Part shown: in pieces, positions 1 to 50,348 of the stretch | How the letters are laid out: every line of letters begins with the position of its first letter | Position numbering within the stretch: the stretch's first letter is position 1 | The notes under the pieces: model-generated | What the model saw: the letters and a program-made list of their open reading frames with translations, nothing else | The model's database searches: none | What the model was told of the DNA's origin: nothing | Assembly (NCBI GenBank): GCA_021791055.1 | Contig: JAJYXI010000002.1 | Span: 1-50,348 of the forward strand | DNA from: Nitrospirota bacterium | Lineage (GTDB): Bacteria; Nitrospirota; Thermodesulfovibrionia; Thermodesulfovibrionales; Dissulfurispiraceae | Length of the DNA stretch: 50,348 bases | Direction: 5' to 3' | Made by a program: the position numbers and the translations under genes

Positions 1-1
1 A

Positions 2-118
2 CCGATGAGTTGCTTCAATAACACTGAAAGCATTGAAAGGATAGTCTATGCTGTTATGAGCCACTTGAATGATACATGGGGAAGAAAACCCTTAAAAGAA
101 TTTACACATAAATCTTGA
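2..118 (+). pseudogene. C-terminal end of an unidentified ORF, possibly a transposase
   Basis: An open frame enters from the left edge and ends at TGA 116-118, giving about 38 residues that finish with WGRKPLKEFTHKS. The sequence is rich in charged residues and resembles the C-terminal tail of DDE-type transposases, but this is a weak impression from a short tail. The 5' part is outside the window, so it may be a complete gene, a remnant or a chance frame. Confidence 0.25.
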
Positions 119-143
119 CACTACCGCTCATGATTAAATATTT
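115..143 (+). promoter_or_regulatory. Possible sigma-70 promoter for the K+ channel gene
   Basis: TTGACA at 115-120 is a perfect -35 box. It is followed after about 16-17 bases by the weak -10 candidates AATATT/ATATTT (137-143). It lies about 60 bases upstream of the ATG at 207. It overlaps the stop codon of the preceding frame. The -10 is poor, so confidence is low. Confidence 0.35.
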
Positions 144-206
144 GTAAGTTTCTGCCTTAAAAGTTATATTATTAAAGATAACAGTTTTAAACAGAAGAAG
201 ATAACC

Positions 207-1232
207 ATGTCAAATAATATATCATCAGAAATCTACAAGAAGTTTCTCTGGGCAGGCATTTCTTTAGTATTCGTTTTAGTTATAGGGACGGTAGGCTACT
301 GGTTTGTCGGCAGGGGGCAGTATTCTCTTCTGGACTGCCTCTATATGACAGTCATTACAATAGCAACAATCGGCTATGGCGAGATAATAGACATGTCAGG
401 CAATCCTGCGGGAAGGGGATTCACAATATTCATAGCCCTTTTTGGAATAGGCACGCTAACCTATATCCTTTCAAACTTTACCGCATTTATAGTTGAAGGA
501 GAACTTAACGAAACCTTTCGGAGGAGGAAGATGGAAAAGATAATCAAAAAATTCAAAGATCACTACATCGTCTGTGGCATCGAAGGCGTCGGATTTCACA
601 TTGTCAGCGAGCTTTACGATACTAAAAGACCTCATGTAATAGTAGATATAGACAGGAAAAAAATAGAAAAAATACTCGAAACTTTTCAAGAGCGTGTTTA
701 TATAGAAGGCGACGCCACCGACAGCGACACGCTGCTTAAGGCTGGGATTATGGAGGCAAAAGGGTTGTTTGCAGTGTCGGGCGATGACAACCAGAATCTG
801 GTAATAAGCCTGACAGCAAAACAGCTTAACCCTAACATCAGAGTAGTTGCCAGATGCCACGATCTGAAAAACATAGATAAAGTGAAAAAGGCCGGTGCCG
901 ATGCAGTGGTGTCTCCTACATTCATAGGCGGTCTCAGGATGGCTTCAGAGATGGTGCGTCCGACAGTTGTGTCTTTTCTTGACATAATGCTGCGCGACAA
1001 AGATAAAAACCTGAGAGTGGAAGAAATTCCGGTGCCTGAATCATTTGTCGGGAAAGCCATTGCAGACTTACAGTTAAAGAAATATCCGAATATGCTTCTG
1101 CTGGCTGTCAGAACAAAAGACGATTGGATTTTTAATCCGTCCGATGATTATGTCATAAAACCTGAAAATGCATTAATCTTTATGGCCACCCCCCAGGAAA
1201 GGCAAGAAATGGAGAGTATTTTTTCGATCTAA
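207..1232 (+). CDS. Two-TM potassium channel with RCK (TrkA-N/TrkA-C) domains
   Basis: This is a 341-residue K+ channel subunit of the MthK/Kch kind that would sit in the inner membrane as a tetramer. Residues about 13-34 form TM1, TIGYGE at 54-59 is the K+ selectivity filter, and residues about 72-95 form TM2. From about residue 118 a Rossmann-type RCK domain begins (YIVCGIEGVGFHIV), with an acidic VDID strand end typical of nucleotide-binding TrkA-N. A TrkA-C-like segment closes the protein (VEEIPVPESFVGKAIADLQL). The ligand that gates it cannot be read from sequence. The start has a purine-rich AGAAGAAG upstream. prmA follows after 8 bases, so the two may be co-transcribed. Confidence 0.9.
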   Translation: MSNNISSEIYKKFLWAGISLVFVLVIGTVGYWFVGRGQYSLLDCLYMTVITIATIGYGEIIDMSGNPAGRGFTIFIALFGIGTLTYILSNFTAFIVEGELNETFRRRKMEKIIKKFKDHYIVCGIEGVGFHIVSELYDTKRPHVIVDIDRKKIEKILETFQERVYIEGDATDSDTLLKAGIMEAKGLFAVSGDDNQNLVISLTAKQLNPNIRVVARCHDLKNIDKVKKAGADAVVSPTFIGGLRMASEMVRPTVVSFLDIMLRDKDKNLRVEEIPVPESFVGKAIADLQLKKYPNMLLLAVRTKDDWIFNPSDDYVIKPENALIFMATPQERQEMESIFSI

Positions 1233-1240
1233 TAAACTTG

Positions 1241-2092
1241 ATGGGATATTACGAATTCAAAATTAAAATATCGGACGAGTCAAAGGATGCATTAATACAA
1301 ATGATGTCTCAGGCAGGCTGTCTCGGTGTAATAGAAAACGGAAACACCATCACTGCCTATTTCCCTGACTTTTTAGGTATTAATAAAATAACGGACGCTT
1401 TAAGCTCTTCTAAAAAAACATTAAAGGATTCGGGCCTTGACGATAAGATGTCTTTTGAATATGTTTTTATCGGGGAGAGGGACTGGAATGAGTCATGGAA
1501 AAAGAAATTTAAACCTATTGATGTTGGTGAAAACCTTACCATACTTCCACCATGGGAAGAAAATAGTAATGGCAGGATAAGTCTGATAATAGATCCGGGC
1601 ATGGCCTTTGGCACAGGCCATCACGAGACGACAAAGACATGCCTGACATTGATAGAACGGTTTTCTAAAGACCTAATCCCCCCTTTAGTAAACTCTTTCC
1701 TCGATTTTGGCACAGGAACAGGAATACTCGCAATAGCCGCATTAAAGCTGGGCTTCAAACATGCAGTATGCGTCGATATAGACCCACTTGCCATAGATGC
1801 AGCACAGAGAAATGCGGAACTCAACACCCTTGAGAATATCGAAATAAAAGAAGGCAGCATCTCTCTGGTGGATGGAAAATTCGATTTTATAGCCGCAAAT
1901 TTGATGTCGGAAATACTAATCCAGAATGCTCATAAAATGGCATTCAGCCTGAATAAGCCAGGAATCGCCCTCCTTTCAGGAATGATCGTCGGACAGGAGG
2001 ACGATGTTATTACAGCAATGGAAAAAGAAGGACTTCATGTATTAGAGAAATTCTATGATGGAAGATGGGTCTCGGTTCTCCTCACACATTGA
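1241..2092 (+). CDS. prmA: Ribosomal protein L11 methyltransferase
   Basis: PrmA transfers methyl groups from SAM to lysines and the N-terminus of ribosomal protein L11. The protein has about 283 residues, close to the family length. The N-terminal half carries the L11-recognition domain. The SAM-binding motif FLDFGTGTGILAI lies at about residues 152-165, followed by the acidic strand VCVDIDPLAI and the NLMSEIL motif that replaces the usual NPP(Y/F)-type motif in this family. GMAFGTGHHETT just upstream is a PrmA hallmark. I chose ATG 1241 over the in-frame TTG at 1238. The 3' end overlaps the convergent ychF by 11 bases. Confidence 0.93.
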   Translation: MGYYEFKIKISDESKDALIQMMSQAGCLGVIENGNTITAYFPDFLGINKITDALSSSKKTLKDSGLDDKMSFEYVFIGERDWNESWKKKFKPIDVGENLTILPPWEENSNGRISLIIDPGMAFGTGHHETTKTCLTLIERFSKDLIPPLVNSFLDFGTGTGILAIAALKLGFKHAVCVDIDPLAIDAAQRNAELNTLENIEIKEGSISLVDGKFDFIAANLMSEILIQNAHKMAFSLNKPGIALLSGMIVGQEDDVITAMEKEGLHVLEKFYDGRWVSVLLTH

Positions 2093-3179
2093 ACCTGAAA
2101 TTGATTATATCGCCATCCTTTACCTCGTAAGTCTTTCCTTCAAGCCTCAAAAGTCCTTTGTCCCTTGCTGCAGCCATGTTTCCGCATAAAATAAAATCAT
2201 CATAGCCCACAACCTCTGCCCTGATGAATCCCCTCTCAATATCAGAATGTATCTTGCCTGCTGCCTTCTGTGCGCTTGTGCCTTTTTTAATAGTCCATGC
2301 CCTAACCTCGTCTTCACCTGCTGTAAGAAAAGAGATGAGGCCGAGGAGGTCATAGCTCACATGTATTAATTTATTCAGGGCAGGCTCCTGTATTCCGAGG
2401 TCATCGATAAAGGCCCTCGCCTCATCTGGATTTAATTGTGCAATCTCCATTTCTATTTTGCCGCAGAGTGATACGACCTTTGTTGTTTTTGATATGCCTT
2501 TGTCGTCAAAATATTTTTCAGCGTCTTTCTGGAAGTTTAATGCCTTATCAGTATTCAAGTCGCCTTCCCCTATATTCAGAACGACTACTTCCGGCTTTGT
2601 GGAGATAAACTGGAGGTGCTTCATGGCCTTCTGTTCTTCATCGTCAAAACTTACATTTCTGAGGGGAATCTCCTTTTCAAGGGCATCCTTGCATTTAAGG
2701 AGCAACTTCTTTTCTGCTTCATTAGGCTTTTTGCCCTTTTTTGCGCCCTCCTCCATTCTTGCAAGCCTCTTTTCAACCAATTCTATGTCTCCGAATATCA
2801 GCTCAAGCTCCAATGTCTCAATATCCCTCAGCGGATTAATCTCATTCATGGGATGCGAGACCGCATCGTCCTCAAATGCCCTTACTACATGGACGATGGT
2901 ATCGGCATCCTTTATCAAATCAAAGACCTTCCTGTTCTGTGCAACATCTCCTTTCGTAAGCCCTATGTAATCTATGTATTCTACTGTCGCATAAGTAATC
3001 TTTTTGGGTTTATATATTTCTACAAGCTTGTCAATCCTGTAATCAGGTACCTTTACAACGCCGAAATTCGGCTCGCCGCTGACGGTGGGATAGATTGTTG
3101 TTTCAAGGTTCTGTCCTGTAAGGGCGTTAAAAACAGTAGTCTTGCCTGAATTGGAAAGTCCGATGATAGCTAATTTCAC
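2082..3179 (-). CDS. ychF: YchF/Obg-family ATPase
   Basis: YchF is a universally conserved P-loop protein of the Obg group that prefers ATP, binds ribosomes and is linked to stress responses. The Walker A is GLSNSGKTT near residues 6-14. A coiled-coil insertion (EKRLARMEEGAKKGKK) and a C-terminal TGS domain (RAWTIKKGTSAQKAAGKIH) complete the usual architecture. The G4-like element is modified (VVLNIGE), as in other YchF proteins, which explains ATP preference. I place the start at GTG 3179, directly after GGAGGAGAT, giving 365 residues, the normal family length. An upstream ATG at 3215 would add 12 residues encoded by a dispersed repeat and is unlikely. Confidence 0.93.
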   Translation of the reverse strand: MKLAIIGLSNSGKTTVFNALTGQNLETTIYPTVSGEPNFGVVKVPDYRIDKLVEIYKPKKITYATVEYIDYIGLTKGDVAQNRKVFDLIKDADTIVHVVRAFEDDAVSHPMNEINPLRDIETLELELIFGDIELVEKRLARMEEGAKKGKKPNEAEKKLLLKCKDALEKEIPLRNVSFDDEEQKAMKHLQFISTKPEVVVLNIGEGDLNTDKALNFQKDAEKYFDDKGISKTTKVVSLCGKIEMEIAQLNPDEARAFIDDLGIQEPALNKLIHVSYDLLGLISFLTAGEDEVRAWTIKKGTSAQKAAGKIHSDIERGFIRAEVVGYDDFILCGNMAAARDKGLLRLEGKTYEVKDGDIINFRFNV

Positions 3180-3191
3180 ATCTCCTCCATT

Positions 3192-3232
3192 AAGGTGTCG
3201 TATAAAGTCATTCACTGCCTGCCATATGTCTT
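3192..3232. repeat. Dispersed ~42 bp repeat, copy A
   Basis: This stretch is nearly identical to 39775-39816. AAGGTGTCGTATAAAGTCAT and GCCTGCCATATGTCTT are shared, and the two copies differ by a one- to two-base change in the middle. Here it lies between ychF and the small gene upstream of it. The second copy precedes tilS. No gene is encoded and the function is unknown. Confidence 0.8.
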
Positions 3233-3244
3233 ATATTTTTATGG

Positions 3245-3526
3245 CTAATAAATTAATTTAAACCTTTTTTCCCGTGCAAAGTTCTTTATTACCATTAAGG
3301 CTGTATAAAGCCTCTGGAGTCTTATGCTCCTTTTCCTTATCAAACAGATATCGTCGTAAGGGAAAGGCTCTGCCCTGATCTCAATCTGTTTGCGCTTTAT
3401 TGCATTGCAAATGGACTTAAGTGCATTTTCATCAAAGGATTTTAAGAATATGGGATTTACCGCAATAAACCCTTCCGATATGTCAGATACGATAGCCTTA
3501 TAATTCCTTTTAGTCTGCTCCGCCAT
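3245..3526 (-). CDS. Conserved-looking small protein of unknown function
   Basis: I do not recognise this 93-residue protein. It is basic, without signal peptide or membrane segment. It has a run KRKQIEIRAEPFPYDDICLI in the middle and an Arg/Lys-rich C-terminal helix. Its start overlaps the end of tatC by 17 bases and has an AAGGA just upstream, so it is probably translated by coupling from the tat operon. It lies between tatC and ychF in the same orientation. Codon use looks like its neighbours, which argues for a real gene. Confidence 0.6.
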   Translation of the reverse strand: MAEQTKRNYKAIVSDISEGFIAVNPIFLKSFDENALKSICNAIKRKQIEIRAEPFPYDDICLIRKRSIRLQRLYTALMVIKNFAREKRFKLIY

Positions 3527-4301
3527 GTTCCTTTTTCTTTACGAACAACGGTGAGATCCAGATACCAATTTCATAAAGCAGTATAATAGGCAGAGCCATT
3601 AGCATCTGGTTGAACGCATCCGGAGTCGGCGTTAAAAAAGCAGCGAGTATGAATGCAATTAATACTGCATACTTTCTGTTTCTGGCAAGTGTCTTAGGCG
3701 TTACAATCCCCATCTTTGTGAGGAATATTATAAATATGGGAAGCTCAAATACTGCACCAAAGGCAAGAATAAACTTCAGGCAGAAATCAACATATTGTCC
3801 CACAGAAAGCATTGGCATTAAAAAATCACCCACTTTGTAAGTGAGAAGAAATCCCATGGCAAAGGGGAGTACTATAAAAAAACAAAACGCCGCTCCAAAT
3901 AAAAAAAGGCCGGTTGCCGAAAAGATGAAAGGAAACACATATTTTTTCTCCTTCTGAAGAAGCCCCGGAGAAATGAACTTCCATAACTGATGGAATAACA
4001 CAGGCAGGGAAAGCATCAGTCCAGCAACGAAGGAGACCTTGATATTCATCCAGAATGCCTCGGCAGGCGCAAGGAATACAAGCTTTGTGCTCTGTAGTTT
4101 GTCCTGCTGGACGAAATGCACATACATATTTTTTACAGAAAAGTCCAGATTGTAGCGAAGCGGAAACATTATAAATTTAAAAATCTCTTCGGAGTAATTG
4201 AAGGCGACCATAAATGCGGCGAGCACGGCTACTAAAGATACTACAATCCTTTTTCTGAGTTCACCGAGGTGTTCTGTGAGGGGCATCTTCTCATCTTCCA
4301 T
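3510..4301 (-). CDS. tatC: Sec-independent protein translocase TatC
   Basis: TatC is the receptor of the twin-arginine translocase and binds the RR motif of folded cofactor-containing substrates. The 263-residue protein has the N-terminal signature LTEHLGELRKRI, the conserved FLAPAEAFWMNIKVSF region, several hydrophobic helices (six expected) and the late motif LTPTPDAFNQMLMALPIILLYE. It is preceded by a tatA/B gene 11 bases away. It lies a few genes downstream of a Tat-dependent molybdoenzyme (6228-9074), so the translocase is genetically close to its likely substrates. Confidence 0.95.
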   Translation of the reverse strand: MEDEKMPLTEHLGELRKRIVVSLVAVLAAFMVAFNYSEEIFKFIMFPLRYNLDFSVKNMYVHFVQQDKLQSTKLVFLAPAEAFWMNIKVSFVAGLMLSLPVLFHQLWKFISPGLLQKEKKYVFPFIFSATGLFLFGAAFCFFIVLPFAMGFLLTYKVGDFLMPMLSVGQYVDFCLKFILAFGAVFELPIFIIFLTKMGIVTPKTLARNRKYAVLIAFILAAFLTPTPDAFNQMLMALPIILLYEIGIWISPLFVKKKEHGGAD

Positions 4302-4312
4302 TTACCTAATAC

Positions 4313-4609
4313 CTACCCCTCAGACCTTTTTTCGTCATTGGCTTTCTCGGTTCCATAAGCAGTTGCCGTGTCAGATGTCTCTTTCTCTTTTTTCTCTTCG
4401 GTTTTGTGAATATCATTTTCCAGCGATATTGGCTGTTTTATCTCATTAAGTTCAGCATCCATCTGCTCTTTAACGCCGTGCATTGCCCTTTTAAGCTCAG
4501 CGATCCCCTTTCCAATGGTTCTGCCAAGCTCGGGTAGTCGCTTAGGACCAAACACGAGGAGTGCGACAATGAATATTACTATAAGTTCCTGTATGCCTAA
4601 GTCAAACAT
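4313..4609 (-). CDS. tatB: Twin-arginine translocase TatA/TatB subunit
   Basis: The 98-residue protein starts with one membrane helix (LIVIFIVALLVFG). The diagnostic FGPKRLPELGRTIGKG hinge and amphipathic helix follow, and the tail is charged and variable (KTEEKKEKETSD). MFDLGIQELI is more TatB-like than TatA-like, but single TatA/B proteins serve both roles in some lineages, so the letter is uncertain. Together with tatC it forms the minimal translocase. No second tatA copy is in the window. Confidence 0.88.
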   Translation of the reverse strand: MFDLGIQELIVIFIVALLVFGPKRLPELGRTIGKGIAELKRAMHGVKEQMDAELNEIKQPISLENDIHKTEEKKEKETSDTATAYGTEKANDEKRSEG

Positions 4610-4625
4610 GACTTATTATTATAAA

Positions 4626-5429
4626 CTATTCTTCGTATATTTTTCGTATTTTTTTCTTTTCAGGCGGCAGGATAATGCTTACTGAAAACATCAGCCTGTA
4701 ATCAGGGGTTCTGTTTTTTATATCGAAACCGGCTCCGATGGTGGTATACATATAATCAGTGGTTGCAATCCTGTATCCGAGTCTCCATTCTAAAAGGTCT
4801 ATCTTGTTTTTAAAATAATTTTTCCTTCCGACTATTTCAGCAAGAACTTTTGAATCATGTGTCACGGCCAATTCTGCACCGAGATTAACTGCATACTCAT
4901 TTTTCAATCCTGTTTTTTGCGGCTTGGAGTAAAAAGCATTAAAGTGCCCTTTAAAAGGCCCGACCTTTTTTGTAACCAACAGTCCGCCACCTACTCTGCC
5001 TTCGGTGGTAAACTCATCCTTACCGGAAGGAGGCGATACAGTTAATATATAAGCAACTGCGGGTCCGTATTCACCTTCGTCTATAACTCTGTGTTTAACT
5101 CCCAGACTCACATCCTCGAAACCATCAACCCTGTTTTCCCACCCGGTTACATAAGGAAGTGTAACATCGAACTCAAACTTATCATGAAGTCCGTATGCAA
5201 GCTGAAAAATGGTGCGGTAAAAGTCAGGGTCATTGGATCTCTCAACGCTCAAACCGAAACCGATCTTGTTTTGCTTGAGACTCTCTGCGCTGAAAGTAGA
5301 AAATACTCCATAGGGAGAAAGAGGCTGCAAGCCCTTTACATCAAAGGCATTTGCATAAGTAGGAAGTAAGAAGTGTGCAGTAAGAAGTAAAAGGCAAAAA
5401 ATAAGATACAAAGGAAAAGAACTTTTCAT
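4626..5429 (-). CDS. Predicted outer-membrane beta-barrel protein
   Basis: About 267 residues from the ATG at 5429, beginning with a signal peptide (hydrophobic FPLYLIFCLLLL, likely cleavage after YANA). The mature part alternates short amphipathic strands with aromatic girdles, such as FEFDVTLPYVTGWENR, VAYILTVSPPSG and YMYTTIGAGFDIKN, like Phenol_MetA_deg/transporter-type barrels. The exact family and cargo are unknown. The frame is open further to 5471, but that extension (DRKWEAGSEK) is encoded by a low-complexity repeat. The signal peptide tail (TAHFLLPTYANA) is encoded by another such repeat, so the export signal may have been remodelled by repeat insertion. Confidence 0.65.
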   Translation of the reverse strand: MKSSFPLYLIFCLLLLTAHFLLPTYANAFDVKGLQPLSPYGVFSTFSAESLKQNKIGFGLSVERSNDPDFYRTIFQLAYGLHDKFEFDVTLPYVTGWENRVDGFEDVSLGVKHRVIDEGEYGPAVAYILTVSPPSGKDEFTTEGRVGGGLLVTKKVGPFKGHFNAFYSKPQKTGLKNEYAVNLGAELAVTHDSKVLAEIVGRKNYFKNKIDLLEWRLGYRIATTDYMYTTIGAGFDIKNRTPDYRLMFSVSIILPPEKKKIRKIYEE

Positions 5430-5470
5430 TTTTTCGCTTCCTGCTTCCCACTTCCTATCTCCCACTTTCA
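5356..5470. repeat. Paired purine/pyrimidine short-word repeats around a signal peptide
   Basis: The plus strand carries GTAGGAAGTAAGAAGTG and AGTAAGAAGTAAAAGG at 5359-5394, and the opposite-strand equivalent CTTCCTGCTTCCCACTTCC at 5437-5455 continuing to 5467. The units are 7-8 bases and imperfect. The two arms can pair. The block overlaps the start of the outer-membrane protein gene. Confidence 0.75.
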
Positions 5471-5512
5471 TTGTTACATGAGAATATCAAAAACGCCTCT
5501 TTCTGTCAAATC

Positions 5513-6130
5513 TCATTTAAGGTCTTCAATGATTCCTCTGAGAATAAATGCAGCACCTTTGTAAAAATCTTCTGCAGTAAACTCTATTACCTTATCCGCA
5601 AAAAAGGGCAGCCACGATGCCATGTGATCGCTCAGAAAGTCGCTCCTCATCTCAAAGAGTCTGGATGCTTCTTCCCGCTTTCCCTGTTCAAAGTATTCGA
5701 TTATTTTTTGTGTCAGATAATAAATAAACTCAAGTTCGATGCCGATATGGTCGTCAGGTATGCTGTAAAGTTCCTGGACTGCCATGCCTGCCTCAAGGTA
5801 TCTTTTCCTGACATCAATGGTCTCGTCTGTCATTAAGGATCGGGACTCTGATAAATAAAAAGAGGCATAAGGCACTGCTGGAGGATTTTTAGGCCCTATG
5901 AATAAACGGGCATATTCGAGTGCAAGTTCTTCGATCCACTCATTAAGCCTGTATTCATTCTTTCTGACTGATTCGATCAGGAGTTTCAGCCCATAGTTTA
6001 TCTCATTATCTGTCTCATCTGGAGGATCAATCTCTGCGAGTTCATTAATCAATTCTTTTGTAGGCTCTTTTAAAAATAACTGTCTCAGAAGATTATATAA
6101 ATAAAGTTCTTCTCTTAATTCGTCTATCAT
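5513..6130 (-). CDS. TorD/DmsD-family molybdoenzyme chaperone
   Basis: A helical protein of about 205 residues of the TorD/NarJ family, which binds the Tat signal of a molybdoenzyme and holds it until the cofactor is in place. The family cores are visible as LALEYARLFIGPKNP followed by VPYASFYLSES, and as LPDDHIG-type sequence (SIPDDHIGIELEFIYYL). It directly follows the gene for the 948-residue molybdoenzyme in the same direction, so that enzyme is its likely client. ATG 6130 with AGAGGTG upstream is preferred over the in-frame GTG at 6136. Confidence 0.88.
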   Translation of the reverse strand: MIDELREELYLYNLLRQLFLKEPTKELINELAEIDPPDETDNEINYGLKLLIESVRKNEYRLNEWIEELALEYARLFIGPKNPPAVPYASFYLSESRSLMTDETIDVRKRYLEAGMAVQELYSIPDDHIGIELEFIYYLTQKIIEYFEQGKREEASRLFEMRSDFLSDHMASWLPFFADKVIEFTAEDFYKGAAFILRGIIEDLK

Positions 6131-6160
6131 TGTCACCTCTTATTTGGTTGATGAGTATAT

Positions 6161-6218
6161 GAGTAAATGGGTAAATGAGCAAACACCCATCTACCCATTC
6201 ACTCTTCACCCATTCACT
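6161..6218. repeat. Intergenic inverted short-word repeat (GGGTAAATGAG / CTACCCATTCACTC)
   Basis: Between the torD-like gene and the molybdoenzyme gene, GAGTAAATGGGTAAATGAG (6161-6179) faces CCCATCTACCCATTCACTC and CACCCATTCAC (6186-6218). Units of about 8 bases are repeated imperfectly and the two arms are roughly complementary, so a transcript could fold back. The pattern type is shared with several other places in the window but the word is different. Confidence 0.75.
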
Positions 6219-6227
6219 GTCTTTTTC

Positions 6228-9074
6228 CTACGCCTTCTTCACCTTCACGATCATATCCGCATAACCGGGGAACCCCATTATAGGGCTTAATACATCCGGG
6301 TCTACGAGGTCGTTGTGGCTCGGCGTGTAGTCTTTTGTCTTGTATGCAGGACCAAGTCCTTCGCTGAACCTTCCGCCTGTGGCAAAACCAATCTTGATAA
6401 CGCCTGGTCTTATTCCGCCTGAGGCAAATACCTTGCCTTTTGTAGATTTTTTAAGAGGGTTTTCGACAACCACCATGTCACCGCTCTTAAGCCCAAGTTT
6501 CTTTGCATCATCGATGTTCATCCATATAGTGCCGACAGAATAGGTGTTAGCCTTGAATTTCATCTTCATGGATTTCATCGGCTCATCGCCCATCGGCATG
6601 GCCTCCGGAACATCCGCCTCGAATTCCTTGTTCATGGGCTGCCATGTCCCCTCAGTCTTGATCTCTCCGAGCCATGGAATCATCTGCGTGCCGCTCATGG
6701 CATGGTGGACACGTCCGCAGATAAGCTGGAACGGATAATCCTTGTCATATTTTTTATACGCAGGATTTGTATGCGGGTTCCACTTTGTCTCGAACCAGAA
6801 AAAGGTCTCAGGGAACTTTGTAAAGCCTATCTCCTTTAATCCGAGAGGCACTTCGCCGCCTGCCTTCTCTATCTTCTCGTTATAAGACTTGTAGCCTCCG
6901 TAGCGTTTGTCTCCGTCTTTCCAGTCGAACTTGAACTCGATGAGCTTTGTGGAGGTGTTCGGGAATGCCTTGTTAGGCTCATCGGCATTATGCTTTTTGT
7001 ACCTATACCAGCTCATGGGCCAGATGGCGACGCCGTGATTGTTCCTTAACCATTCGACGGTTACTGGTTTCCCTTTTACGACCTTGTTTTTATCGTCAAC
7101 GGTGACCTCACCTTTTTCGAGTGATTCCGGCGTGCCGATGAGCTTGTAGCCTTCCGGATATTGTGGATAAGGAAGCGGTGTCCCTACATTGACCCTGCCG
7201 GGCGCCGGCGCAAGCATCTCGTTTACAAAATCCTCTTCGGACTTATATTTCTCCCAGAAGTCAGAGCCTTTAATGTCAGAATCTCCAAGCTCATTCAGCT
7301 TCTTTGCGAGCATGTTCATTATCTCCGTTGGCTTTTTGGACTCGTGAAGCGGTTTGATTACCGCATCCCTGTTGTAGATCACCTGATGGGACGGATAAAT
7401 ATCGCTGAGACTCTGTCTTTCCGCATAGCTCGCCTCGGGCAGAATCACATCTGCATATAGGGCGCTTTCGAGGTTGAGGCTGTCGATGAAGACATAAAGC
7501 TCAAGCTTGTAATTGCCTTTCGCATCCTTTGCGGTAATTGCCTCTTTCCATTTGTACGGCGCTGAACCGGTGAGGATGGAATTACCCGTTCTCAGGATGT
7601 ATGACTTGATGGGATAGTGGTATCCCCTGAACGGGCCATACCTGATGTCAACACCCTCTTTGAAGGCATTGGGATAATCCGCGACAGCATCATCCCATGC
7701 AGCGGGATATTTGCTCCCGAAGAGGTCCATATGGAAATGTTCCACCTCTCCTTCAACCTCTTTGCCGTTTATTGTCCTCTTTACCTTCCTCGATTTAAAC
7801 TGCTTCCCTGTTGCGGAACCGCCTTTATCCGATTTCACAAGCTCTGTGTCTATAACGCCGCCCGGCACATCGAAGTTTCCGGTTATCACGTTCAGAGCCA
7901 CGCCGATGATTGAAGCACAGTAGCCGTTATAGTGGTGTCCCGGCGACTGCATACCCCAAACAAGGGCTGCCGGCTTTGTTATTCCAAATAGATGGGAGAG
8001 TTCTTCAATCTGTTTTTTGCTCAAGCCTGTCCTGTCGGCTGCCCAGTCAAGGCTGAAGTAGCTCAAGCCGTTAATCGGGTCTTTCTTGTGCCACCACGAC
8101 TTGAATGCCGCCTCAAAATCTTCCCATCCTGTGGAGTATTTCTTGAAGCTCCAGTCTATATACTTTTTGTTCGGGTCATTCTGGCTGTCATTTTCAAGGA
8201 TATATCTGAGCATTGCGCCAAAGAGGTCTCCGTCCGTGCCTGCGCGCGGGGCAAGCCACATATCCGCAGCAGTAGCCGTGTTGGAGTAACTTGGGTCAAT
8301 GACTACCACCTTACATCCATTTTCTACTTTTGCTCCCACTGTTCCCCTGTTTTCATAGAATATCCTTGTTGCGACAAAGGGGTTCCAGCCGTTATAGACA
8401 ATCAGTTTTGATTTATATGTGTAGTCCTTTTTCAGAGAGCCGTCGGGCTGCCTTACAATCTGGGGCCTCATTATGTCCGGCTCCCATCTCTTGCCGCCGA
8501 CCATAAGTTTCGGGCCATGCCTTCTCGGAGTGTCGCATATAGCGCCGTGCTCAGTACAGTTTGGAGTTCCGTAAGCAAAGAAAAGCCTGTAGTACTGATC
8601 TCTGTCGGTGACATCGCCACAGTCCATGATGACAGACTCTGCTCCGTATTTCTTTTTAATGTCCGTCAGTTTCTTCCCGATGTGATCAATGGCCTCATCC
8701 CATGTTACGCGTTTGAATTTACCTGAGCCTCTTTCACCGACTCTTATCATCGGATATTTCAATCTATATGGAGAATATACAAGCTGCTGCCCTGAAGCGC
8801 CTTTTGCACATGCTATTCCGTCGTTCATGGGCACTGCCTTATTGCCGTAAATCTTTGCAATCTTCCCGTCCTTAACCCACATCTCAAGTCCGCATTCAGC
8901 AGGACACATGGCATCGGCGGTATACTTCACTTCATATTTGCCCATCGCCGTCTGCATTGCCTCTGCCTCGGCAGGGGAAAGATGTTTTAAAGACATTAGA
9001 CCTGTTTTGTTTAATGCTGATATTCCGGCAAGCGCTCCGGCATATTTTAAAAATACCCTTCTTGATACCTGCAT
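6228..9074 (-). CDS. Tat-exported molybdopterin oxidoreductase, catalytic subunit (substrate unknown)
   Basis: A 948-residue DMSO-reductase-family enzyme carrying bis-MGD molybdenum. The N-terminus is a Tat signal (SRRVFLKYAGALAG). The [4Fe-4S] region has C57, C61 and C89, but the position of the first cluster ligand is D54, where most relatives have Cys. Then come the molybdopterin domains (FKRVTWDEAIDHIGKKL), a likely Mo-ligand Cys180 in HGAICDTPRRHGPK, and a C-terminal MGD-binding domain. Periplasmic location and a role as reductase or oxidase of an inorganic oxyanion are inferred. Neighbours are a ferredoxin subunit upstream (11-base gap), a TorD chaperone downstream and an ACR3 arsenite pump, so an arsenic or sulfur oxyanion is plausible. 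AGGAGGTGA precedes the ATG. It is distinct from the ArrA-like enzyme at 20159-22708. Confidence 0.88.
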   Translation of the reverse strand: MQVSRRVFLKYAGALAGISALNKTGLMSLKHLSPAEAEAMQTAMGKYEVKYTADAMCPAECGLEMWVKDGKIAKIYGNKAVPMNDGIACAKGASGQQLVYSPYRLKYPMIRVGERGSGKFKRVTWDEAIDHIGKKLTDIKKKYGAESVIMDCGDVTDRDQYYRLFFAYGTPNCTEHGAICDTPRRHGPKLMVGGKRWEPDIMRPQIVRQPDGSLKKDYTYKSKLIVYNGWNPFVATRIFYENRGTVGAKVENGCKVVVIDPSYSNTATAADMWLAPRAGTDGDLFGAMLRYILENDSQNDPNKKYIDWSFKKYSTGWEDFEAAFKSWWHKKDPINGLSYFSLDWAADRTGLSKKQIEELSHLFGITKPAALVWGMQSPGHHYNGYCASIIGVALNVITGNFDVPGGVIDTELVKSDKGGSATGKQFKSRKVKRTINGKEVEGEVEHFHMDLFGSKYPAAWDDAVADYPNAFKEGVDIRYGPFRGYHYPIKSYILRTGNSILTGSAPYKWKEAITAKDAKGNYKLELYVFIDSLNLESALYADVILPEASYAERQSLSDIYPSHQVIYNRDAVIKPLHESKKPTEIMNMLAKKLNELGDSDIKGSDFWEKYKSEEDFVNEMLAPAPGRVNVGTPLPYPQYPEGYKLIGTPESLEKGEVTVDDKNKVVKGKPVTVEWLRNNHGVAIWPMSWYRYKKHNADEPNKAFPNTSTKLIEFKFDWKDGDKRYGGYKSYNEKIEKAGGEVPLGLKEIGFTKFPETFFWFETKWNPHTNPAYKKYDKDYPFQLICGRVHHAMSGTQMIPWLGEIKTEGTWQPMNKEFEADVPEAMPMGDEPMKSMKMKFKANTYSVGTIWMNIDDAKKLGLKSGDMVVVENPLKKSTKGKVFASGGIRPGVIKIGFATGGRFSEGLGPAYKTKDYTPSHNDLVDPDVLSPIMGFPGYADMIVKVKKA

Positions 9075-9085
9075 ATTTTCACCTC

Positions 9086-9751
9086 CTACCTGTTTATCTG
9101 GCCGTCGGCCGCTGAAAAGACCTCTTTATCAGGTGCGATAAAGGTTGTCCTCGGCTTTGTGCCGTATTCAGGATGCCAATCCGTTGTTTTTACAGACGCC
9201 TTGAGCTTTGAGACTGCGCTGTCAGGGTCGCTCAGGTCTCCAAAGAATCTTGCCTTTCCAACGCAGTTTCTCACGCATGCCGGCTCTTCAATGCCATCTG
9301 CAAGCCTGTGGCTGCAATAATCGCACTTATCAACAACCCTTAAGTCCTTTGCCTTTTTCCCCTTAACTTCAGGGACATCTTTGGCATACTTTGATGGATC
9401 ATTCTTCACAGGGATATGCGGATGCATGAATCTCGCTCCATAAGGACATGCGCCTACGCATCTCCCGCAGCCGATGCATAAGTCCCTGTTCACCATTACA
9501 ACTCCATCCTCCCTTTTGTAAGTGGCCCCTTTCACAGGACATGGAAGGACACACGGCGGCTCGTCACACTGATTACAGATTTTGGGGAAAAAATACCTCT
9601 TTGGTTTCGGATATTCGCCTGTATCGGCGATATCCACCTTTGACCTGAACTGTGCCATGGGTGCTGCATTTTCCATCTTGCAGCTTACCTGACAGGATGT
9701 GCAGCCCACGCACTTTCTCAGGTCAACAAGCAATGCATACTTTTTTGACAT
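9086..9751 (-). CDS. Four-cluster ferredoxin-type electron-transfer subunit
   Basis: A 221-residue iron-sulfur subunit of the DmsB/PsrB/NrfC type that would pass electrons to or from the molybdoenzyme encoded just downstream. Cys groups are CVGCTSCQVSC, CNQCDEPPCVLPC, CIGCGRCVGACP and CDYCSHRLADG with CVRNC, giving four [4Fe-4S] clusters. There is no signal peptide, as expected for a partner co-exported with the Tat-signal subunit. It is first in a three-gene unit (ferredoxin, catalytic subunit, TorD). Its ribosome site AGGAGG lies in the arm of a hairpin (9760-9786) below a predicted sigma-54 promoter. Confidence 0.92.
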   Translation of the reverse strand: MSKKYALLVDLRKCVGCTSCQVSCKMENAAPMAQFRSKVDIADTGEYPKPKRYFFPKICNQCDEPPCVLPCPVKGATYKREDGVVMVNRDLCIGCGRCVGACPYGARFMHPHIPVKNDPSKYAKDVPEVKGKKAKDLRVVDKCDYCSHRLADGIEEPACVRNCVGKARFFGDLSDPDSAVSKLKASVKTTDWHPEYGTKPRTTFIAPDKEVFSAADGQINR

Positions 9752-9759
9752 AATTCATC

Positions 9760-9786
9760 CTCCTTTCAAAAAGAATTTGAAAGGAG
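9760..9786 (-). promoter_or_regulatory. Hairpin masking the ribosome binding site of the ferredoxin gene
   Basis: On the minus strand CTCCTTTCAAA, a 5-base loop (TTCTT) and TTTGAAAGGAG form a perfect 11 bp stem. The 3' arm holds the AGGAG of the ribosome site, 8 bases before the ATG at 9751. The sigma-54 start predicted at about 9780 lies inside the 5' arm, so only transcripts coming from upstream could form the full stem. Confidence 0.7.
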
Positions 9787-9790
9787 TTTA

Positions 9791-9806
9791 AGCAATCGTT
9801 ATGCCA
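9791..9806 (-). promoter_or_regulatory. Sigma-54 (-24/-12) promoter
   Basis: The minus strand reads TGGCATAACGATTGCT, matching TGGCAC-N5-TTGC with GG and GC separated by exactly 10 bases. The predicted start is near 9780. It faces the ferredoxin-molybdoenzyme-torD unit. A GAFTGA-containing activator is encoded at 10894-12294. Confidence 0.75.
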
Positions 9807-9890
9807 GAAACAACTATTTGATAAACAAAGATATTTATTTTGGGATGGTGTTCAAAGATAAGGCAGGTGTGCAGAAGATGAACAGCCCTT

Positions 9891-10910
9891 CTACTCATTC
9901 TGTGGAAAGTAAGGCTGAGTTCTTCTGAGCAATTTTGTTGCTGTCACCATTACCGGCACTTCTATCAGTGGCCCAACTACGGTAGCCAATGCAGCGCCCG
10001 ATCCGAGGCCGAACACAACCATTGCCGTGCCTATTGCTACCTCAAATTGCGTGCTTGAGCCGATGAGTGCTACCATTGACGCATCTTCATAGCGATAGCG
10101 TAGTAACCATGCAGTTAGATGAGTTCCTGCCACCATAATAACAAGGTGCAAAAAAACCGGAACAGCAATCAAGGCAACTGTCAGGGGATACTCCAATATC
10201 TTCTGCCCTTCTGATGAAAATAAAAGCACAAGCATTCCCATGAGGGCTCCGGTCGCAAGGTCGCTCATTACAGACAGGTAACGGTTTGCAAACCATTGTT
10301 CGCCCTTACGACGAATTAAGAGCCTTTTGGAAACCTGACCTGCAATCAATGGAAGGCCGACGAACAGCAAAACGCTTACTGCAACCAGCGAGAAGGGAAC
10401 AGGCACTCCGCCCACGCCGAGATAAAATGCTGCGAATGGGGCATAGAGCAAAAGCGTTGATACTGCATTGATTGCGGTAATAACCACGCCCTGTATCACA
10501 TTGCCGCGCGCAAAGGCAATCCAGAACAGCACCATCCCTGTGCAGGGAGAAATGCCGAGAAGGATTGTGCCTGCCCGGAAGTCGGGGTTGTCGAGAAACA
10601 GCCATGCCAGAAGCACCATTAATGGCGGCGCTATTATCCAGTTTGCGATTAAGGTCATGATCGTGGGGCCGATGTTTCTTACGGCATGTGATACTTCTTC
10701 CAGCTTAACCTTCGCCATGGTAGGATACATTAGAAAAAACATGAGGACGGCGATGGGGATGGAAACGCCGCCGATATTAAGCGCATTGATATCGTGCACA
10801 ATTTGCGGGAAAAGTTTGCCCAGAAGCAGACCGGCGACTCCGCACAGGATAATCCAGACATAGATATATTTTTCAAAGCGACCAAGCGTGACTTCAGATT
10901 CTTCGTTCAT
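9891..10910 (-). CDS. acr3: ACR3-family arsenite efflux transporter
   Basis: A 339-residue inner-membrane permease of the ACR3 (BASS-related) family that expels arsenite. About ten hydrophobic helices are visible. The family signature ILLGISPCTGMVLFWIAFAR contains the Cys conserved for arsenite transport, and the late segment IGSSTQFEVAIGTAMVVFGL is also typical. Its start lies within the last 17 bases of the sigma-54 activator gene, so it is translationally coupled to the sensory operon. This is the clearest arsenic link in the window. No arsR, arsC or arsM is nearby. Confidence 0.92.
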   Translation of the reverse strand: MNEESEVTLGRFEKYIYVWIILCGVAGLLLGKLFPQIVHDINALNIGGVSIPIAVLMFFLMYPTMAKVKLEEVSHAVRNIGPTIMTLIANWIIAPPLMVLLAWLFLDNPDFRAGTILLGISPCTGMVLFWIAFARGNVIQGVVITAINAVSTLLLYAPFAAFYLGVGGVPVPFSLVAVSVLLFVGLPLIAGQVSKRLLIRRKGEQWFANRYLSVMSDLATGALMGMLVLLFSSEGQKILEYPLTVALIAVPVFLHLVIMVAGTHLTAWLLRYRYEDASMVALIGSSTQFEVAIGTAMVVFGLGSGAALATVVGPLIEVPVMVTATKLLRRTQPYFPQNE

Positions 10911-12294
10911 TTTCTTCCAGCTTCTTTCTTAGCGTATTTCTTGATATACCTAAGAGTTTTGCTGCATGAACCTGATTGCCCTTTGTAAGTTCCAATGCCT
11001 TTTGAACCATGGATTTTTCAAGCGTGCTGACTATATCCTGAAACCTCTCCTGACAGCCATCCTTGAATGCAAGTTCAACGACATTTTGAATAACCTCCTC
11101 TAAAGAGGCACAACTGTTTCGCAATAAGTTCTGTGCACGCAGACCTTCGCAGCATTCCATGGATAGATAATCGCTGTTGCAGAAAACCATTGCCTTCTGA
11201 ATAACATTCTCAAGTTCTCTGACATTGCCGTGCCACGGATGTTCTTCCAGCTTTTTCAGGGCGTCAGCGGTGATGCCTTTTATTGTCTTGCCGAGCTTTT
11301 TATTGTATTTCTGTATGAAGTAATGGACAAGTTCTTTAATATCCTCTTTTCTTTCCCTTAACGGCGGCACATTGATGGTGACCACATTTATACGATAATA
11401 AAGGTCTTCTCTGAAAGTGCCGCTTTTACCCATCTCCTCAAGGTTCTTATTTGTTGCAGTAATTATCCTTACATCTGTCTCTATCGTCTCTGTGCCACCA
11501 AGTCTTTGGAATTGTCCATCCTGTAATACCCGTAAGACCTTTGCCTGCAAAGGTAGAGTCATATCACCAATTTCATCAAGGAACAGAGTTCCGCCGCTGC
11601 ACTGTTCAAATTTCCCTATGCGTTTAAAATCTGCGCCTGTAAATGCACCACGCTCGTATCCAAAAAGCTCAGACTCAAGGAGTTGTTCTGGAATGGCAGA
11701 GCAATTAATTGCAAGAAAGGGTTTGTCTGCCCTGTTACTGTAATGATAAATCGCCCTTGCAATCAGCTCCTTACCAGTGCCGCTTTCTCCCCTTATAAGA
11801 ACAGTTGCATCTGTTGGCGCTGCCCTTCCGATCTGCTTGTAAATATCAAGCATTTGAGGGCTTTTTCCTATAATTCTTTCACCACCTGCATAATCTTTCA
11901 CCTCATCAAAGGTGACCACCTCTTCCATCAGTTCTCTTGTTTTGATAGCATCCTTAACGCGGATAAGTAATTCATCGTTATCAAAGGGCTTGGCGAGATA
12001 ATCGTATGCACCTAATTTTATAGCGTAAATCGCCTTTTCAGTGGTGCTGAAGGCCGTCATCATTATCACCTGAACCTTTGGATGGGATTCCTTTATCTTT
12101 TTTAATACTTCAAGGCCATCCATTTCAGGCATCCTCACATCCATTATCACAAGGTCGGGTTTTACATCATTTAAAACTGACAATGCATCTTCACCGCTTG
12201 TGGCTGTGTGCACATTATAGCCTTCGGATTGAAGAAATCTGTGAAGGGAATAACACACTGTCTTCTGGTCGTCAACAACAAGTATCTTGCTCAT
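10894..12294 (-). CDS. NtrC-type sigma-54-dependent response regulator
   Basis: A 466-residue activator in three parts. The receiver domain has the phospho-acceptor Asp in VIMDVRMPEMDG. The AAA+ domain has Walker A GESGTGKE, the sigma-54 contact loop ERGAFTGA and Walker B GGTLFLDEIGD. A Fis-type helix-turn-helix closes it (QVHAAKLLGISRNTLRKKL). Its start overlaps the stop of the kinase gene (ATGA), so kinase and regulator form one translational unit. The likely target is the -24/-12 promoter at 9791-9806. By analogy it is the R of an AioXSR/ArrXSR-type module. Confidence 0.93.
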   Translation of the reverse strand: MSKILVVDDQKTVCYSLHRFLQSEGYNVHTATSGEDALSVLNDVKPDLVIMDVRMPEMDGLEVLKKIKESHPKVQVIMMTAFSTTEKAIYAIKLGAYDYLAKPFDNDELLIRVKDAIKTRELMEEVVTFDEVKDYAGGERIIGKSPQMLDIYKQIGRAAPTDATVLIRGESGTGKELIARAIYHYSNRADKPFLAINCSAIPEQLLESELFGYERGAFTGADFKRIGKFEQCSGGTLFLDEIGDMTLPLQAKVLRVLQDGQFQRLGGTETIETDVRIITATNKNLEEMGKSGTFREDLYYRINVVTINVPPLRERKEDIKELVHYFIQKYNKKLGKTIKGITADALKKLEEHPWHGNVRELENVIQKAMVFCNSDYLSMECCEGLRAQNLLRNSCASLEEVIQNVVELAFKDGCQERFQDIVSTLEKSMVQKALELTKGNQVHAAKLLGISRNTLRKKLEENERRI

Positions 12295-13697
12295 ACACTT
12301 ATAGGAATTCTCAGGGTAAAGGTTGTCCCTTCTCCATCAGTTTCAAAACTAATCTCTCCGTTATGGAGGCTTACAATATTATACACTATTGAAAGTCCGA
12401 GACCGGTTCCATCGCTCTTTGTTGTAAAGAACGGGTCAAAAATTTTGTCTTTTATATCTTCAGGTATACCGCTCCCTGTATCTCCAATGCTAACGACTGC
12501 ACTGCCATTTCCCATTTTACTGGATATGGTCAATGTGCCGCCATCAGGCATGGCCTCTATTGCATTAAGAACGAGATTCAGTAGTGCCTGCTGAATCATT
12601 GCCCTGTCAGCTTTCACGGGTGGCAGTTTTGAGAGGTTTAACACAACATTTATGGACTGGTTTTTAATCTGAAACTGAGCAAGGTTTATTACCTGTTTTA
12701 TTACGGAATTAATATATATATCCGACAGATTGAATTCATCACTTCTCGCAAATCTGAGAAACCTCGTCAGTAGGTCATCCATCTGTTCTGTTGCTGAAAG
12801 CACTACTTTCATATCTTCTTTTGTCAATGCCGGATTATCTTTAAATGCCTGAAACAGCACTTTTATAGAGGTGAGCGGATTTCTGATCTCATGGGCAAGC
12901 CCTGCTGAAAGCCTTCCGAGTGCAGTTAATTTTTCTGCCCTTAACATCTGCTTGTAAGATTCCTCCATCTTCTTTCTGTATGCATCAAGCTCACATGAAA
13001 GATTATTGAAGGTACTGGAAAGTTCTCCAACTTCATCTTTTGACCTTATATCAATCTTTCTGCCGAATTCTCCCCTTGAAAGGCTGTGGGTAAAATCCAT
13101 GAGCGTATAAAGGGGTTTTGTTATAAGCCTGCTCAAAGAAAAGGATAAAACAGAACCGACCATTGTAACAGCTATTGTCAGCATTATAATCAGATTTCTA
13201 ATTCCCTTTAAAGCCTGATCGATTCTATCCTCTCTTATGCCGATATGGACTTCCGGATTCATACCTCCAAATATTTTGATGCCTATGTCTCTTATGAAAC
13301 CTTTTTCTGTGTCAAGTAATTGAATGGATGCGAGTAAATTTTTTGTTGGCTGAAGCCCCCTTGTTAACACAGGATTCCATAGAAGTATATCTGGAGGGTA
13401 TCCATTTTTAAAGGTGTGGGCAAATAGGTTTCCGTCCTTATCAGTTACAAAAATATACCCCACATCATGTTCTGTTTTAAGGACATCATCAATTGCCGCC
13501 TGTGTCTGGTATAAGTCATTTAGCAAGACAAAGTCAGCGATTCTATCGGAGAGATTTCTCGCAATCGATTCACCCTGCCTTGTCAATTCAGTTCGCATGG
13601 AACCTACTACAACTCCTCTTATGGTGAGACCGATTAATATCCCGAGTCCAACAACGATGAACACATTGAGCAGTGCTATCTTTATCCAGAGCTTCAT
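12291..13697 (-). CDS. Membrane sensor histidine kinase
   Basis: A 468-residue kinase. An N-terminal TM (IALLNVFIVVGLGILIGL) is followed by a periplasmic or extracytoplasmic region of about 130 residues and a second TM (IIMLTIAVTMVGSVLSF). Then come a HAMP linker, a HisKA helix with the phospho-His in GLAHEIRNPLTSIK, and an HATPase_c domain (N box NLVLNAIEAM, GDTGSGIPE, GTGLGLSIV). It overlaps the binding-protein gene upstream (ATGA) and the regulator gene downstream (ATGA). The arrangement implies that the PhnD-like lipoprotein delivers the signal to its periplasmic domain. Confidence 0.92.
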   Translation of the reverse strand: MKLWIKIALLNVFIVVGLGILIGLTIRGVVVGSMRTELTRQGESIARNLSDRIADFVLLNDLYQTQAAIDDVLKTEHDVGYIFVTDKDGNLFAHTFKNGYPPDILLWNPVLTRGLQPTKNLLASIQLLDTEKGFIRDIGIKIFGGMNPEVHIGIREDRIDQALKGIRNLIIMLTIAVTMVGSVLSFSLSRLITKPLYTLMDFTHSLSRGEFGRKIDIRSKDEVGELSSTFNNLSCELDAYRKKMEESYKQMLRAEKLTALGRLSAGLAHEIRNPLTSIKVLFQAFKDNPALTKEDMKVVLSATEQMDDLLTRFLRFARSDEFNLSDIYINSVIKQVINLAQFQIKNQSINVVLNLSKLPPVKADRAMIQQALLNLVLNAIEAMPDGGTLTISSKMGNGSAVVSIGDTGSGIPEDIKDKIFDPFFTTKSDGTGLGLSIVYNIVSLHNGEISFETDGEGTTFTLRIPISV

Positions 13698-14605
13698 TTT
13701 AGCAAGCCGTATCTTCTACTAAGTTCCTCTATCTCTCTTAGAGACGATTGCTTATACTCCGTAAATCCATTAGGCATCTCTGTTTTATCCCAATCAACAA
13801 CAATGTTTGAATGTTTTCCTCTTGGTTTGAAAGATAGAAGTGCTGCCTTTACACTGTTTATAATTTCAGGTTTCACATCTTTATTAAAGCATATGAGACT
13901 GCTCGGATATGGCTTTGATGTAGCAATAATTTTAATCTTTCCCTCTGCCACCAAGCGTTTTGCGAGGTTATCCTGTATAGCTCCTGCAGCGTACTCTCTG
14001 TTTAAAACCGCCCTTGCAGTGCTGGTATGGGAACCTGTAAATACATAACTCTTTAAATCTTTTATTGTTATACTTGCATCTTCCAACATTCTTCGTGGGA
14101 TGATATGCCCCTGCGTTGAAAACCTATCTCCAAAGGCAAAGGTCTTACCTTTTAAATCTCCGATGTCTTTCAAAGGGCTGTCTTTCCTCGCAAATATAAC
14201 TGAACGGTATTCTGGTTCCCCGTCAGAATTAAGACCCATAACAAGGCATCCCGTTCCATACCTTTCTTTTGCTATAACACAATTAACAGGACCAAGGGCT
14301 GCAAAATGGATAATCCCTTTCCCAAGATTCTCCACAGTGTCTTCATATCTCTCTGTAAATCTGAGGGAAAACTTATTTCCTGTATTTTGCTCAAGATAAC
14401 GAAGAAAGGGAAGATATATCTTTACATCCTCTTTTGGACCAAGTCTGAGGTCAAAGCCGAATTTCAACGATCCAGTTTCTGATCGTTTTACATAATTTTC
14501 TGAAACCGATGTTCTTTTGTTCAGGCTTACTTTTTTAGGGGTCTCCTTGTCTCCGCAACCACTAACAAACAAGACGAAAAGCACTAATATAAGGATTCTT
14601 TTCAT
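13694..14605 (-). CDS. PhnD-like periplasmic binding lipoprotein (sensor component)
   Basis: About 303 residues from ATG 14605, starting with a lipoprotein signal whose lipobox is FVSGC. The rest is a single PhnD/AioX-type periplasmic binding domain (FGFDLRLGPKEDVKIYLPFL, FAALGPVNCVIAKERYG, KTFAFGDRFSTQGHIIPRRM). PhnD relatives bind phosph(on)ates for ABC importers, but no permease or ATPase is nearby. The gene instead overlaps a kinase-regulator pair, as aioX and arrX do. Oxyanion or arsenite sensing is therefore the best inference. Two Cys (in VNCV and GTGC) lie close together and might bind a thiophilic ligand. The frame extends to 14710, but only MKRILILVLF gives a proper signal. Confidence 0.83.
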   Translation of the reverse strand: MKRILILVLFVLFVSGCGDKETPKKVSLNKRTSVSENYVKRSETGSLKFGFDLRLGPKEDVKIYLPFLRYLEQNTGNKFSLRFTERYEDTVENLGKGIIHFAALGPVNCVIAKERYGTGCLVMGLNSDGEPEYRSVIFARKDSPLKDIGDLKGKTFAFGDRFSTQGHIIPRRMLEDASITIKDLKSYVFTGSHTSTARAVLNREYAAGAIQDNLAKRLVAEGKIKIIATSKPYPSSLICFNKDVKPEIINSVKAALLSFKPRGKHSNIVVDWDKTEMPNGFTEYKQSSLREIEELSRRYGLLK

Positions 14606-14618
14606 GTTATTATTAAAT

Positions 14619-15701
14619 TTACTTCCCAAAAGGACACACAGGGTATCTGCATTCCTTGCAATTGAGACATAATCCTCCGTGTCCGAGCTCGGCAAGCTCT
14701 TTTCTTCCAATTCTTTCTCCTGAAAGCACCCTCGGAAGAATTAAATCAAATATGGTTGTCTTGTGATACATGCCGCAGGCAGGGATGCCAAGAATGGGAA
14801 TGGGTGAAAGGTACGCAACTAAAAACATCGCTCCAGGAAGCACTGCAGAGCCGTATGTAATATCTGTGGCGCCAAGTCTTCTGATTGCAAACCTTGTTAC
14901 ATCATCAGGGTCCACAGACATGCCTCCTGTTGTAATAAGCAGGTCAGCGCCTGTCTCGATTAATTCTCTCAGCCTTGCCTCTATGAATTCTTCATTGTCA
15001 GGCGCATAATATATTCCTATAATATCACCGTTAAACTCCGCTATCTTTTTTGTAATTACCGGTGCAAAGGCATCCTTTATCTTTCCGTAATAAATCTCAT
15101 TGCCGGTGATAACCACACCAACTTTTGGTTTTCTGATTTCTTTAACCTCAATTACACCTTGCCCCTTGACCCCCTGACCCCTTGACCCATTTGCAATTCT
15201 CACTGCTTCTTCCACAATCGCTTTTTTAACCACCAGCGGTATCACCCTTGTTCCAGCAACAATCTGTCCTTTCCTCACCACCGTATTGTCATGAAGTGTT
15301 GCGCACATCACATCACCGAGCATATTGAATTGGGCGAGGTTGGGCCTGTTAATTTTCAACAGTCCATCCCTGTCAGCAAGGATATTTATCTTACCTTCTT
15401 TCGGCTCCCCTTCCATCTTTACGCCTTCACCCATCAATGCATTAGCCAGCGCATATGCAGCATCATCTTCATGGACTTCGTCGTCTGCGATGTTTAGAAC
15501 AAACAGATTCTCTTTTCCGAGTCTTTGAAGGTGGCTTATATCTTCTTCTTTGACTATATGCCCCTTTTTAAATGCCCTGCCCTTAAAATCGTCCTGTCTT
15601 ATCTCTGTAATATCGTGTGCCAGAACCATACCCACTGCCTCTGTTACGGGTATTGTATTACCTGTCCTGCCTTTTATTTCACTGTTTTGAACATCGCACA
15701 T
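14619..15701 (-). CDS. MoeA/MoaB-like molybdopterin-binding protein
   Basis: A 360-residue protein with a MoaB/Mog-type molybdopterin-binding core (VGVVITGNEIYYGKI, DLLITTGGMSVDPDDVT, LPGAMFLVAY). This fold acts in molybdate insertion or in sensing the cofactor. The N-terminal part (VTEAVGMVLAHDITEIRQDD) is shared with stand-alone relatives rather than full MoeA. The C-terminus ends with a Cys-rich tail (GLCLNCKECRYPVCPFGK) that could bind metal. AAGGAGG precedes the ATG. It sits between a ModE-type regulator gene and the sensory module. Residues about 172-180 (RGQGVKGQGV) come from a short-word repeat. Confidence 0.82.
   Translation of the reverse strand: MCDVQNSEIKGRTGNTIPVTEAVGMVLAHDITEIRQDDFKGRAFKKGHIVKEEDISHLQRLGKENLFVLNIADDEVHEDDAAYALANALMGEGVKMEGEPKEGKINILADRDGLLKINRPNLAQFNMLGDVMCATLHDNTVVRKGQIVAGTRVIPLVVKKAIVEEAVRIANGSRGQGVKGQGVIEVKEIRKPKVGVVITGNEIYYGKIKDAFAPVITKKIAEFNGDIIGIYYAPDNEEFIEARLRELIETGADLLITTGGMSVDPDDVTRFAIRRLGATDITYGSAVLPGAMFLVAYLSPIPILGIPACGMYHKTTIFDLILPRVLSGERIGRKELAELGHGGLCLNCKECRYPVCPFGK
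15162..15188. repeat. In-frame short-word repeat in the MoeA-like gene
   Basis: CCCTTGACC-, CCCTGACC- and CCTTGACC-type units of about 8 bases follow one another at 15162-15188. They encode the low-complexity stretch RGQGVKGQG in an otherwise conserved protein, in a linker between the N-terminal part and the VGVVITG strand. Confidence 0.7.
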
Positions 15702-15723
15702 AGTATAGCCTCCTTAAAAAGTT

Positions 15724-16080
15724 CTAAAATCGAGATATTTGTTGATTGTCTTTACCAAAAATCTCTTTAAATCTTTTATCTACAATCTCTTTTATTCCTT
15801 GCTCCATCAGTTCATACTGCCTTAAAAACTTCCTTGCATCCTTTGTAAGATTGGCCCCGCCTCCGTTTTTGCCTCCTGCCTGTCGCTCAACCAGTTTTAT
15901 GCCGAGCCTTTCCTCCATTGCCTTTATATAGCTCCATGCCCTTCTGTATGAAATATTTATCTCCTTTGCAGCCTGATTGATAGAGCCGTATTTATCTATG
16001 GCCTGAAGCAAAAATCTCCTGCCCCTGCCGAAAACAGGCTCTCCTCCCACCTCTATCCAAAGCTTTGATTTAATCTCCAC
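15724..16080 (-). CDS. ModE-type molybdate-responsive regulator, DNA-binding domain only
   Basis: A 118-residue winged-helix protein equal to the N-terminal LysR-like domain of ModE. It shows FGRGRRFLLQAIDKYGSINQ followed by AAKEINISYRRAWSYIKAME (recognition helix) and the wing region KLVERQAGGKNGGGANLT. The C-terminal molbindin domains of full ModE are absent. It may sense through another protein, possibly the MoeA-like protein encoded 22 bases downstream. A palindrome matching the ModE box lies about 75 bases upstream at 16156-16186, suggesting autoregulation. Confidence 0.85.
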   Translation of the reverse strand: MEIKSKLWIEVGGEPVFGRGRRFLLQAIDKYGSINQAAKEINISYRRAWSYIKAMEERLGIKLVERQAGGKNGGGANLTKDARKFLRQYELMEQGIKEIVDKRFKEIFGKDNQQISRF

Positions 16081-16131
16081 TCTCTTTCTGCGCTCCCTTA
16101 CAGCCTTATTTCATAATTTATTTGAGGTCTC

Positions 16132-16152
16132 CAGAAAATCGTAGATTTTCTG
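16132..16152. promoter_or_regulatory. 9 bp perfect inverted repeat upstream of the modE-like gene
   Basis: CAGAAAATC, GTA, GATTTTCTG form a perfect dyad next to the ModE-box palindrome. It lacks a following T tract in either direction that would make it a good terminator. It may be a second operator or an RNA hairpin. Confidence 0.45.
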
Positions 16153-16155
16153 AGT

Positions 16156-16186
16156 TTATCGTTATGACTTTTTGGCATAACGATAA
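16156..16186. promoter_or_regulatory. Candidate ModE operator
   Basis: TTATCGTTATG, nine bases, CATAACGATAA is a perfect 11 bp dyad. Its halves CGTTAT and ATAACG, spaced 11 bases apart, match the E. coli ModE box at modA as I recall it (CGTTAT-N12-ATAACG). It lies directly upstream of the ModE-type gene. Confidence 0.65.
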
Positions 16187-16197
16187 TAACAAAAAAA

Positions 16198-16482
16198 TCA
16201 TTCCTTCCCGGTGCTTGCAGTAATTGTAATTTTCTGAAGCCAGAATATTCCCTTTAACGGCGATAACATGCCCTTAACAGTGCTTTCTATCAACTGCTTT
16301 ACAAAGTCCCTCTTTGAAATATCTATCTCTCCCTTTTCAGTATAAATGTGAAAATCTTCAGAGTCCACACATACCGTCACACTATTCGGAGATATGCCGA
16401 ATGAGTTTGCTATCGCACACAGGATGTTGGCGATATAACCCTGCATAAAATCATTCAGCGGGATAACATGACTATTTACCAT
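16198..16482 (-). CDS. Small protein of unknown function, coupled to the fmdE-like gene
   Basis: I do not recognise this protein. From ATG 16482 it has 94 residues without signal peptide or membrane helix. The ATG is embedded in the last codons of the upstream gene (SYGK, then TAG), so translation is coupled. A longer frame starts at 16545 inside the upstream gene but would overlap it by 74 bases and is less likely. The middle has VTVCVDSEDFHIYTEKGEID. The position between the FmdE-like and ModE-like genes suggests a molybdenum-cofactor-related job, which is inference from context only. Confidence 0.6.
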   Translation of the reverse strand: MVNSHVIPLNDFMQGYIANILCAIANSFGISPNSVTVCVDSEDFHIYTEKGEIDISKRDFVKQLIESTVKGMLSPLKGIFWLQKITITASTGKE

Positions 16483-17092
16483 AAGACTTGTCTTCAATGG
16501 TGTAATATCCTCCGTCTGCACATGGTTTGCACAAAACCCTTCCATTCCTGAGAACCTCCCTCATGTCCTGTACATACTCGCCGCATATATCGCATTGAAC
16601 CCTTCTTAACGGTCTTCCCGGCATGTCCTCAGGTTTTATTTCCACTTTCACATCCATTATGTCAAAAAGCTCATCATCAGACATTATCTTGTAAGCTTCG
16701 AGCTGGGCTTTGTATTTATCCTGTATATCAGGAAAGTATTCCTTCGCCTTGTCTCTCGCTTCTTCTTTCGCTATTATCCTCACAGCTTTGCCTATTTTCA
16801 GGTTCACAAATGTGGCCGCCATCTTGCCGTAGTCCATAAATTTCATTGTCCTGTGGCCGAGACTGCATCCTGTAACCGACTGCACTGCGTCGGTAGCGCA
16901 CCTGTCCATTTCCACAAAGACGATAATGTTCTTTCTGTCTTTGCCTTTAGGGTCTTGTATGTCTGCGTTTTTCAGTCCGAGTACGGACATCTTTACACCG
17001 AGCACCTGACCGGGACAAAGATGGCCGTGTATCTTCACTGATTCATCGAGGAGTTTTTCGAAATCCAATGTAATCGTTGTTAATTTGTCCAT
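16472..17092 (-). CDS. FmdE-family protein with C-terminal zinc ribbon
   Basis: A 206-residue protein of the FmdE family, named after formylmethanofuran dehydrogenase subunit E and found in bacteria beside molybdoenzymes. The N-terminal signature is KIHGHLCPGQVLGVKM. CATDAVQSVTGCSLGHRT carries further conserved Cys and His. The C-terminus is a treble-clef or zinc-ribbon region (VQCDICGEYV and VLCKPC). The biochemical role is not settled, and metal or cofactor handling is likely. The start overlaps the response-regulator gene by 13 bases. Bacteria in this setting are not methanogenic, so a formylmethanofuran role is unlikely. Confidence 0.82.
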   Translation of the reverse strand: MDKLTTITLDFEKLLDESVKIHGHLCPGQVLGVKMSVLGLKNADIQDPKGKDRKNIIVFVEMDRCATDAVQSVTGCSLGHRTMKFMDYGKMAATFVNLKIGKAVRIIAKEEARDKAKEYFPDIQDKYKAQLEAYKIMSDDELFDIMDVKVEIKPEDMPGRPLRRVQCDICGEYVQDMREVLRNGRVLCKPCADGGYYTIEDKSYGK

Positions 17093-17439
17093 TCTTTTAT
17101 CTTTTTATGGATATCCTGCAGTAAAAAGGGTTTTTCAAAATAGGCATCCACATTTAAGGCCTCCATTTCTTGCTTGTACTCTTCACAAAACGCTGACATC
17201 AAGATTATCTTCCCGGCGAATCCTGCGCCTCTAAGCTGCTTGATTATATCAATTCCGCTAAAAGGTTTCATCCTTAGGTCTGTAATTACGACATCAAACC
17301 TGTCTGCATTTATGAGCGACACTGCTGCCTTTGATGAATTTGTGGCCACCACATCATAGCCTCTTTCAGAAAGGTATTCCAACAATGAAGTGATAATAAG
17401 AGGCTCATCATCTATAATCAATATGTTTATTTCACCCAC
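17080..17439 (-). CDS. Single-domain CheY-like response regulator
   Basis: A 119-residue receiver domain without output domain. It has the acidic pair IIDDEP, the phospho-acceptor Asp in DVVITDLRMKPFSG, a conserved Ser in ILMSAF, and Lys in YFEKPF. It leads a run of genes (fmdE-like, unknown, modE-like). The only start in the usual set is GTG at 17439, which overlaps the AGGAGG ribosome site itself. A TTG or ATA a few codons downstream would have better spacing, so the true start is uncertain. Its partner kinase is not obvious; either nearby kinase could act on it. Confidence 0.85.
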   Translation of the reverse strand: MGEINILIIDDEPLIITSLLEYLSERGYDVVATNSSKAAVSLINADRFDVVITDLRMKPFSGIDIIKQLRGAGFAGKIILMSAFCEEYKQEMEALNVDAYFEKPFLLQDIHKKIKEWTN

Positions 17440-17510
17440 CTCCTGCGTTTATTGTCAATAATAACCAATTTAATTGTAAATTTAATATTAATTTTATTTA
17501 GCCACCAATT

Positions 17511-17553
17511 AAAAATGCGGATGGGACCGGGGGAACAGGGGGTTAGCCCATCC
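17511..17553 (-). terminator. Probable terminator after the polyferredoxin gene
   Basis: On the minus strand GGATGGG and CCCATCC pair around a 21-base loop, followed by GCATTTTT. It lies just after the stop of the gene at 17565-18578 and before the AT-rich leader (17440-17510) of the response-regulator gene, marking a likely operon boundary. Confidence 0.45.
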
Positions 17554-17564
17554 ACATGGGAGAG

Positions 17565-18578
17565 CTAAGTATTACAAAGCAATCTGTTTTTTACACTGCA
17601 AAATTCAAATGGATTATGTCCTCTAAAACCCCTTTCAATTAAGATTGCATTATTCATGCAAAAACCCTCACACAATCCGCATCCGCTGCACAGGGAGCTG
17701 TTAAAAGTCAACTCCGGCCCTGCTTCTTTAGCGCTGATCTTCAATCCCCCTGTCGGACACATTCCCACGCAGGCAAAGCAGTTATTGCACCCTTGATCAA
17801 TACGAAAATTATAGTAATAAGCATCTAACACCTGGGTATAATTCCATTCCGGTAAGAGTCTGAGCGTCCTGTTCAGCAGGTCTCTCCTAACAGTAACCTT
17901 TTTAGCGGAATAAGACCGGGTATTATCATCAGGAGTAATGTTTTCAAATAAGTTAGCCGCTTGTAAAAAAGTAAGGTTTTTAATAGCCTTAAAAAATCCC
18001 CGTCGGTCCAATGAAATGTCCTGATAACACAACTCTAATCTGTCCTCCACAAGGTTTATCTTTTCAAATACATCCAAAGAGGTCTTTTCGGCAATACTTT
18101 CCATTCTTTTTTTCAGCTTATCTACAATAAATCCGTTTCTGCAATCAGCGCATCCTGTAAGGTTAATCTGGAGCCTTCCCTCCAAGAAAACCGAAAGGGC
18201 AATAATATGGTCTTCTGACAAAAAACCGAGACAGGCGGTCTTTTCATGTGTCTTTATATCCGCCCTTGCATTGCAGCCGAGTACTGGGACTGGAACAGAA
18301 TTGGAGAGTCTTTTCAGTCTTGCAATCATGGAATAGGAATCCATAGCCTTTACATCAAAGCATCCTGAAGGGCATACAGATACGCATAACATGCATTCAG
18401 AGCATATATTCCTTTTGATGTCGACACCTTCGTCTATTCTGATGGCATTGAACCTGCAATGCTTAATACACTCGCTGCAGGTGCTTTTGTTAAAACGCAT
18501 CCTCAAACACCTCGATTGGTCTATGGCAATCGCATCTGCTGTGTTCGATATAGTGTCGATTATTTTGCCCTGCAGCAT
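17565..18578 (-). CDS. Polyferredoxin-like protein with up to four Fe-S cluster motifs
   Basis: A 337-residue cytoplasmic-looking protein. Cys motifs are CSECIKHC near the N-terminus, CSECMLCVSVCP, then a central non-ferredoxin part with VLGCNARADIKTHEKTACLG and LTGCADCRNG, and finally CNNCFACVGMCP and CSGCGLCEGFC. I cannot assign a known subunit name. It has no signal sequence, so it is more likely a maturation factor or cytoplasmic electron carrier than part of the exported enzyme. Its ATG overlaps the stop of the torD-like gene (TTAATG), which ties it to the maturation of the 20159-22708 enzyme. Confidence 0.75.
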   Translation of the reverse strand: MLQGKIIDTISNTADAIAIDQSRCLRMRFNKSTCSECIKHCRFNAIRIDEGVDIKRNICSECMLCVSVCPSGCFDVKAMDSYSMIARLKRLSNSVPVPVLGCNARADIKTHEKTACLGFLSEDHIIALSVFLEGRLQINLTGCADCRNGFIVDKLKKRMESIAEKTSLDVFEKINLVEDRLELCYQDISLDRRGFFKAIKNLTFLQAANLFENITPDDNTRSYSAKKVTVRRDLLNRTLRLLPEWNYTQVLDAYYYNFRIDQGCNNCFACVGMCPTGGLKISAKEAGPELTFNSSLCSGCGLCEGFCMNNAILIERGFRGHNPFEFCSVKNRLLCNT

Positions 18579-19255
18579 TAATCTAAAACCCCTTGAGTCT
18601 TTTCATTCAGGTGTTTGTAAATGCCGTTAGGAATAGCGGAATTCATAATAAAAGCAGAGACACAATCAGCAAGTGCAAGATAGAAGTTATTATCAGTGCC
18701 CTCTTTTATTTTCTCACAAAATTGACCGACCCACCGTCCGAGGAATCTATCTAAAAACGCACGTTGCATCCCGATAAAGTGCAGTGCCGCATCCATTTCG
18801 GATTTTTCTAAGGCCTCTGTTTCTTTGAATATCAGATAATACATAAACTCCAGTTCAACCGCTATATGGTCTGGTAGTTCCTTGAAATCATCGTTGATTG
18901 AAAGTCCGGCCTCACTATATGTCTCTATAACCTCCATTGTGGAATCACCCATAACCTTCTTTTCTTTATCAAGGTAAACAGAACCGTATGGAGGCGCTTT
19001 AAGTTCATAAGGCCCGACAAATAGCTTTGAATAATCCACTAAAAGCTCTTCATCGCTGTAATGGGAGATTGCTTCTTCCATCTTCTCTAAGAATACCGCA
19101 GCATGGGGGCAGACCCTTTTTAATGCCTCTGTAAGGTTTTTAAGAAGCCCTTCCTGTATAAATACTTCCTTTCCTGGATAATAAAAACATGCAGATAAAA
19201 GTTTGTAGCAGTCGCCTCTTATCCTCTCATTTATTACTAATTCTTCAATATCCAC
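18578..19255 (-). CDS. TorD/DmsD-family molybdoenzyme chaperone
   Basis: A second TorD-type chaperone, about 225 residues from GTG 19255. It shares with the protein at 5513-6130 the blocks LLVDYSKLFVGPYELKAPPY, GSVYLDKEKKVMGDSTMEV and ELPDHIAVELEFMYYLI. It follows the genes of the 20159-22708 enzyme and its ferredoxin, so that enzyme is the likely client. The frame is open to an ATG at 19321, but those 22 residues (LQYSGTPIFRQEV) are encoded by a short-word repeat. GAGGTGAAA directly precedes the GTG, so I take the shorter form. Confidence 0.85.
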   Translation of the reverse strand: MDIEELVINERIRGDCYKLLSACFYYPGKEVFIQEGLLKNLTEALKRVCPHAAVFLEKMEEAISHYSDEELLVDYSKLFVGPYELKAPPYGSVYLDKEKKVMGDSTMEVIETYSEAGLSINDDFKELPDHIAVELEFMYYLIFKETEALEKSEMDAALHFIGMQRAFLDRFLGRWVGQFCEKIKEGTDNNFYLALADCVSAFIMNSAIPNGIYKHLNEKTQGVLD

Positions 19256-19266
19256 TTTCACCTCTT

Positions 19267-19346
19267 GCCGAAATATTGGAGTTCCGGAGTATTGGAGTTT
19301 TGCACTATTTAAAATCATCACTCCAACACTCCATCACTCCATTTCT
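19267..19346. repeat. Short-word inverted repeat between ferredoxin and torD-like genes
   Basis: AATATTGGAGTTCCGGAGTA and TTGGAGTTTTGCAC (about 19271-19306) face CATCACTCCAACACTCCATC and ACTCCATTTC (19317-19346). The core word is GGAGT-ATT, or ACTCCA on the other side, with period 8-9, and the arms can pair. It lies exactly between two coupled genes of one operon. Confidence 0.75.
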
Positions 19347-19353
19347 ACTTTTC

Positions 19354-20139
19354 TTACGCCTTCTTGAAACTCCTTATGTAATAGACATTGGGTCTTGTGC
19401 CTTTCTCACCCGGCTTCAAAAGCTCGCCCTTGTTGTTTTTCAACTGTACAGCTTTGTGCTTTTTAAGAAGCTTGCTCGGCTCGCTGTTCGGGTCTGAAAG
19501 GTCTCCGAATGTCCTTGCCTTTGCCGGACAGGAAACCACACAATAAGGCAGTTCTCCGTTAAGCACCCTGTGCTCGCAGAACATGCATTTTTCGACCTTC
19601 CCTTTTTCCCTCACGCTTGCGTAATCCGAATGCTTGTACATTGTGCGGTGAGGCGGTATATCCCCTGCCTTATGTGAAATCTCAGCGCCAGAAGCCGTGC
19701 ATCCAGCGACAACTTCGGTCTTGTCCTTATAGAAAGGATGTACCTCATCGCTAAAGTCATTAAAGCTGATTACGCTGTATGCCGCCTTGCTCTTGTCCAC
19801 ATCCTCCGAGCTGTAAGGACATGCCCTCTGGCACTGTCGGCATCCAATACACCTTTCCATATTGTGGATTGTCATGCCATTTTCGTGTTTATGCATCGCC
19901 TTTGGAGTTACCGGGCATGCCTTTACACAAGCGGCATCGGAGCAGTGGTTGCAAAGCACGGGCATAGCCGTAAACTTCATGTTTGGGAACTTGCCCTCTG
20001 CTTTGTAGATAAAGTCTGCCCAGTTAAAGGTCTGTCCCTTTGCCCTGTCCTGCGTGTTATTTTCTGTTTTACATGCCAGCGCACATGCACCACAGCCTAC
20101 ACACTTTTGTAAATCTATTACCATTCCGTATTTAGGCAT
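19354..20139 (-). CDS. Four-cluster ferredoxin subunit, ArrB/TtrB/PsrB type
   Basis: A 261-residue iron-sulfur subunit that would serve the adjacent catalytic subunit. Cys motifs are CVGCGACALAC, CNHCSDAACVKACP, CIGCRQCQRACP and CMFCEHRVLNG with CVVSCP, making four [4Fe-4S] clusters. A roughly 50-residue insertion (about residues 118-170) separates the third and fourth motifs, longer than in the 221-residue paralogue at 9086-9751. There is no own signal sequence, as expected for export with the Tat partner. AAGGAGG precedes the ATG. It lies 19 bases after the catalytic gene. Confidence 0.92.
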   Translation of the reverse strand: MPKYGMVIDLQKCVGCGACALACKTENNTQDRAKGQTFNWADFIYKAEGKFPNMKFTAMPVLCNHCSDAACVKACPVTPKAMHKHENGMTIHNMERCIGCRQCQRACPYSSEDVDKSKAAYSVISFNDFSDEVHPFYKDKTEVVAGCTASGAEISHKAGDIPPHRTMYKHSDYASVREKGKVEKCMFCEHRVLNGELPYCVVSCPAKARTFGDLSDPNSEPSKLLKKHKAVQLKNNKGELLKPGEKGTRPNVYYIRSFKKA

Positions 20140-20158
20140 CTATCTTTACCTCCTTTCC

Positions 20159-22708
20159 TTAAGCCTTCTCAATTTTAACGCCGGTAAATCCGCCGTTTCT
20201 TACATTAGCGCCGCTCAACCGTTCCGTATCAAAGGGCATTATCTCATTGTTGTTGACTCCTCTCGGAGTTTTGCCGAATTCTTTGGAAGCAACCTTCCCG
20301 TATGCCCAGTGTCCCTGTCCATAGCACTTGGCTACAGTGCCAGGACGGATACCTTCCCACAGGTTAGCCTTGATGACAAAACTGCCGCTTACCGAAGTCA
20401 CCTTGACCATATCGCCTTTTTTGACTCCGAGTTTTCGTGCATCGGCAGGATTGATATGGATAACATCTTCATGGCTGACATCGCCGAAGTCAACCTTATG
20501 GAATTCATAGTACCACGGAGAGTTCTGGCTTCTGCCTTCCCTGTTGAGCCTTGATTTGTAATCGATGAAGGTGAAGGGATAGTCTTTCACATCACCATGC
20601 CTGAAGGGAGGCTCGTAGTGAGGCACAAAGGCGAGTTCGCCCTTTGCAGTGTATTTACAGGTCTGAAGGATGTCGTCCACATTTGTCTTGTGTTTGTCGG
20701 CATGGGCATTGAGGGCCTTCTTCAATGTCTCGCTATAGAATTCAAACTTCTTTGTTACAGTGCCGAACTTGCCGCCCCAGCGATGTTTGTATTCGTACGG
20801 CTTTGAGTTCCAGACGCCGCGGTTGCGGTAGTCTTCCCATCCGTTGATCTTATCGCCGATTTTTGCGCCCTCTTCGCCCCAGGCAGGCGAGGTATAGTAT
20901 TTGACCGAATAAAGAGCGAATTCCTTGCCGTTTCCAGGAGCCATGCCGGTTTCAGGGTCTTTAATTTCTTTGGTGTAATAATCATAAAGATTGGAAAAGC
21001 CCTTCTCTTTAAGCTTTTCAGCAATGAGGAACGGGATTTCGGTCTCATCAATCTTCACATCCCACATGGGCTTTATTACCGGCTGAATGAGGGCTACATG
21101 GGCGTAACGGTTTTGTTTCTGCTTTACAAAACCCCATTTCTCATATTTTGTGATGGCCGCAGGAAGCACGATGTCGGCATACTGCGTTATCTCGGCTACA
21201 TTGGTTGTAAGGTGGACAAAGAATGGTATTTTCTCCATCGCCTTTTCCCATCTCTGCGCGCCTGTGCATGAGAAAGCAAAGTTGTTCATGTAACCGATAG
21301 CCATTTTGATATCATAAGGGTCTGCCTCAAGAATACCGGTAGCCGTATTATTGGTGACTACGCCGTCTCCGGGCTTGCCCTGGTGAAGAGCGGGAAGATG
21401 CTTGTATCCCCTCTGGTCAATCTTCTGCATTTTGGAGTGCTTTTTCGCAATATCGTCCTGGTACTTGTCAAGTTTCGGCAACTTATGAGCGGCCTGTTTT
21501 GCGCCGCCGAGGGTGCCGCCCACATTGTCTACTGCGCCGAGGAGTCCGTTAAGCGCGTGTACAGCCATTGCGCTGTAACCGCCTCTCACCTGCATTGCAG
21601 CGCCAGGGCCGAGCCATACAGCCACATTAGGAGCGGCCTTGCCCATTCCTTTTGCAACCCTGATAATCTGCTCTTTCGGGATACCTGTAAGCGGGGCAGC
21701 CCACTCAGGAGTCCTGTCTTTGAGTTCAATATTCCACCACTTCACAAGGCCGTGGGTCTCTTTTTCCGCAAATGAAGCCTCGTCAACTGTCCTGCCTGCT
21801 TTAAACTGGTTCTTGCCGTCTTTAAAGTCGCCAACGAACTCCTTGCTCCAAAGTCCTTCCGTAAGAATTACATGGGCAAGGGCTGTGGCAAGCGCGCCGT
21901 CCTGACCGGGTATTATCGGCAGCCATTCCTGCGCCTTTGAGGCAGTTGTCTGCTGCCTCGGGTCAACGACAGCCACGGTAGCATTATCAAGCATATCGCC
22001 GAATCTCTTTATAATCGCAGGGATCATCCTGTTGGAGTTTGTCGGGTCGCATCCCCAGATAACCACATACTTGGAATTTGAAACATCGTAATCCCTGTAT
22101 CCCCACATACCTTCCGTATAGAAGGCACCGAAGTTCTCCGCCTCAGCACAGATTGCGCTGTGGGATATACTGTTCGGAGAACCGTAAATCTTTGTCATTG
22201 CATCATAAATCATATCCCTCATATAGGAATATCTGCCCCTCATGAGAAGATATTTATGGGATTCGCCGTTCTTTCTCAGTTCCATCATCTTATCGGCTAT
22301 GGTGTTTAATGCCTCATCCCATGTAATGGGTACGAATTTCGGGTCAACACCCCTTCCCTTCTTGGGATTAGTCCTCTTCATCGGAACCTTTACCCTATCC
22401 GGGTCATAAACCTGCTGCAAAGACATATGTCCCCTCGGACATACATAGCCGTCGTTCTGTTTGGAATAACGATTTCCTCTTACCTTTACCGCCCTGCCGT
22501 TCTGGACGAAAATTTCAACAGGACACCATGTTGTACACCCCTGACATGTGGATGGTATCCATTTGCCAGGGTCTGTGCTGCCACTCACCTTTTCACCTGC
22601 AAGCGGTTTAGGGTTGGCAGCAAAAGCATTGAGCGAAGGCCCGGTTAATGCCATTGCTGCGCCGGCTGCCACACTTGCCTTCAGAAAATCTCTTCTCTTA
22701 ATCTCCAT
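20159..22708 (-). CDS. ArrA-like Tat-exported molybdopterin oxidoreductase
   Basis: An 849-residue DMSO-reductase-family enzyme. Tat signal KRRDFLKASVAAG at the N-terminus. The cluster ligands are C55, C58, C62 and C90 (CQGCTTWC with full C-x2-C-x3-C-x27-C spacing). Then RGRYS at 157-161, Mo-ligand Cys187 in SHSAICAEAEN, and Tyr204. Recalled active-site residues of Shewanella ArrA (R165, Y166, C193, K198, Y210) map with a constant offset of six, but Lys198 is replaced by Asn192. The protein is thus in the ArrA/selenate-tetrathionate-like group with arsenate, selenate or a sulfur oxyanion as possible acceptor. The start MEIKRRDF at 22708 has AAGGAGGTAAAG; the frame is open to 22741. A sigma-54 promoter lies upstream. 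Confidence 0.88.
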   Translation of the reverse strand: MEIKRRDFLKASVAAGAAMALTGPSLNAFAANPKPLAGEKVSGSTDPGKWIPSTCQGCTTWCPVEIFVQNGRAVKVRGNRYSKQNDGYVCPRGHMSLQQVYDPDRVKVPMKRTNPKKGRGVDPKFVPITWDEALNTIADKMMELRKNGESHKYLLMRGRYSYMRDMIYDAMTKIYGSPNSISHSAICAEAENFGAFYTEGMWGYRDYDVSNSKYVVIWGCDPTNSNRMIPAIIKRFGDMLDNATVAVVDPRQQTTASKAQEWLPIIPGQDGALATALAHVILTEGLWSKEFVGDFKDGKNQFKAGRTVDEASFAEKETHGLVKWWNIELKDRTPEWAAPLTGIPKEQIIRVAKGMGKAAPNVAVWLGPGAAMQVRGGYSAMAVHALNGLLGAVDNVGGTLGGAKQAAHKLPKLDKYQDDIAKKHSKMQKIDQRGYKHLPALHQGKPGDGVVTNNTATGILEADPYDIKMAIGYMNNFAFSCTGAQRWEKAMEKIPFFVHLTTNVAEITQYADIVLPAAITKYEKWGFVKQKQNRYAHVALIQPVIKPMWDVKIDETEIPFLIAEKLKEKGFSNLYDYYTKEIKDPETGMAPGNGKEFALYSVKYYTSPAWGEEGAKIGDKINGWEDYRNRGVWNSKPYEYKHRWGGKFGTVTKKFEFYSETLKKALNAHADKHKTNVDDILQTCKYTAKGELAFVPHYEPPFRHGDVKDYPFTFIDYKSRLNREGRSQNSPWYYEFHKVDFGDVSHEDVIHINPADARKLGVKKGDMVKVTSVSGSFVIKANLWEGIRPGTVAKCYGQGHWAYGKVASKEFGKTPRGVNNNEIMPFDTERLSGANVRNGGFTGVKIEKA

Positions 22709-22730
22709 CTTTACCTCCTTTTCAGGTTTT

Positions 22731-22763
22731 TTAATTGACAAGAAATTGACCGCAGAAAATCAC
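22731..22763 (-). CDS. Possible 10-codon leader ORF upstream of the ArrA-like gene
   Basis: GTG at 22763 is preceded by AAAAGGAGGGG with five bases between, a strong ribosome site. It opens a frame encoding MIFCGQFLVN and stops at TAA 22731-22733, about 22 bases before the catalytic subunit start. It lies in the leader predicted from the sigma-54 promoter at 22849-22864. It might be a regulatory uORF or chance. Confidence 0.3.
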   Translation of the reverse strand: MIFCGQFLVN

Positions 22764-22848
22764 GAAATCCCCTCCTTTTCACCCCCTTCTGTAACCCCAA
22801 ATCCAAAGATTATCTCACCTCATCCTGTTTGTCAAATGAATAATTTTA

Positions 22849-22864
22849 TTCAAGTTTCGTGCCA
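22849..22864 (-). promoter_or_regulatory. Sigma-54 (-24/-12) promoter
   Basis: The minus strand reads TGGCACGAAACTTGAA. The -24 half is perfect and the GG-to-GA spacing is correct, with GA in place of the usual GC at -12. The predicted start near 22838 leaves a leader of about 130 bases before the ArrA-like gene. The activator encoded at 23091-24428 is the obvious partner. The rest of the 349-base gap up to 23090 is AT-rich and holds no gene I can support. Confidence 0.65.
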
Positions 22865-23090
22865 TATATAACATATTGAAAGTAAGAGGTTTATTTTTAT
22901 GGATGTGTTACTGAAAAGAAACAACTATTAATTAAAAATCGCTTTTCTGCTTCTATTGTCAATAAAAACAGGGTCTTTTGGTTTTAAACACCGGATGTTA
23001 CGATTTGGTAGCAGCGAGGGCAATATAGTTAAAGCCAATCCGGAAGATAGGCTTTCTTAATTCAAACAGTTTAAAACGGATTAATTGGGC

Positions 23091-24428
23091 TCATAATTCA
23101 ATCCTGTATGCATTCATCTTCTCCCATAGTGTCTTCCTGCTGATTCCGAGCATTTCCGCAGCCCTCGTTTTGTTGCCCTTTGTGGTTTTTAATATTCTGA
23201 TTATATGCTCCTTTTCCGCCTCTGCAGCTATGTCCGAAAGGGAGAGATATTTGTTGTCCGGTTTTTTAACAATAAAAGGAGGCAAGTCATCCTTCTGTAT
23301 CGTATCCGAAGTTGAAAGGATTACGCACCGTTCCACAATATTTTCCAGCTCCCTGATATTGCCCGGGTAATCGTATGCTAAAAGCGCATCAATGGCGTCC
23401 TTTGAGAAACTGATGTTTCTCGAAAGTTTGTTTTTGCACTTATCCAAAAAGAAATCTATGAGATAAGGAATGTCTTCCTTGCGGTTCCTTAAAGGCGGCA
23501 GTGTTATTGGTATAACATTGAGGCGATAATAGAGGTCTTCCCTGAAATTTCCCCTTTTTACCTCTTCTTCGAGATTCCTATTCGTTGCCGCAATTATTCT
23601 TACATCCACATTCAGCGTTTCTGTACCGCCCACCCTTTCGAATTGCCTTTCCTGTATGACCCTTAAAATCTTGGACTGTGTGGAAAGAGGGATGTCTCCA
23701 ATTTCATCGAGGAAAATGGTGCCGCCACTGGCAAGTTCAAACCTGCCCGGCTTTCTCTTTATTGCACCTGTGAATGCACCTTTTTCGTGTCCAAACAATT
23801 CGCTCTCTATGAGCCCTTCGGACATTGCCGCGCAGTTAACCTTTATCAGGGGTTTATCCTTCCGTTTGCTCTGGTAGTGAATTGTGGTCGCTATGAGCTC
23901 TTTTCCGGTGCCGCTTTCTCCGAGTATAAGGACTGTTGAGTCTGAGTCAGCAACCTTCTCTACGAGAGAATAGACCTTCTTCATTTCATGGCTTTCACCG
24001 ATTATATTGGGAAAACAATAACACCTGCTAAGGTCTTTTTTGAGCCTGATATTCTCATCCTTAAGCCTCTTTACATCCAGAGCCCTTTCTATTAGCAGAA
24101 GAAATTCGTCCAATGAAAAGGGCTTTGTTATGTAGTCGAATGCACCGAGTTTCATGGCTTCCACTGCATCTTTAATTGTTCCGAAGGCTGTCATCACAAT
24201 TACCTGGGCATCGTTAGTGCTTGAGATCTTCTTGAGAATACTGAGTCCGTCAACATCTGGAAGTCGCACATCAGTGACAATTACATCGAAAGGATTATTC
24301 ATGAGGGAGTCCATGGCCCCGGTACCTGTTTCAAAAGACACTACATCGTATCCCGCAGACTTCAGGGCATCCTCGAGGGTAACCCTCATCAATTTTTCGT
24401 CTTCTATTAATAGAATCGTTTCCCTCAT
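23091..24428 (-). CDS. NtrC-type sigma-54-dependent response regulator
   Basis: A 445-residue activator. It has a receiver domain with Asp in VIVTDVRLPDVDG, an AAA+ domain with GESGTGKE, GHEKGAFTGA (sigma-54 loop) and GGTIFLDEIGD, and a Fis-type HTH (KTRAAEMLGISRKTLWEKM). It overlaps the kinase gene by ATGA. It is paralogous to the activator at 10894-12294 and lies directly upstream of the promoter of the ArrA-like operon, which it probably controls. Confidence 0.93.
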   Translation of the reverse strand: MRETILLIEDEKLMRVTLEDALKSAGYDVVSFETGTGAMDSLMNNPFDVIVTDVRLPDVDGLSILKKISSTNDAQVIVMTAFGTIKDAVEAMKLGAFDYITKPFSLDEFLLLIERALDVKRLKDENIRLKKDLSRCYCFPNIIGESHEMKKVYSLVEKVADSDSTVLILGESGTGKELIATTIHYQSKRKDKPLIKVNCAAMSEGLIESELFGHEKGAFTGAIKRKPGRFELASGGTIFLDEIGDIPLSTQSKILRVIQERQFERVGGTETLNVDVRIIAATNRNLEEEVKRGNFREDLYYRLNVIPITLPPLRNRKEDIPYLIDFFLDKCKNKLSRNISFSKDAIDALLAYDYPGNIRELENIVERCVILSTSDTIQKDDLPPFIVKKPDNKYLSLSDIAAEAEKEHIIRILKTTKGNKTRAAEMLGISRKTLWEKMNAYRIEL

Positions 24429-25897
24429 GCAGTTTGATTTACCGGAAAGGTCAGTGTAAACTTGGTGCCTTTCCCCACCTCGCTTTCTGCATAAATTTCT
24501 CCGTTGTAGTTTCTGATTATGTCATAACTCATCCACAACCCGAGACCTGTTCCCTCGCCAGGGGGTTTCGTTGTAAAAAAGGGGTCAAATATCCTGCCGA
24601 GATTTTCTTGAGAAATGCCTTCGCCTGTGTCTATAATTTCCACTTTTATTTTCGAATCATCCCTGTATCCCCTGACAGTCAAACACCCCTCGTCCTTCAT
24701 GGCGTGAATTGCATTTATGAAGAGATTTAAAATCACCTGATGAAAATCATGAGGGTCAAATACTATGAAAAGTCCGTCCTCCACCTCATTGAAAAACTGA
24801 ATCTTGCCTTTCTTGAGCTTATACCCCACAAATGTGTAGACGCCGTTTATAGAATCTTTTACATTCATGCTCATCGGTTTATGGTCTCCCTTTCTGGACA
24901 TCCACAAAAGCTTGCTTACAGTGTTCTCTATCCTATCAAGCCCCTCTTTTATCAGATCCAGATATTTTCCCCTTAATTCAGGATTGTTGCCATTGAGCTT
25001 CAATATCTGCACACAGTTAAATATCCCTCCGAGCGGATTGTTTATCTCGTGGGCAACACCTGCGGCAAGTATGCCTACAGATGCAAGCTTCTCCGACTGT
25101 ACCAGCTTTTCATGGGTTTTTTTAAGCTCTTCATTTGCCTGTTTTATTCTTTCTATCATGCTGTTAAACCTCTCGCCGAGTGCTGCAAGCTCATCGTGCC
25201 CTTTTACATCGACCTTAACATCGAGATAGTCACCCCTTGTTTTTTCCATGGTGGTGGCAAGCTGTGTTATGGGGCTTATAAAGCGTTTGCTCAAGAGAAG
25301 TATAACGCCGAACCCTGCAATAATAAGGAACAATGTAAGAATGATAATCGTTTTAATGGTAGCAACAATCTCCCTTTCGACCTTCTCAAGGGATATCCCG
25401 AACTTCAATGTGCCCCACCGCTTTTTCCCTATGGAGAGCGGGACCCCAAAATCAAGGGCATTATACCCGTTGTGCGAAAAGCTGTGTATTACGGCATCAT
25501 TTGCCTGTAATGCCTTCACAGTTGAGGGGTCTGAATACACCTTTCCGTACTCTGTAATATTGTTGTGAGATATTACCCTGCCTTCTTCATCCAGAATGGC
25601 TATGTAAAGCAAATCCATATCGCGCCTGTTGAATATCTCCATGATATAGTTGTCAAGGAGGCCGCCTTCCTCCACCAATCCGAGCCTCTCATAAATCAGG
25701 TCATTGATTATTGGTATGGCGAGAGTCTCTCCCAGCAATCGCCCCTGCCTTTTGACCTCCGTGTACAGGACGCTCTTTTCCCTCTGTACAGCCATATAAC
25801 CTATTACACCCATGAGAAGTATAATGGCTACTGTCGTAATCAGAATGAATTTAGATCTCAGACCCACCCTTGAGAAAAAAGCAGTAATCGTATTCAT
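24425..25897 (-). CDS. Membrane sensor histidine kinase
   Basis: A 490-residue kinase. TM1 is FILITTVAIILLMGVIGYMA, followed by a periplasmic sensor region of about 140 residues and TM2 (IIILTLFLIIAGFGVILLL). HAMP (FISPITQLATTMEKTRGDYL) and a coiled-coil come next, then HisKA with AAGVAHEINNPLGG (phospho-His) and HATPase_c (NLFINAIHAM, DTGEGIS, GTGLGLWMSYDI). It overlaps both neighbours by ATGA. With the tandem binding protein upstream and the NtrC-type regulator downstream it forms the second XSR-like module. Confidence 0.92.
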   Translation of the reverse strand: MNTITAFFSRVGLRSKFILITTVAIILLMGVIGYMAVQREKSVLYTEVKRQGRLLGETLAIPIINDLIYERLGLVEEGGLLDNYIMEIFNRRDMDLLYIAILDEEGRVISHNNITEYGKVYSDPSTVKALQANDAVIHSFSHNGYNALDFGVPLSIGKKRWGTLKFGISLEKVEREIVATIKTIIILTLFLIIAGFGVILLLSKRFISPITQLATTMEKTRGDYLDVKVDVKGHDELAALGERFNSMIERIKQANEELKKTHEKLVQSEKLASVGILAAGVAHEINNPLGGIFNCVQILKLNGNNPELRGKYLDLIKEGLDRIENTVSKLLWMSRKGDHKPMSMNVKDSINGVYTFVGYKLKKGKIQFFNEVEDGLFIVFDPHDFHQVILNLFINAIHAMKDEGCLTVRGYRDDSKIKVEIIDTGEGISQENLGRIFDPFFTTKPPGEGTGLGLWMSYDIIRNYNGEIYAESEVGKGTKFTLTFPVNQTA

Positions 25898-27597
25898 AGT
25901 CTTATCTTAGGATGACAGCCCTTTCCGCATGTTTGAGGCACTGCATTAATCCGTGCCCGTATATCGGCATAATCCTTATCGAATGCCTCTGTAAAACCGT
26001 TTTTCAGATCATCATCAAGCCTTCTCAATATCTTCTGGTGATTTGTGTTATTGGAATCCAATTCGAGAAGCACTTTTTTAATATTCTCTATTACAGAGAA
26101 CGGTGTCCCGGGGCCTACAACGAGCGGGCCTGTTGGTATGGTTACAGACTCGGCTATTACCTCGATGCCGAGTTTCATGTATTTCCTTGCCACAGAGTCC
26201 CTTACAGCACCGGCGTCATACTGTCCCTTAAGAATTGCCTTCACAACAGAGTCGTGATAATCGAAATTTGCATACCCTCCGAGGTCGCTGAGATGTATCC
26301 CAGAATTTGCGAGGAGATATCGCGGCATGAGATTTCCTGATGTGGATTTGGAGGCGGAAAATGCCATGTTTTTGCCTTTAAGCCCAGACGGACTTTTTAT
26401 GGGAGAATCCTTTCTTTTTATTATTACGCTCTTGTAAACCGCACTTCCGTCTATGCCTTTTGGCTTCAATATGCATATGGCTCCATATTTTGCACGGGCT
26501 TCGAGATATGTTAAAGGTCCGAGGAGTGCGATATCTATCTCGCCATTGCCGAGGGCGTTTACCGTATCCTCGTAATTCTTCTTCAATACCAGTTCATATG
26601 TGTACGGGGTTTTCTCAGAAAGGTAGTCAAGGAGGGGCTGATATTTTTCATATAATATTCTCGGGTTGTCCCTTGGTATTATGCCGAAATAAACCGTCTG
26701 TTTGCCCTTTGTCTTTTTCGCGGCCATAGCATCATCCTTAACAGAGCGCTCCATTTCCCTTATTGAATCATATGCATTGTCCGATATTTGAACAAATCCG
26801 TCTATCATCATAGCATTCAGTATTGCCCTTCCCTTTTCAGTCCTGTTCATGTTCAAAAAGGCGTCCTTGATCTTCTTCTTAAGATTCGGGTCTATATCTT
26901 TTGTTGCCACAACAGGAGGGATTCCATATGGCGGTGATCGTTTTATGATTCTCGTCTGTTTTACATAGGGAGAGCCTTTCTTCACCATATATTCATAGAC
27001 GATACTTTCAACAGCAGCGCCGTCTACAACCTTTTTGGCAACCAGCTCCACTGATTTGTTATGGCTGTAGCTGTACATGACCTTCTTAAAAAATTTTTCA
27101 GGAGTAAATCCCATTGTCTTGAGCAGATGTGTAGGATACAGTTTGCCCGTGTTGGATTTTGGATCGGTGAAGGCGAAAAACTTCCTTTTCAACTCGAGAA
27201 AGGACTGAACCGGACTATCTTTATGGACAATTATGTATGAATGATATGTTGCCTTGCCGTTTACACTTGGGGCAACAAGGAGTTCAACGCCGAATTTCTC
27301 ACGGTTTTTGACATACGGCGCAGAGCAGATAAATGCAACTTTAACTTCCCCTCTTTCGAGCATTGTATCCATCTCGTCATAAGTCCTTCTGTGAACCATC
27401 TGGACAGGCTGTCTTATCTGCTCACCTATGTAATCGATTATTTCCTGATAATACTTGACTGCATCAACAGGCGTAATCATGGATGATACGCCGATTTTTA
27501 TCACATTGTTTTGCCGGGAAAAAGAATCCTGCGGCAAGCAGAGAAATAAAAAGGGAATAGATAATGATAATAACAGAATAGGATAAAAGCGCCTCAT
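25894..27597 (-). CDS. Tandem (two-domain) PhnD-like periplasmic binding protein
   Basis: A 567-residue exported protein. An N-terminal signal (FYPILLLSLSIPFLFLCLP) is followed by two PhnD/AioX-type binding domains in one chain. Domain 1 spans about residues 30-285 (GVSSMITPVDAVKYYQEIID, VAFICSAPYVKN). Domain 2 spans about 300-555 (FGIIPRDNPRILYEKYQPLL, IALLGPLTYLEARAKYG). The C-terminus ends TCGKGCHPKIRL, a possible metal- or thiol-reactive tail. Fused domains may bind two ligands or dimerise internally. The stop overlaps the kinase start. No transporter genes are nearby, so a sensory role is inferred. GAGGGAC precedes the ATG. Confidence 0.85.
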   Translation of the reverse strand: MRRFYPILLLSLSIPFLFLCLPQDSFSRQNNVIKIGVSSMITPVDAVKYYQEIIDYIGEQIRQPVQMVHRRTYDEMDTMLERGEVKVAFICSAPYVKNREKFGVELLVAPSVNGKATYHSYIIVHKDSPVQSFLELKRKFFAFTDPKSNTGKLYPTHLLKTMGFTPEKFFKKVMYSYSHNKSVELVAKKVVDGAAVESIVYEYMVKKGSPYVKQTRIIKRSPPYGIPPVVATKDIDPNLKKKIKDAFLNMNRTEKGRAILNAMMIDGFVQISDNAYDSIREMERSVKDDAMAAKKTKGKQTVYFGIIPRDNPRILYEKYQPLLDYLSEKTPYTYELVLKKNYEDTVNALGNGEIDIALLGPLTYLEARAKYGAICILKPKGIDGSAVYKSVIIKRKDSPIKSPSGLKGKNMAFSASKSTSGNLMPRYLLANSGIHLSDLGGYANFDYHDSVVKAILKGQYDAGAVRDSVARKYMKLGIEVIAESVTIPTGPLVVGPGTPFSVIENIKKVLLELDSNNTNHQKILRRLDDDLKNGFTEAFDKDYADIRARINAVPQTCGKGCHPKIRL

Positions 27598-27620
27598 TGT
27601 CCCTCGACTTCTTAAGTCAT

Positions 27621-27652
27621 ATAAAAGGGCTATTAAGTGATAGCCCTTTTAT
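27621..27652 (-). terminator. Strong hairpin terminator after pfkA
   Basis: ATAAAAGGGCTAT, a 6-base loop, ATAGCCCTTTTAT is a perfect 13 bp stem with an A/T-rich base that works in either direction. It ends the leftward pfkA transcript. It also lies only 24 bases upstream of the tandem binding-protein gene start at 27597. Confidence 0.8.
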
Positions 27653-27680
27653 AAATATTTTAACACAGGCTGCTGAAATT

Positions 27681-28895
27681 TTAGAGATGTCTTACAATAC
27701 CGTCTTTCACTTCAGAAAATTCATGCTCGAACTTCTGCGGATTCCTTCCGAAACAAATGCCGAGGCTTTCAAAAAGGGCGACTTCCTTAATATCAACCTC
27801 TCTCCGCTTTATTGCCTCTGATGTAGACATATAGTGAATTTTATTTCCGTCGACATTGACTATGGTGTTGCCGGTCTTGCCCTCAAGCAAAAGAAGTACC
27901 GCAACCGCTCCTGCTTTATAGCCAAAATTCACATCATATGCAGATGAACCTCCGCACCGCACAAGATGCCCTGGTGTCACCTCCCTTACTTCAGGTATCT
28001 CATAAACACCGGGCGCATACATGCCTGTCTTTTTCATAAAATCCATTACTTCAGGGTCGCTCTTCAGTCTCTTTTCAAGCTGCTGCCTTATATACTTTCC
28101 TGCGCCTGCAAGCTTTTTATGGCCAAAGGCATCAACACCTGCTGATTCGTCATAGAGCATCTCTCCGCTTGCATTTTTTAGTCCCTCAGCAACAACAATA
28201 ATATAGGTGCCTGCCTTAACATCACTCCTCATTACCCTGCCGAAATAGGTAGTCTTCATGTGATCATAAACAACATCAAAATCAGCAGGTATTTCCGGTA
28301 TCAATATGCAGTCGGCCTCTGCGCCAACACCGCCTCTGAAGGCTGTATGTCCGACATATCTTCCAAACACCTCAATTACAAGAATACGGTTATGACTTAG
28401 TCCTGTAGTTTTGAGATCTCTTGTGAAAACTGATATCCTGTTAACAGCCGAATCTCCTCCGACACTGTATGGCTGCAAATCAAGATCCATAGTCTTTGGC
28501 ACATGAATACACGGAATGCCATGAGATGAAAGGTCAACGACTACGCTTCCTGTGTCATCGCCTCCGCTTATTATGAGGGCGTCTATGCCAAATTTTTTGA
28601 GTCCTTCTTTTATCCTTCCGTATGTATTAGGGTCCTTAATCTTGCTCAGCTTTACACGGGAATGTCCTGCCTCAGAGCCGGCAAGAGATGCCTCTATCTT
28701 GCTTACGCGCTCTGCATTAAGCAGAACAACCTTATCAAGTTCCACAAGGTTATAAAGACCTGCATAGCCGTTAGGAATAACTACCGACTCTATCCCCAAT
28801 GAGTATGCATACCTTGCAACGCCCTTGATTACGGCATTGAGGCCTCCGCAGTCGCCTCCGCTTGTGATAACTCCGATTCTTTTGATTGAAGCCAT
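27681..28895 (-). CDS. pfkA: 6-phosphofructokinase, predicted PPi-dependent
   Basis: A 404-residue phosphofructokinase that phosphorylates fructose 6-phosphate. The N-terminal phosphate-binding motif is TSGGDCGGLNAVIKG. The donor-site residues are SGGDDTGS and PKTMDLD. Asp in place of Gly in GGDD, together with Lys in PKT, is the pattern of PPi-using enzymes, while ATP enzymes usually have GGDGS and PGTID. The catalytic loop is slightly unusual (PKTMDLDLQPYSVGGDSAVN, where most have IDND). AAGGAGGAGG precedes the ATG. It is followed by a clear terminator. A PPi enzyme would make this glycolytic step reversible. Confidence 0.9.
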   Translation of the reverse strand: MASIKRIGVITSGGDCGGLNAVIKGVARYAYSLGIESVVIPNGYAGLYNLVELDKVVLLNAERVSKIEASLAGSEAGHSRVKLSKIKDPNTYGRIKEGLKKFGIDALIISGGDDTGSVVVDLSSHGIPCIHVPKTMDLDLQPYSVGGDSAVNRISVFTRDLKTTGLSHNRILVIEVFGRYVGHTAFRGGVGAEADCILIPEIPADFDVVYDHMKTTYFGRVMRSDVKAGTYIIVVAEGLKNASGEMLYDESAGVDAFGHKKLAGAGKYIRQQLEKRLKSDPEVMDFMKKTGMYAPGVYEIPEVREVTPGHLVRCGGSSAYDVNFGYKAGAVAVLLLLEGKTGNTIVNVDGNKIHYMSTSEAIKRREVDIKEVALFESLGICFGRNPQKFEHEFSEVKDGIVRHL

Positions 28896-28920
28896 ACAAA
28901 CCTCCTCCTTTTTTAAAGTA

Positions 28921-29060
28921 GTACGTGGGGAGTAGGAAATGGGAAGTGGAAATCAGTGTCTGTGTCAGTGAACAGTGTCAGCAACAGACACAGACACTGA
29001 CCACTGACACGAATTATTGCAGCTTCTTACTTCCTACTTTTTACTTCTCACGTCTCACTT
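28921..29060. repeat. Nested short-word inverted repeats between carB and pfkA
   Basis: Outer arms GGGGAGTAGGAAATGGGAAG (28927-28946) and CTTACTTCCTACTTTTTACT continuing to 29057 enclose inner arms AGTGTCTGTGTCAGTGAACA (28955-) and ACAGACACAGACACTGACCA (28984-). Both pairs are imperfectly complementary. The outer right arm supplies the last codons (TSET) and the stop of carB. There is no gene in the 150 bases. Confidence 0.8.
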
Positions 29061-32000
29061 GTTTTATTATATTCCTGTACCGATTTGATGCTTAATTGTT
29101 TTTTCAGAAGCATTTCTATTGCCCTGACCACTGCCCTTGCCCCGGAGATGGTTGTTGTAAACGAGATATTATACTGCAGGGCGCTTCTTCTAATTGATAA
29201 TGAATCCTTCTGCGCCTGTGCACCTGTAACCGTGTTTATTATAAAGTTTACTTCCCTGTTTTTTATCATGTCAACAATATGCGGTCTGCCTTCCATCACC
29301 TTATTAATCACATCAACAGCAATCCCGTTGTCAGTAAGATATTTTGCCGTTCCTATTGTGGCTATAAGCTGAAAGCCCAGATCGCGCAGCTTCTTTGCTA
29401 TCTCTACGGTATGAGGCTTATCCTTATCCTTTACGCTGATAAATACCTTGCCTGATGTCGGTATCCTGTTATTGCTTGCCGTCTGTGCCTTTGCATATGC
29501 AAGACCAAAATCCTCGTCTATACCCATAACCTCGCCTGTGGACTTCATCTCGGGGCCGAGTATGGTATCCACGCCCGGGAATTTATCAAAGGGAAAGACC
29601 GCCTCTTTCACTGCCACATGGCTGATTTCTATCTCTTTATGGAGTTTGAGGTCTTTTAATGTCTTTCCTATCATAACCTTTGCAGCGAGTTTTGCAAGTG
29701 CAATACCTGTTGCCTTGCTTACATAGGGAATCGTTCTCGATGCCCTTGGATTGACTTCGAGGATAAATATCTCGTTATCCTTGACTGCGAACTGGACATT
29801 CATAAGACCAACAACATTAAGCTCCTTTGCCAATGCCTTTGCCTGCCTCTTTATCTCGTCCACAATGCTCGATTGAAGAGAATACGGAGGAATAGAGCAA
29901 GCGGAATCCCCTGAATGTATCCCTGCCTCTTCAATGTGTTCCATGACCCCGCCTATTACAACATTATTGCCGTCCGATATGGCATCCACATCCACTTCTA
30001 TTGCGTCTTCGAGGTATTTATCAACAAGGATTGGATGCTCAGGAGAGGCCTTGACTGCCCTTTCCATGTAGTTTATTAATGATGCCTCGTCGTAAACTAT
30101 CTCCATTGCCCTTCCGCCGAGTACATAAGAAGGCCTTACCATCGCAGGGTAGCCTATTTTATTTGCAACATCTACCGCCTCTTCTATGGACATTGCCGTG
30201 CCGCTGTCAGGCTGTTTCAGGTTCAGCTTGTGAAGGAGTTCCTTAAATCTCTTCCTGTCCTCTGCCCTGTCAATGGAATCAGGAGATGTGCCGAGGATAT
30301 TCACTCCTTCCCTTTCAAGGGGCACAGCTAACTTCAGTGGCGTCTGCCCTCCAAACTGCACTATTACTCCTTCGGGTTTTTCCTTTTCGATAATGCTTAA
30401 AACATCTTCTATGGTCAAGGGCTCGAAATAAAGTCTGTCTGCTGTGTCGTAATCTGTGCTGACGGTCTCTGGATTACAATTAACCATTATAGTCTCATAT
30501 CCAAGCTCCTTCAGGGCAAACACTGCATGAACACAGCAATAATCGAACTCTATGCCCTGCCCGATCCTATTAGGGCCTGAACCGAGAATGACAACCTTCT
30601 TGCGATTGGTGGGATTGGCTTCGCACTCGACAACCCCCCTTTGCCCCCCCTTTGTAAGGGGGGGATGGGGGGGTGACTGCTCTTCGCATTCCGCAATCTT
30701 ATAAAAAGGTTTTTCATACGTTGAATAGAGATACGGGGTATATGCCTCAAACTCAGCAGCGCATGTATCAACGAGCTTAAACACAGGCATTAATCCCATG
30801 TCATATCTCATTTGTCTTATGTCCGATTCTGTCTTGCCGGTAAGTGCTGCAATCCTTTTGTCAGAGAAACCATATTCTTTTCCTTTTCTCAGTATTTCTC
30901 CTGACTCCTGACTCCTGACTCCCGACTCCTTTATTTCTTTTTCCATCTCAATAATCTGCTTCATGTTATGCAGAAACCACGGGTCTATCCATGTGAGTTC
31001 ATGGATTTCATTTATGCTCATACCCTGTCTTAATGCCTGAGCTATATACCATATCCTCTCGGCATTAGGGGTCTTTAGCTTTCCTTTTATCTCTTCAATA
31101 TTTGTCTCGATGTTTTCAAAGCCTGCAGAGCCTATCTCAAGGCTCCTCAATGCCTTTTGCAGTGATTCCTTGAATGTCCTGCCTATGGACATAACCTCTC
31201 CAACAGACTTCATCTGGGTTGTAAGTGTGGAGTCTGCCTCGGGGAATTTCTCAAAGGTAAATCTCGGAATCTTTGTAACTACATAATCTATTGTGGGCTC
31301 AAAGGAGGCCGGTGTTTCCCTTGTTATATCGTTTCTTATCTCATCGAGAGTATAACCAACTGCAAGCTTTGCTGCAATCTTCGCTATGGGGAAGCCTGTT
31401 GCCTTGCTTGCCAGGGCAGAGCTCCTCGAAACCCTCGGATTCATTTCTATGACAATCATCCTGCCGTTTTTAGGATTTAATGCAAACTGTATATTGGAGC
31501 CTCCTGTATCAACGCCTATCTCCCTTATTACGGCAATGGCTGCGTCACGCATCCTCTGGTATTCCTTGTCGGTCAATGTCTGCGCAGGGGCTACGGTGAT
31601 GGAATCTCCTGTATGCACACCCATCGCATCAAAGTTCTCTATGGAGCATATGATTACAACATTGTCTTTTCTGTCCCTCATCACCTCTAATTCGTATTCT
31701 TTCCATCCAAGCGCAGATTCTTCAACCAGCACCTGATGAACAGGGCTCAACTTTAGTCCTCTCTCAAGAAGCTCCCTGTATTCTTCGATATTGTAGGCAA
31801 TACCTCCGCCTGTGCCTCCGAGGGTAAATGCAGGCCTGAGGATCGCAGGAAATCCTAAATGCTCGATAATATCAAGGCCGTCCTTCATGCTGGTAATGGC
31901 AGCGCTCTTTGGAACATCGAGGCCTATCTTTCTCATGGCCTCTTTGAAAAGCTCCCTGTCTTCTGCCTTTTTTATGGCAGGCAGTTTTGCACCGATTAAT

Positions 32001-32341
32001 TCCACACCGTATCTGTCGAGCACCCCTGACTCCGACAATTCAACTGCAAGGTTCAATGCTGTCTGCCCGCCCATTGTCGGGAGAATGACATCCGGCCTTT
32101 CCTTTTTAATAATTAGCTCCAGAATCTCTGATGACAATGGCTCGATGTAAGTTGCATCGGCTATCTCCGGGTCTGTCATAATGGTTGCAGGGTTTGAATT
32201 CACAAGCACTATCTTGTAGCCCTCCTCCCGAAGAGCCTTGCATGCCTGTGTTCCTGAATAGTCGAATTCACATGCCTGGCCGATTACTATAGGGCCAGAG
32301 CCGATTAAGAGTATCTTCTTAATATCCGTTCTCTTTGGCAT
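29048..32341 (-). CDS. carB: Carbamoyl-phosphate synthase large subunit
   Basis: CarB makes carbamoyl phosphate from bicarbonate, ammonia and two ATP for pyrimidine and arginine synthesis. At 1097 residues it is slightly longer than usual. Both ATP-grasp halves are present ([20 protein letters not shown] at the start; [19 protein letters not shown] in the second half), with an MGS-like allosteric domain at the C-terminus. Two in-frame repeat-derived stretches lie between the halves: [11 protein letters not shown] (30897-30930) and [16 protein letters not shown] (30631-30676). The final TSET and stop come from a third repeat. The core motifs are intact, so the enzyme should work. It is the last gene of the pyr operon, three bases after the preceding gene. 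Confidence 0.96.
30631..30676. repeat. In-frame C-rich/G-rich inverted repeat in carB
   Basis: CCCCCCTTTGCCCCCCCTTT and GTAAGGGGGGGATGGGGGGG can fold into a strong hairpin. In the gene they encode [14 protein letters not shown] similar element of the same type is in hemW (43704-43746), and a related one lies upstream of pyrR (37360-37399). Confidence 0.75.
30897..30930. repeat. In-frame (TGACTCC)4 repeat in carB
   Basis: Four tandem copies of the 7-mer TGACTCC, the last with one change (CGACTCC), encode SGVRSQESG in the linker between the two halves of CarB. Confidence 0.85.
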
Positions 32342-32343
32342 CC

Positions 32344-32943
32344 TTACCTCTCTATGAAATTTTTAAATTTTGTTGCAATTTTTTCGGCCTTTGAAGGCTC
32401 TTCCGATGAAAAAACAATAAACCTTTTTCCGTTCTTAAATTCCATTTCCACGGTATAAAACTCAGCAGTCTTTCCAAATCCCGGTATTACCGTGCCGTGC
32501 TGTAAGGCAACCTGCTCTACAAGCCTTATTCCGTCGGGGTTTTCAGGAGTCACCGACAGATAGTCCTGCCTTATGTTATCAAGCTCTGTTATAGGAAGCG
32601 ATATTCGCCTCTTTCCAAATATCCTTTCAAGCGTAATATCTATGTTTCCATTTTGCTTATCGACGGTGACGCGCAGAACAGGCTCGAGAAAAACATATGT
32701 CCTGAATAGAAGAAAAAATATTACAAATATTACCAATGCCGCAGTGAAGTGAATTGTGGTTATCTTAAACCTTGTGGCAAAAAAAAATCCGAGCAGCATT
32801 ATCAATGCGCCAGCAGCAAGGCTCGACGCAAGCTCACGGTTATAAATACCGCTGTGAAGAACACTCCCCTTTTCAGCCTTAAAAGAGCTTGTCCTGAATA
32901 CGAGCGTATTGTCTTTTATGTCTATTTGATAGCTGTCGGTCAT
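32344..32943 (-). CDS. Two-TM membrane protein of unknown function
   Basis: A 199-residue protein that I do not recognise. Residues about 39-80 hold two hydrophobic helices ([18 protein letters not shown] and [14 protein letters not shown]). The flanking parts are soluble and beta-rich, with a C-terminal domain ending in [20 protein letters not shown], which resembles PH-like membrane-anchored proteins. It overlaps the flavin-reductase-like gene (AAATGA) and precedes carB by two bases, so it is expressed with the pyrimidine operon, although no link to pyrimidine synthesis is evident. Confidence 0.7.
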
Positions 32944-33464
32944 TTAAAATATACAATCCTGCTTCCGCCGAGATGAAACGGTATCTCTGCCCTCAGGCTC
33001 CACAAACCCTTCTTCAGATATTTATCATCAGCATAGGCGGACAGCACCTTACCGAAGAATGCGTAGCACTCACCTGCATCCACAGCCTTCCACAACTTAC
33101 ATTCCACATACCCTATACAACCATCGATTATCGGAGTTTTCAATGACTTAGACTTGTCTTGTTTAAGTTTTGCTCTAGCGAATTTATCAGCGTCTCTGCC
33201 TGAGCTTTTTCCGCAAATCCATAATGCCTTTAAAAGATTTTTTGCCGGAATATTTATAACAAACTCCTTTGTCTGTTTAATCAATTCAGCGGTATATGCC
33301 TCCTTTGCCACACAGACAACAACAATCGGCGGCTCCTCGCTTACCGGTGTTGCCCATGCGCATGCCATCACATTGGGTTTGCCGTCCTTTGCAATGCTTG
33401 TGAGAAAAAATGCCATCTTCGGATGCATAAGGTGGTAGATGTCCGATTTTATTTCTTTCAACAT
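32940..33464 (-). CDS. Flavin reductase-like (flavoredoxin) FMN-binding protein
   Basis: A 174-residue protein of the flavin reductase/flavoredoxin family, with an FMN-binding split barrel (HPKMAFFLTSIAKDGKPNVM, AWATPVSEEPPIVVVCVA, EFVINIPA). Members reduce or carry FMN in anaerobes. It starts inside the end of carA with GGAGG upstream. A possible reason for its place in a pyrimidine operon is to support dihydroorotate oxidation, as no pyrD or pyrK is visible here, but that is only a guess. Confidence 0.83.
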   Translation of the reverse strand: MLKEIKSDIYHLMHPKMAFFLTSIAKDGKPNVMACAWATPVSEEPPIVVVCVAKEAYTAELIKQTKEFVINIPAKNLLKALWICGKSSGRDADKFARAKLKQDKSKSLKTPIIDGCIGYVECKLWKAVDAGECYAFFGKVLSAYADDKYLKKGLWSLRAEIPFHLGGSRIVYFK

Positions 33465-34591
33465 TTTGCCTCCATCATCTCCCTGAACCTTCTAAACAAA
33501 TGTGTTGAGTCATTGGGACCCGGGCCTGCCTCGGGATGGTGCTGAACAGAGAATATTGGCAGTTTCACATGCTCCATGCCCTCTTCGGAGCCGTCGAATA
33601 GATTCCTGTGCGTCAGCTTCACCTGTCCTTTAAGACTGTTAATATCCACGCAGTAATTGTGGTTCTGTGATGTTATCTCCACCCTGCCTGTCTTTAAGTC
33701 CTTCACAGGATGATTTCCTCCATGATGACCGAATTTAAGCTTGTATGTCCTTCCACCCATTGCAAGGCCCAATATCTGATGGCCAAGACAGATTCCGAAA
33801 ATCGGCTTTTTGCCGATGAGCTTCTTTGTATTCTCGATGCCGTATGTTACTGTCTCCGGATCGCCGGGGCCATTGCTCAAAAGTATTCCATCAGGATTCA
33901 TCTCAAGCACTGCCTCAGCAGGAGTTTGTGCAGGAACTACTCTTACATTAAATCCTGCATCCACAAGGTTTCTCAGGATATTAAACTTAACGCCGAAATC
34001 ATAAACAACAACCTTAGCCATTCCTTCATATCTGTCGCTCTGTCGCTCTGTCGCTCTAATTCCCCACTTCCAGCATCCCTCATTCCATGCGTATGACTCT
34101 CTTGCGGTCACATCCCTTACAAGGTCAAGGGCTGAAATTCCGGGATGGTTCCTTATCTTTCCAAGGAGGCTTTTGGGATCTGAATCTATGGTAGAGATTA
34201 TGCCCATCTGTGCGCCGTTATTTCTCAGATGCCTTGTCAATGCCCTTGTATCAATGCCCTCTATGCCTACTATATTATTTTCTCTGAGGTATTGTCCGAG
34301 GGGCATTTGCAAGCGCCAGTTGCTCGGAAAATCGAGATATTCCCTGACAACAAAGCCCTCAGCCTTCGGGCCGCCTGATGATTCGATATCCTCCGCATTA
34401 ACGCCGTAATTGCCCATCTGTGTATATGTCATGGTAACAATCTGGCCCTTATATGAAGGGTCTGTAAGTATCTCCTGATAACCTGTCATCGAGGTATTAA
34501 AGACCACCTCGCCTATGGTCTCTCCTTCGGAGCCAAAACTTGTTCCCTCAAAAACAGTACCGTCAGCCAATACAAGCAATGCCTTACTCAT
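33458..34591 (-). CDS. carA: Carbamoyl-phosphate synthase small (glutaminase) subunit
   Basis: CarA releases ammonia from glutamine for CarB. Its 377 residues match the family length. The N-terminal CPSase domain (LADGTVFEGTSFGSEGETIG) and the class I glutamine amidotransferase domain are complete, with nucleophile Cys in FGICLGHQILGLA and His/Glu in SVQHHPEAGPGP. A repeat-derived stretch, TERQSDR, at about residues 178-187, comes from three tandem copies of an 8-mer at 34032-34057. It lies between the two domains. GGAGG precedes the ATG, which overlaps pyrC. Confidence 0.96.
   Translation of the reverse strand: MSKALLVLADGTVFEGTSFGSEGETIGEVVFNTSMTGYQEILTDPSYKGQIVTMTYTQMGNYGVNAEDIESSGGPKAEGFVVREYLDFPSNWRLQMPLGQYLRENNIVGIEGIDTRALTRHLRNNGAQMGIISTIDSDPKSLLGKIRNHPGISALDLVRDVTARESYAWNEGCWKWGIRATERQSDRYEGMAKVVVYDFGVKFNILRNLVDAGFNVRVVPAQTPAEAVLEMNPDGILLSNGPGDPETVTYGIENTKKLIGKKPIFGICLGHQILGLAMGGRTYKLKFGHHGGNHPVKDLKTGRVEITSQNHNYCVDINSLKGQVKLTHRNLFDGSEEGMEHVKLPIFSVQHHPEAGPGPNDSTHLFRRFREMMEAKC
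34032..34057. repeat. In-frame (CTGTCGCT)3 repeat in carA
   Basis: Three perfect tandem copies of an 8-base unit followed by CT encode RATERQSDR at the junction between the CPSase and amidotransferase domains of CarA. Confidence 0.85.
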
Positions 34592-35909
34592 CTATCCTCC
34601 AATCATAAACTTTCCCCTTACAGATTGTAATCACAGGCATCCCCTTCAGCGTCCACCCTTCAAACGGCGTATTCTTGCCTTTTGACAGGAATTTTTCGGA
34701 CTCGACCTTAAACTCTTTATTCATATCAACTATTGCAATATCAGCATCAAATCCGACTTTTAATGTTCCGGCATCTATTCCCAAAATTCGTGCAGGAACA
34801 AGCGCCATTTTCTCAACAAGCTGTGACATGGTTAGAATACCCTCATAGACAAGCCGCAGGCTTAAGGACAGTGCTGTCTCAAAACCTGATATGCCTGAAG
34901 GCGCCTTATCAAACTCCTGAAGCTTTTCATCCCTGTGGTGAGGAGCATGGTCTGTAGCAATGGCATCTATTGTGCCATCCTTTAACCCCTTTATTATCGC
35001 TTCCACATCTTTTTGTGTTCTCAAAGGAGGATTCACCTTTGCATTAGTATTGTAGCCTTTTACGCTATCTTCTGTAATTGTGAAATAATGGGGGCATGTC
35101 TCTGCAGTCACATTAACGCCTCTCTCTTTTGCCTGCCTTATAAGTCTTACAGAGCCTTCCGTGGAGACATGGGCAATATGAAGCCTGCCGCCTGTCAGTT
35201 CTGCAAGTATAATATCCCTCGCAACCATCACATCTTCAGAAGCAGAGGGAATGCCCTTTAGCCCCATCTGTGCTGAAAGCCTTCCCTCATTCACCACACC
35301 GCCTTCGGAGAGATTCATGTCCTCGCAATGTGAAATAACAGGCACATTAAAGGCCTTTGAGTATTCCAATGCCCTTCTCATTATAAGACTGCTCATAACA
35401 GGCCTTCCATCGTCAGAAAATGCTACGCATCCTGCATCCTTCATCATCCCCATTTCTGCAAGCTCTTCGCCTTTCTGTCCTTTTGTAATAGCGCCGACCG
35501 GGTACACATAGCATGCACCCTCTGCATAGGTCTTACGCAGGATAAACTCTGTTACGGTCTCATTATCGTTTACAGGATTTGTATTCGGCATGCAGCAGAC
35601 AGATGTAATCCCTCCCTTTACAGCAGCCATTGTGCCTGTCTTGATTGTTTCTTTGTAGTCAAATCCGGGCTCTCTTAAATGTACATGCATATCAACAAGG
35701 CCCGGCAATACAGATAACCCCGTCGCATCGATTATTTTGAGTTTTGAGTTTTGAGTTTTGAGTTTTGAATTATCCTTTACTCCAGACTCCGAACTCTTAA
35801 CTCTTAACTCTATTATCTTTCCATTTTCAATCAATATATCTCCTACCACATCGATGTCCTGGGATGGGTCTATAATATGTCCGTTTTTTATAAGTATATC
35901 GCTATGCAT
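34584..35909 (-). CDS. pyrC: Dihydroorotase
   Basis: A class I dihydroorotase of 441 residues that closes carbamoyl-aspartate to dihydroorotate with zinc. The metal motif is [37 protein letters not shown] and ATDHAPHH give the remaining metal and substrate residues. An N-terminal stretch of about 25 residues (33-58, [20 protein letters not shown]) comes from two short-word repeats and breaks the small beta domain before the barrel. Core motifs are intact. It overlaps pyrB at the start and carA at the end by eight bases each. Confidence 0.96.
35735..35810. repeat. Two in-frame short-word repeats in pyrC
   Basis: (GAGTTTT) repeated about five times (35738-35771), then ACTCCAGACTCCGAACTC and TTAACTCTTAACTC units (35779-35810). 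They encode [20 protein letters not shown]. The first unit is an exact 7-mer, so three units give seven residues and the peptide repeats as KLKTQNS. Confidence 0.85.
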
Positions 35910-36816
35910 CTTCGTTTCTCCCGCTCAATAGATACATCACAGCCATTCTAACAGCAAGTCCGTTTGTCACCTGTTCAAGGATTATGGACTGTGACGAATC
36001 TGCCACATCCGAGCTTATTTCAATTCCCCTGTTCATTGGTCCCGGGTGCATCACTATGGCATCTTTTCTGGCAAGTTTGAGTCTCCTCATGTCCAGTCCC
36101 CAGTTTCTAAAATACTCAAGCGTTGAAGGGAAAAAACCCCTGCCCTGCCTTTCTATCTGAATTCTGAGCATCATAATTACATCAGCATCCTCAAGTCCGT
36201 TGTCCATTTCATAAAAGACCTCTACATTGCGGTCTGCTATATCGGGGATAAGGGTTGGCGGACCTATAAGCCTGATATTTGCACCGAACTTTGAAAGAAG
36301 AAATATATCTGATTTAGCCACCCTGCTGTGAAGTATGTCTCCGACTATCGCAACCTTAAGCCCGCTCAGGCTTCCTTTCTTTTCGATAATGCTGAATGCA
36401 TCAAGTAAAGCCTGAGTTGGATGCTCGTTTATTCCGTCTCCTGCATTAATTACAGATGCGTTAACATTTCTTGCTATGAAATGAGGCACGCCGCTTGAGG
36501 AATGCCTTATCACGATAAAGTCCACTCCGTATGCCTCGATGGTCTTGACAGTATCAAACAGGCTTTCTCCTTTAACAACGCTGCTTGTAGGCACGGAGAA
36601 GTTAAGCACATCCGTGCTCATCCTCTTTTCTGCCAGCTCAAACGATGTCTTTGTCCTTGTGGACGGCTCGAAGAAGAGATTGACGACTGTCTTGCCCCTG
36701 AGTGCAGGAACCTTCTTGATGTCCCTCTTTAAGATATCCTTGAATGACGAGGCTGTGTTGAGTATTAACTCAATATCGCCTTTGGACAGTTCTTTGATTC
36801 CGACTAAATCCTTCAT
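35902..36816 (-). CDS. pyrB: Aspartate carbamoyltransferase catalytic subunit
   Basis: PyrB joins carbamoyl phosphate and aspartate. It has 304 residues, with the carbamoyl-phosphate motif [13 protein letters not shown], the HPTQALLD motif and the aspartate-loop HPGPMNRG. No pyrI regulatory subunit is present, as is usual when pyrB is in a PyrR-controlled operon. It overlaps pyrR by four bases and pyrC by eight. Confidence 0.96.
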
Positions 36817-37346
36817 TCCTTTGCCTGCAGCACCACCTTATCTTCAAGCCCTTCTTCCTCGAGCTGAACTTCGATGCTCTCTGTTCTTGAGGTGGGAATA
36901 TTTTTGCCGACATAATCAGCCCTTATGGGCAATTCCCTGTGTCCCCTGTCAATAAGCACAGCGAGCTGTATCTGTGCAGGCCTCCCGAAATCCATGAGCG
37001 CGTCCATTGCCGACCTGATTGATCGCCCTGTAAAAAGCACATCATCCACAAGCACTACTTTTTTATCAGTTATATCGCAGGGCATCTCTGTCTTTCTGAC
37101 AACGGGCTGCTCTTTTCTTATGCCAATGTCATCCCTGTAAAGGGATATATCAAGGGAGCCTACCATAATATCAGCATTCTCTATGTCTTTTATTTTTACG
37201 GCAAGCCTTTTTGCAAGATGCACCCCTCCGCGCTGTATTCCTACAAGGCAGAGGTTTTCGGTGCCCTTGTTCTTCTCTATAATTTCATGGGCTATCCTCG
37301 AAAGAATCCTTTCGATGTCCTTTTTATTCAGAAGTTCTTTTATCAT
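36813..37346 (-). CDS. pyrR: Bifunctional pyr operon regulator / uracil phosphoribosyltransferase
   Basis: PyrR binds pyr leader RNA when UMP is high and favours termination. Many members also have uracil phosphoribosyltransferase activity. Its 177 residues include the PRPP loop [18 protein letters not shown] and [15 protein letters not shown] near the N-terminus. It is first in the operon, and the leader at 37405-37493 contains a PyrR-binding stem-loop and an intrinsic terminator, so the operon is self-regulated. Confidence 0.95.
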
Positions 37347-37371
37347 ATTTATTTTTCTTCAAAGGGGATTT

Positions 37372-37399
37372 CAAAAGGGGGACACAAGTCCCCCTTTTG
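37372..37399 (-). repeat. 12 bp G-rich/C-rich hairpin between the pyr attenuator and pyrR
   Basis: CAAAAGGGGGAC, loop ACAA, GTCCCCCTTTTG is a perfect stem. It follows the attenuator terminator and precedes pyrR. It lacks a good T tract toward pyrR. The composition is that of the C-rich elements inside carB and hemW, so it may be the same element family, intergenic here. Confidence 0.65.
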
Positions 37400-37404
37400 C
37401 TCAT

Positions 37405-37437
37405 AAAAAAAGCCTTCCCCTGTCTTCAGAGGAAGGC
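37405..37437 (-). terminator. Intrinsic terminator of the pyr attenuator
   Basis: On the minus strand GCCTTCCTCTG, loop AAGA, CAGGGGAAGGC, then seven T. The stem has one G-T pair. It lies about 60 bases upstream of pyrR and downstream of the PyrR-binding stem-loop. Confidence 0.88.
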
Positions 37438-37462
37438 GTATTGTTATTGTATATGTGTTTCA

Positions 37463-37493
37463 CCTGTTCTCCTTACCTTTTTAGCCTCACAGG
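37463..37493 (-). promoter_or_regulatory. PyrR-binding anti-antiterminator RNA
   Basis: The minus strand reads CCTGTGAGGCTAAAAAGG and ends with ACAGG, which pairs with the initial CCTGT. The loop with GTGAGGCT resembles the PyrR recognition sequence of pyr operons. With the terminator at 37405-37437 it makes a classical pyr attenuator. Confidence 0.7.
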
Positions 37494-37558
37494 GCTATCA
37501 TTAAAGGTGATACTATTAAAGCATAAACGATTTAAATTGTCAAAAATAATATTGAGGT

Positions 37559-38134
37559 CTATTTATCGCTGAGATTTGTAGAGCATTTAATAGCATCGAA
37601 GGCATAAAGGATCCTTTTTTCCTTTTCCGCCCTCTCTTGCGGATAAGGTGAAAATACGGTCTGTTGAATGATTTTCCGGGCATAGTCTTTTGATGGTATT
37701 GCATCAAGCCCATCTGATATTAATTTTCCTCCGACAACATCCAAAATCCGCGCGCTTTCGCTGTCTGTCACGATTGCATACGGTATCTGGTAGGATTCTA
37801 CAACGCGGCCGAAGGCTATTGAGTGCCTTTCCCACGACTCAAGGGAACTCATCACGCATTTTATAATGCAGAATCTCTTTCCGTCTATTTTAAGGACAAT
37901 ATCGGTCTTTGCATTAAAAGAGGCATCCGGCAAATCAACCCTGAAATCTATGTTTGTCTCTATATCGTCGTTAGCATAGCCTTTTTGTGCCATCAGAAAT
38001 TCGATGACCCTTCTCTGGACCTGTGTAAGCTCAAGATTGGAGAGATGATCTTCCATAGCCACCCTGCTGGCCAACAGATCTTTTCTCTCCTCAGGGCTTG
38101 TGGGGATTTTGCCTAATGGGATATAAGTTGACAC
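37559..38134 (-). CDS. HsdR_N-like (type I restriction R N-terminal domain) protein
   Basis: A 191-residue protein resembling the nuclease-fold N-terminal domain of type I restriction HsdR and stand-alone HSDR_N proteins. A PD-(D/E)xK-like core may be DVRVDL-type sequence (NIDFRVDLPD) followed by KTDIVLKIDGKRFCIIKCVM, where the expected ExK is IIK. That may make it catalytically altered. No hsdM or hsdS is nearby, so it is not a restriction system. It follows the DUF2155-like gene with a one-base overlap. Confidence 0.6.
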   Translation of the reverse strand: MSTYIPLGKIPTSPEERKDLLASRVAMEDHLSNLELTQVQRRVIEFLMAQKGYANDDIETNIDFRVDLPDASFNAKTDIVLKIDGKRFCIIKCVMSSLESWERHSIAFGRVVESYQIPYAIVTDSESARILDVVGGKLISDGLDAIPSKDYARKIIQQTVFSPYPQERAEKEKRILYAFDAIKCSTNLSDK

Positions 38135-38661
38135 TACCCTTTAACTCCCTCTTTCAAAGTAAGTCCGTATTTTTCGTGCTCAAATGGATGGATGGTTGGG
38201 AACTTTGAATAGAGCCATCCCTTAAATATAACCTTCCCGTTCTCAAAGACCTCGACCCTGACTGCAGGGTTGTTTGGCATATCGCTTGCTGATGTGATTG
38301 TGGCCTCATCCATCCTGAAATCAGGGAGGAATTCACCTACAACTATTCTTAGATTGGTATTCGGAACCTTGAGCTCAGAGCCTATGCCGACTGTATATTC
38401 ACTGCTCTTTTTTGATGCCTTATCCTCAAATACAAATTTCACTTTGTTCCACTTGCTCTTAATGCTCTCAGGCACTACGACCTTTTTCTCTGCCTTAGGT
38501 CCCGTATTGCCGTGAGGAGACATCGGCGTCTGCATCGGTGATGACATGGGAGCCTGCTGCATTGGTGTTTTGGGAACAGGCTGTTCCTCTTTTTTCTTGC
38601 AGCTAACCATAACCATTGACAGGGCAAGTCCGGCAGCCAAAATCTGTGTAGTCTTCTTCAT
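38134..38661 (-). CDS. DUF2155-like lipoprotein
   Basis: About 175 residues from ATG 38661 with GGAGGT six bases upstream. The lipobox is MVSC, followed by a Lys/Glu then Met/Pro-rich linker (MQQAPMSSPMQTPMSP). The C-terminal domain ends with a tryptophan motif (FKGWLYSKFPTIHPFEHEKY) typical of DUF2155, a family of unknown function. It would be anchored on a periplasmic membrane face. Confidence 0.75.
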   Translation of the reverse strand: MKKTTQILAAGLALSMVMVSCKKKEEQPVPKTPMQQAPMSSPMQTPMSPHGNTGPKAEKKVVVPESIKSKWNKVKFVFEDKASKKSSEYTVGIGSELKVPNTNLRIVVGEFLPDFRMDEATITSASDMPNNPAVRVEVFENGKVIFKGWLYSKFPTIHPFEHEKYGLTLKEGVKG

Positions 38662-38689
38662 CAACGAACCTCCGTTTTATTGTCTTTCA

Positions 38690-38782
38690 TGGCGGAGAGG
38701 CAGGGATTCGAACCCTGGGTGAGGTGTTACCCCCACAACCGCTTAGCAGGCGGCTGCCTTCGACCGACTCGGCCACCTCTCC
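38690..38782 (-). tRNA. tRNA-Ser (anticodon GCT)
   Basis: The minus strand folds as a class II tRNA. The acceptor GGAGAGG pairs with CCTCTCC and is followed by G and an encoded CCA. The D arm is GGCCGAGTCGGTCGAAGGC, the anticodon loop is CTGCTAA (GCT, reading AGC/AGT), a long variable arm follows, and the T arm holds GGTTCGAATCC. TATAAT at 38793-38798 on the minus strand is a good -10 just upstream. Confidence 0.97.
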
Positions 38783-38877
38783 TAAAAATCAGATTATAAT
38801 ATCAACTTGGATATAAAATTGTAAAGCAAAGCCCGGTGTGATATTCTTAATTTAAGAAATCATTCCAGAGGTGTAAA

Positions 38878-39762
38878 ATGAAAATATTGCTTGCAATAGA
38901 CGGCTCTGAATACTCGGAGGGCGCTGCAAAATTCTTAACGAGACTTAATCTATCGCCTGACGATGAAATTGCGGTGCTGCATGTTATATCAGAAGTCCCC
39001 TTTAAAGATGACAGAGAATCATATTATGCAAAACTCAAGCAGATAAAACAGGAAATCGCACCAAGGATACTGGATTCGGCAATTAATACCCTGAAAGGCA
39101 TTGATGCAAAAATCAGCACTGCATTATTGGACGGCTATCCGGACAAGGCTATCATAGATGCAGCCTTAGATTCTGATACGGATCTCATTGTTATGGGGTC
39201 AAGGGGACTAAAGGGTATTAAATCCTTTCTGATTGGAAGTATAACAAGGTCCGTGGCGATAAATTCTCCAAAATCCGTGCTTGTTATTAAGCCGCCGCAG
39301 TGGAAAACAGCAGGGGCATTAAAAATCCTCTATGCAACAGACGGTTCAACCTATGCCGCAGAAACAGGAAGACTTTTAACCTCCATGCCTTTCCCGGAGG
39401 ATACGGAAATTACAATAGTAAATGTAATAGGCTCAGCCCATATTGATATACCTGAGAGATACTGGATGGAGGTGAACGAAAAAATCAAAGAGGAGGTTGC
39501 AAAAACAAGAGAAATAGAATTCGGTGCATCGGACAAGATCATCGAAGATGCACGGGAAATGCTGAGGGATAGATTTTCAGACATAAAGGTATCCATAAAA
39601 TTCGGGGATCCGTCTTTGGAGATACTCAATGAGGCAGAGAGATTAAATGCCGACATCGTTGCAGTAGGCAGCAGCGGAATGAGGGGTGTAAAGGGAATGC
39701 TCGGAAGCGTAGCAAGAAGCATCCTCGGGCATTCTGAATACTCTGTCTTAATCGGAAAATAG
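38878..39762 (+). CDS. Universal stress protein with two Usp domains
   Basis: A 294-residue tandem Usp protein. Each half has the alpha/beta Usp fold and the ATP-binding glycine pattern: IVMGSRGLKGIKSFLIGS in the first, VAVGSSGMRGVKGMLGSVAR in the second. The starts of the halves are MKILLAIDGSEYSEGA and LKILYATDGSTYAAET. AGAGGTG precedes the ATG. Usp proteins bind ATP and act in stress survival. The 115 bases upstream hold the divergent tRNA promoter and a TTCTTAATTTAAGAA palindrome. Confidence 0.93.
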   Translation: MKILLAIDGSEYSEGAAKFLTRLNLSPDDEIAVLHVISEVPFKDDRESYYAKLKQIKQEIAPRILDSAINTLKGIDAKISTALLDGYPDKAIIDAALDSDTDLIVMGSRGLKGIKSFLIGSITRSVAINSPKSVLVIKPPQWKTAGALKILYATDGSTYAAETGRLLTSMPFPEDTEITIVNVIGSAHIDIPERYWMEVNEKIKEEVAKTREIEFGASDKIIEDAREMLRDRFSDIKVSIKFGDPSLEILNEAERLNADIVAVGSSGMRGVKGMLGSVARSILGHSEYSVLIGK

Positions 39763-39774
39763 AAAGAAATAATA

Positions 39775-39816
39775 AAGGTGTCGTATAAAGTCATTCATCT
39801 GCCTGCCATATGTCTT
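39775..39816. repeat. Dispersed ~42 bp repeat, copy B
   Basis: Nearly identical to 3192-3232, here in the gap before tilS. In plus-strand terms both copies have the same orientation, but the genes next to them point in opposite directions, so it is not a fixed promoter element for downstream genes. Confidence 0.8.
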
Positions 39817-39834
39817 TTAGAGTATAATAACTAA

Positions 39835-41220
39835 ATGGACATTATCGAAAAGGTTAAGGAGACCGTTCAGAAATATCACATGCTGGCACATGGAGACCAT
39901 GTCCTCATAGGGCTTTCAGGAGGCCCTGATTCGGTATGTCTGCTGACAATCATAAACAAACTCAAGCATGAATTGGGCGTTCACTTATCCGCTGCATATA
40001 TCGACCACGGACTCAGACCCGACGAGACGCCTTACGAAATAGATTTTTGCAGGGATTTGTGCAATTCGCTGGGTATGCCTTTTATCACAAGGTCTATAGA
40101 TGTAAAGTCTTATGTAAAAGAGAAAAAGCTAAACAAGCAGGAGGCGGCAAGGGAATTAAGATACAGAGTCCTTAATGAAATAGCTGCCGAAACAGCCGCC
40201 AATAAGATTGCGCTCGGACACAATGCAGGTGATCAGTCCGAGACCATTCTGATGAGACTTTTTAGAGGCACAGGACCTTCAGGCCTTTCAGGCATCCCGC
40301 CTGTTAGGAGGCATATAATAAGGCCGTTGATCGAAGTAGAAAGGATTGAAATAGAAAAATTCCTCGAAGATGAAGGGATGGGCTTTGTTATCGATTCTTC
40401 CAATCTCAAACACGAATACCTCCGCAATAAAATAAGGCATCTCATAATCCCTGCAATCAAAAACATAAACAGGGATATTATAAAAACCCTTTCAAGGACT
40501 GCCGATATCTTCAGGGATGAGGAGAGGTATTTCGAGATAATAGTAACAAAGACCCTTATGAAGTTAATAACCAGAAAAACTGACAAGACCATTGAGATCT
40601 TCTTAGGCCCACTGGAGGCTATGGATACGGTGATATTGAGGAGGGTTCTAAGGAGAGCCATTGACGAGACCAAAGGGCTTCACGGAATCAGCTTCATCCA
40701 TATCGAAGAGATAATGTCCCTCATAAAATCGGGGAAATCAGGAGACCGGATTTATCTGCCGAAAGATATACGGGTAATAAAAGGATATTCAACCCTTATC
40801 CTCACATCCGAAAAACCGGCAAGGCTCGGCACATATAGTATAGACAGTCCCGGTGAAATTATAGTGACGGAATCATCCGTGGTCCTTCGTTCAGCAACTA
40901 TGGGCATTGACGAAGTAAAAGATTATGGAGATGCGCAAAAATGTGCCGTCATAGACGCCGATAAGGTGCATTTTCCGCTGATAATAAGGGGGCGGCTGCA
41001 TGGAGATTTCTTTTATCCCATGGGATTCGGGAAAAGGAAAAAGCTTCAGGACTATTTTGTTGATGAAAAAATACCGAGGGATGAAAGGGATGCAGTCCCA
41101 CTGCTCGTCTGCGGAAATAATATTGTATGGGTAATAGGGTATAGACTGGACGAAAGATACAGGGTTGATAAAGATACCGAAAGAGTTTTAAAATTTGAGA
41201 TAAAGCCACTAAAAATTTAG
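39835..41220 (+). CDS. tilS: tRNA(Ile)-lysidine synthase
   Basis: TilS modifies C34 of the CAU tRNA-Ile to lysidine so that it reads AUA. Its 461 residues begin with the PP-loop ATPase motif GLSGGPDSVCLL, then HNAGDQSETILMRLFRGTG and YLRNKIRH, and finish with the TilS C-terminal domain (GFGKRKKLQDYFVDEKIPRD). All core motifs are intact. Only 20 bases separate its stop from degQ, so the pair may be co-transcribed. Confidence 0.95.
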   Translation: MDIIEKVKETVQKYHMLAHGDHVLIGLSGGPDSVCLLTIINKLKHELGVHLSAAYIDHGLRPDETPYEIDFCRDLCNSLGMPFITRSIDVKSYVKEKKLNKQEAARELRYRVLNEIAAETAANKIALGHNAGDQSETILMRLFRGTGPSGLSGIPPVRRHIIRPLIEVERIEIEKFLEDEGMGFVIDSSNLKHEYLRNKIRHLIIPAIKNINRDIIKTLSRTADIFRDEERYFEIIVTKTLMKLITRKTDKTIEIFLGPLEAMDTVILRRVLRRAIDETKGLHGISFIHIEEIMSLIKSGKSGDRIYLPKDIRVIKGYSTLILTSEKPARLGTYSIDSPGEIIVTESSVVLRSATMGIDEVKDYGDAQKCAVIDADKVHFPLIIRGRLHGDFFYPMGFGKRKKLQDYFVDEKIPRDERDAVPLLVCGNNIVWVIGYRLDERYRVDKDTERVLKFEIKPLKI

Positions 41221-41240
41221 ATTATGGAGGATAAAACACA

Positions 41241-42659
41241 ATGAAGCATGTCGATAAAGTATCAAAGAAGATAATAGTAATAATCCTGTCCCTCTGCTTA
41301 TTAGTGCCGTCAATAATTCAGGCAAGCACATCAGAGAAAGACTCCACGGAAATCCTTACAAAATTCGGCGAGGCTATGTCAAGAGTCGCAGAGCGTGTAA
41401 AGCCTGCTGTCGTAAACATATCAACTACACGGACAGTAAAGGCCCCACGCCTCCCCTTTTTGGATGATCCGATGTTCAGGAGATTCTTTGGAGACCCGCA
41501 TACGCCCCAAAAAAGGAAGGTAACAAATTTAGGCTCGGGTGTAATAGCTGCGCCCGACGGCTACATACTAACAAATAATCATGTAATTGACGGCGCTGAA
41601 GACATACTTGTTAAATTAGCAGACGGCAGAGAATATAAGGGAAGACCCATAGGAATGGATTCCAGAACGGATATTGCTATTATCAAAATAAATGAAACCA
41701 ACCTCCCCACAGTCCCATGGGGTGATTCCGATAAATTAAGGGTCGGAGAGGTAGTGCTTGCAATAGGAAACCCTTACGGCTTAAGCCAGACAATAACCAT
41801 GGGAATCATAAGCGCCCTCGGAAGGTCGGGCATCGGAATAACAGACTACGAGGACTTTATACAGACGGATGCGGCAATAAACCCCGGCAACTCCGGAGGT
41901 GCGCTCGTAAACATTAAAGGAGAGCTCATCGGCATAAATACTGCCATATTCAGTGTAACGGGAGGTTATCAGGGCATTGGGTTTGCCATACCATCGAGCA
42001 TGGTAAAAAATGTGATGGACAGCATCATCAATCAGGGAAGGGTCGTAAGGGGATGGCTCGGGGTCCAGATACAACCGCTTACCCCTGAGCTTGCAAAGCA
42101 GCTCGGTCTTAAAGACGAAAGTGGTGTACTGCTTGTTGATGTTGTGGAAGGTGGTCCTGCCGAAAAAGGAGGCTTGAAAAGATACGATGTAATCGTAGAG
42201 TATGACGGGAAAAAGACTGATAATCCTTTCCACTTTAAAAATATGGTTGCATCAACCAAACCCGGCAAGGCAGTAGAGATAAAAATTATACGGAACGGGA
42301 ACCTTTTAACTGCAAAAGTTACCATTGGCGAACTGCCCATAGAGCCTCAGATCGTTTCACCCGCACAATTCGAAAATTCATTAAGGGGCGTATCTGTCCA
42401 GGAAGTGACCGATGAAATCCTTCAAAAGCTCGGCATAACAAAAAAGATAAAAGGAGTGTTGGTTAATAACATAGAAGAAGACAGCCCTGCCCTCGGCATC
42501 CTTGCAAAGGGAGACATAATAATGGAGGTCGGGAGAAAACCCGTAGCAGATGTAAAAGAATATAATGATGTTGTTTCAAAGATAGAAAAAGGTCAAAACA
42601 TAATACTTGCAATCATGAGGGGGGGAGTCCCTCAAGTGCTAACAGTACCTGCACGATAA
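41241..42659 (+). CDS. degQ: DegQ/HtrA-type periplasmic serine protease
   Basis: A 472-residue Do-type protease that degrades or refolds misfolded envelope proteins. A signal peptide (IIVIILSLCLLVPSIIQA) leads to a trypsin-like domain with the triad His in ILTNNHVIDGAE, Asp in SRTDIAII and Ser in NPGNSGGALVN. Two PDZ domains follow (WLGVQIQPLTPELAKQLG; SLRGVSVQEVTDEILQKLG). GGAGG precedes the ATG. Its last 47 bases overlap the end of the convergent hemW. Confidence 0.94.
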   Translation: MKHVDKVSKKIIVIILSLCLLVPSIIQASTSEKDSTEILTKFGEAMSRVAERVKPAVVNISTTRTVKAPRLPFLDDPMFRRFFGDPHTPQKRKVTNLGSGVIAAPDGYILTNNHVIDGAEDILVKLADGREYKGRPIGMDSRTDIAIIKINETNLPTVPWGDSDKLRVGEVVLAIGNPYGLSQTITMGIISALGRSGIGITDYEDFIQTDAAINPGNSGGALVNIKGELIGINTAIFSVTGGYQGIGFAIPSSMVKNVMDSIINQGRVVRGWLGVQIQPLTPELAKQLGLKDESGVLLVDVVEGGPAEKGGLKRYDVIVEYDGKKTDNPFHFKNMVASTKPGKAVEIKIIRNGNLLTAKVTIGELPIEPQIVSPAQFENSLRGVSVQEVTDEILQKLGITKKIKGVLVNNIEEDSPALGILAKGDIIMEVGRKPVADVKEYNDVVSKIEKGQNIILAIMRGGVPQVLTVPAR

Positions 42660-43824
42660 CCTCATTGCTGAGGATTAGTCCTTTTCGGGTAAGTCTCAAA
42701 TAGTTGCCTTTAACTTCTACAAGGCCGTGGGATGAGAGTTCTTCCACGGCCTTGCTTATTAATATTCGTTTCTCATCCGGTATTTGGCTTATATCTATAC
42801 CTTCAATTTTTCTCATTCCGAGGAATATAAATTCTTTAAGCGCCTCGTCATTTGTTATATGAGTTTCCTCTGCCACGGGTATCTTGTTATCATCGATGCT
42901 TTTAATATATCGAATAACATCCCTCGCATTACTCATTCGTATTCCCTGAAAAAAAGAATGCGCCCCGGCTCCGATGCCAAGATATTCGCCTCTGTTCCAG
43001 TAGTTGAGGTTATGCTTGCATTCATAACCGTTATATTCGTGTTTCCGGGCGAAGTTGGATATTTCATAATGTATATACCCTTGCTCCTTTAGAATGTCTA
43101 TGCCTTTATAATACATTTCTGCAATCACTCCTTCATCAGGCATGGTAATTATCCCTGCTTTTATGTCGTCGTACAATGGCGTATTTTTTTCAGGCGTAAG
43201 TTCGTAGGTAGATATGTGCTCGGGGTTCAGCTCAAGGGCTTTTTGCAGTGAATATTCCCAATTTCTTATATACCCTTTGCCCTTTGCCCTTTGCTCCTTT
43301 AATCGAGGTATTCCATAAATCAAATCAACAGAGGTATTTCTGAAGCCTGCTCCTTTGACATCCCTAACAGCCTTAACGGCATCATCTGCATTATGGCTTC
43401 TGCCGAGAAAGACAAGCTCTTTATCAATGAGCGACTGCACGCCAATGCTTATCCTGTTTATTCCCGATTTTAATAATCCTTCTGCCTTTTCTTCTGTGAT
43501 AGTGCGTGGATTTGCCTCTATAGTAATTTCTGCATCAGGGTTAATAGAATAATTCTCCCTGACTGCATTCAGGATTTCTGCAATATCTTTCTCAGAAAGA
43601 ATAGTCGGCGTGCCTCCGCCTATGAAAATCGCCTTAAGATTATCGGCAACGCCTTTTCTTAATTCTATCTCTTTGCGCAGGGCATTTATATAATCACCAG
43701 CAACCCCACCTATCCTCCCCTTGGCAAGGGGAGGAAAAGGAGGGGTAAAAGGAATGGAGTAAAAGTCGCAATATATGCACTTTTTAATGCAAAATGGAAT
43801 ATGGATGTAAAGGTAATTAATCAT
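42613..43824 (-). CDS. hemW: Radical SAM heme chaperone HemW
   Basis: A 403-residue radical SAM protein, formerly called a coproporphyrinogen III oxidase-like protein and now known as HemW, a heme-delivery factor. The N-terminal cluster motif is CIKKCIYCDFYS. IFIGGGTPTIL, SIGVQSL and YEISNFA are HemW blocks, and the C-terminal HemN_C domain is present (EFIFLGMRKIEGID). Two in-frame repeat stretches occur: PPFPPLAKGRIGG (about residues 26-40) and KEQRAKGKG (about 175-184). The first follows the cluster motif closely, yet the core looks intact. Confidence 0.92.
   Translation of the reverse strand: MINYLYIHIPFCIKKCIYCDFYSIPFTPPFPPLAKGRIGGVAGDYINALRKEIELRKGVADNLKAIFIGGGTPTILSEKDIAEILNAVRENYSINPDAEITIEANPRTITEEKAEGLLKSGINRISIGVQSLIDKELVFLGRSHNADDAVKAVRDVKGAGFRNTSVDLIYGIPRLKEQRAKGKGYIRNWEYSLQKALELNPEHISTYELTPEKNTPLYDDIKAGIITMPDEGVIAEMYYKGIDILKEQGYIHYEISNFARKHEYNGYECKHNLNYWNRGEYLGIGAGAHSFFQGIRMSNARDVIRYIKSIDDNKIPVAEETHITNDEALKEFIFLGMRKIEGIDISQIPDEKRILISKAVEELSSHGLVEVKGNYLRLTRKGLILSNEVIVQVLLALEGLPPS
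43273..43300. repeat. In-frame (CCCTTTG)n repeat in hemW
   Basis: Three tandem copies of CCCTTTG followed by CTCCTTT encode KEQRAKGKG in HemW between two structured blocks (IYGIPRL and NWEYSLQKALEL). Confidence 0.8.
43704..43746. repeat. In-frame C-rich/G-rich inverted repeat in hemW
   Basis: CCCCACCTATCCTCCCCTTG and GCAAGGGGAGGAAAAGGAGG form a hairpin around the central TTGGCAA. They encode PPFPPLAKGRIGG about 12 residues after the radical SAM cysteines. It is the same element type as in carB (30631-30676). Confidence 0.75.
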
Positions 43825-43890
43825 TTGTAATCCCGCCTTTGATTTATTATAATTGAAACATCCTTATATGCGCAGTATAGGAGGTATGGC

Positions 43891-44457
43891 ATGGAAAGAA
43901 AGGTAATGTATTTTGAGAAGCCCGGGAAGGAAAATACAGAGGCATGTCTTCAGGTAGTGAGAAATGCTGTCAGGGATGGCAATTATAAACACATTGTAAT
44001 AGCATCAACAGAAGGAGACACAGGGCTTTTATTCTCTGAAGCATTAAAGGATTCTGGAATAAATATAGTGGTAGTTACTCATTCAGCAGGTTTCAAAGCC
44101 GCCAATACCCATGAAATGATCTCAGACATTCGGAAAAAGATAGAGTCAACAGGCGCAAAGGTCTATACAGGCACGATGATTACCCATAACATAGAAACCG
44201 CCTTTGCGTCGAAATTTAACGGACTATATCCAACACTCATTGTTGCCCAATCATTAAGGAGATATGGAGAAGGACCAAAGGTCTGCTGCGAGATTGTGAT
44301 GATGGCTGCTGATGCAGGATTCATCCCTGAGGGCGAGGAAGTACTCGCAGTAGCAGGCACAGCTAAAGGCTCTGATTCTGTCCTTGTCATAAGGTCTGCT
44401 GCTTCGAAGAGATTCCTTGAGTTAAGGGTTCTTGAGATACTGGCAAAGCCGAGATAG
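43891..44457 (+). CDS. Stand-alone pyruvate kinase C-terminal-like domain protein
   Basis: A 188-residue protein equal to the alpha/beta (C-terminal) domain of pyruvate kinase without the catalytic barrel. HIVIASTEGDTGLLFSEAL and VVTHSAGFKAANTHEM are the recognisable blocks. Such proteins occur widely in anaerobes, and their function is unclear (nucleotide or metabolite binding is possible). GGAGGT precedes the ATG. Its stop lies in the short-word repeat that also supplies the end of the convergent ribD. Confidence 0.82.
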   Translation: MERKVMYFEKPGKENTEACLQVVRNAVRDGNYKHIVIASTEGDTGLLFSEALKDSGINIVVVTHSAGFKAANTHEMISDIRKKIESTGAKVYTGTMITHNIETAFASKFNGLYPTLIVAQSLRRYGEGPKVCCEIVMMAADAGFIPEGEEVLAVAGTAKGSDSVLVIRSAASKRFLELRVLEILAKPR

Positions 44458-44505
44458 CTCATAGCCATGAGCTATCAGCTATGAGCCATGAGCTACATAG
44501 CCTTC
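44455..44505. repeat. Palindromic TAGCTCAT-type repeat joining two convergent genes
   Basis: TAGCTCATAGCCATGAGCTA followed by TCAGCTATGAGCCATGAGCT repeats the words ATGAGC and AGCTCAT in both senses. Any strand can fold, so it could serve as a two-way terminator. It supplies the stop of the pyruvate-kinase-like gene and the last codons (AHGS) and stop of ribD. Confidence 0.8.
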
Positions 44506-45603
44506 GACCATTAAATCATCGCCGACCTTTTTAATCTCAATGTCATGTAGTTTATACGCATCTTCCAGTCTTCTGAATGTTTTACCACCGATGGCAGGGA
44601 TAGAATCTTTGCCGCCGATTATTTTGGGTGCAATGAAAAAAACTACTTTATCAACCATTCCATCCTGAAGAGCGTATGCATTAAGGGATGAGCCGCCTTC
44701 TATCATCACAGATGTAATCCCAAGCTCGCCAAGTCTTTTCATAAGCCATTTCAAGTCAACACGATTACCTTCATACTCAATAATTTTTATGCCTCTATCA
44801 ATCAATGTCTTTCTTTTTTGTCCTATCGCCTTTTGCCTTTTGCCTATTGCCTGTTTTTTTGTTACCACTATCGTCTCAGGCGGAGTTTTGAATATCTTAT
44901 AATCAATTGGTGTCTCAAGATTAGGATCGATCACTATTCTTATTGGATTTTTTGCCTTTTGCCAGAGTCTTACCGTAAATTCCGGATTGTCAGCCTTGAC
45001 AGTGCCTACTGCAGTTAGAATAGCATCAACGCTGCTTCTCATCTGGTGCACAATCTTTCTTGCCTTTTCTCCTGTTATCCATTTTGACTGACCTTCAGGA
45101 GTAGCAATTCTGCCGTCGAGGGTCATGGCTGTTTTTAAAATAACAAATGGTGTTCTCGTAGTTATGTATTTTATGTATGCCTCATTCAGTTTTTTTGCTT
45201 TATCCTCAAGCATTCCACTGACAACCTCAATTCCATGTTTTTTCAACTCTTCGATACCTTTTCCTGATACCTTTGGATTCGGGTCTTTCATTGCAATAAA
45301 GACTTTTTTGATTCCTGAATTAATGATGGCTTTTGTGCAGGGAGGGGTACGCTTGTCCAGATGACAGCAAGGTTCAAGAGTTACATAGAGCGTGCAGTCT
45401 TTTGCCTTATCTCCTGCCTTGATTATTGTGAGTGCTTCTGCATGGGGCTCGCCTGCCTTTTTGTGATAGTCTTCTGCAACAATCCTTCCCTTTTTGATTA
45501 TTACAGCGCCAACCATTGGATTAGGGCTCGTCATGCCCCTCGCCTTTGCGGCAAGAGACAAAGCCCTTTTCATGAATGATATGTCTTTATCGGTAACTTT
45601 CAT
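44479..45603 (-). CDS. ribD: Bifunctional riboflavin biosynthesis protein RibD
   Basis: RibD deaminates and reduces the pyrimidine intermediate of riboflavin synthesis. The N-terminal deaminase has zinc motifs PHAEALTI and TLEPCCHLDKRTPPC, with TSPNPMVGAVI before them. The reductase domain has TAMTLDGRIAT and VMIEGGSSLNAYAL. From ATG 45603 it has about 374 residues; an upstream start at 45639 would add an unlikely tail. Repeat-derived KKQAIGKRQKAIGQKRK (44819-44861) lies in the reductase, and the C-terminal AHGS with the stop comes from another repeat (44455-44505). Confidence 0.93.
   Translation of the reverse strand: MKVTDKDISFMKRALSLAAKARGMTSPNPMVGAVIIKKGRIVAEDYHKKAGEPHAEALTIIKAGDKAKDCTLYVTLEPCCHLDKRTPPCTKAIINSGIKKVFIAMKDPNPKVSGKGIEELKKHGIEVVSGMLEDKAKKLNEAYIKYITTRTPFVILKTAMTLDGRIATPEGQSKWITGEKARKIVHQMRSSVDAILTAVGTVKADNPEFTVRLWQKAKNPIRIVIDPNLETPIDYKIFKTPPETIVVTKKQAIGKRQKAIGQKRKTLIDRGIKIIEYEGNRVDLKWLMKRLGELGITSVMIEGGSSLNAYALQDGMVDKVVFFIAPKIIGGKDSIPAIGGKTFRRLEDAYKLHDIEIKKVGDDLMVEGYVAHGS
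44819..44861. repeat. In-frame (GCCTTTT)n repeat in ribD
   Basis: Copies of GCCTTTT with variants (GCCTATT, TCGCCTTTT) are arranged at period 7. They encode KQAIGKRQKAIGQKRK in a surface-loop position of the RibD reductase domain. Confidence 0.8.
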
Positions 45604-45700
45604 GATTTGGAAGTAACATTTTAACATAATTCTACGCATTTAAAATGGCGAAATTCCAACGAATTTATAGCTTCATTTGTCTGATTTTTATGATTTTTTC

Positions 45701-45729
45701 TTGACTATCCAGCCTTTGGTTCTTATAAT
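45701..45729 (+). promoter_or_regulatory. Near-consensus sigma-70 promoter in front of the gene cassette
   Basis: TTGACT at 45701-45706, a 17-base spacer and a perfect TATAAT at 45724-45729. The start near 45737 is about 27 bases before the cassette boundary (45763/45764), so it will transcribe the cassette gene and possibly the small genes beyond. The sequence between ribD and this promoter (45604-45700) is AT-rich without other evident features. Confidence 0.8.
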
Positions 45730-45763
45730 CTATCATAATGTTGAAGAAGCTTAAAAGAGAATG

Positions 45764-46581
45764 TTAGCCTTATGAACAAGAAAGTCGCCTTGCGCTTGCT
45801 CCAAGAGTTTTGGCTTCCCGGGGTCGTCGCAGTGGGCTGGACCGCCTACAACGTGTACACGAGTTCCGGTGGGTGGGGGCTAAAGGCAGTGGTCAACATT
45901 TTTGGCCCTTCGTTCTTCTTGACGAGCTGGGCCACAGGCCAATTCTTCCGGGTGAGGAAGCAAGTAGCTCTCGATCAAAACCTCACGGCTATTGAATCCC
46001 GCGTCGACGCGGTGCTGCAAAGACTTGAAAAGCACGCGCAGGATTTTCTTGGGTACACAACGGGTGCTGACAGCTTCGTTTCGTTTCTTCCGATGTTCAC
46101 CGCTCCGGAGCAACTGGAACTTGGTCTACTAAACAACTCCACTTATCCGGTGTTCGACGTTCAAGCGGAGGTAATTGATCTCGATGAACCGATCGATCCT
46201 GACAAGGGAAAATTCTGGACTCGGCTCAGGTTCAACCTTCCTAGTCTTTTCCCAAGCCGAATTGTCATGAGCGCATACCGGTTCGACATGCGCGGGCGAG
46301 AGCGCCTCTATCTGAATATATTCATTCAGACGCGATCTCAGGGCTCTATGCAACAGCTACGAGTCGCTCGCGTCGACGGAGCGATGAAGATTGCAACCAG
46401 AACACGGGTGGGCGAGAAGGTTGTCGAGCAAACGGTGCCTGACGGGTTCCCCGGCTGGAACGCAGAGAAGCCGGATGACCTCTTCAACTAAGCCGATGGC
46501 TAACTTGTCGTTCGACGCGGACGCCCTGCTGCGTCCGGCCGCCGAGCGGCCTCCTTGCGCAAGTCGCCGGTCAACTTTACG
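45764..46581 (+). mobile_element. Solitary integron-type gene cassette
   Basis: The left edge reads G|TTAGCC (cut after G45763). The cassette ends with an attC whose start GGCTAAC (46498-46504) is the exact reverse complement of GTTAGCC, the sequence formed when the cassette is circular. The gene starts 8 bases after the left edge and is followed at once by attC, the normal cassette layout. Base composition is GC-richer than on both sides. No integrase gene or second attC is in the window. Confidence 0.8.
45772..46491 (+). CDS. Cassette-borne membrane protein of unknown function
   Basis: A 239-residue protein that I do not recognise. Two hydrophobic helices near the N-terminus (EFWLPGVVAVGWTAYNVYT and FGPSFFLTSWATGQFF) are followed by a short coiled-coil-like part (DQNLTAIESRVDAVLQRLEK) and a soluble C-terminal region of about 150 residues, in which FDVQAEVIDLDEPIDP and MSAYRFDMRGRERLYLNIFI stand out as beta-rich. 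Codon use is more GC-rich than in neighbours, in line with transfer. It is the only gene of an integron-type cassette and is probably transcribed from the promoter at 45701-45729. Confidence 0.8.
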   Translation: MNKKVALRLLQEFWLPGVVAVGWTAYNVYTSSGGWGLKAVVNIFGPSFFLTSWATGQFFRVRKQVALDQNLTAIESRVDAVLQRLEKHAQDFLGYTTGADSFVSFLPMFTAPEQLELGLLNNSTYPVFDVQAEVIDLDEPIDPDKGKFWTRLRFNLPSLFPSRIVMSAYRFDMRGRERLYLNIFIQTRSQGSMQQLRVARVDGAMKIATRTRVGEKVVEQTVPDGFPGWNAEKPDDLFN

Positions 46582-46587
46582 TTATGA
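46498..46587 (+). other. attC recombination site of the cassette
   Basis: GGCTAACTTGTCGTTCGACG begins the site and CAACTTTACGTTATGA ends it. Between them are GC-rich inverted segments (GCGGACGCC with GCGTCC, GGCCGCCGAGCGGCC), as in chromosomal-integron attC sites of Xanthomonas/Pseudomonas type. The recombination point is G46581|T46582. The stop codon of the cassette gene is seven bases before the site. Confidence 0.8.
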
Positions 46588-46620
46588 CAGAAAAATAATA
46601 GAAAATGCTAAAATTAAATC

Positions 46621-46851
46621 ATGCATTTTAAGATAAAAGGGGCAATGCGGGAAATTGAAACTATTGCAACAGGACATGGAATAAAAAATTTGAATAGATT
46701 AAACAAGATATACGGGAAAGCAAACTGGAGAAAATTGAAAGGCATTTGTAATGTAGAACTGGAAGACGGCACTGTTCTTGTGGCTGAAGTGCATTGGTAT
46801 GAGGGACACGGCGTCGGGAAGAAAGAAATAAAAATCAAAAGATATTTATAG
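46621..46851 (+). CDS. Small basic protein of unknown function, first of a pair
   Basis: A 76-residue protein that I recognise only as a recurring small ORF type without assigned function. It is rich in Lys, Arg and Gly, with AMREIETIATGHGIKNLNRL in the N-terminal half and VAEVHWYEGHGVGKKEIKIK at the C-terminus. An alternative start at residue 9 (MREIET) has AAGGGG close upstream. It is directly followed by a second small gene whose ribosome site overlaps its stop, so the two are coupled. The context resembles that of toxin-antitoxin pairs, but no known family is recognised. Confidence 0.65.
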   Translation: MHFKIKGAMREIETIATGHGIKNLNRLNKIYGKANWRKLKGICNVELEDGTVLVAEVHWYEGHGVGKKEIKIKRYL

Positions 46852-46860
46852 GGAGTGACC

Positions 46861-47082
46861 ATGAAAAAACATTTTATGATTTGTGTAAATAACCGCGGCT
46901 ATGAAGCGTCGCTGGAACCAAGAAAGCTATATGAGGTATTGACTGACAGGGCAGCCGAAAAGCATCATCAGATAAGAGTTATCGACGAATCCGGCGAGGA
47001 TTATTTATATCCTAAAAGTTTTTTTGCGCCTGTAAGGTTGCCTAATATTACAAAAGAAAAATTAGATTTGGTAGCGGCATAA
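46861..47082 (+). CDS. Small protein of unknown function, second of a pair
   Basis: A 73-residue protein from ATG 46861, with GGGAG five bases upstream overlapping the stop of the preceding gene. A GTG at 46855 in the same frame is less likely. The sequence MICVNNRGYEASLEPRKLYE with LRV-like IRVIDESGEDYLYPKSFF is a compact beta-type fold found widely as a small hypothetical protein. Function unknown. Confidence 0.7.
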   Translation: MKKHFMICVNNRGYEASLEPRKLYEVLTDRAAEKHHQIRVIDESGEDYLYPKSFFAPVRLPNITKEKLDLVAA

Positions 47083-47095
47083 CCTTTCACTTGCA

Positions 47096-47467
47096 ATGAA
47101 CAGATTATTTTTAAAAAGTCTGACCGCATTTATCATAAGCATCGCGCTTATTTATATGCTCATGCCTGTGCCGGTGTCGGCAAGCGAAGCTCAGACTGCC
47201 GATTCGCTCGCAGGCGTATGGGCATGCCAGTCAATATACGGAGGGCATTATACAGGCCGCTCATGCCGGACATTGCCGTGGCTGAAACTCAATGCAGACA
47301 AAAGCTACACATGGGGAAGCGAGCAAGGCACATGGGAGTTTAAGGACAATATCTTGCGTCTCTCTGCTCGAAAAGGCACGGGGCGTCTTAATAACGACGG
47401 ACAGTTGATCATCGAATATCAATCGAACGGAATAAACTATCAGCAGACTCTATACAAACGGAATTAA
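47096..47467 (+). CDS. Secreted small protein of unknown function
   Basis: A 123-residue protein with a signal peptide (FIISIALIYMLMPVPVSA, likely cut after SA). The mature part is about 95 residues and beta-rich (LAGVWACQSIYGGHY, WLKLNADKSYTWGSEQGTWE), like a small lipocalin or META-type barrel. Two Cys (ACQS and SCRT) could form a disulfide in the periplasm. It lies 13 bases after the preceding small gene, but its different cellular location suggests a separate role. Confidence 0.7.
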   Translation: MNRLFLKSLTAFIISIALIYMLMPVPVSASEAQTADSLAGVWACQSIYGGHYTGRSCRTLPWLKLNADKSYTWGSEQGTWEFKDNILRLSARKGTGRLNNDGQLIIEYQSNGINYQQTLYKRN

Positions 47468-47470
47468 ACT

Positions 47471-48934
47471 CTAAAATCCGTATTCCTTCCATCTCTTATC
47501 AACGAGCTTTTTTATCTCCTCGGACATGTATATCTCGTCAGGCCATTCGCGCGTCATGCCCTCTTCTCTCGTCTTCCTCGTCGCGTCGATTCCCATTTTT
47601 GAGCCGTAGCGAGGGAAATTCGCGGCGTGATCCAGATCGTCGAGCGGGCCTTCGGCAATAACCACATCCCTCTTCCAGTCCACATTATTTAAAACTCTCC
47701 ATGCCGTATATGAGATATTCTGGACATCCACATCATCGTCAACTATTATCAAGAGCTTTGCGAACATCATCTGTCCCTTGCCCCATAATCCGTGAATGAT
47801 CTTTTTTGCGTGTCCCGGATAACTTTTTTTAATGGACAACAACGCGCAGTTATGAAACACGCCCTCCATCGGAAGGTTCATGTCCTTTATCTCAGGGAAT
47901 TCAAGCCTGATAAGCGGCAGGAATATCCTCTCCGTAGCCTTTCCCATATAGCAGTCTTCCATCGGAGGCTTGCCTACTATTGTTGCCGGATATATCATAT
48001 CTTTCCTGTGGGTGATGCAGGTTGCGTGAAAGACTGGATAATTATCCGCTGCCGAATAAAATCCCGTATGGTCTCCGAACGGGCCTTCGATGCGCATCTC
48101 GCCAGGTTCGAGATAGCCCTCCATAACAAGCTCGCTGTTGGCAGGGACTTCTATATCGGATGTAATACACTTGACCATCTCGACAGGCTCTTTTCTTAAA
48201 AACCCCGCAAATAGCATTTCATCTACGGCCTCAGGCAAAGGAGCGCTCGACGCGTAAATTACTGCCGGATCGCTGCCGACCACAATCGCGGCTGGCATTC
48301 TCTGATTCAGCTTTTTATATTTATCATAGTGCCTTGCCCCGTCTTTATGTATATGCCAGTGCATTCCTGTGGTAGTTTTATCGTAGATGTGGATCCTGTA
48401 CATGCCGCAGTTAGAACGGCCTGTCTCAGGGTCTTTTGTGAATACCATCGGCAAAGTGATAAACCTCCCCTCGTCCGTAGGCTGCCCGTCACCCGGCCAG
48501 CATTTGATGATCGGGAATTTGGAAAGGTCGGGATTATCCTTTTCTATCACTTCCTGACACGGCGCGTCTTTAACCGTCTTTGGAAGCCATCTCGACATCT
48601 CAAAAAGCTTCGGCAGCATAGCGAGCTTTTCCATCAACGTCTTAGGAGGAGCTTGAGTCAACAAATCTTCTATGCGCTTGCCGATATCGTCAAGGTGATT
48701 GACCTCAAGGGAAAGGCACATCCTTTCGAACGAGCCGAAGATGTTTGTGACAACAGGATACTGAGAGCCTGTGACCTTTTCAAAATATAGCGCCTTGCCT
48801 CCGCCGGGGCTTTTGCACATCCTGTCCGTGATCTCGGAGATCTCGAGTATCGGGTCAACCTCAACCTTGACCCGGTGAAGAAGCCCTCTTTTTTCAAGGA
48901 CTGAGATAAACTCTCTTAAATCCTTATATGCCAT
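47471..48934 (-). CDS. UbiD-family decarboxylase
   Basis: A 487-residue prenyl-FMN-dependent decarboxylase of the UbiD family. Typical members remove CO2 from a polyprenylated hydroxybenzoate or a naphthoate in quinone synthesis. MHWHIHKDGARHY and MRIEGPFGDHTGFYSAADN carry the conserved Arg, Glu and Asp residues of the active site and the metal region. A menaquinone role is plausible for an anaerobe, but no ubiX or mqn gene is nearby to confirm it. The ATG overlaps the stop of ndk (TAATG). Confidence 0.9.
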   Translation of the reverse strand: MAYKDLREFISVLEKRGLLHRVKVEVDPILEISEITDRMCKSPGGGKALYFEKVTGSQYPVVTNIFGSFERMCLSLEVNHLDDIGKRIEDLLTQAPPKTLMEKLAMLPKLFEMSRWLPKTVKDAPCQEVIEKDNPDLSKFPIIKCWPGDGQPTDEGRFITLPMVFTKDPETGRSNCGMYRIHIYDKTTTGMHWHIHKDGARHYDKYKKLNQRMPAAIVVGSDPAVIYASSAPLPEAVDEMLFAGFLRKEPVEMVKCITSDIEVPANSELVMEGYLEPGEMRIEGPFGDHTGFYSAADNYPVFHATCITHRKDMIYPATIVGKPPMEDCYMGKATERIFLPLIRLEFPEIKDMNLPMEGVFHNCALLSIKKSYPGHAKKIIHGLWGKGQMMFAKLLIIVDDDVDVQNISYTAWRVLNNVDWKRDVVIAEGPLDDLDHAANFPRYGSKMGIDATRKTREEGMTREWPDEIYMSEEIKKLVDKRWKEYGF

Positions 48935-49347
48935 TACAGTATCTCTAATGCTGAAAAGAAATATCCTATCTCGAAGGCTGCTGTTTCAGGGGCATCAGAG
49001 CCATGCACGGCATTCCTTTCCATATTCTCCGCAAAGTCCTTTCTTATTGTTCCGGGTGCTGCATTCGCAGGATTTGTTGCACCCATGATCTCCCTGTTTT
49101 TTGCAATCGCACTTTCTCCTTCAAGAACCATAACAACTATCGGACCCTCTGACATGAAATCCGTAAGGCTGTCATAAAAGGGTCTGTCCTTATGAACAAT
49201 GTAGAAACCCTTCGCCTCTTCCTTTGTCATCCGGATTTTCTTCATAGTAGCAATCCTCAGGCCATTCTTTTCAAACCTGCTGATGATCTCTCCAATGACA
49301 TTCTTCTTTACTGCATCAGGCTTGATAATCGATAATGTCCTCTCCAT
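48934..49347 (-). CDS. ndk: Nucleoside diphosphate kinase
   Basis: Ndk transfers the terminal phosphate between NTPs and NDPs through a phospho-histidine. About 137 residues, starting [19 protein letters not shown]. The active-site motif is [13 protein letters not shown] with the catalytic His. ATG 49347 with GGAGG six bases upstream is the best start. It lies between mdh and a ubiD-family gene, which it overlaps. Confidence 0.96.
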
Positions 49348-49359
49348 CAAAATCCTCCA

Positions 49360-50286
49360 TTATAAATTTAATTTTGCAATAAGCGACTTTACTGCTGATA
49401 CAGATTTTTCAAAATCGGCCCTTTCCTGCTGATTTAAATTGAGTTCTACAATCTTCTCAACTCCGCCATTTCCAAGCATTACAGGCACACCTGTGTAAAT
49501 GCCATTAGTGCCGTATTCTCCATTAAGATATGCAGAACAAGGCAGCATCCTCTTCTCATCGAGGACAATAGCCTTAACCATCTGATATGTTGCAGCGGCA
49601 GGCGCATAATAGGCGCTGCCTGTCTTTAACAAAGCGACGATCTCGGCACCGCCATGCCTTGTCCTTTCGACAAGGGCCTCTATCCTGTCTTTACTGATAA
49701 GCTCGGTTATTGGAACACCTTTAACTGTTGTAAATCTCGGCATCGGAACCATTAAATCGCCATGTCCACCGAGGACAAGGGCCTCCACATCTTCGGGAGA
49801 TACGCACAATTCCCATGCCACAAATGTCCTGAACCGTGCAGAATCAAGGATTCCGCCCATTCCCATAACCCTGCCTGAATCAAATCCCGATACCTTCATA
49901 CTTACCTGTGCCATTACATCCATTGGATTTGTAACAACAATTATCACAGAGTCAGGAGAGAGCTTTGCTGTATTTTCCACGACATCGGATACAACCTTTG
50001 CATTCGCATTCAGAAGGTCATCCCTGCTCATTCCTGGCTTTCTTGGAAAGCCTGCAGTAACAACAATTACATTGGAATTCTCAGTGTGGGAATAATCATT
50101 TGTGCCTATGATGGAAGATGAAGATCCCCACAACGGACATGCCTCCGAAATGTCCAATGCCTTGCCCTGTGGCATGCCATCAGCAATATCAAAAAGCACA
50201 ACATCAGCAATCCCTGACTGTACAACCATCTGCGCAAGGGATGCGCCCACATTTCCCGCACCTATTACAGAAACCTTTTTCTTCAT
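49360..50286 (-). CDS. mdh: Malate dehydrogenase
   Basis: A 308-residue NAD-dependent malate dehydrogenase of the LDH-like group. The nucleotide fold is VSVIGAGNVGASLAQMV. The active-site loop GFPRKPGMSRDDLL has Arg where lactate dehydrogenases have Gln, so malate/oxaloacetate is the substrate. The catalytic His is in LGGHGDLMVPM. ndk follows after 12 bases. The rest of the window to 50348 (62 bases) holds no recognisable feature. Confidence 0.95.
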   Translation of the reverse strand: MKKKVSVIGAGNVGASLAQMVVQSGIADVVLFDIADGMPQGKALDISEACPLWGSSSSIIGTNDYSHTENSNVIVVTAGFPRKPGMSRDDLLNANAKVVSDVVENTAKLSPDSVIIVVTNPMDVMAQVSMKVSGFDSGRVMGMGGILDSARFRTFVAWELCVSPEDVEALVLGGHGDLMVPMPRFTTVKGVPITELISKDRIEALVERTRHGGAEIVALLKTGSAYYAPAAATYQMVKAIVLDEKRMLPCSAYLNGEYGTNGIYTGVPVMLGNGGVEKIVELNLNQQERADFEKSVSAVKSLIAKLNL

Positions 50287-50348
50287 TGCTCTCTCCTACT
50301 TGCCTAAATTAAGCGATTCTTTTGCATCACATGGATAGCAGGTGTACC

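Follow-up and report, generated by a model that had tools for sequence, protein, structure and literature searches.

A hairpin over a ferredoxin ribosome site at a predicted sigma-54 promoter in a Nitrospirota bacterium: a candidate guard against translation of read-through RNA

Introduction

How can an inducible enzyme be kept off when the genes directly ahead of it are always transcribed? Many enzyme operons lie directly behind the constantly expressed sensor operon that controls them; the aioXSR sensor operon of Rhizobium NT-26, for instance, is reported to be constitutively expressed, upstream of the sigma-54-driven aioBA genes (PMC6011840). The same question is raised by a stretch of 50,348 nucleotides from a Nitrospirota bacterium (contig JAJYXI010000002.1), hereafter the window, in which a hairpin covers the ribosome site of a ferredoxin-molybdoenzyme operon. 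An earlier note on this DNA proposed that the hairpin forms on RNA reading through from the sensor genes upstream and is lacking on RNA started at the operon's own sigma-54 promoter. If true, a read-through-only hairpin would be a simple, protein-free means of keeping an inducible respiratory enzyme off. Here we report a computational analysis of the hairpin, the promoter and the related loci.

Loci and measures

Homologues of the enzyme were collected from about 16 loci in the same class and from more distant ones. L091 and L072 were left out of the comparison because of their different, Tat-signalled ferredoxin. The predicted energy cost of opening the Shine-Dalgarno (SD) sequence was chosen as the measure of masking because the SD-unpaired probability saturates; with the latter as the measure, the combined result is weak (p = 0.026). 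Leaders were compared across 22 ORFs of this genome that lie behind sigma-54-like sites, all of them pattern hits.

Genes around the hairpin

Read along the minus strand, the genes are ordered as binding protein, kinase, regulator and acr3, followed by a 140-nt gap and the ferredoxin-molybdoenzyme-TorD operon (Table 1). The earlier note took a sensory/acr3 operon as the origin of the read-through RNA, and this stands in part: the acr3 and sensor genes, 140 nt upstream, are co-directional with the enzyme operon, and the search for terminator-like sites, carried up to the sigma-54 promoter, detected no intrinsic terminator between acr3 and the operon, which makes these genes a candidate source of read-through. 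An acr3 gene between the sensor genes and the ferredoxin gene is, on the other hand, a special feature of the window; most relatives have the regulator gene itself as upstream neighbour, and their sensor genes usually lie directly ahead of the ferredoxin gene.

The context of sensor genes and acr3 suggests that the substrate of the molybdoenzyme is an arsenic or antimony oxyanion. For ArrA, PhsA and arsenite oxidase alike, the enzyme scores far under the curated cut-off. A search of plasmids for AioX-type loci returned PhnD-like transport proteins only.

Table 1. Positions of the features discussed, in window coordinates unless a locus is named
Feature	Position	Strand	Remark
TorD-like chaperone	5513..6136	-	
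Tat-type molybdopterin oxidoreductase catalytic subunit, DMSO reductase superfamily	6228..9074	-	not ArrA/PhsA by curated cut-offs
Fe-S (ferredoxin-like) subunit gene	9086..9751	-	SD mostly within hairpin
SD core AGGAGG of ferredoxin gene	9759..9764	-	7 nt ahead of ATG 9751
Hairpin 3' arm TTTGAAAGGAG	9760..9770	-	contains most of SD; invariant in 8 closest relatives
Hairpin loop TTCTT	9771..9775	-	
Hairpin 5' arm CTCCTTTCAAA	9776..9786	-	includes anti-SD CTCCTT, overlapping sigma-54 promoter -6..-1
Predicted sigma-54 transcription start zone	9778..9782	-	+1 about 9780, from -12 C at 9792
Sigma-54 promoter -24/-12 TGGCATAACGATTGCT	9791..9806	-	predicted; near-consensus; kept in relatives
Putative activator dyad 2, TGCCTT-N5-TGAACA	9849..9865	-	from alignment of relatives
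Putative activator dyad 1, TGTTCA-N5-TGCACA	9868..9884	-	from alignment of relatives
acr3 arsenite efflux gene	9891..10910	-	co-directional upstream neighbour; stop about 105 nt ahead of hairpin
NtrC-family sigma-54 response regulator	10894..12294	-	
Sensor histidine kinase	12291..13697	-	
PhnD/ArrX-type periplasmic binding protein (AioX/ArrX-like sensor)	13694..14710	-	
Toxin-antitoxin-like insertions	L092 7825-8657; L050 8422-9136; L032 7900-8190		

Hairpin over the ferredoxin ribosome site

The 11-bp hairpin described in the earlier note is indeed perfect, with 11/11 complementary positions and a 5-nt loop (CTCCTTTCAAA-TTCTT-TTTGAAAGGAG, 9786-9760, minus strand). Its 3' arm encloses the AAAGGAG of GAAAGGAGG, the SD region of the ferredoxin gene, and its 5' arm carries the anti-SD CTCCTT at 9786-9781. 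The RNA fold has a predicted energy of -14.8 kcal/mol; shuffled sequences average -7.0 (z = -3.6), and 0/200 of them are equally stable. The 50-kb window has 3 places where an inverted repeat is perfect over 11 bp or more around a loop of 3-8 nt, and 12 dinucleotide shuffles of it have none. An intrinsic terminator or attenuator was considered and rejected, as the stem is followed by GATGAATTATG, with no T run, and the hairpin is absent from the list of terminator-like sites.

Sigma-54 promoter and predicted start site

The GG and GC of the -24/-12 elements are present at the fixed spacing in TGGCATAACGATTGCT, which matches the RpoN promoter of NT-26 aioBA (TGGCACAACGATTGCA; PMC6011840) in 14/16 bases. 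Tandem putative activator dyads lie 77-96 bp upstream, and a candidate cognate AAA+ regulator is encoded at 10894-12294. Across 14 aligned loci, few intergenic parts are kept as well as the -24/-12 elements and the tandem TGnnCA-N5-TGnnCA dyads, and we regard the sigma-54 promoter at 9806-9791 as well supported, since both the site and the two dyads are kept in relatives. The dyads are likely to be binding sites of the NtrC-type regulator. These 17-bp tandem dyads, with the consensus CTGTTCA-N5-TGCACA / CTGnnCA-N5-TGAACA, are kept in 14 loci from several families, and offer a ready-made motif for searching the regulon of the regulator.

Because the -12 C is at 9792, transcription is predicted to start at about 9780, inside the 5' arm, as the earlier note had also placed it; RNA from the sigma-54 promoter would therefore lack CTCCTT.

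Promoter-dependent masking

The geometry and the energies agree with the earlier proposal of a full hairpin on read-through RNA and an open SD on sigma-54 RNA. In the window, opening the SD is predicted to require 13.1 kcal/mol if the RNA reads through from upstream and 2.3 kcal/mol if it starts at the sigma-54 promoter. When the start was moved base by base, the SD was predicted to be free (1.4-3.7 kcal/mol) at 9783 and all positions downstream, and closed (6.8-12.0 kcal/mol) from 9784 upstream. The switch point of predicted accessibility corresponds to a start at 9783-9785, and the prediction therefore tolerates an error of about 3 bases in the start. When positions -11 to +3 alone were shuffled, the cost was 5.5 ± 2.1 kcal/mol, which gives p = 0.006 for the native value.

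We favour, with moderate confidence, the reading that the hairpin masks the ribosome site in a promoter-dependent manner and so guards against read-through. It joins features that are observed in the sequence or computed from it, namely the hairpin, its overlap with the SD, the sigma-54 site, the kept dyads, the lack of a detectable terminator and the energy difference; from these we infer the real start site, the read-through and the effect on translation in vivo. RNA continuing from the sensor/acr3 operon would carry both arms, and the 11-bp stem would form before the start codon is synthesized and hide the ferredoxin SD. Ribosomes finishing acr3 would halt about 105 nt short of the stem and leave it unmelted. 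Once the NtrC-type regulator fires the sigma-54 promoter, RNA beginning at about 9780 would lack CTCCTT and expose the SD. The enzyme would thus be made solely from its own induced promoter, even with uninduced transcription of the sensor operon upstream.

Anti-SD pairing in relatives

The earlier note looked to relatives for conservation of the stem with compensating changes, and counted a stem not kept in them against its proposal. Conservation in that form is not seen: the exact 11-bp stem is not kept, the same-genus locus L092 having 3 mismatches, and no two-sided compensatory change was found among close relatives. None of the 8 closest loci departs from TTTTTGAAAGGAGG, and variation in the region is greatest in the 5' arm. 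The loss is of the exact stem, however, and the loci free of pairing are L092, L035 and L056, where read-through appears blocked; relatives open to read-through usually retain some SD-masking pairing in the same place with altered sequence.

Strong but differing anti-SD pairings, at roughly the same place (-13 to +2), occur in five relatives. L050 shares the CTCCTTTC arm but not the loop of the window, and its predicted opening cost is 13.2 kcal/mol on read-through RNA against 1.2 on sigma-54 RNA (p = 0.002). The corresponding costs are 11.6 and 1.5 kcal/mol in L052 (p = 0.022), which pairs CCTT with AAGG and adds an outer stem, and 10.8 and 1.7 kcal/mol in L032 (p = 0.030). L032 and L034 share a CTTTTC pairing and an outer stem joining the -12 element to bases after the SD. 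L097 reaches 11.8 against 6.7 kcal/mol (p = 0.002) with unrelated letters, GATACCC/GGGTATC, and a loop of about 40 nt.

In the shuffle test, p is at most 0.03 in the window, L050, L052, L032 and L097 and 0.09 in L034; the test is not significant in 9/14 loci. Masking is strong in 5-6 of the 14 loci and absent where read-through appears blocked, with a stem that is not kept letter by letter. Exchange of the arms between loci gave p = 0.02, seemingly driven mostly by L097. On the enzyme tree the label 'strong hairpin' needs at least 3 changes, and it is therefore not a single inherited block.

Shielded and unshielded loci

Three of the related loci appear shielded from read-through. The HepT/nucleotidyltransferase pair upstream in L092 (same genus) and the thymidylate-synthase-like gene upstream in L035 both point away from the operon, and in L056 the upstream gene is followed by a strong intrinsic terminator, AGGCCCTGC...GCAGGGCCTTTAT, with a fold of -26 kcal/mol. 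These loci have the lowest opening costs on read-through RNA (1.8, 0.9 and 3.8 kcal/mol for L092, L035 and L056, respectively), against 4.9 to 13.2 kcal/mol in the 11 loci whose upstream neighbour is co-directional and where no terminator was detected. With local folding context, the separation of 3 shielded from 11 unshielded loci is complete (Mann-Whitney p = 0.0027), L056 having first been put among the shielded provisionally, for distance, and its terminator found after the classes were fixed; once the folding context is widened to 60 nt on the upstream side and 40 nt on the downstream side, the contrast is gone (p = 0.23).

Two loci, L049 and L096, stand outside this comparison. Both have the regulator upstream; in L049 the sigma-54 site is about 100 nt further off and the SD is largely open, and in L096, which is without a guard, a sigma-54 site was sought and not found. 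A guard is therefore not obligatory. Weakest pairing where read-through is blocked is what a read-through guard predicts, and the contrast suggests such a role, on a small number of related loci and with L049 and L096 as counter-examples. Shielded and unshielded relatives form a natural experiment, which makes the guard idea directly testable.

A broader and more tentative proposal, possible but less likely than not, is that the promoter core (-13 to +2) of this family of three-component sigma-54 molybdoenzyme operons is used twice, as melting region and as anti-SD against read-through, the anti-SD being reinvented with other letters in different lineages and disappearing where read-through is already blocked by a divergent neighbour or a terminator.

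Alternative explanations

Chance complementarity survives best among the rivals, and we consider it rather unlikely: the sigma-54 spacer, which contains pyrimidines, and the SD, which is purine-rich, would happen to pair within a stretch of 30 nt, with no selected function. The variability of the 5' arm, the several relatives that pair no better than their shuffles, and a composition-shuffled mean opening cost that is already 5-6 kcal/mol are what speaks for it, yet a perfect 11-bp stem never arose in shuffled windows, and masking recurs in L050, L052 and L032 and independently in L097, being weakest where read-through is blocked. Moreover, of the leaders of the 22 sigma-54-linked ORFs compared in this genome, that of the ferredoxin gene shows the largest difference between read-through and own RNA, and generic T-rich promoter composition is therefore no sufficient account. 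A general composition effect of sigma-54 promoters was likewise rejected, as most 22-32 nt leaders of sigma-54-linked ORFs differ little between the two RNAs.

It is very improbable that the hairpin lies on the translated RNA itself, from a start upstream of 9786, and there tunes translation or senses temperature, a ligand or a small RNA, as does the small ribosome-site hairpin of Bacillus subtilis sigG. Initiation at or before 9785 would place the stem on the induced RNA. Against this, the -12 C at 9792 places +1 at about 9780, given the near-fixed geometry of sigma-54 promoters and a site kept in relatives.

A DNA operator over the start site for a repressor (e.g. ArsR-like), which the shape of a perfect dyad there would fit, is the least probable and was dropped, since the dyad is not kept as DNA in relatives (its 5' arm being the most variable part), the regulator's own kept dyads are located elsewhere, and the recurring feature is a complement to the SD, spelled otherwise from locus to locus, with loops of 3 to about 40 nt and G-U pairs (in L032, L034 and L050), which fits RNA better.

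Comparison with known systems

The closest parallels to the guard reading come from phage and from sporulation. In phage T4, I-TevI, I-TevII, I-TevIII, segB, soc and e carry a ribosome-site hairpin on early/middle read-through RNA only and not on late-promoter RNA (PMC2988022). In the I-TevI type, as predicted for the window, RNA from the adjacent promoter lacks the 5' arm and the longer RNA forms a stem over the SD; the T4 cases were shown experimentally and concern temporal control by phage late promoters, whereas the window case is predicted and concerns a respiratory operon behind a chromosomal sigma-54 promoter with an NtrC-type activator. For sigG (spoIIIG) of B. subtilis, a large hairpin missing from PsigG RNA was proposed to block translation of spoIIGA-sigE read-through RNA (PMC5942855). 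Like the window case, this is a cellular gene right behind an earlier-transcribed operon, with a read-through hairpin that would not form on RNA from the gene's own promoter; it differs in its sigma-F/sigma-G promoters and in a stem of 20+ bp, against 11 bp embedded in a sigma-54 core region.

The AioXSR/aioBA three-component system of NT-26 shares with the window an AioX/ArrX-type sensor, a kinase and an NtrC-type regulator upstream and a sigma-54 promoter, and differs in having Rieske AioB plus AioA in place of an Fe-S ferredoxin subunit and a catalytic subunit of about 950 aa; in the published passages compared, a read-through hairpin at aioBA is not mentioned (PMC6011840, PMC5908839). We found no report of promoter-dependent masking at a sigma-54 promoter in the open-access literature. 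What would be new relative to T4 and Bacillus is the sigma-54 promoter core doubling as anti-SD and the metabolic setting, although priority is not certain. If the guard reading is true, the logic of phage T4 and of spore development would be carried into sigma-54 metabolic control.

Further observations

Elsewhere in the same genome, at locus L115 (G000:C33, about 31118, minus strand), the -12 TTGC of a sigma-54 leader pairs with GCAA after the SD; the predicted opening cost is 13.7 kcal/mol on read-through RNA and 3.3 on own RNA, and there is no close co-directional upstream gene. An energy difference so like that of the window, in a locus of this kind, speaks against the guard reading. Toxin-antitoxin-like genes (HepT/HEPN plus nucleotidyltransferase, PIN) have been inserted repeatedly, in varied orientation, between the sensor genes and the enzyme operon (Table 1). 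A replaced ferredoxin partner, 43-46% identical and with its own RRD-type (Tat-like) N-terminus, accompanies an 88% identical enzyme gene in L091 (1403-2053, minus) and L072 (2625-3281, minus). In L033 (3463-12180) the ferredoxin-molybdoenzyme-TorD unit is present twice in tandem, with 49% and 94% identity to the enzyme of the window.
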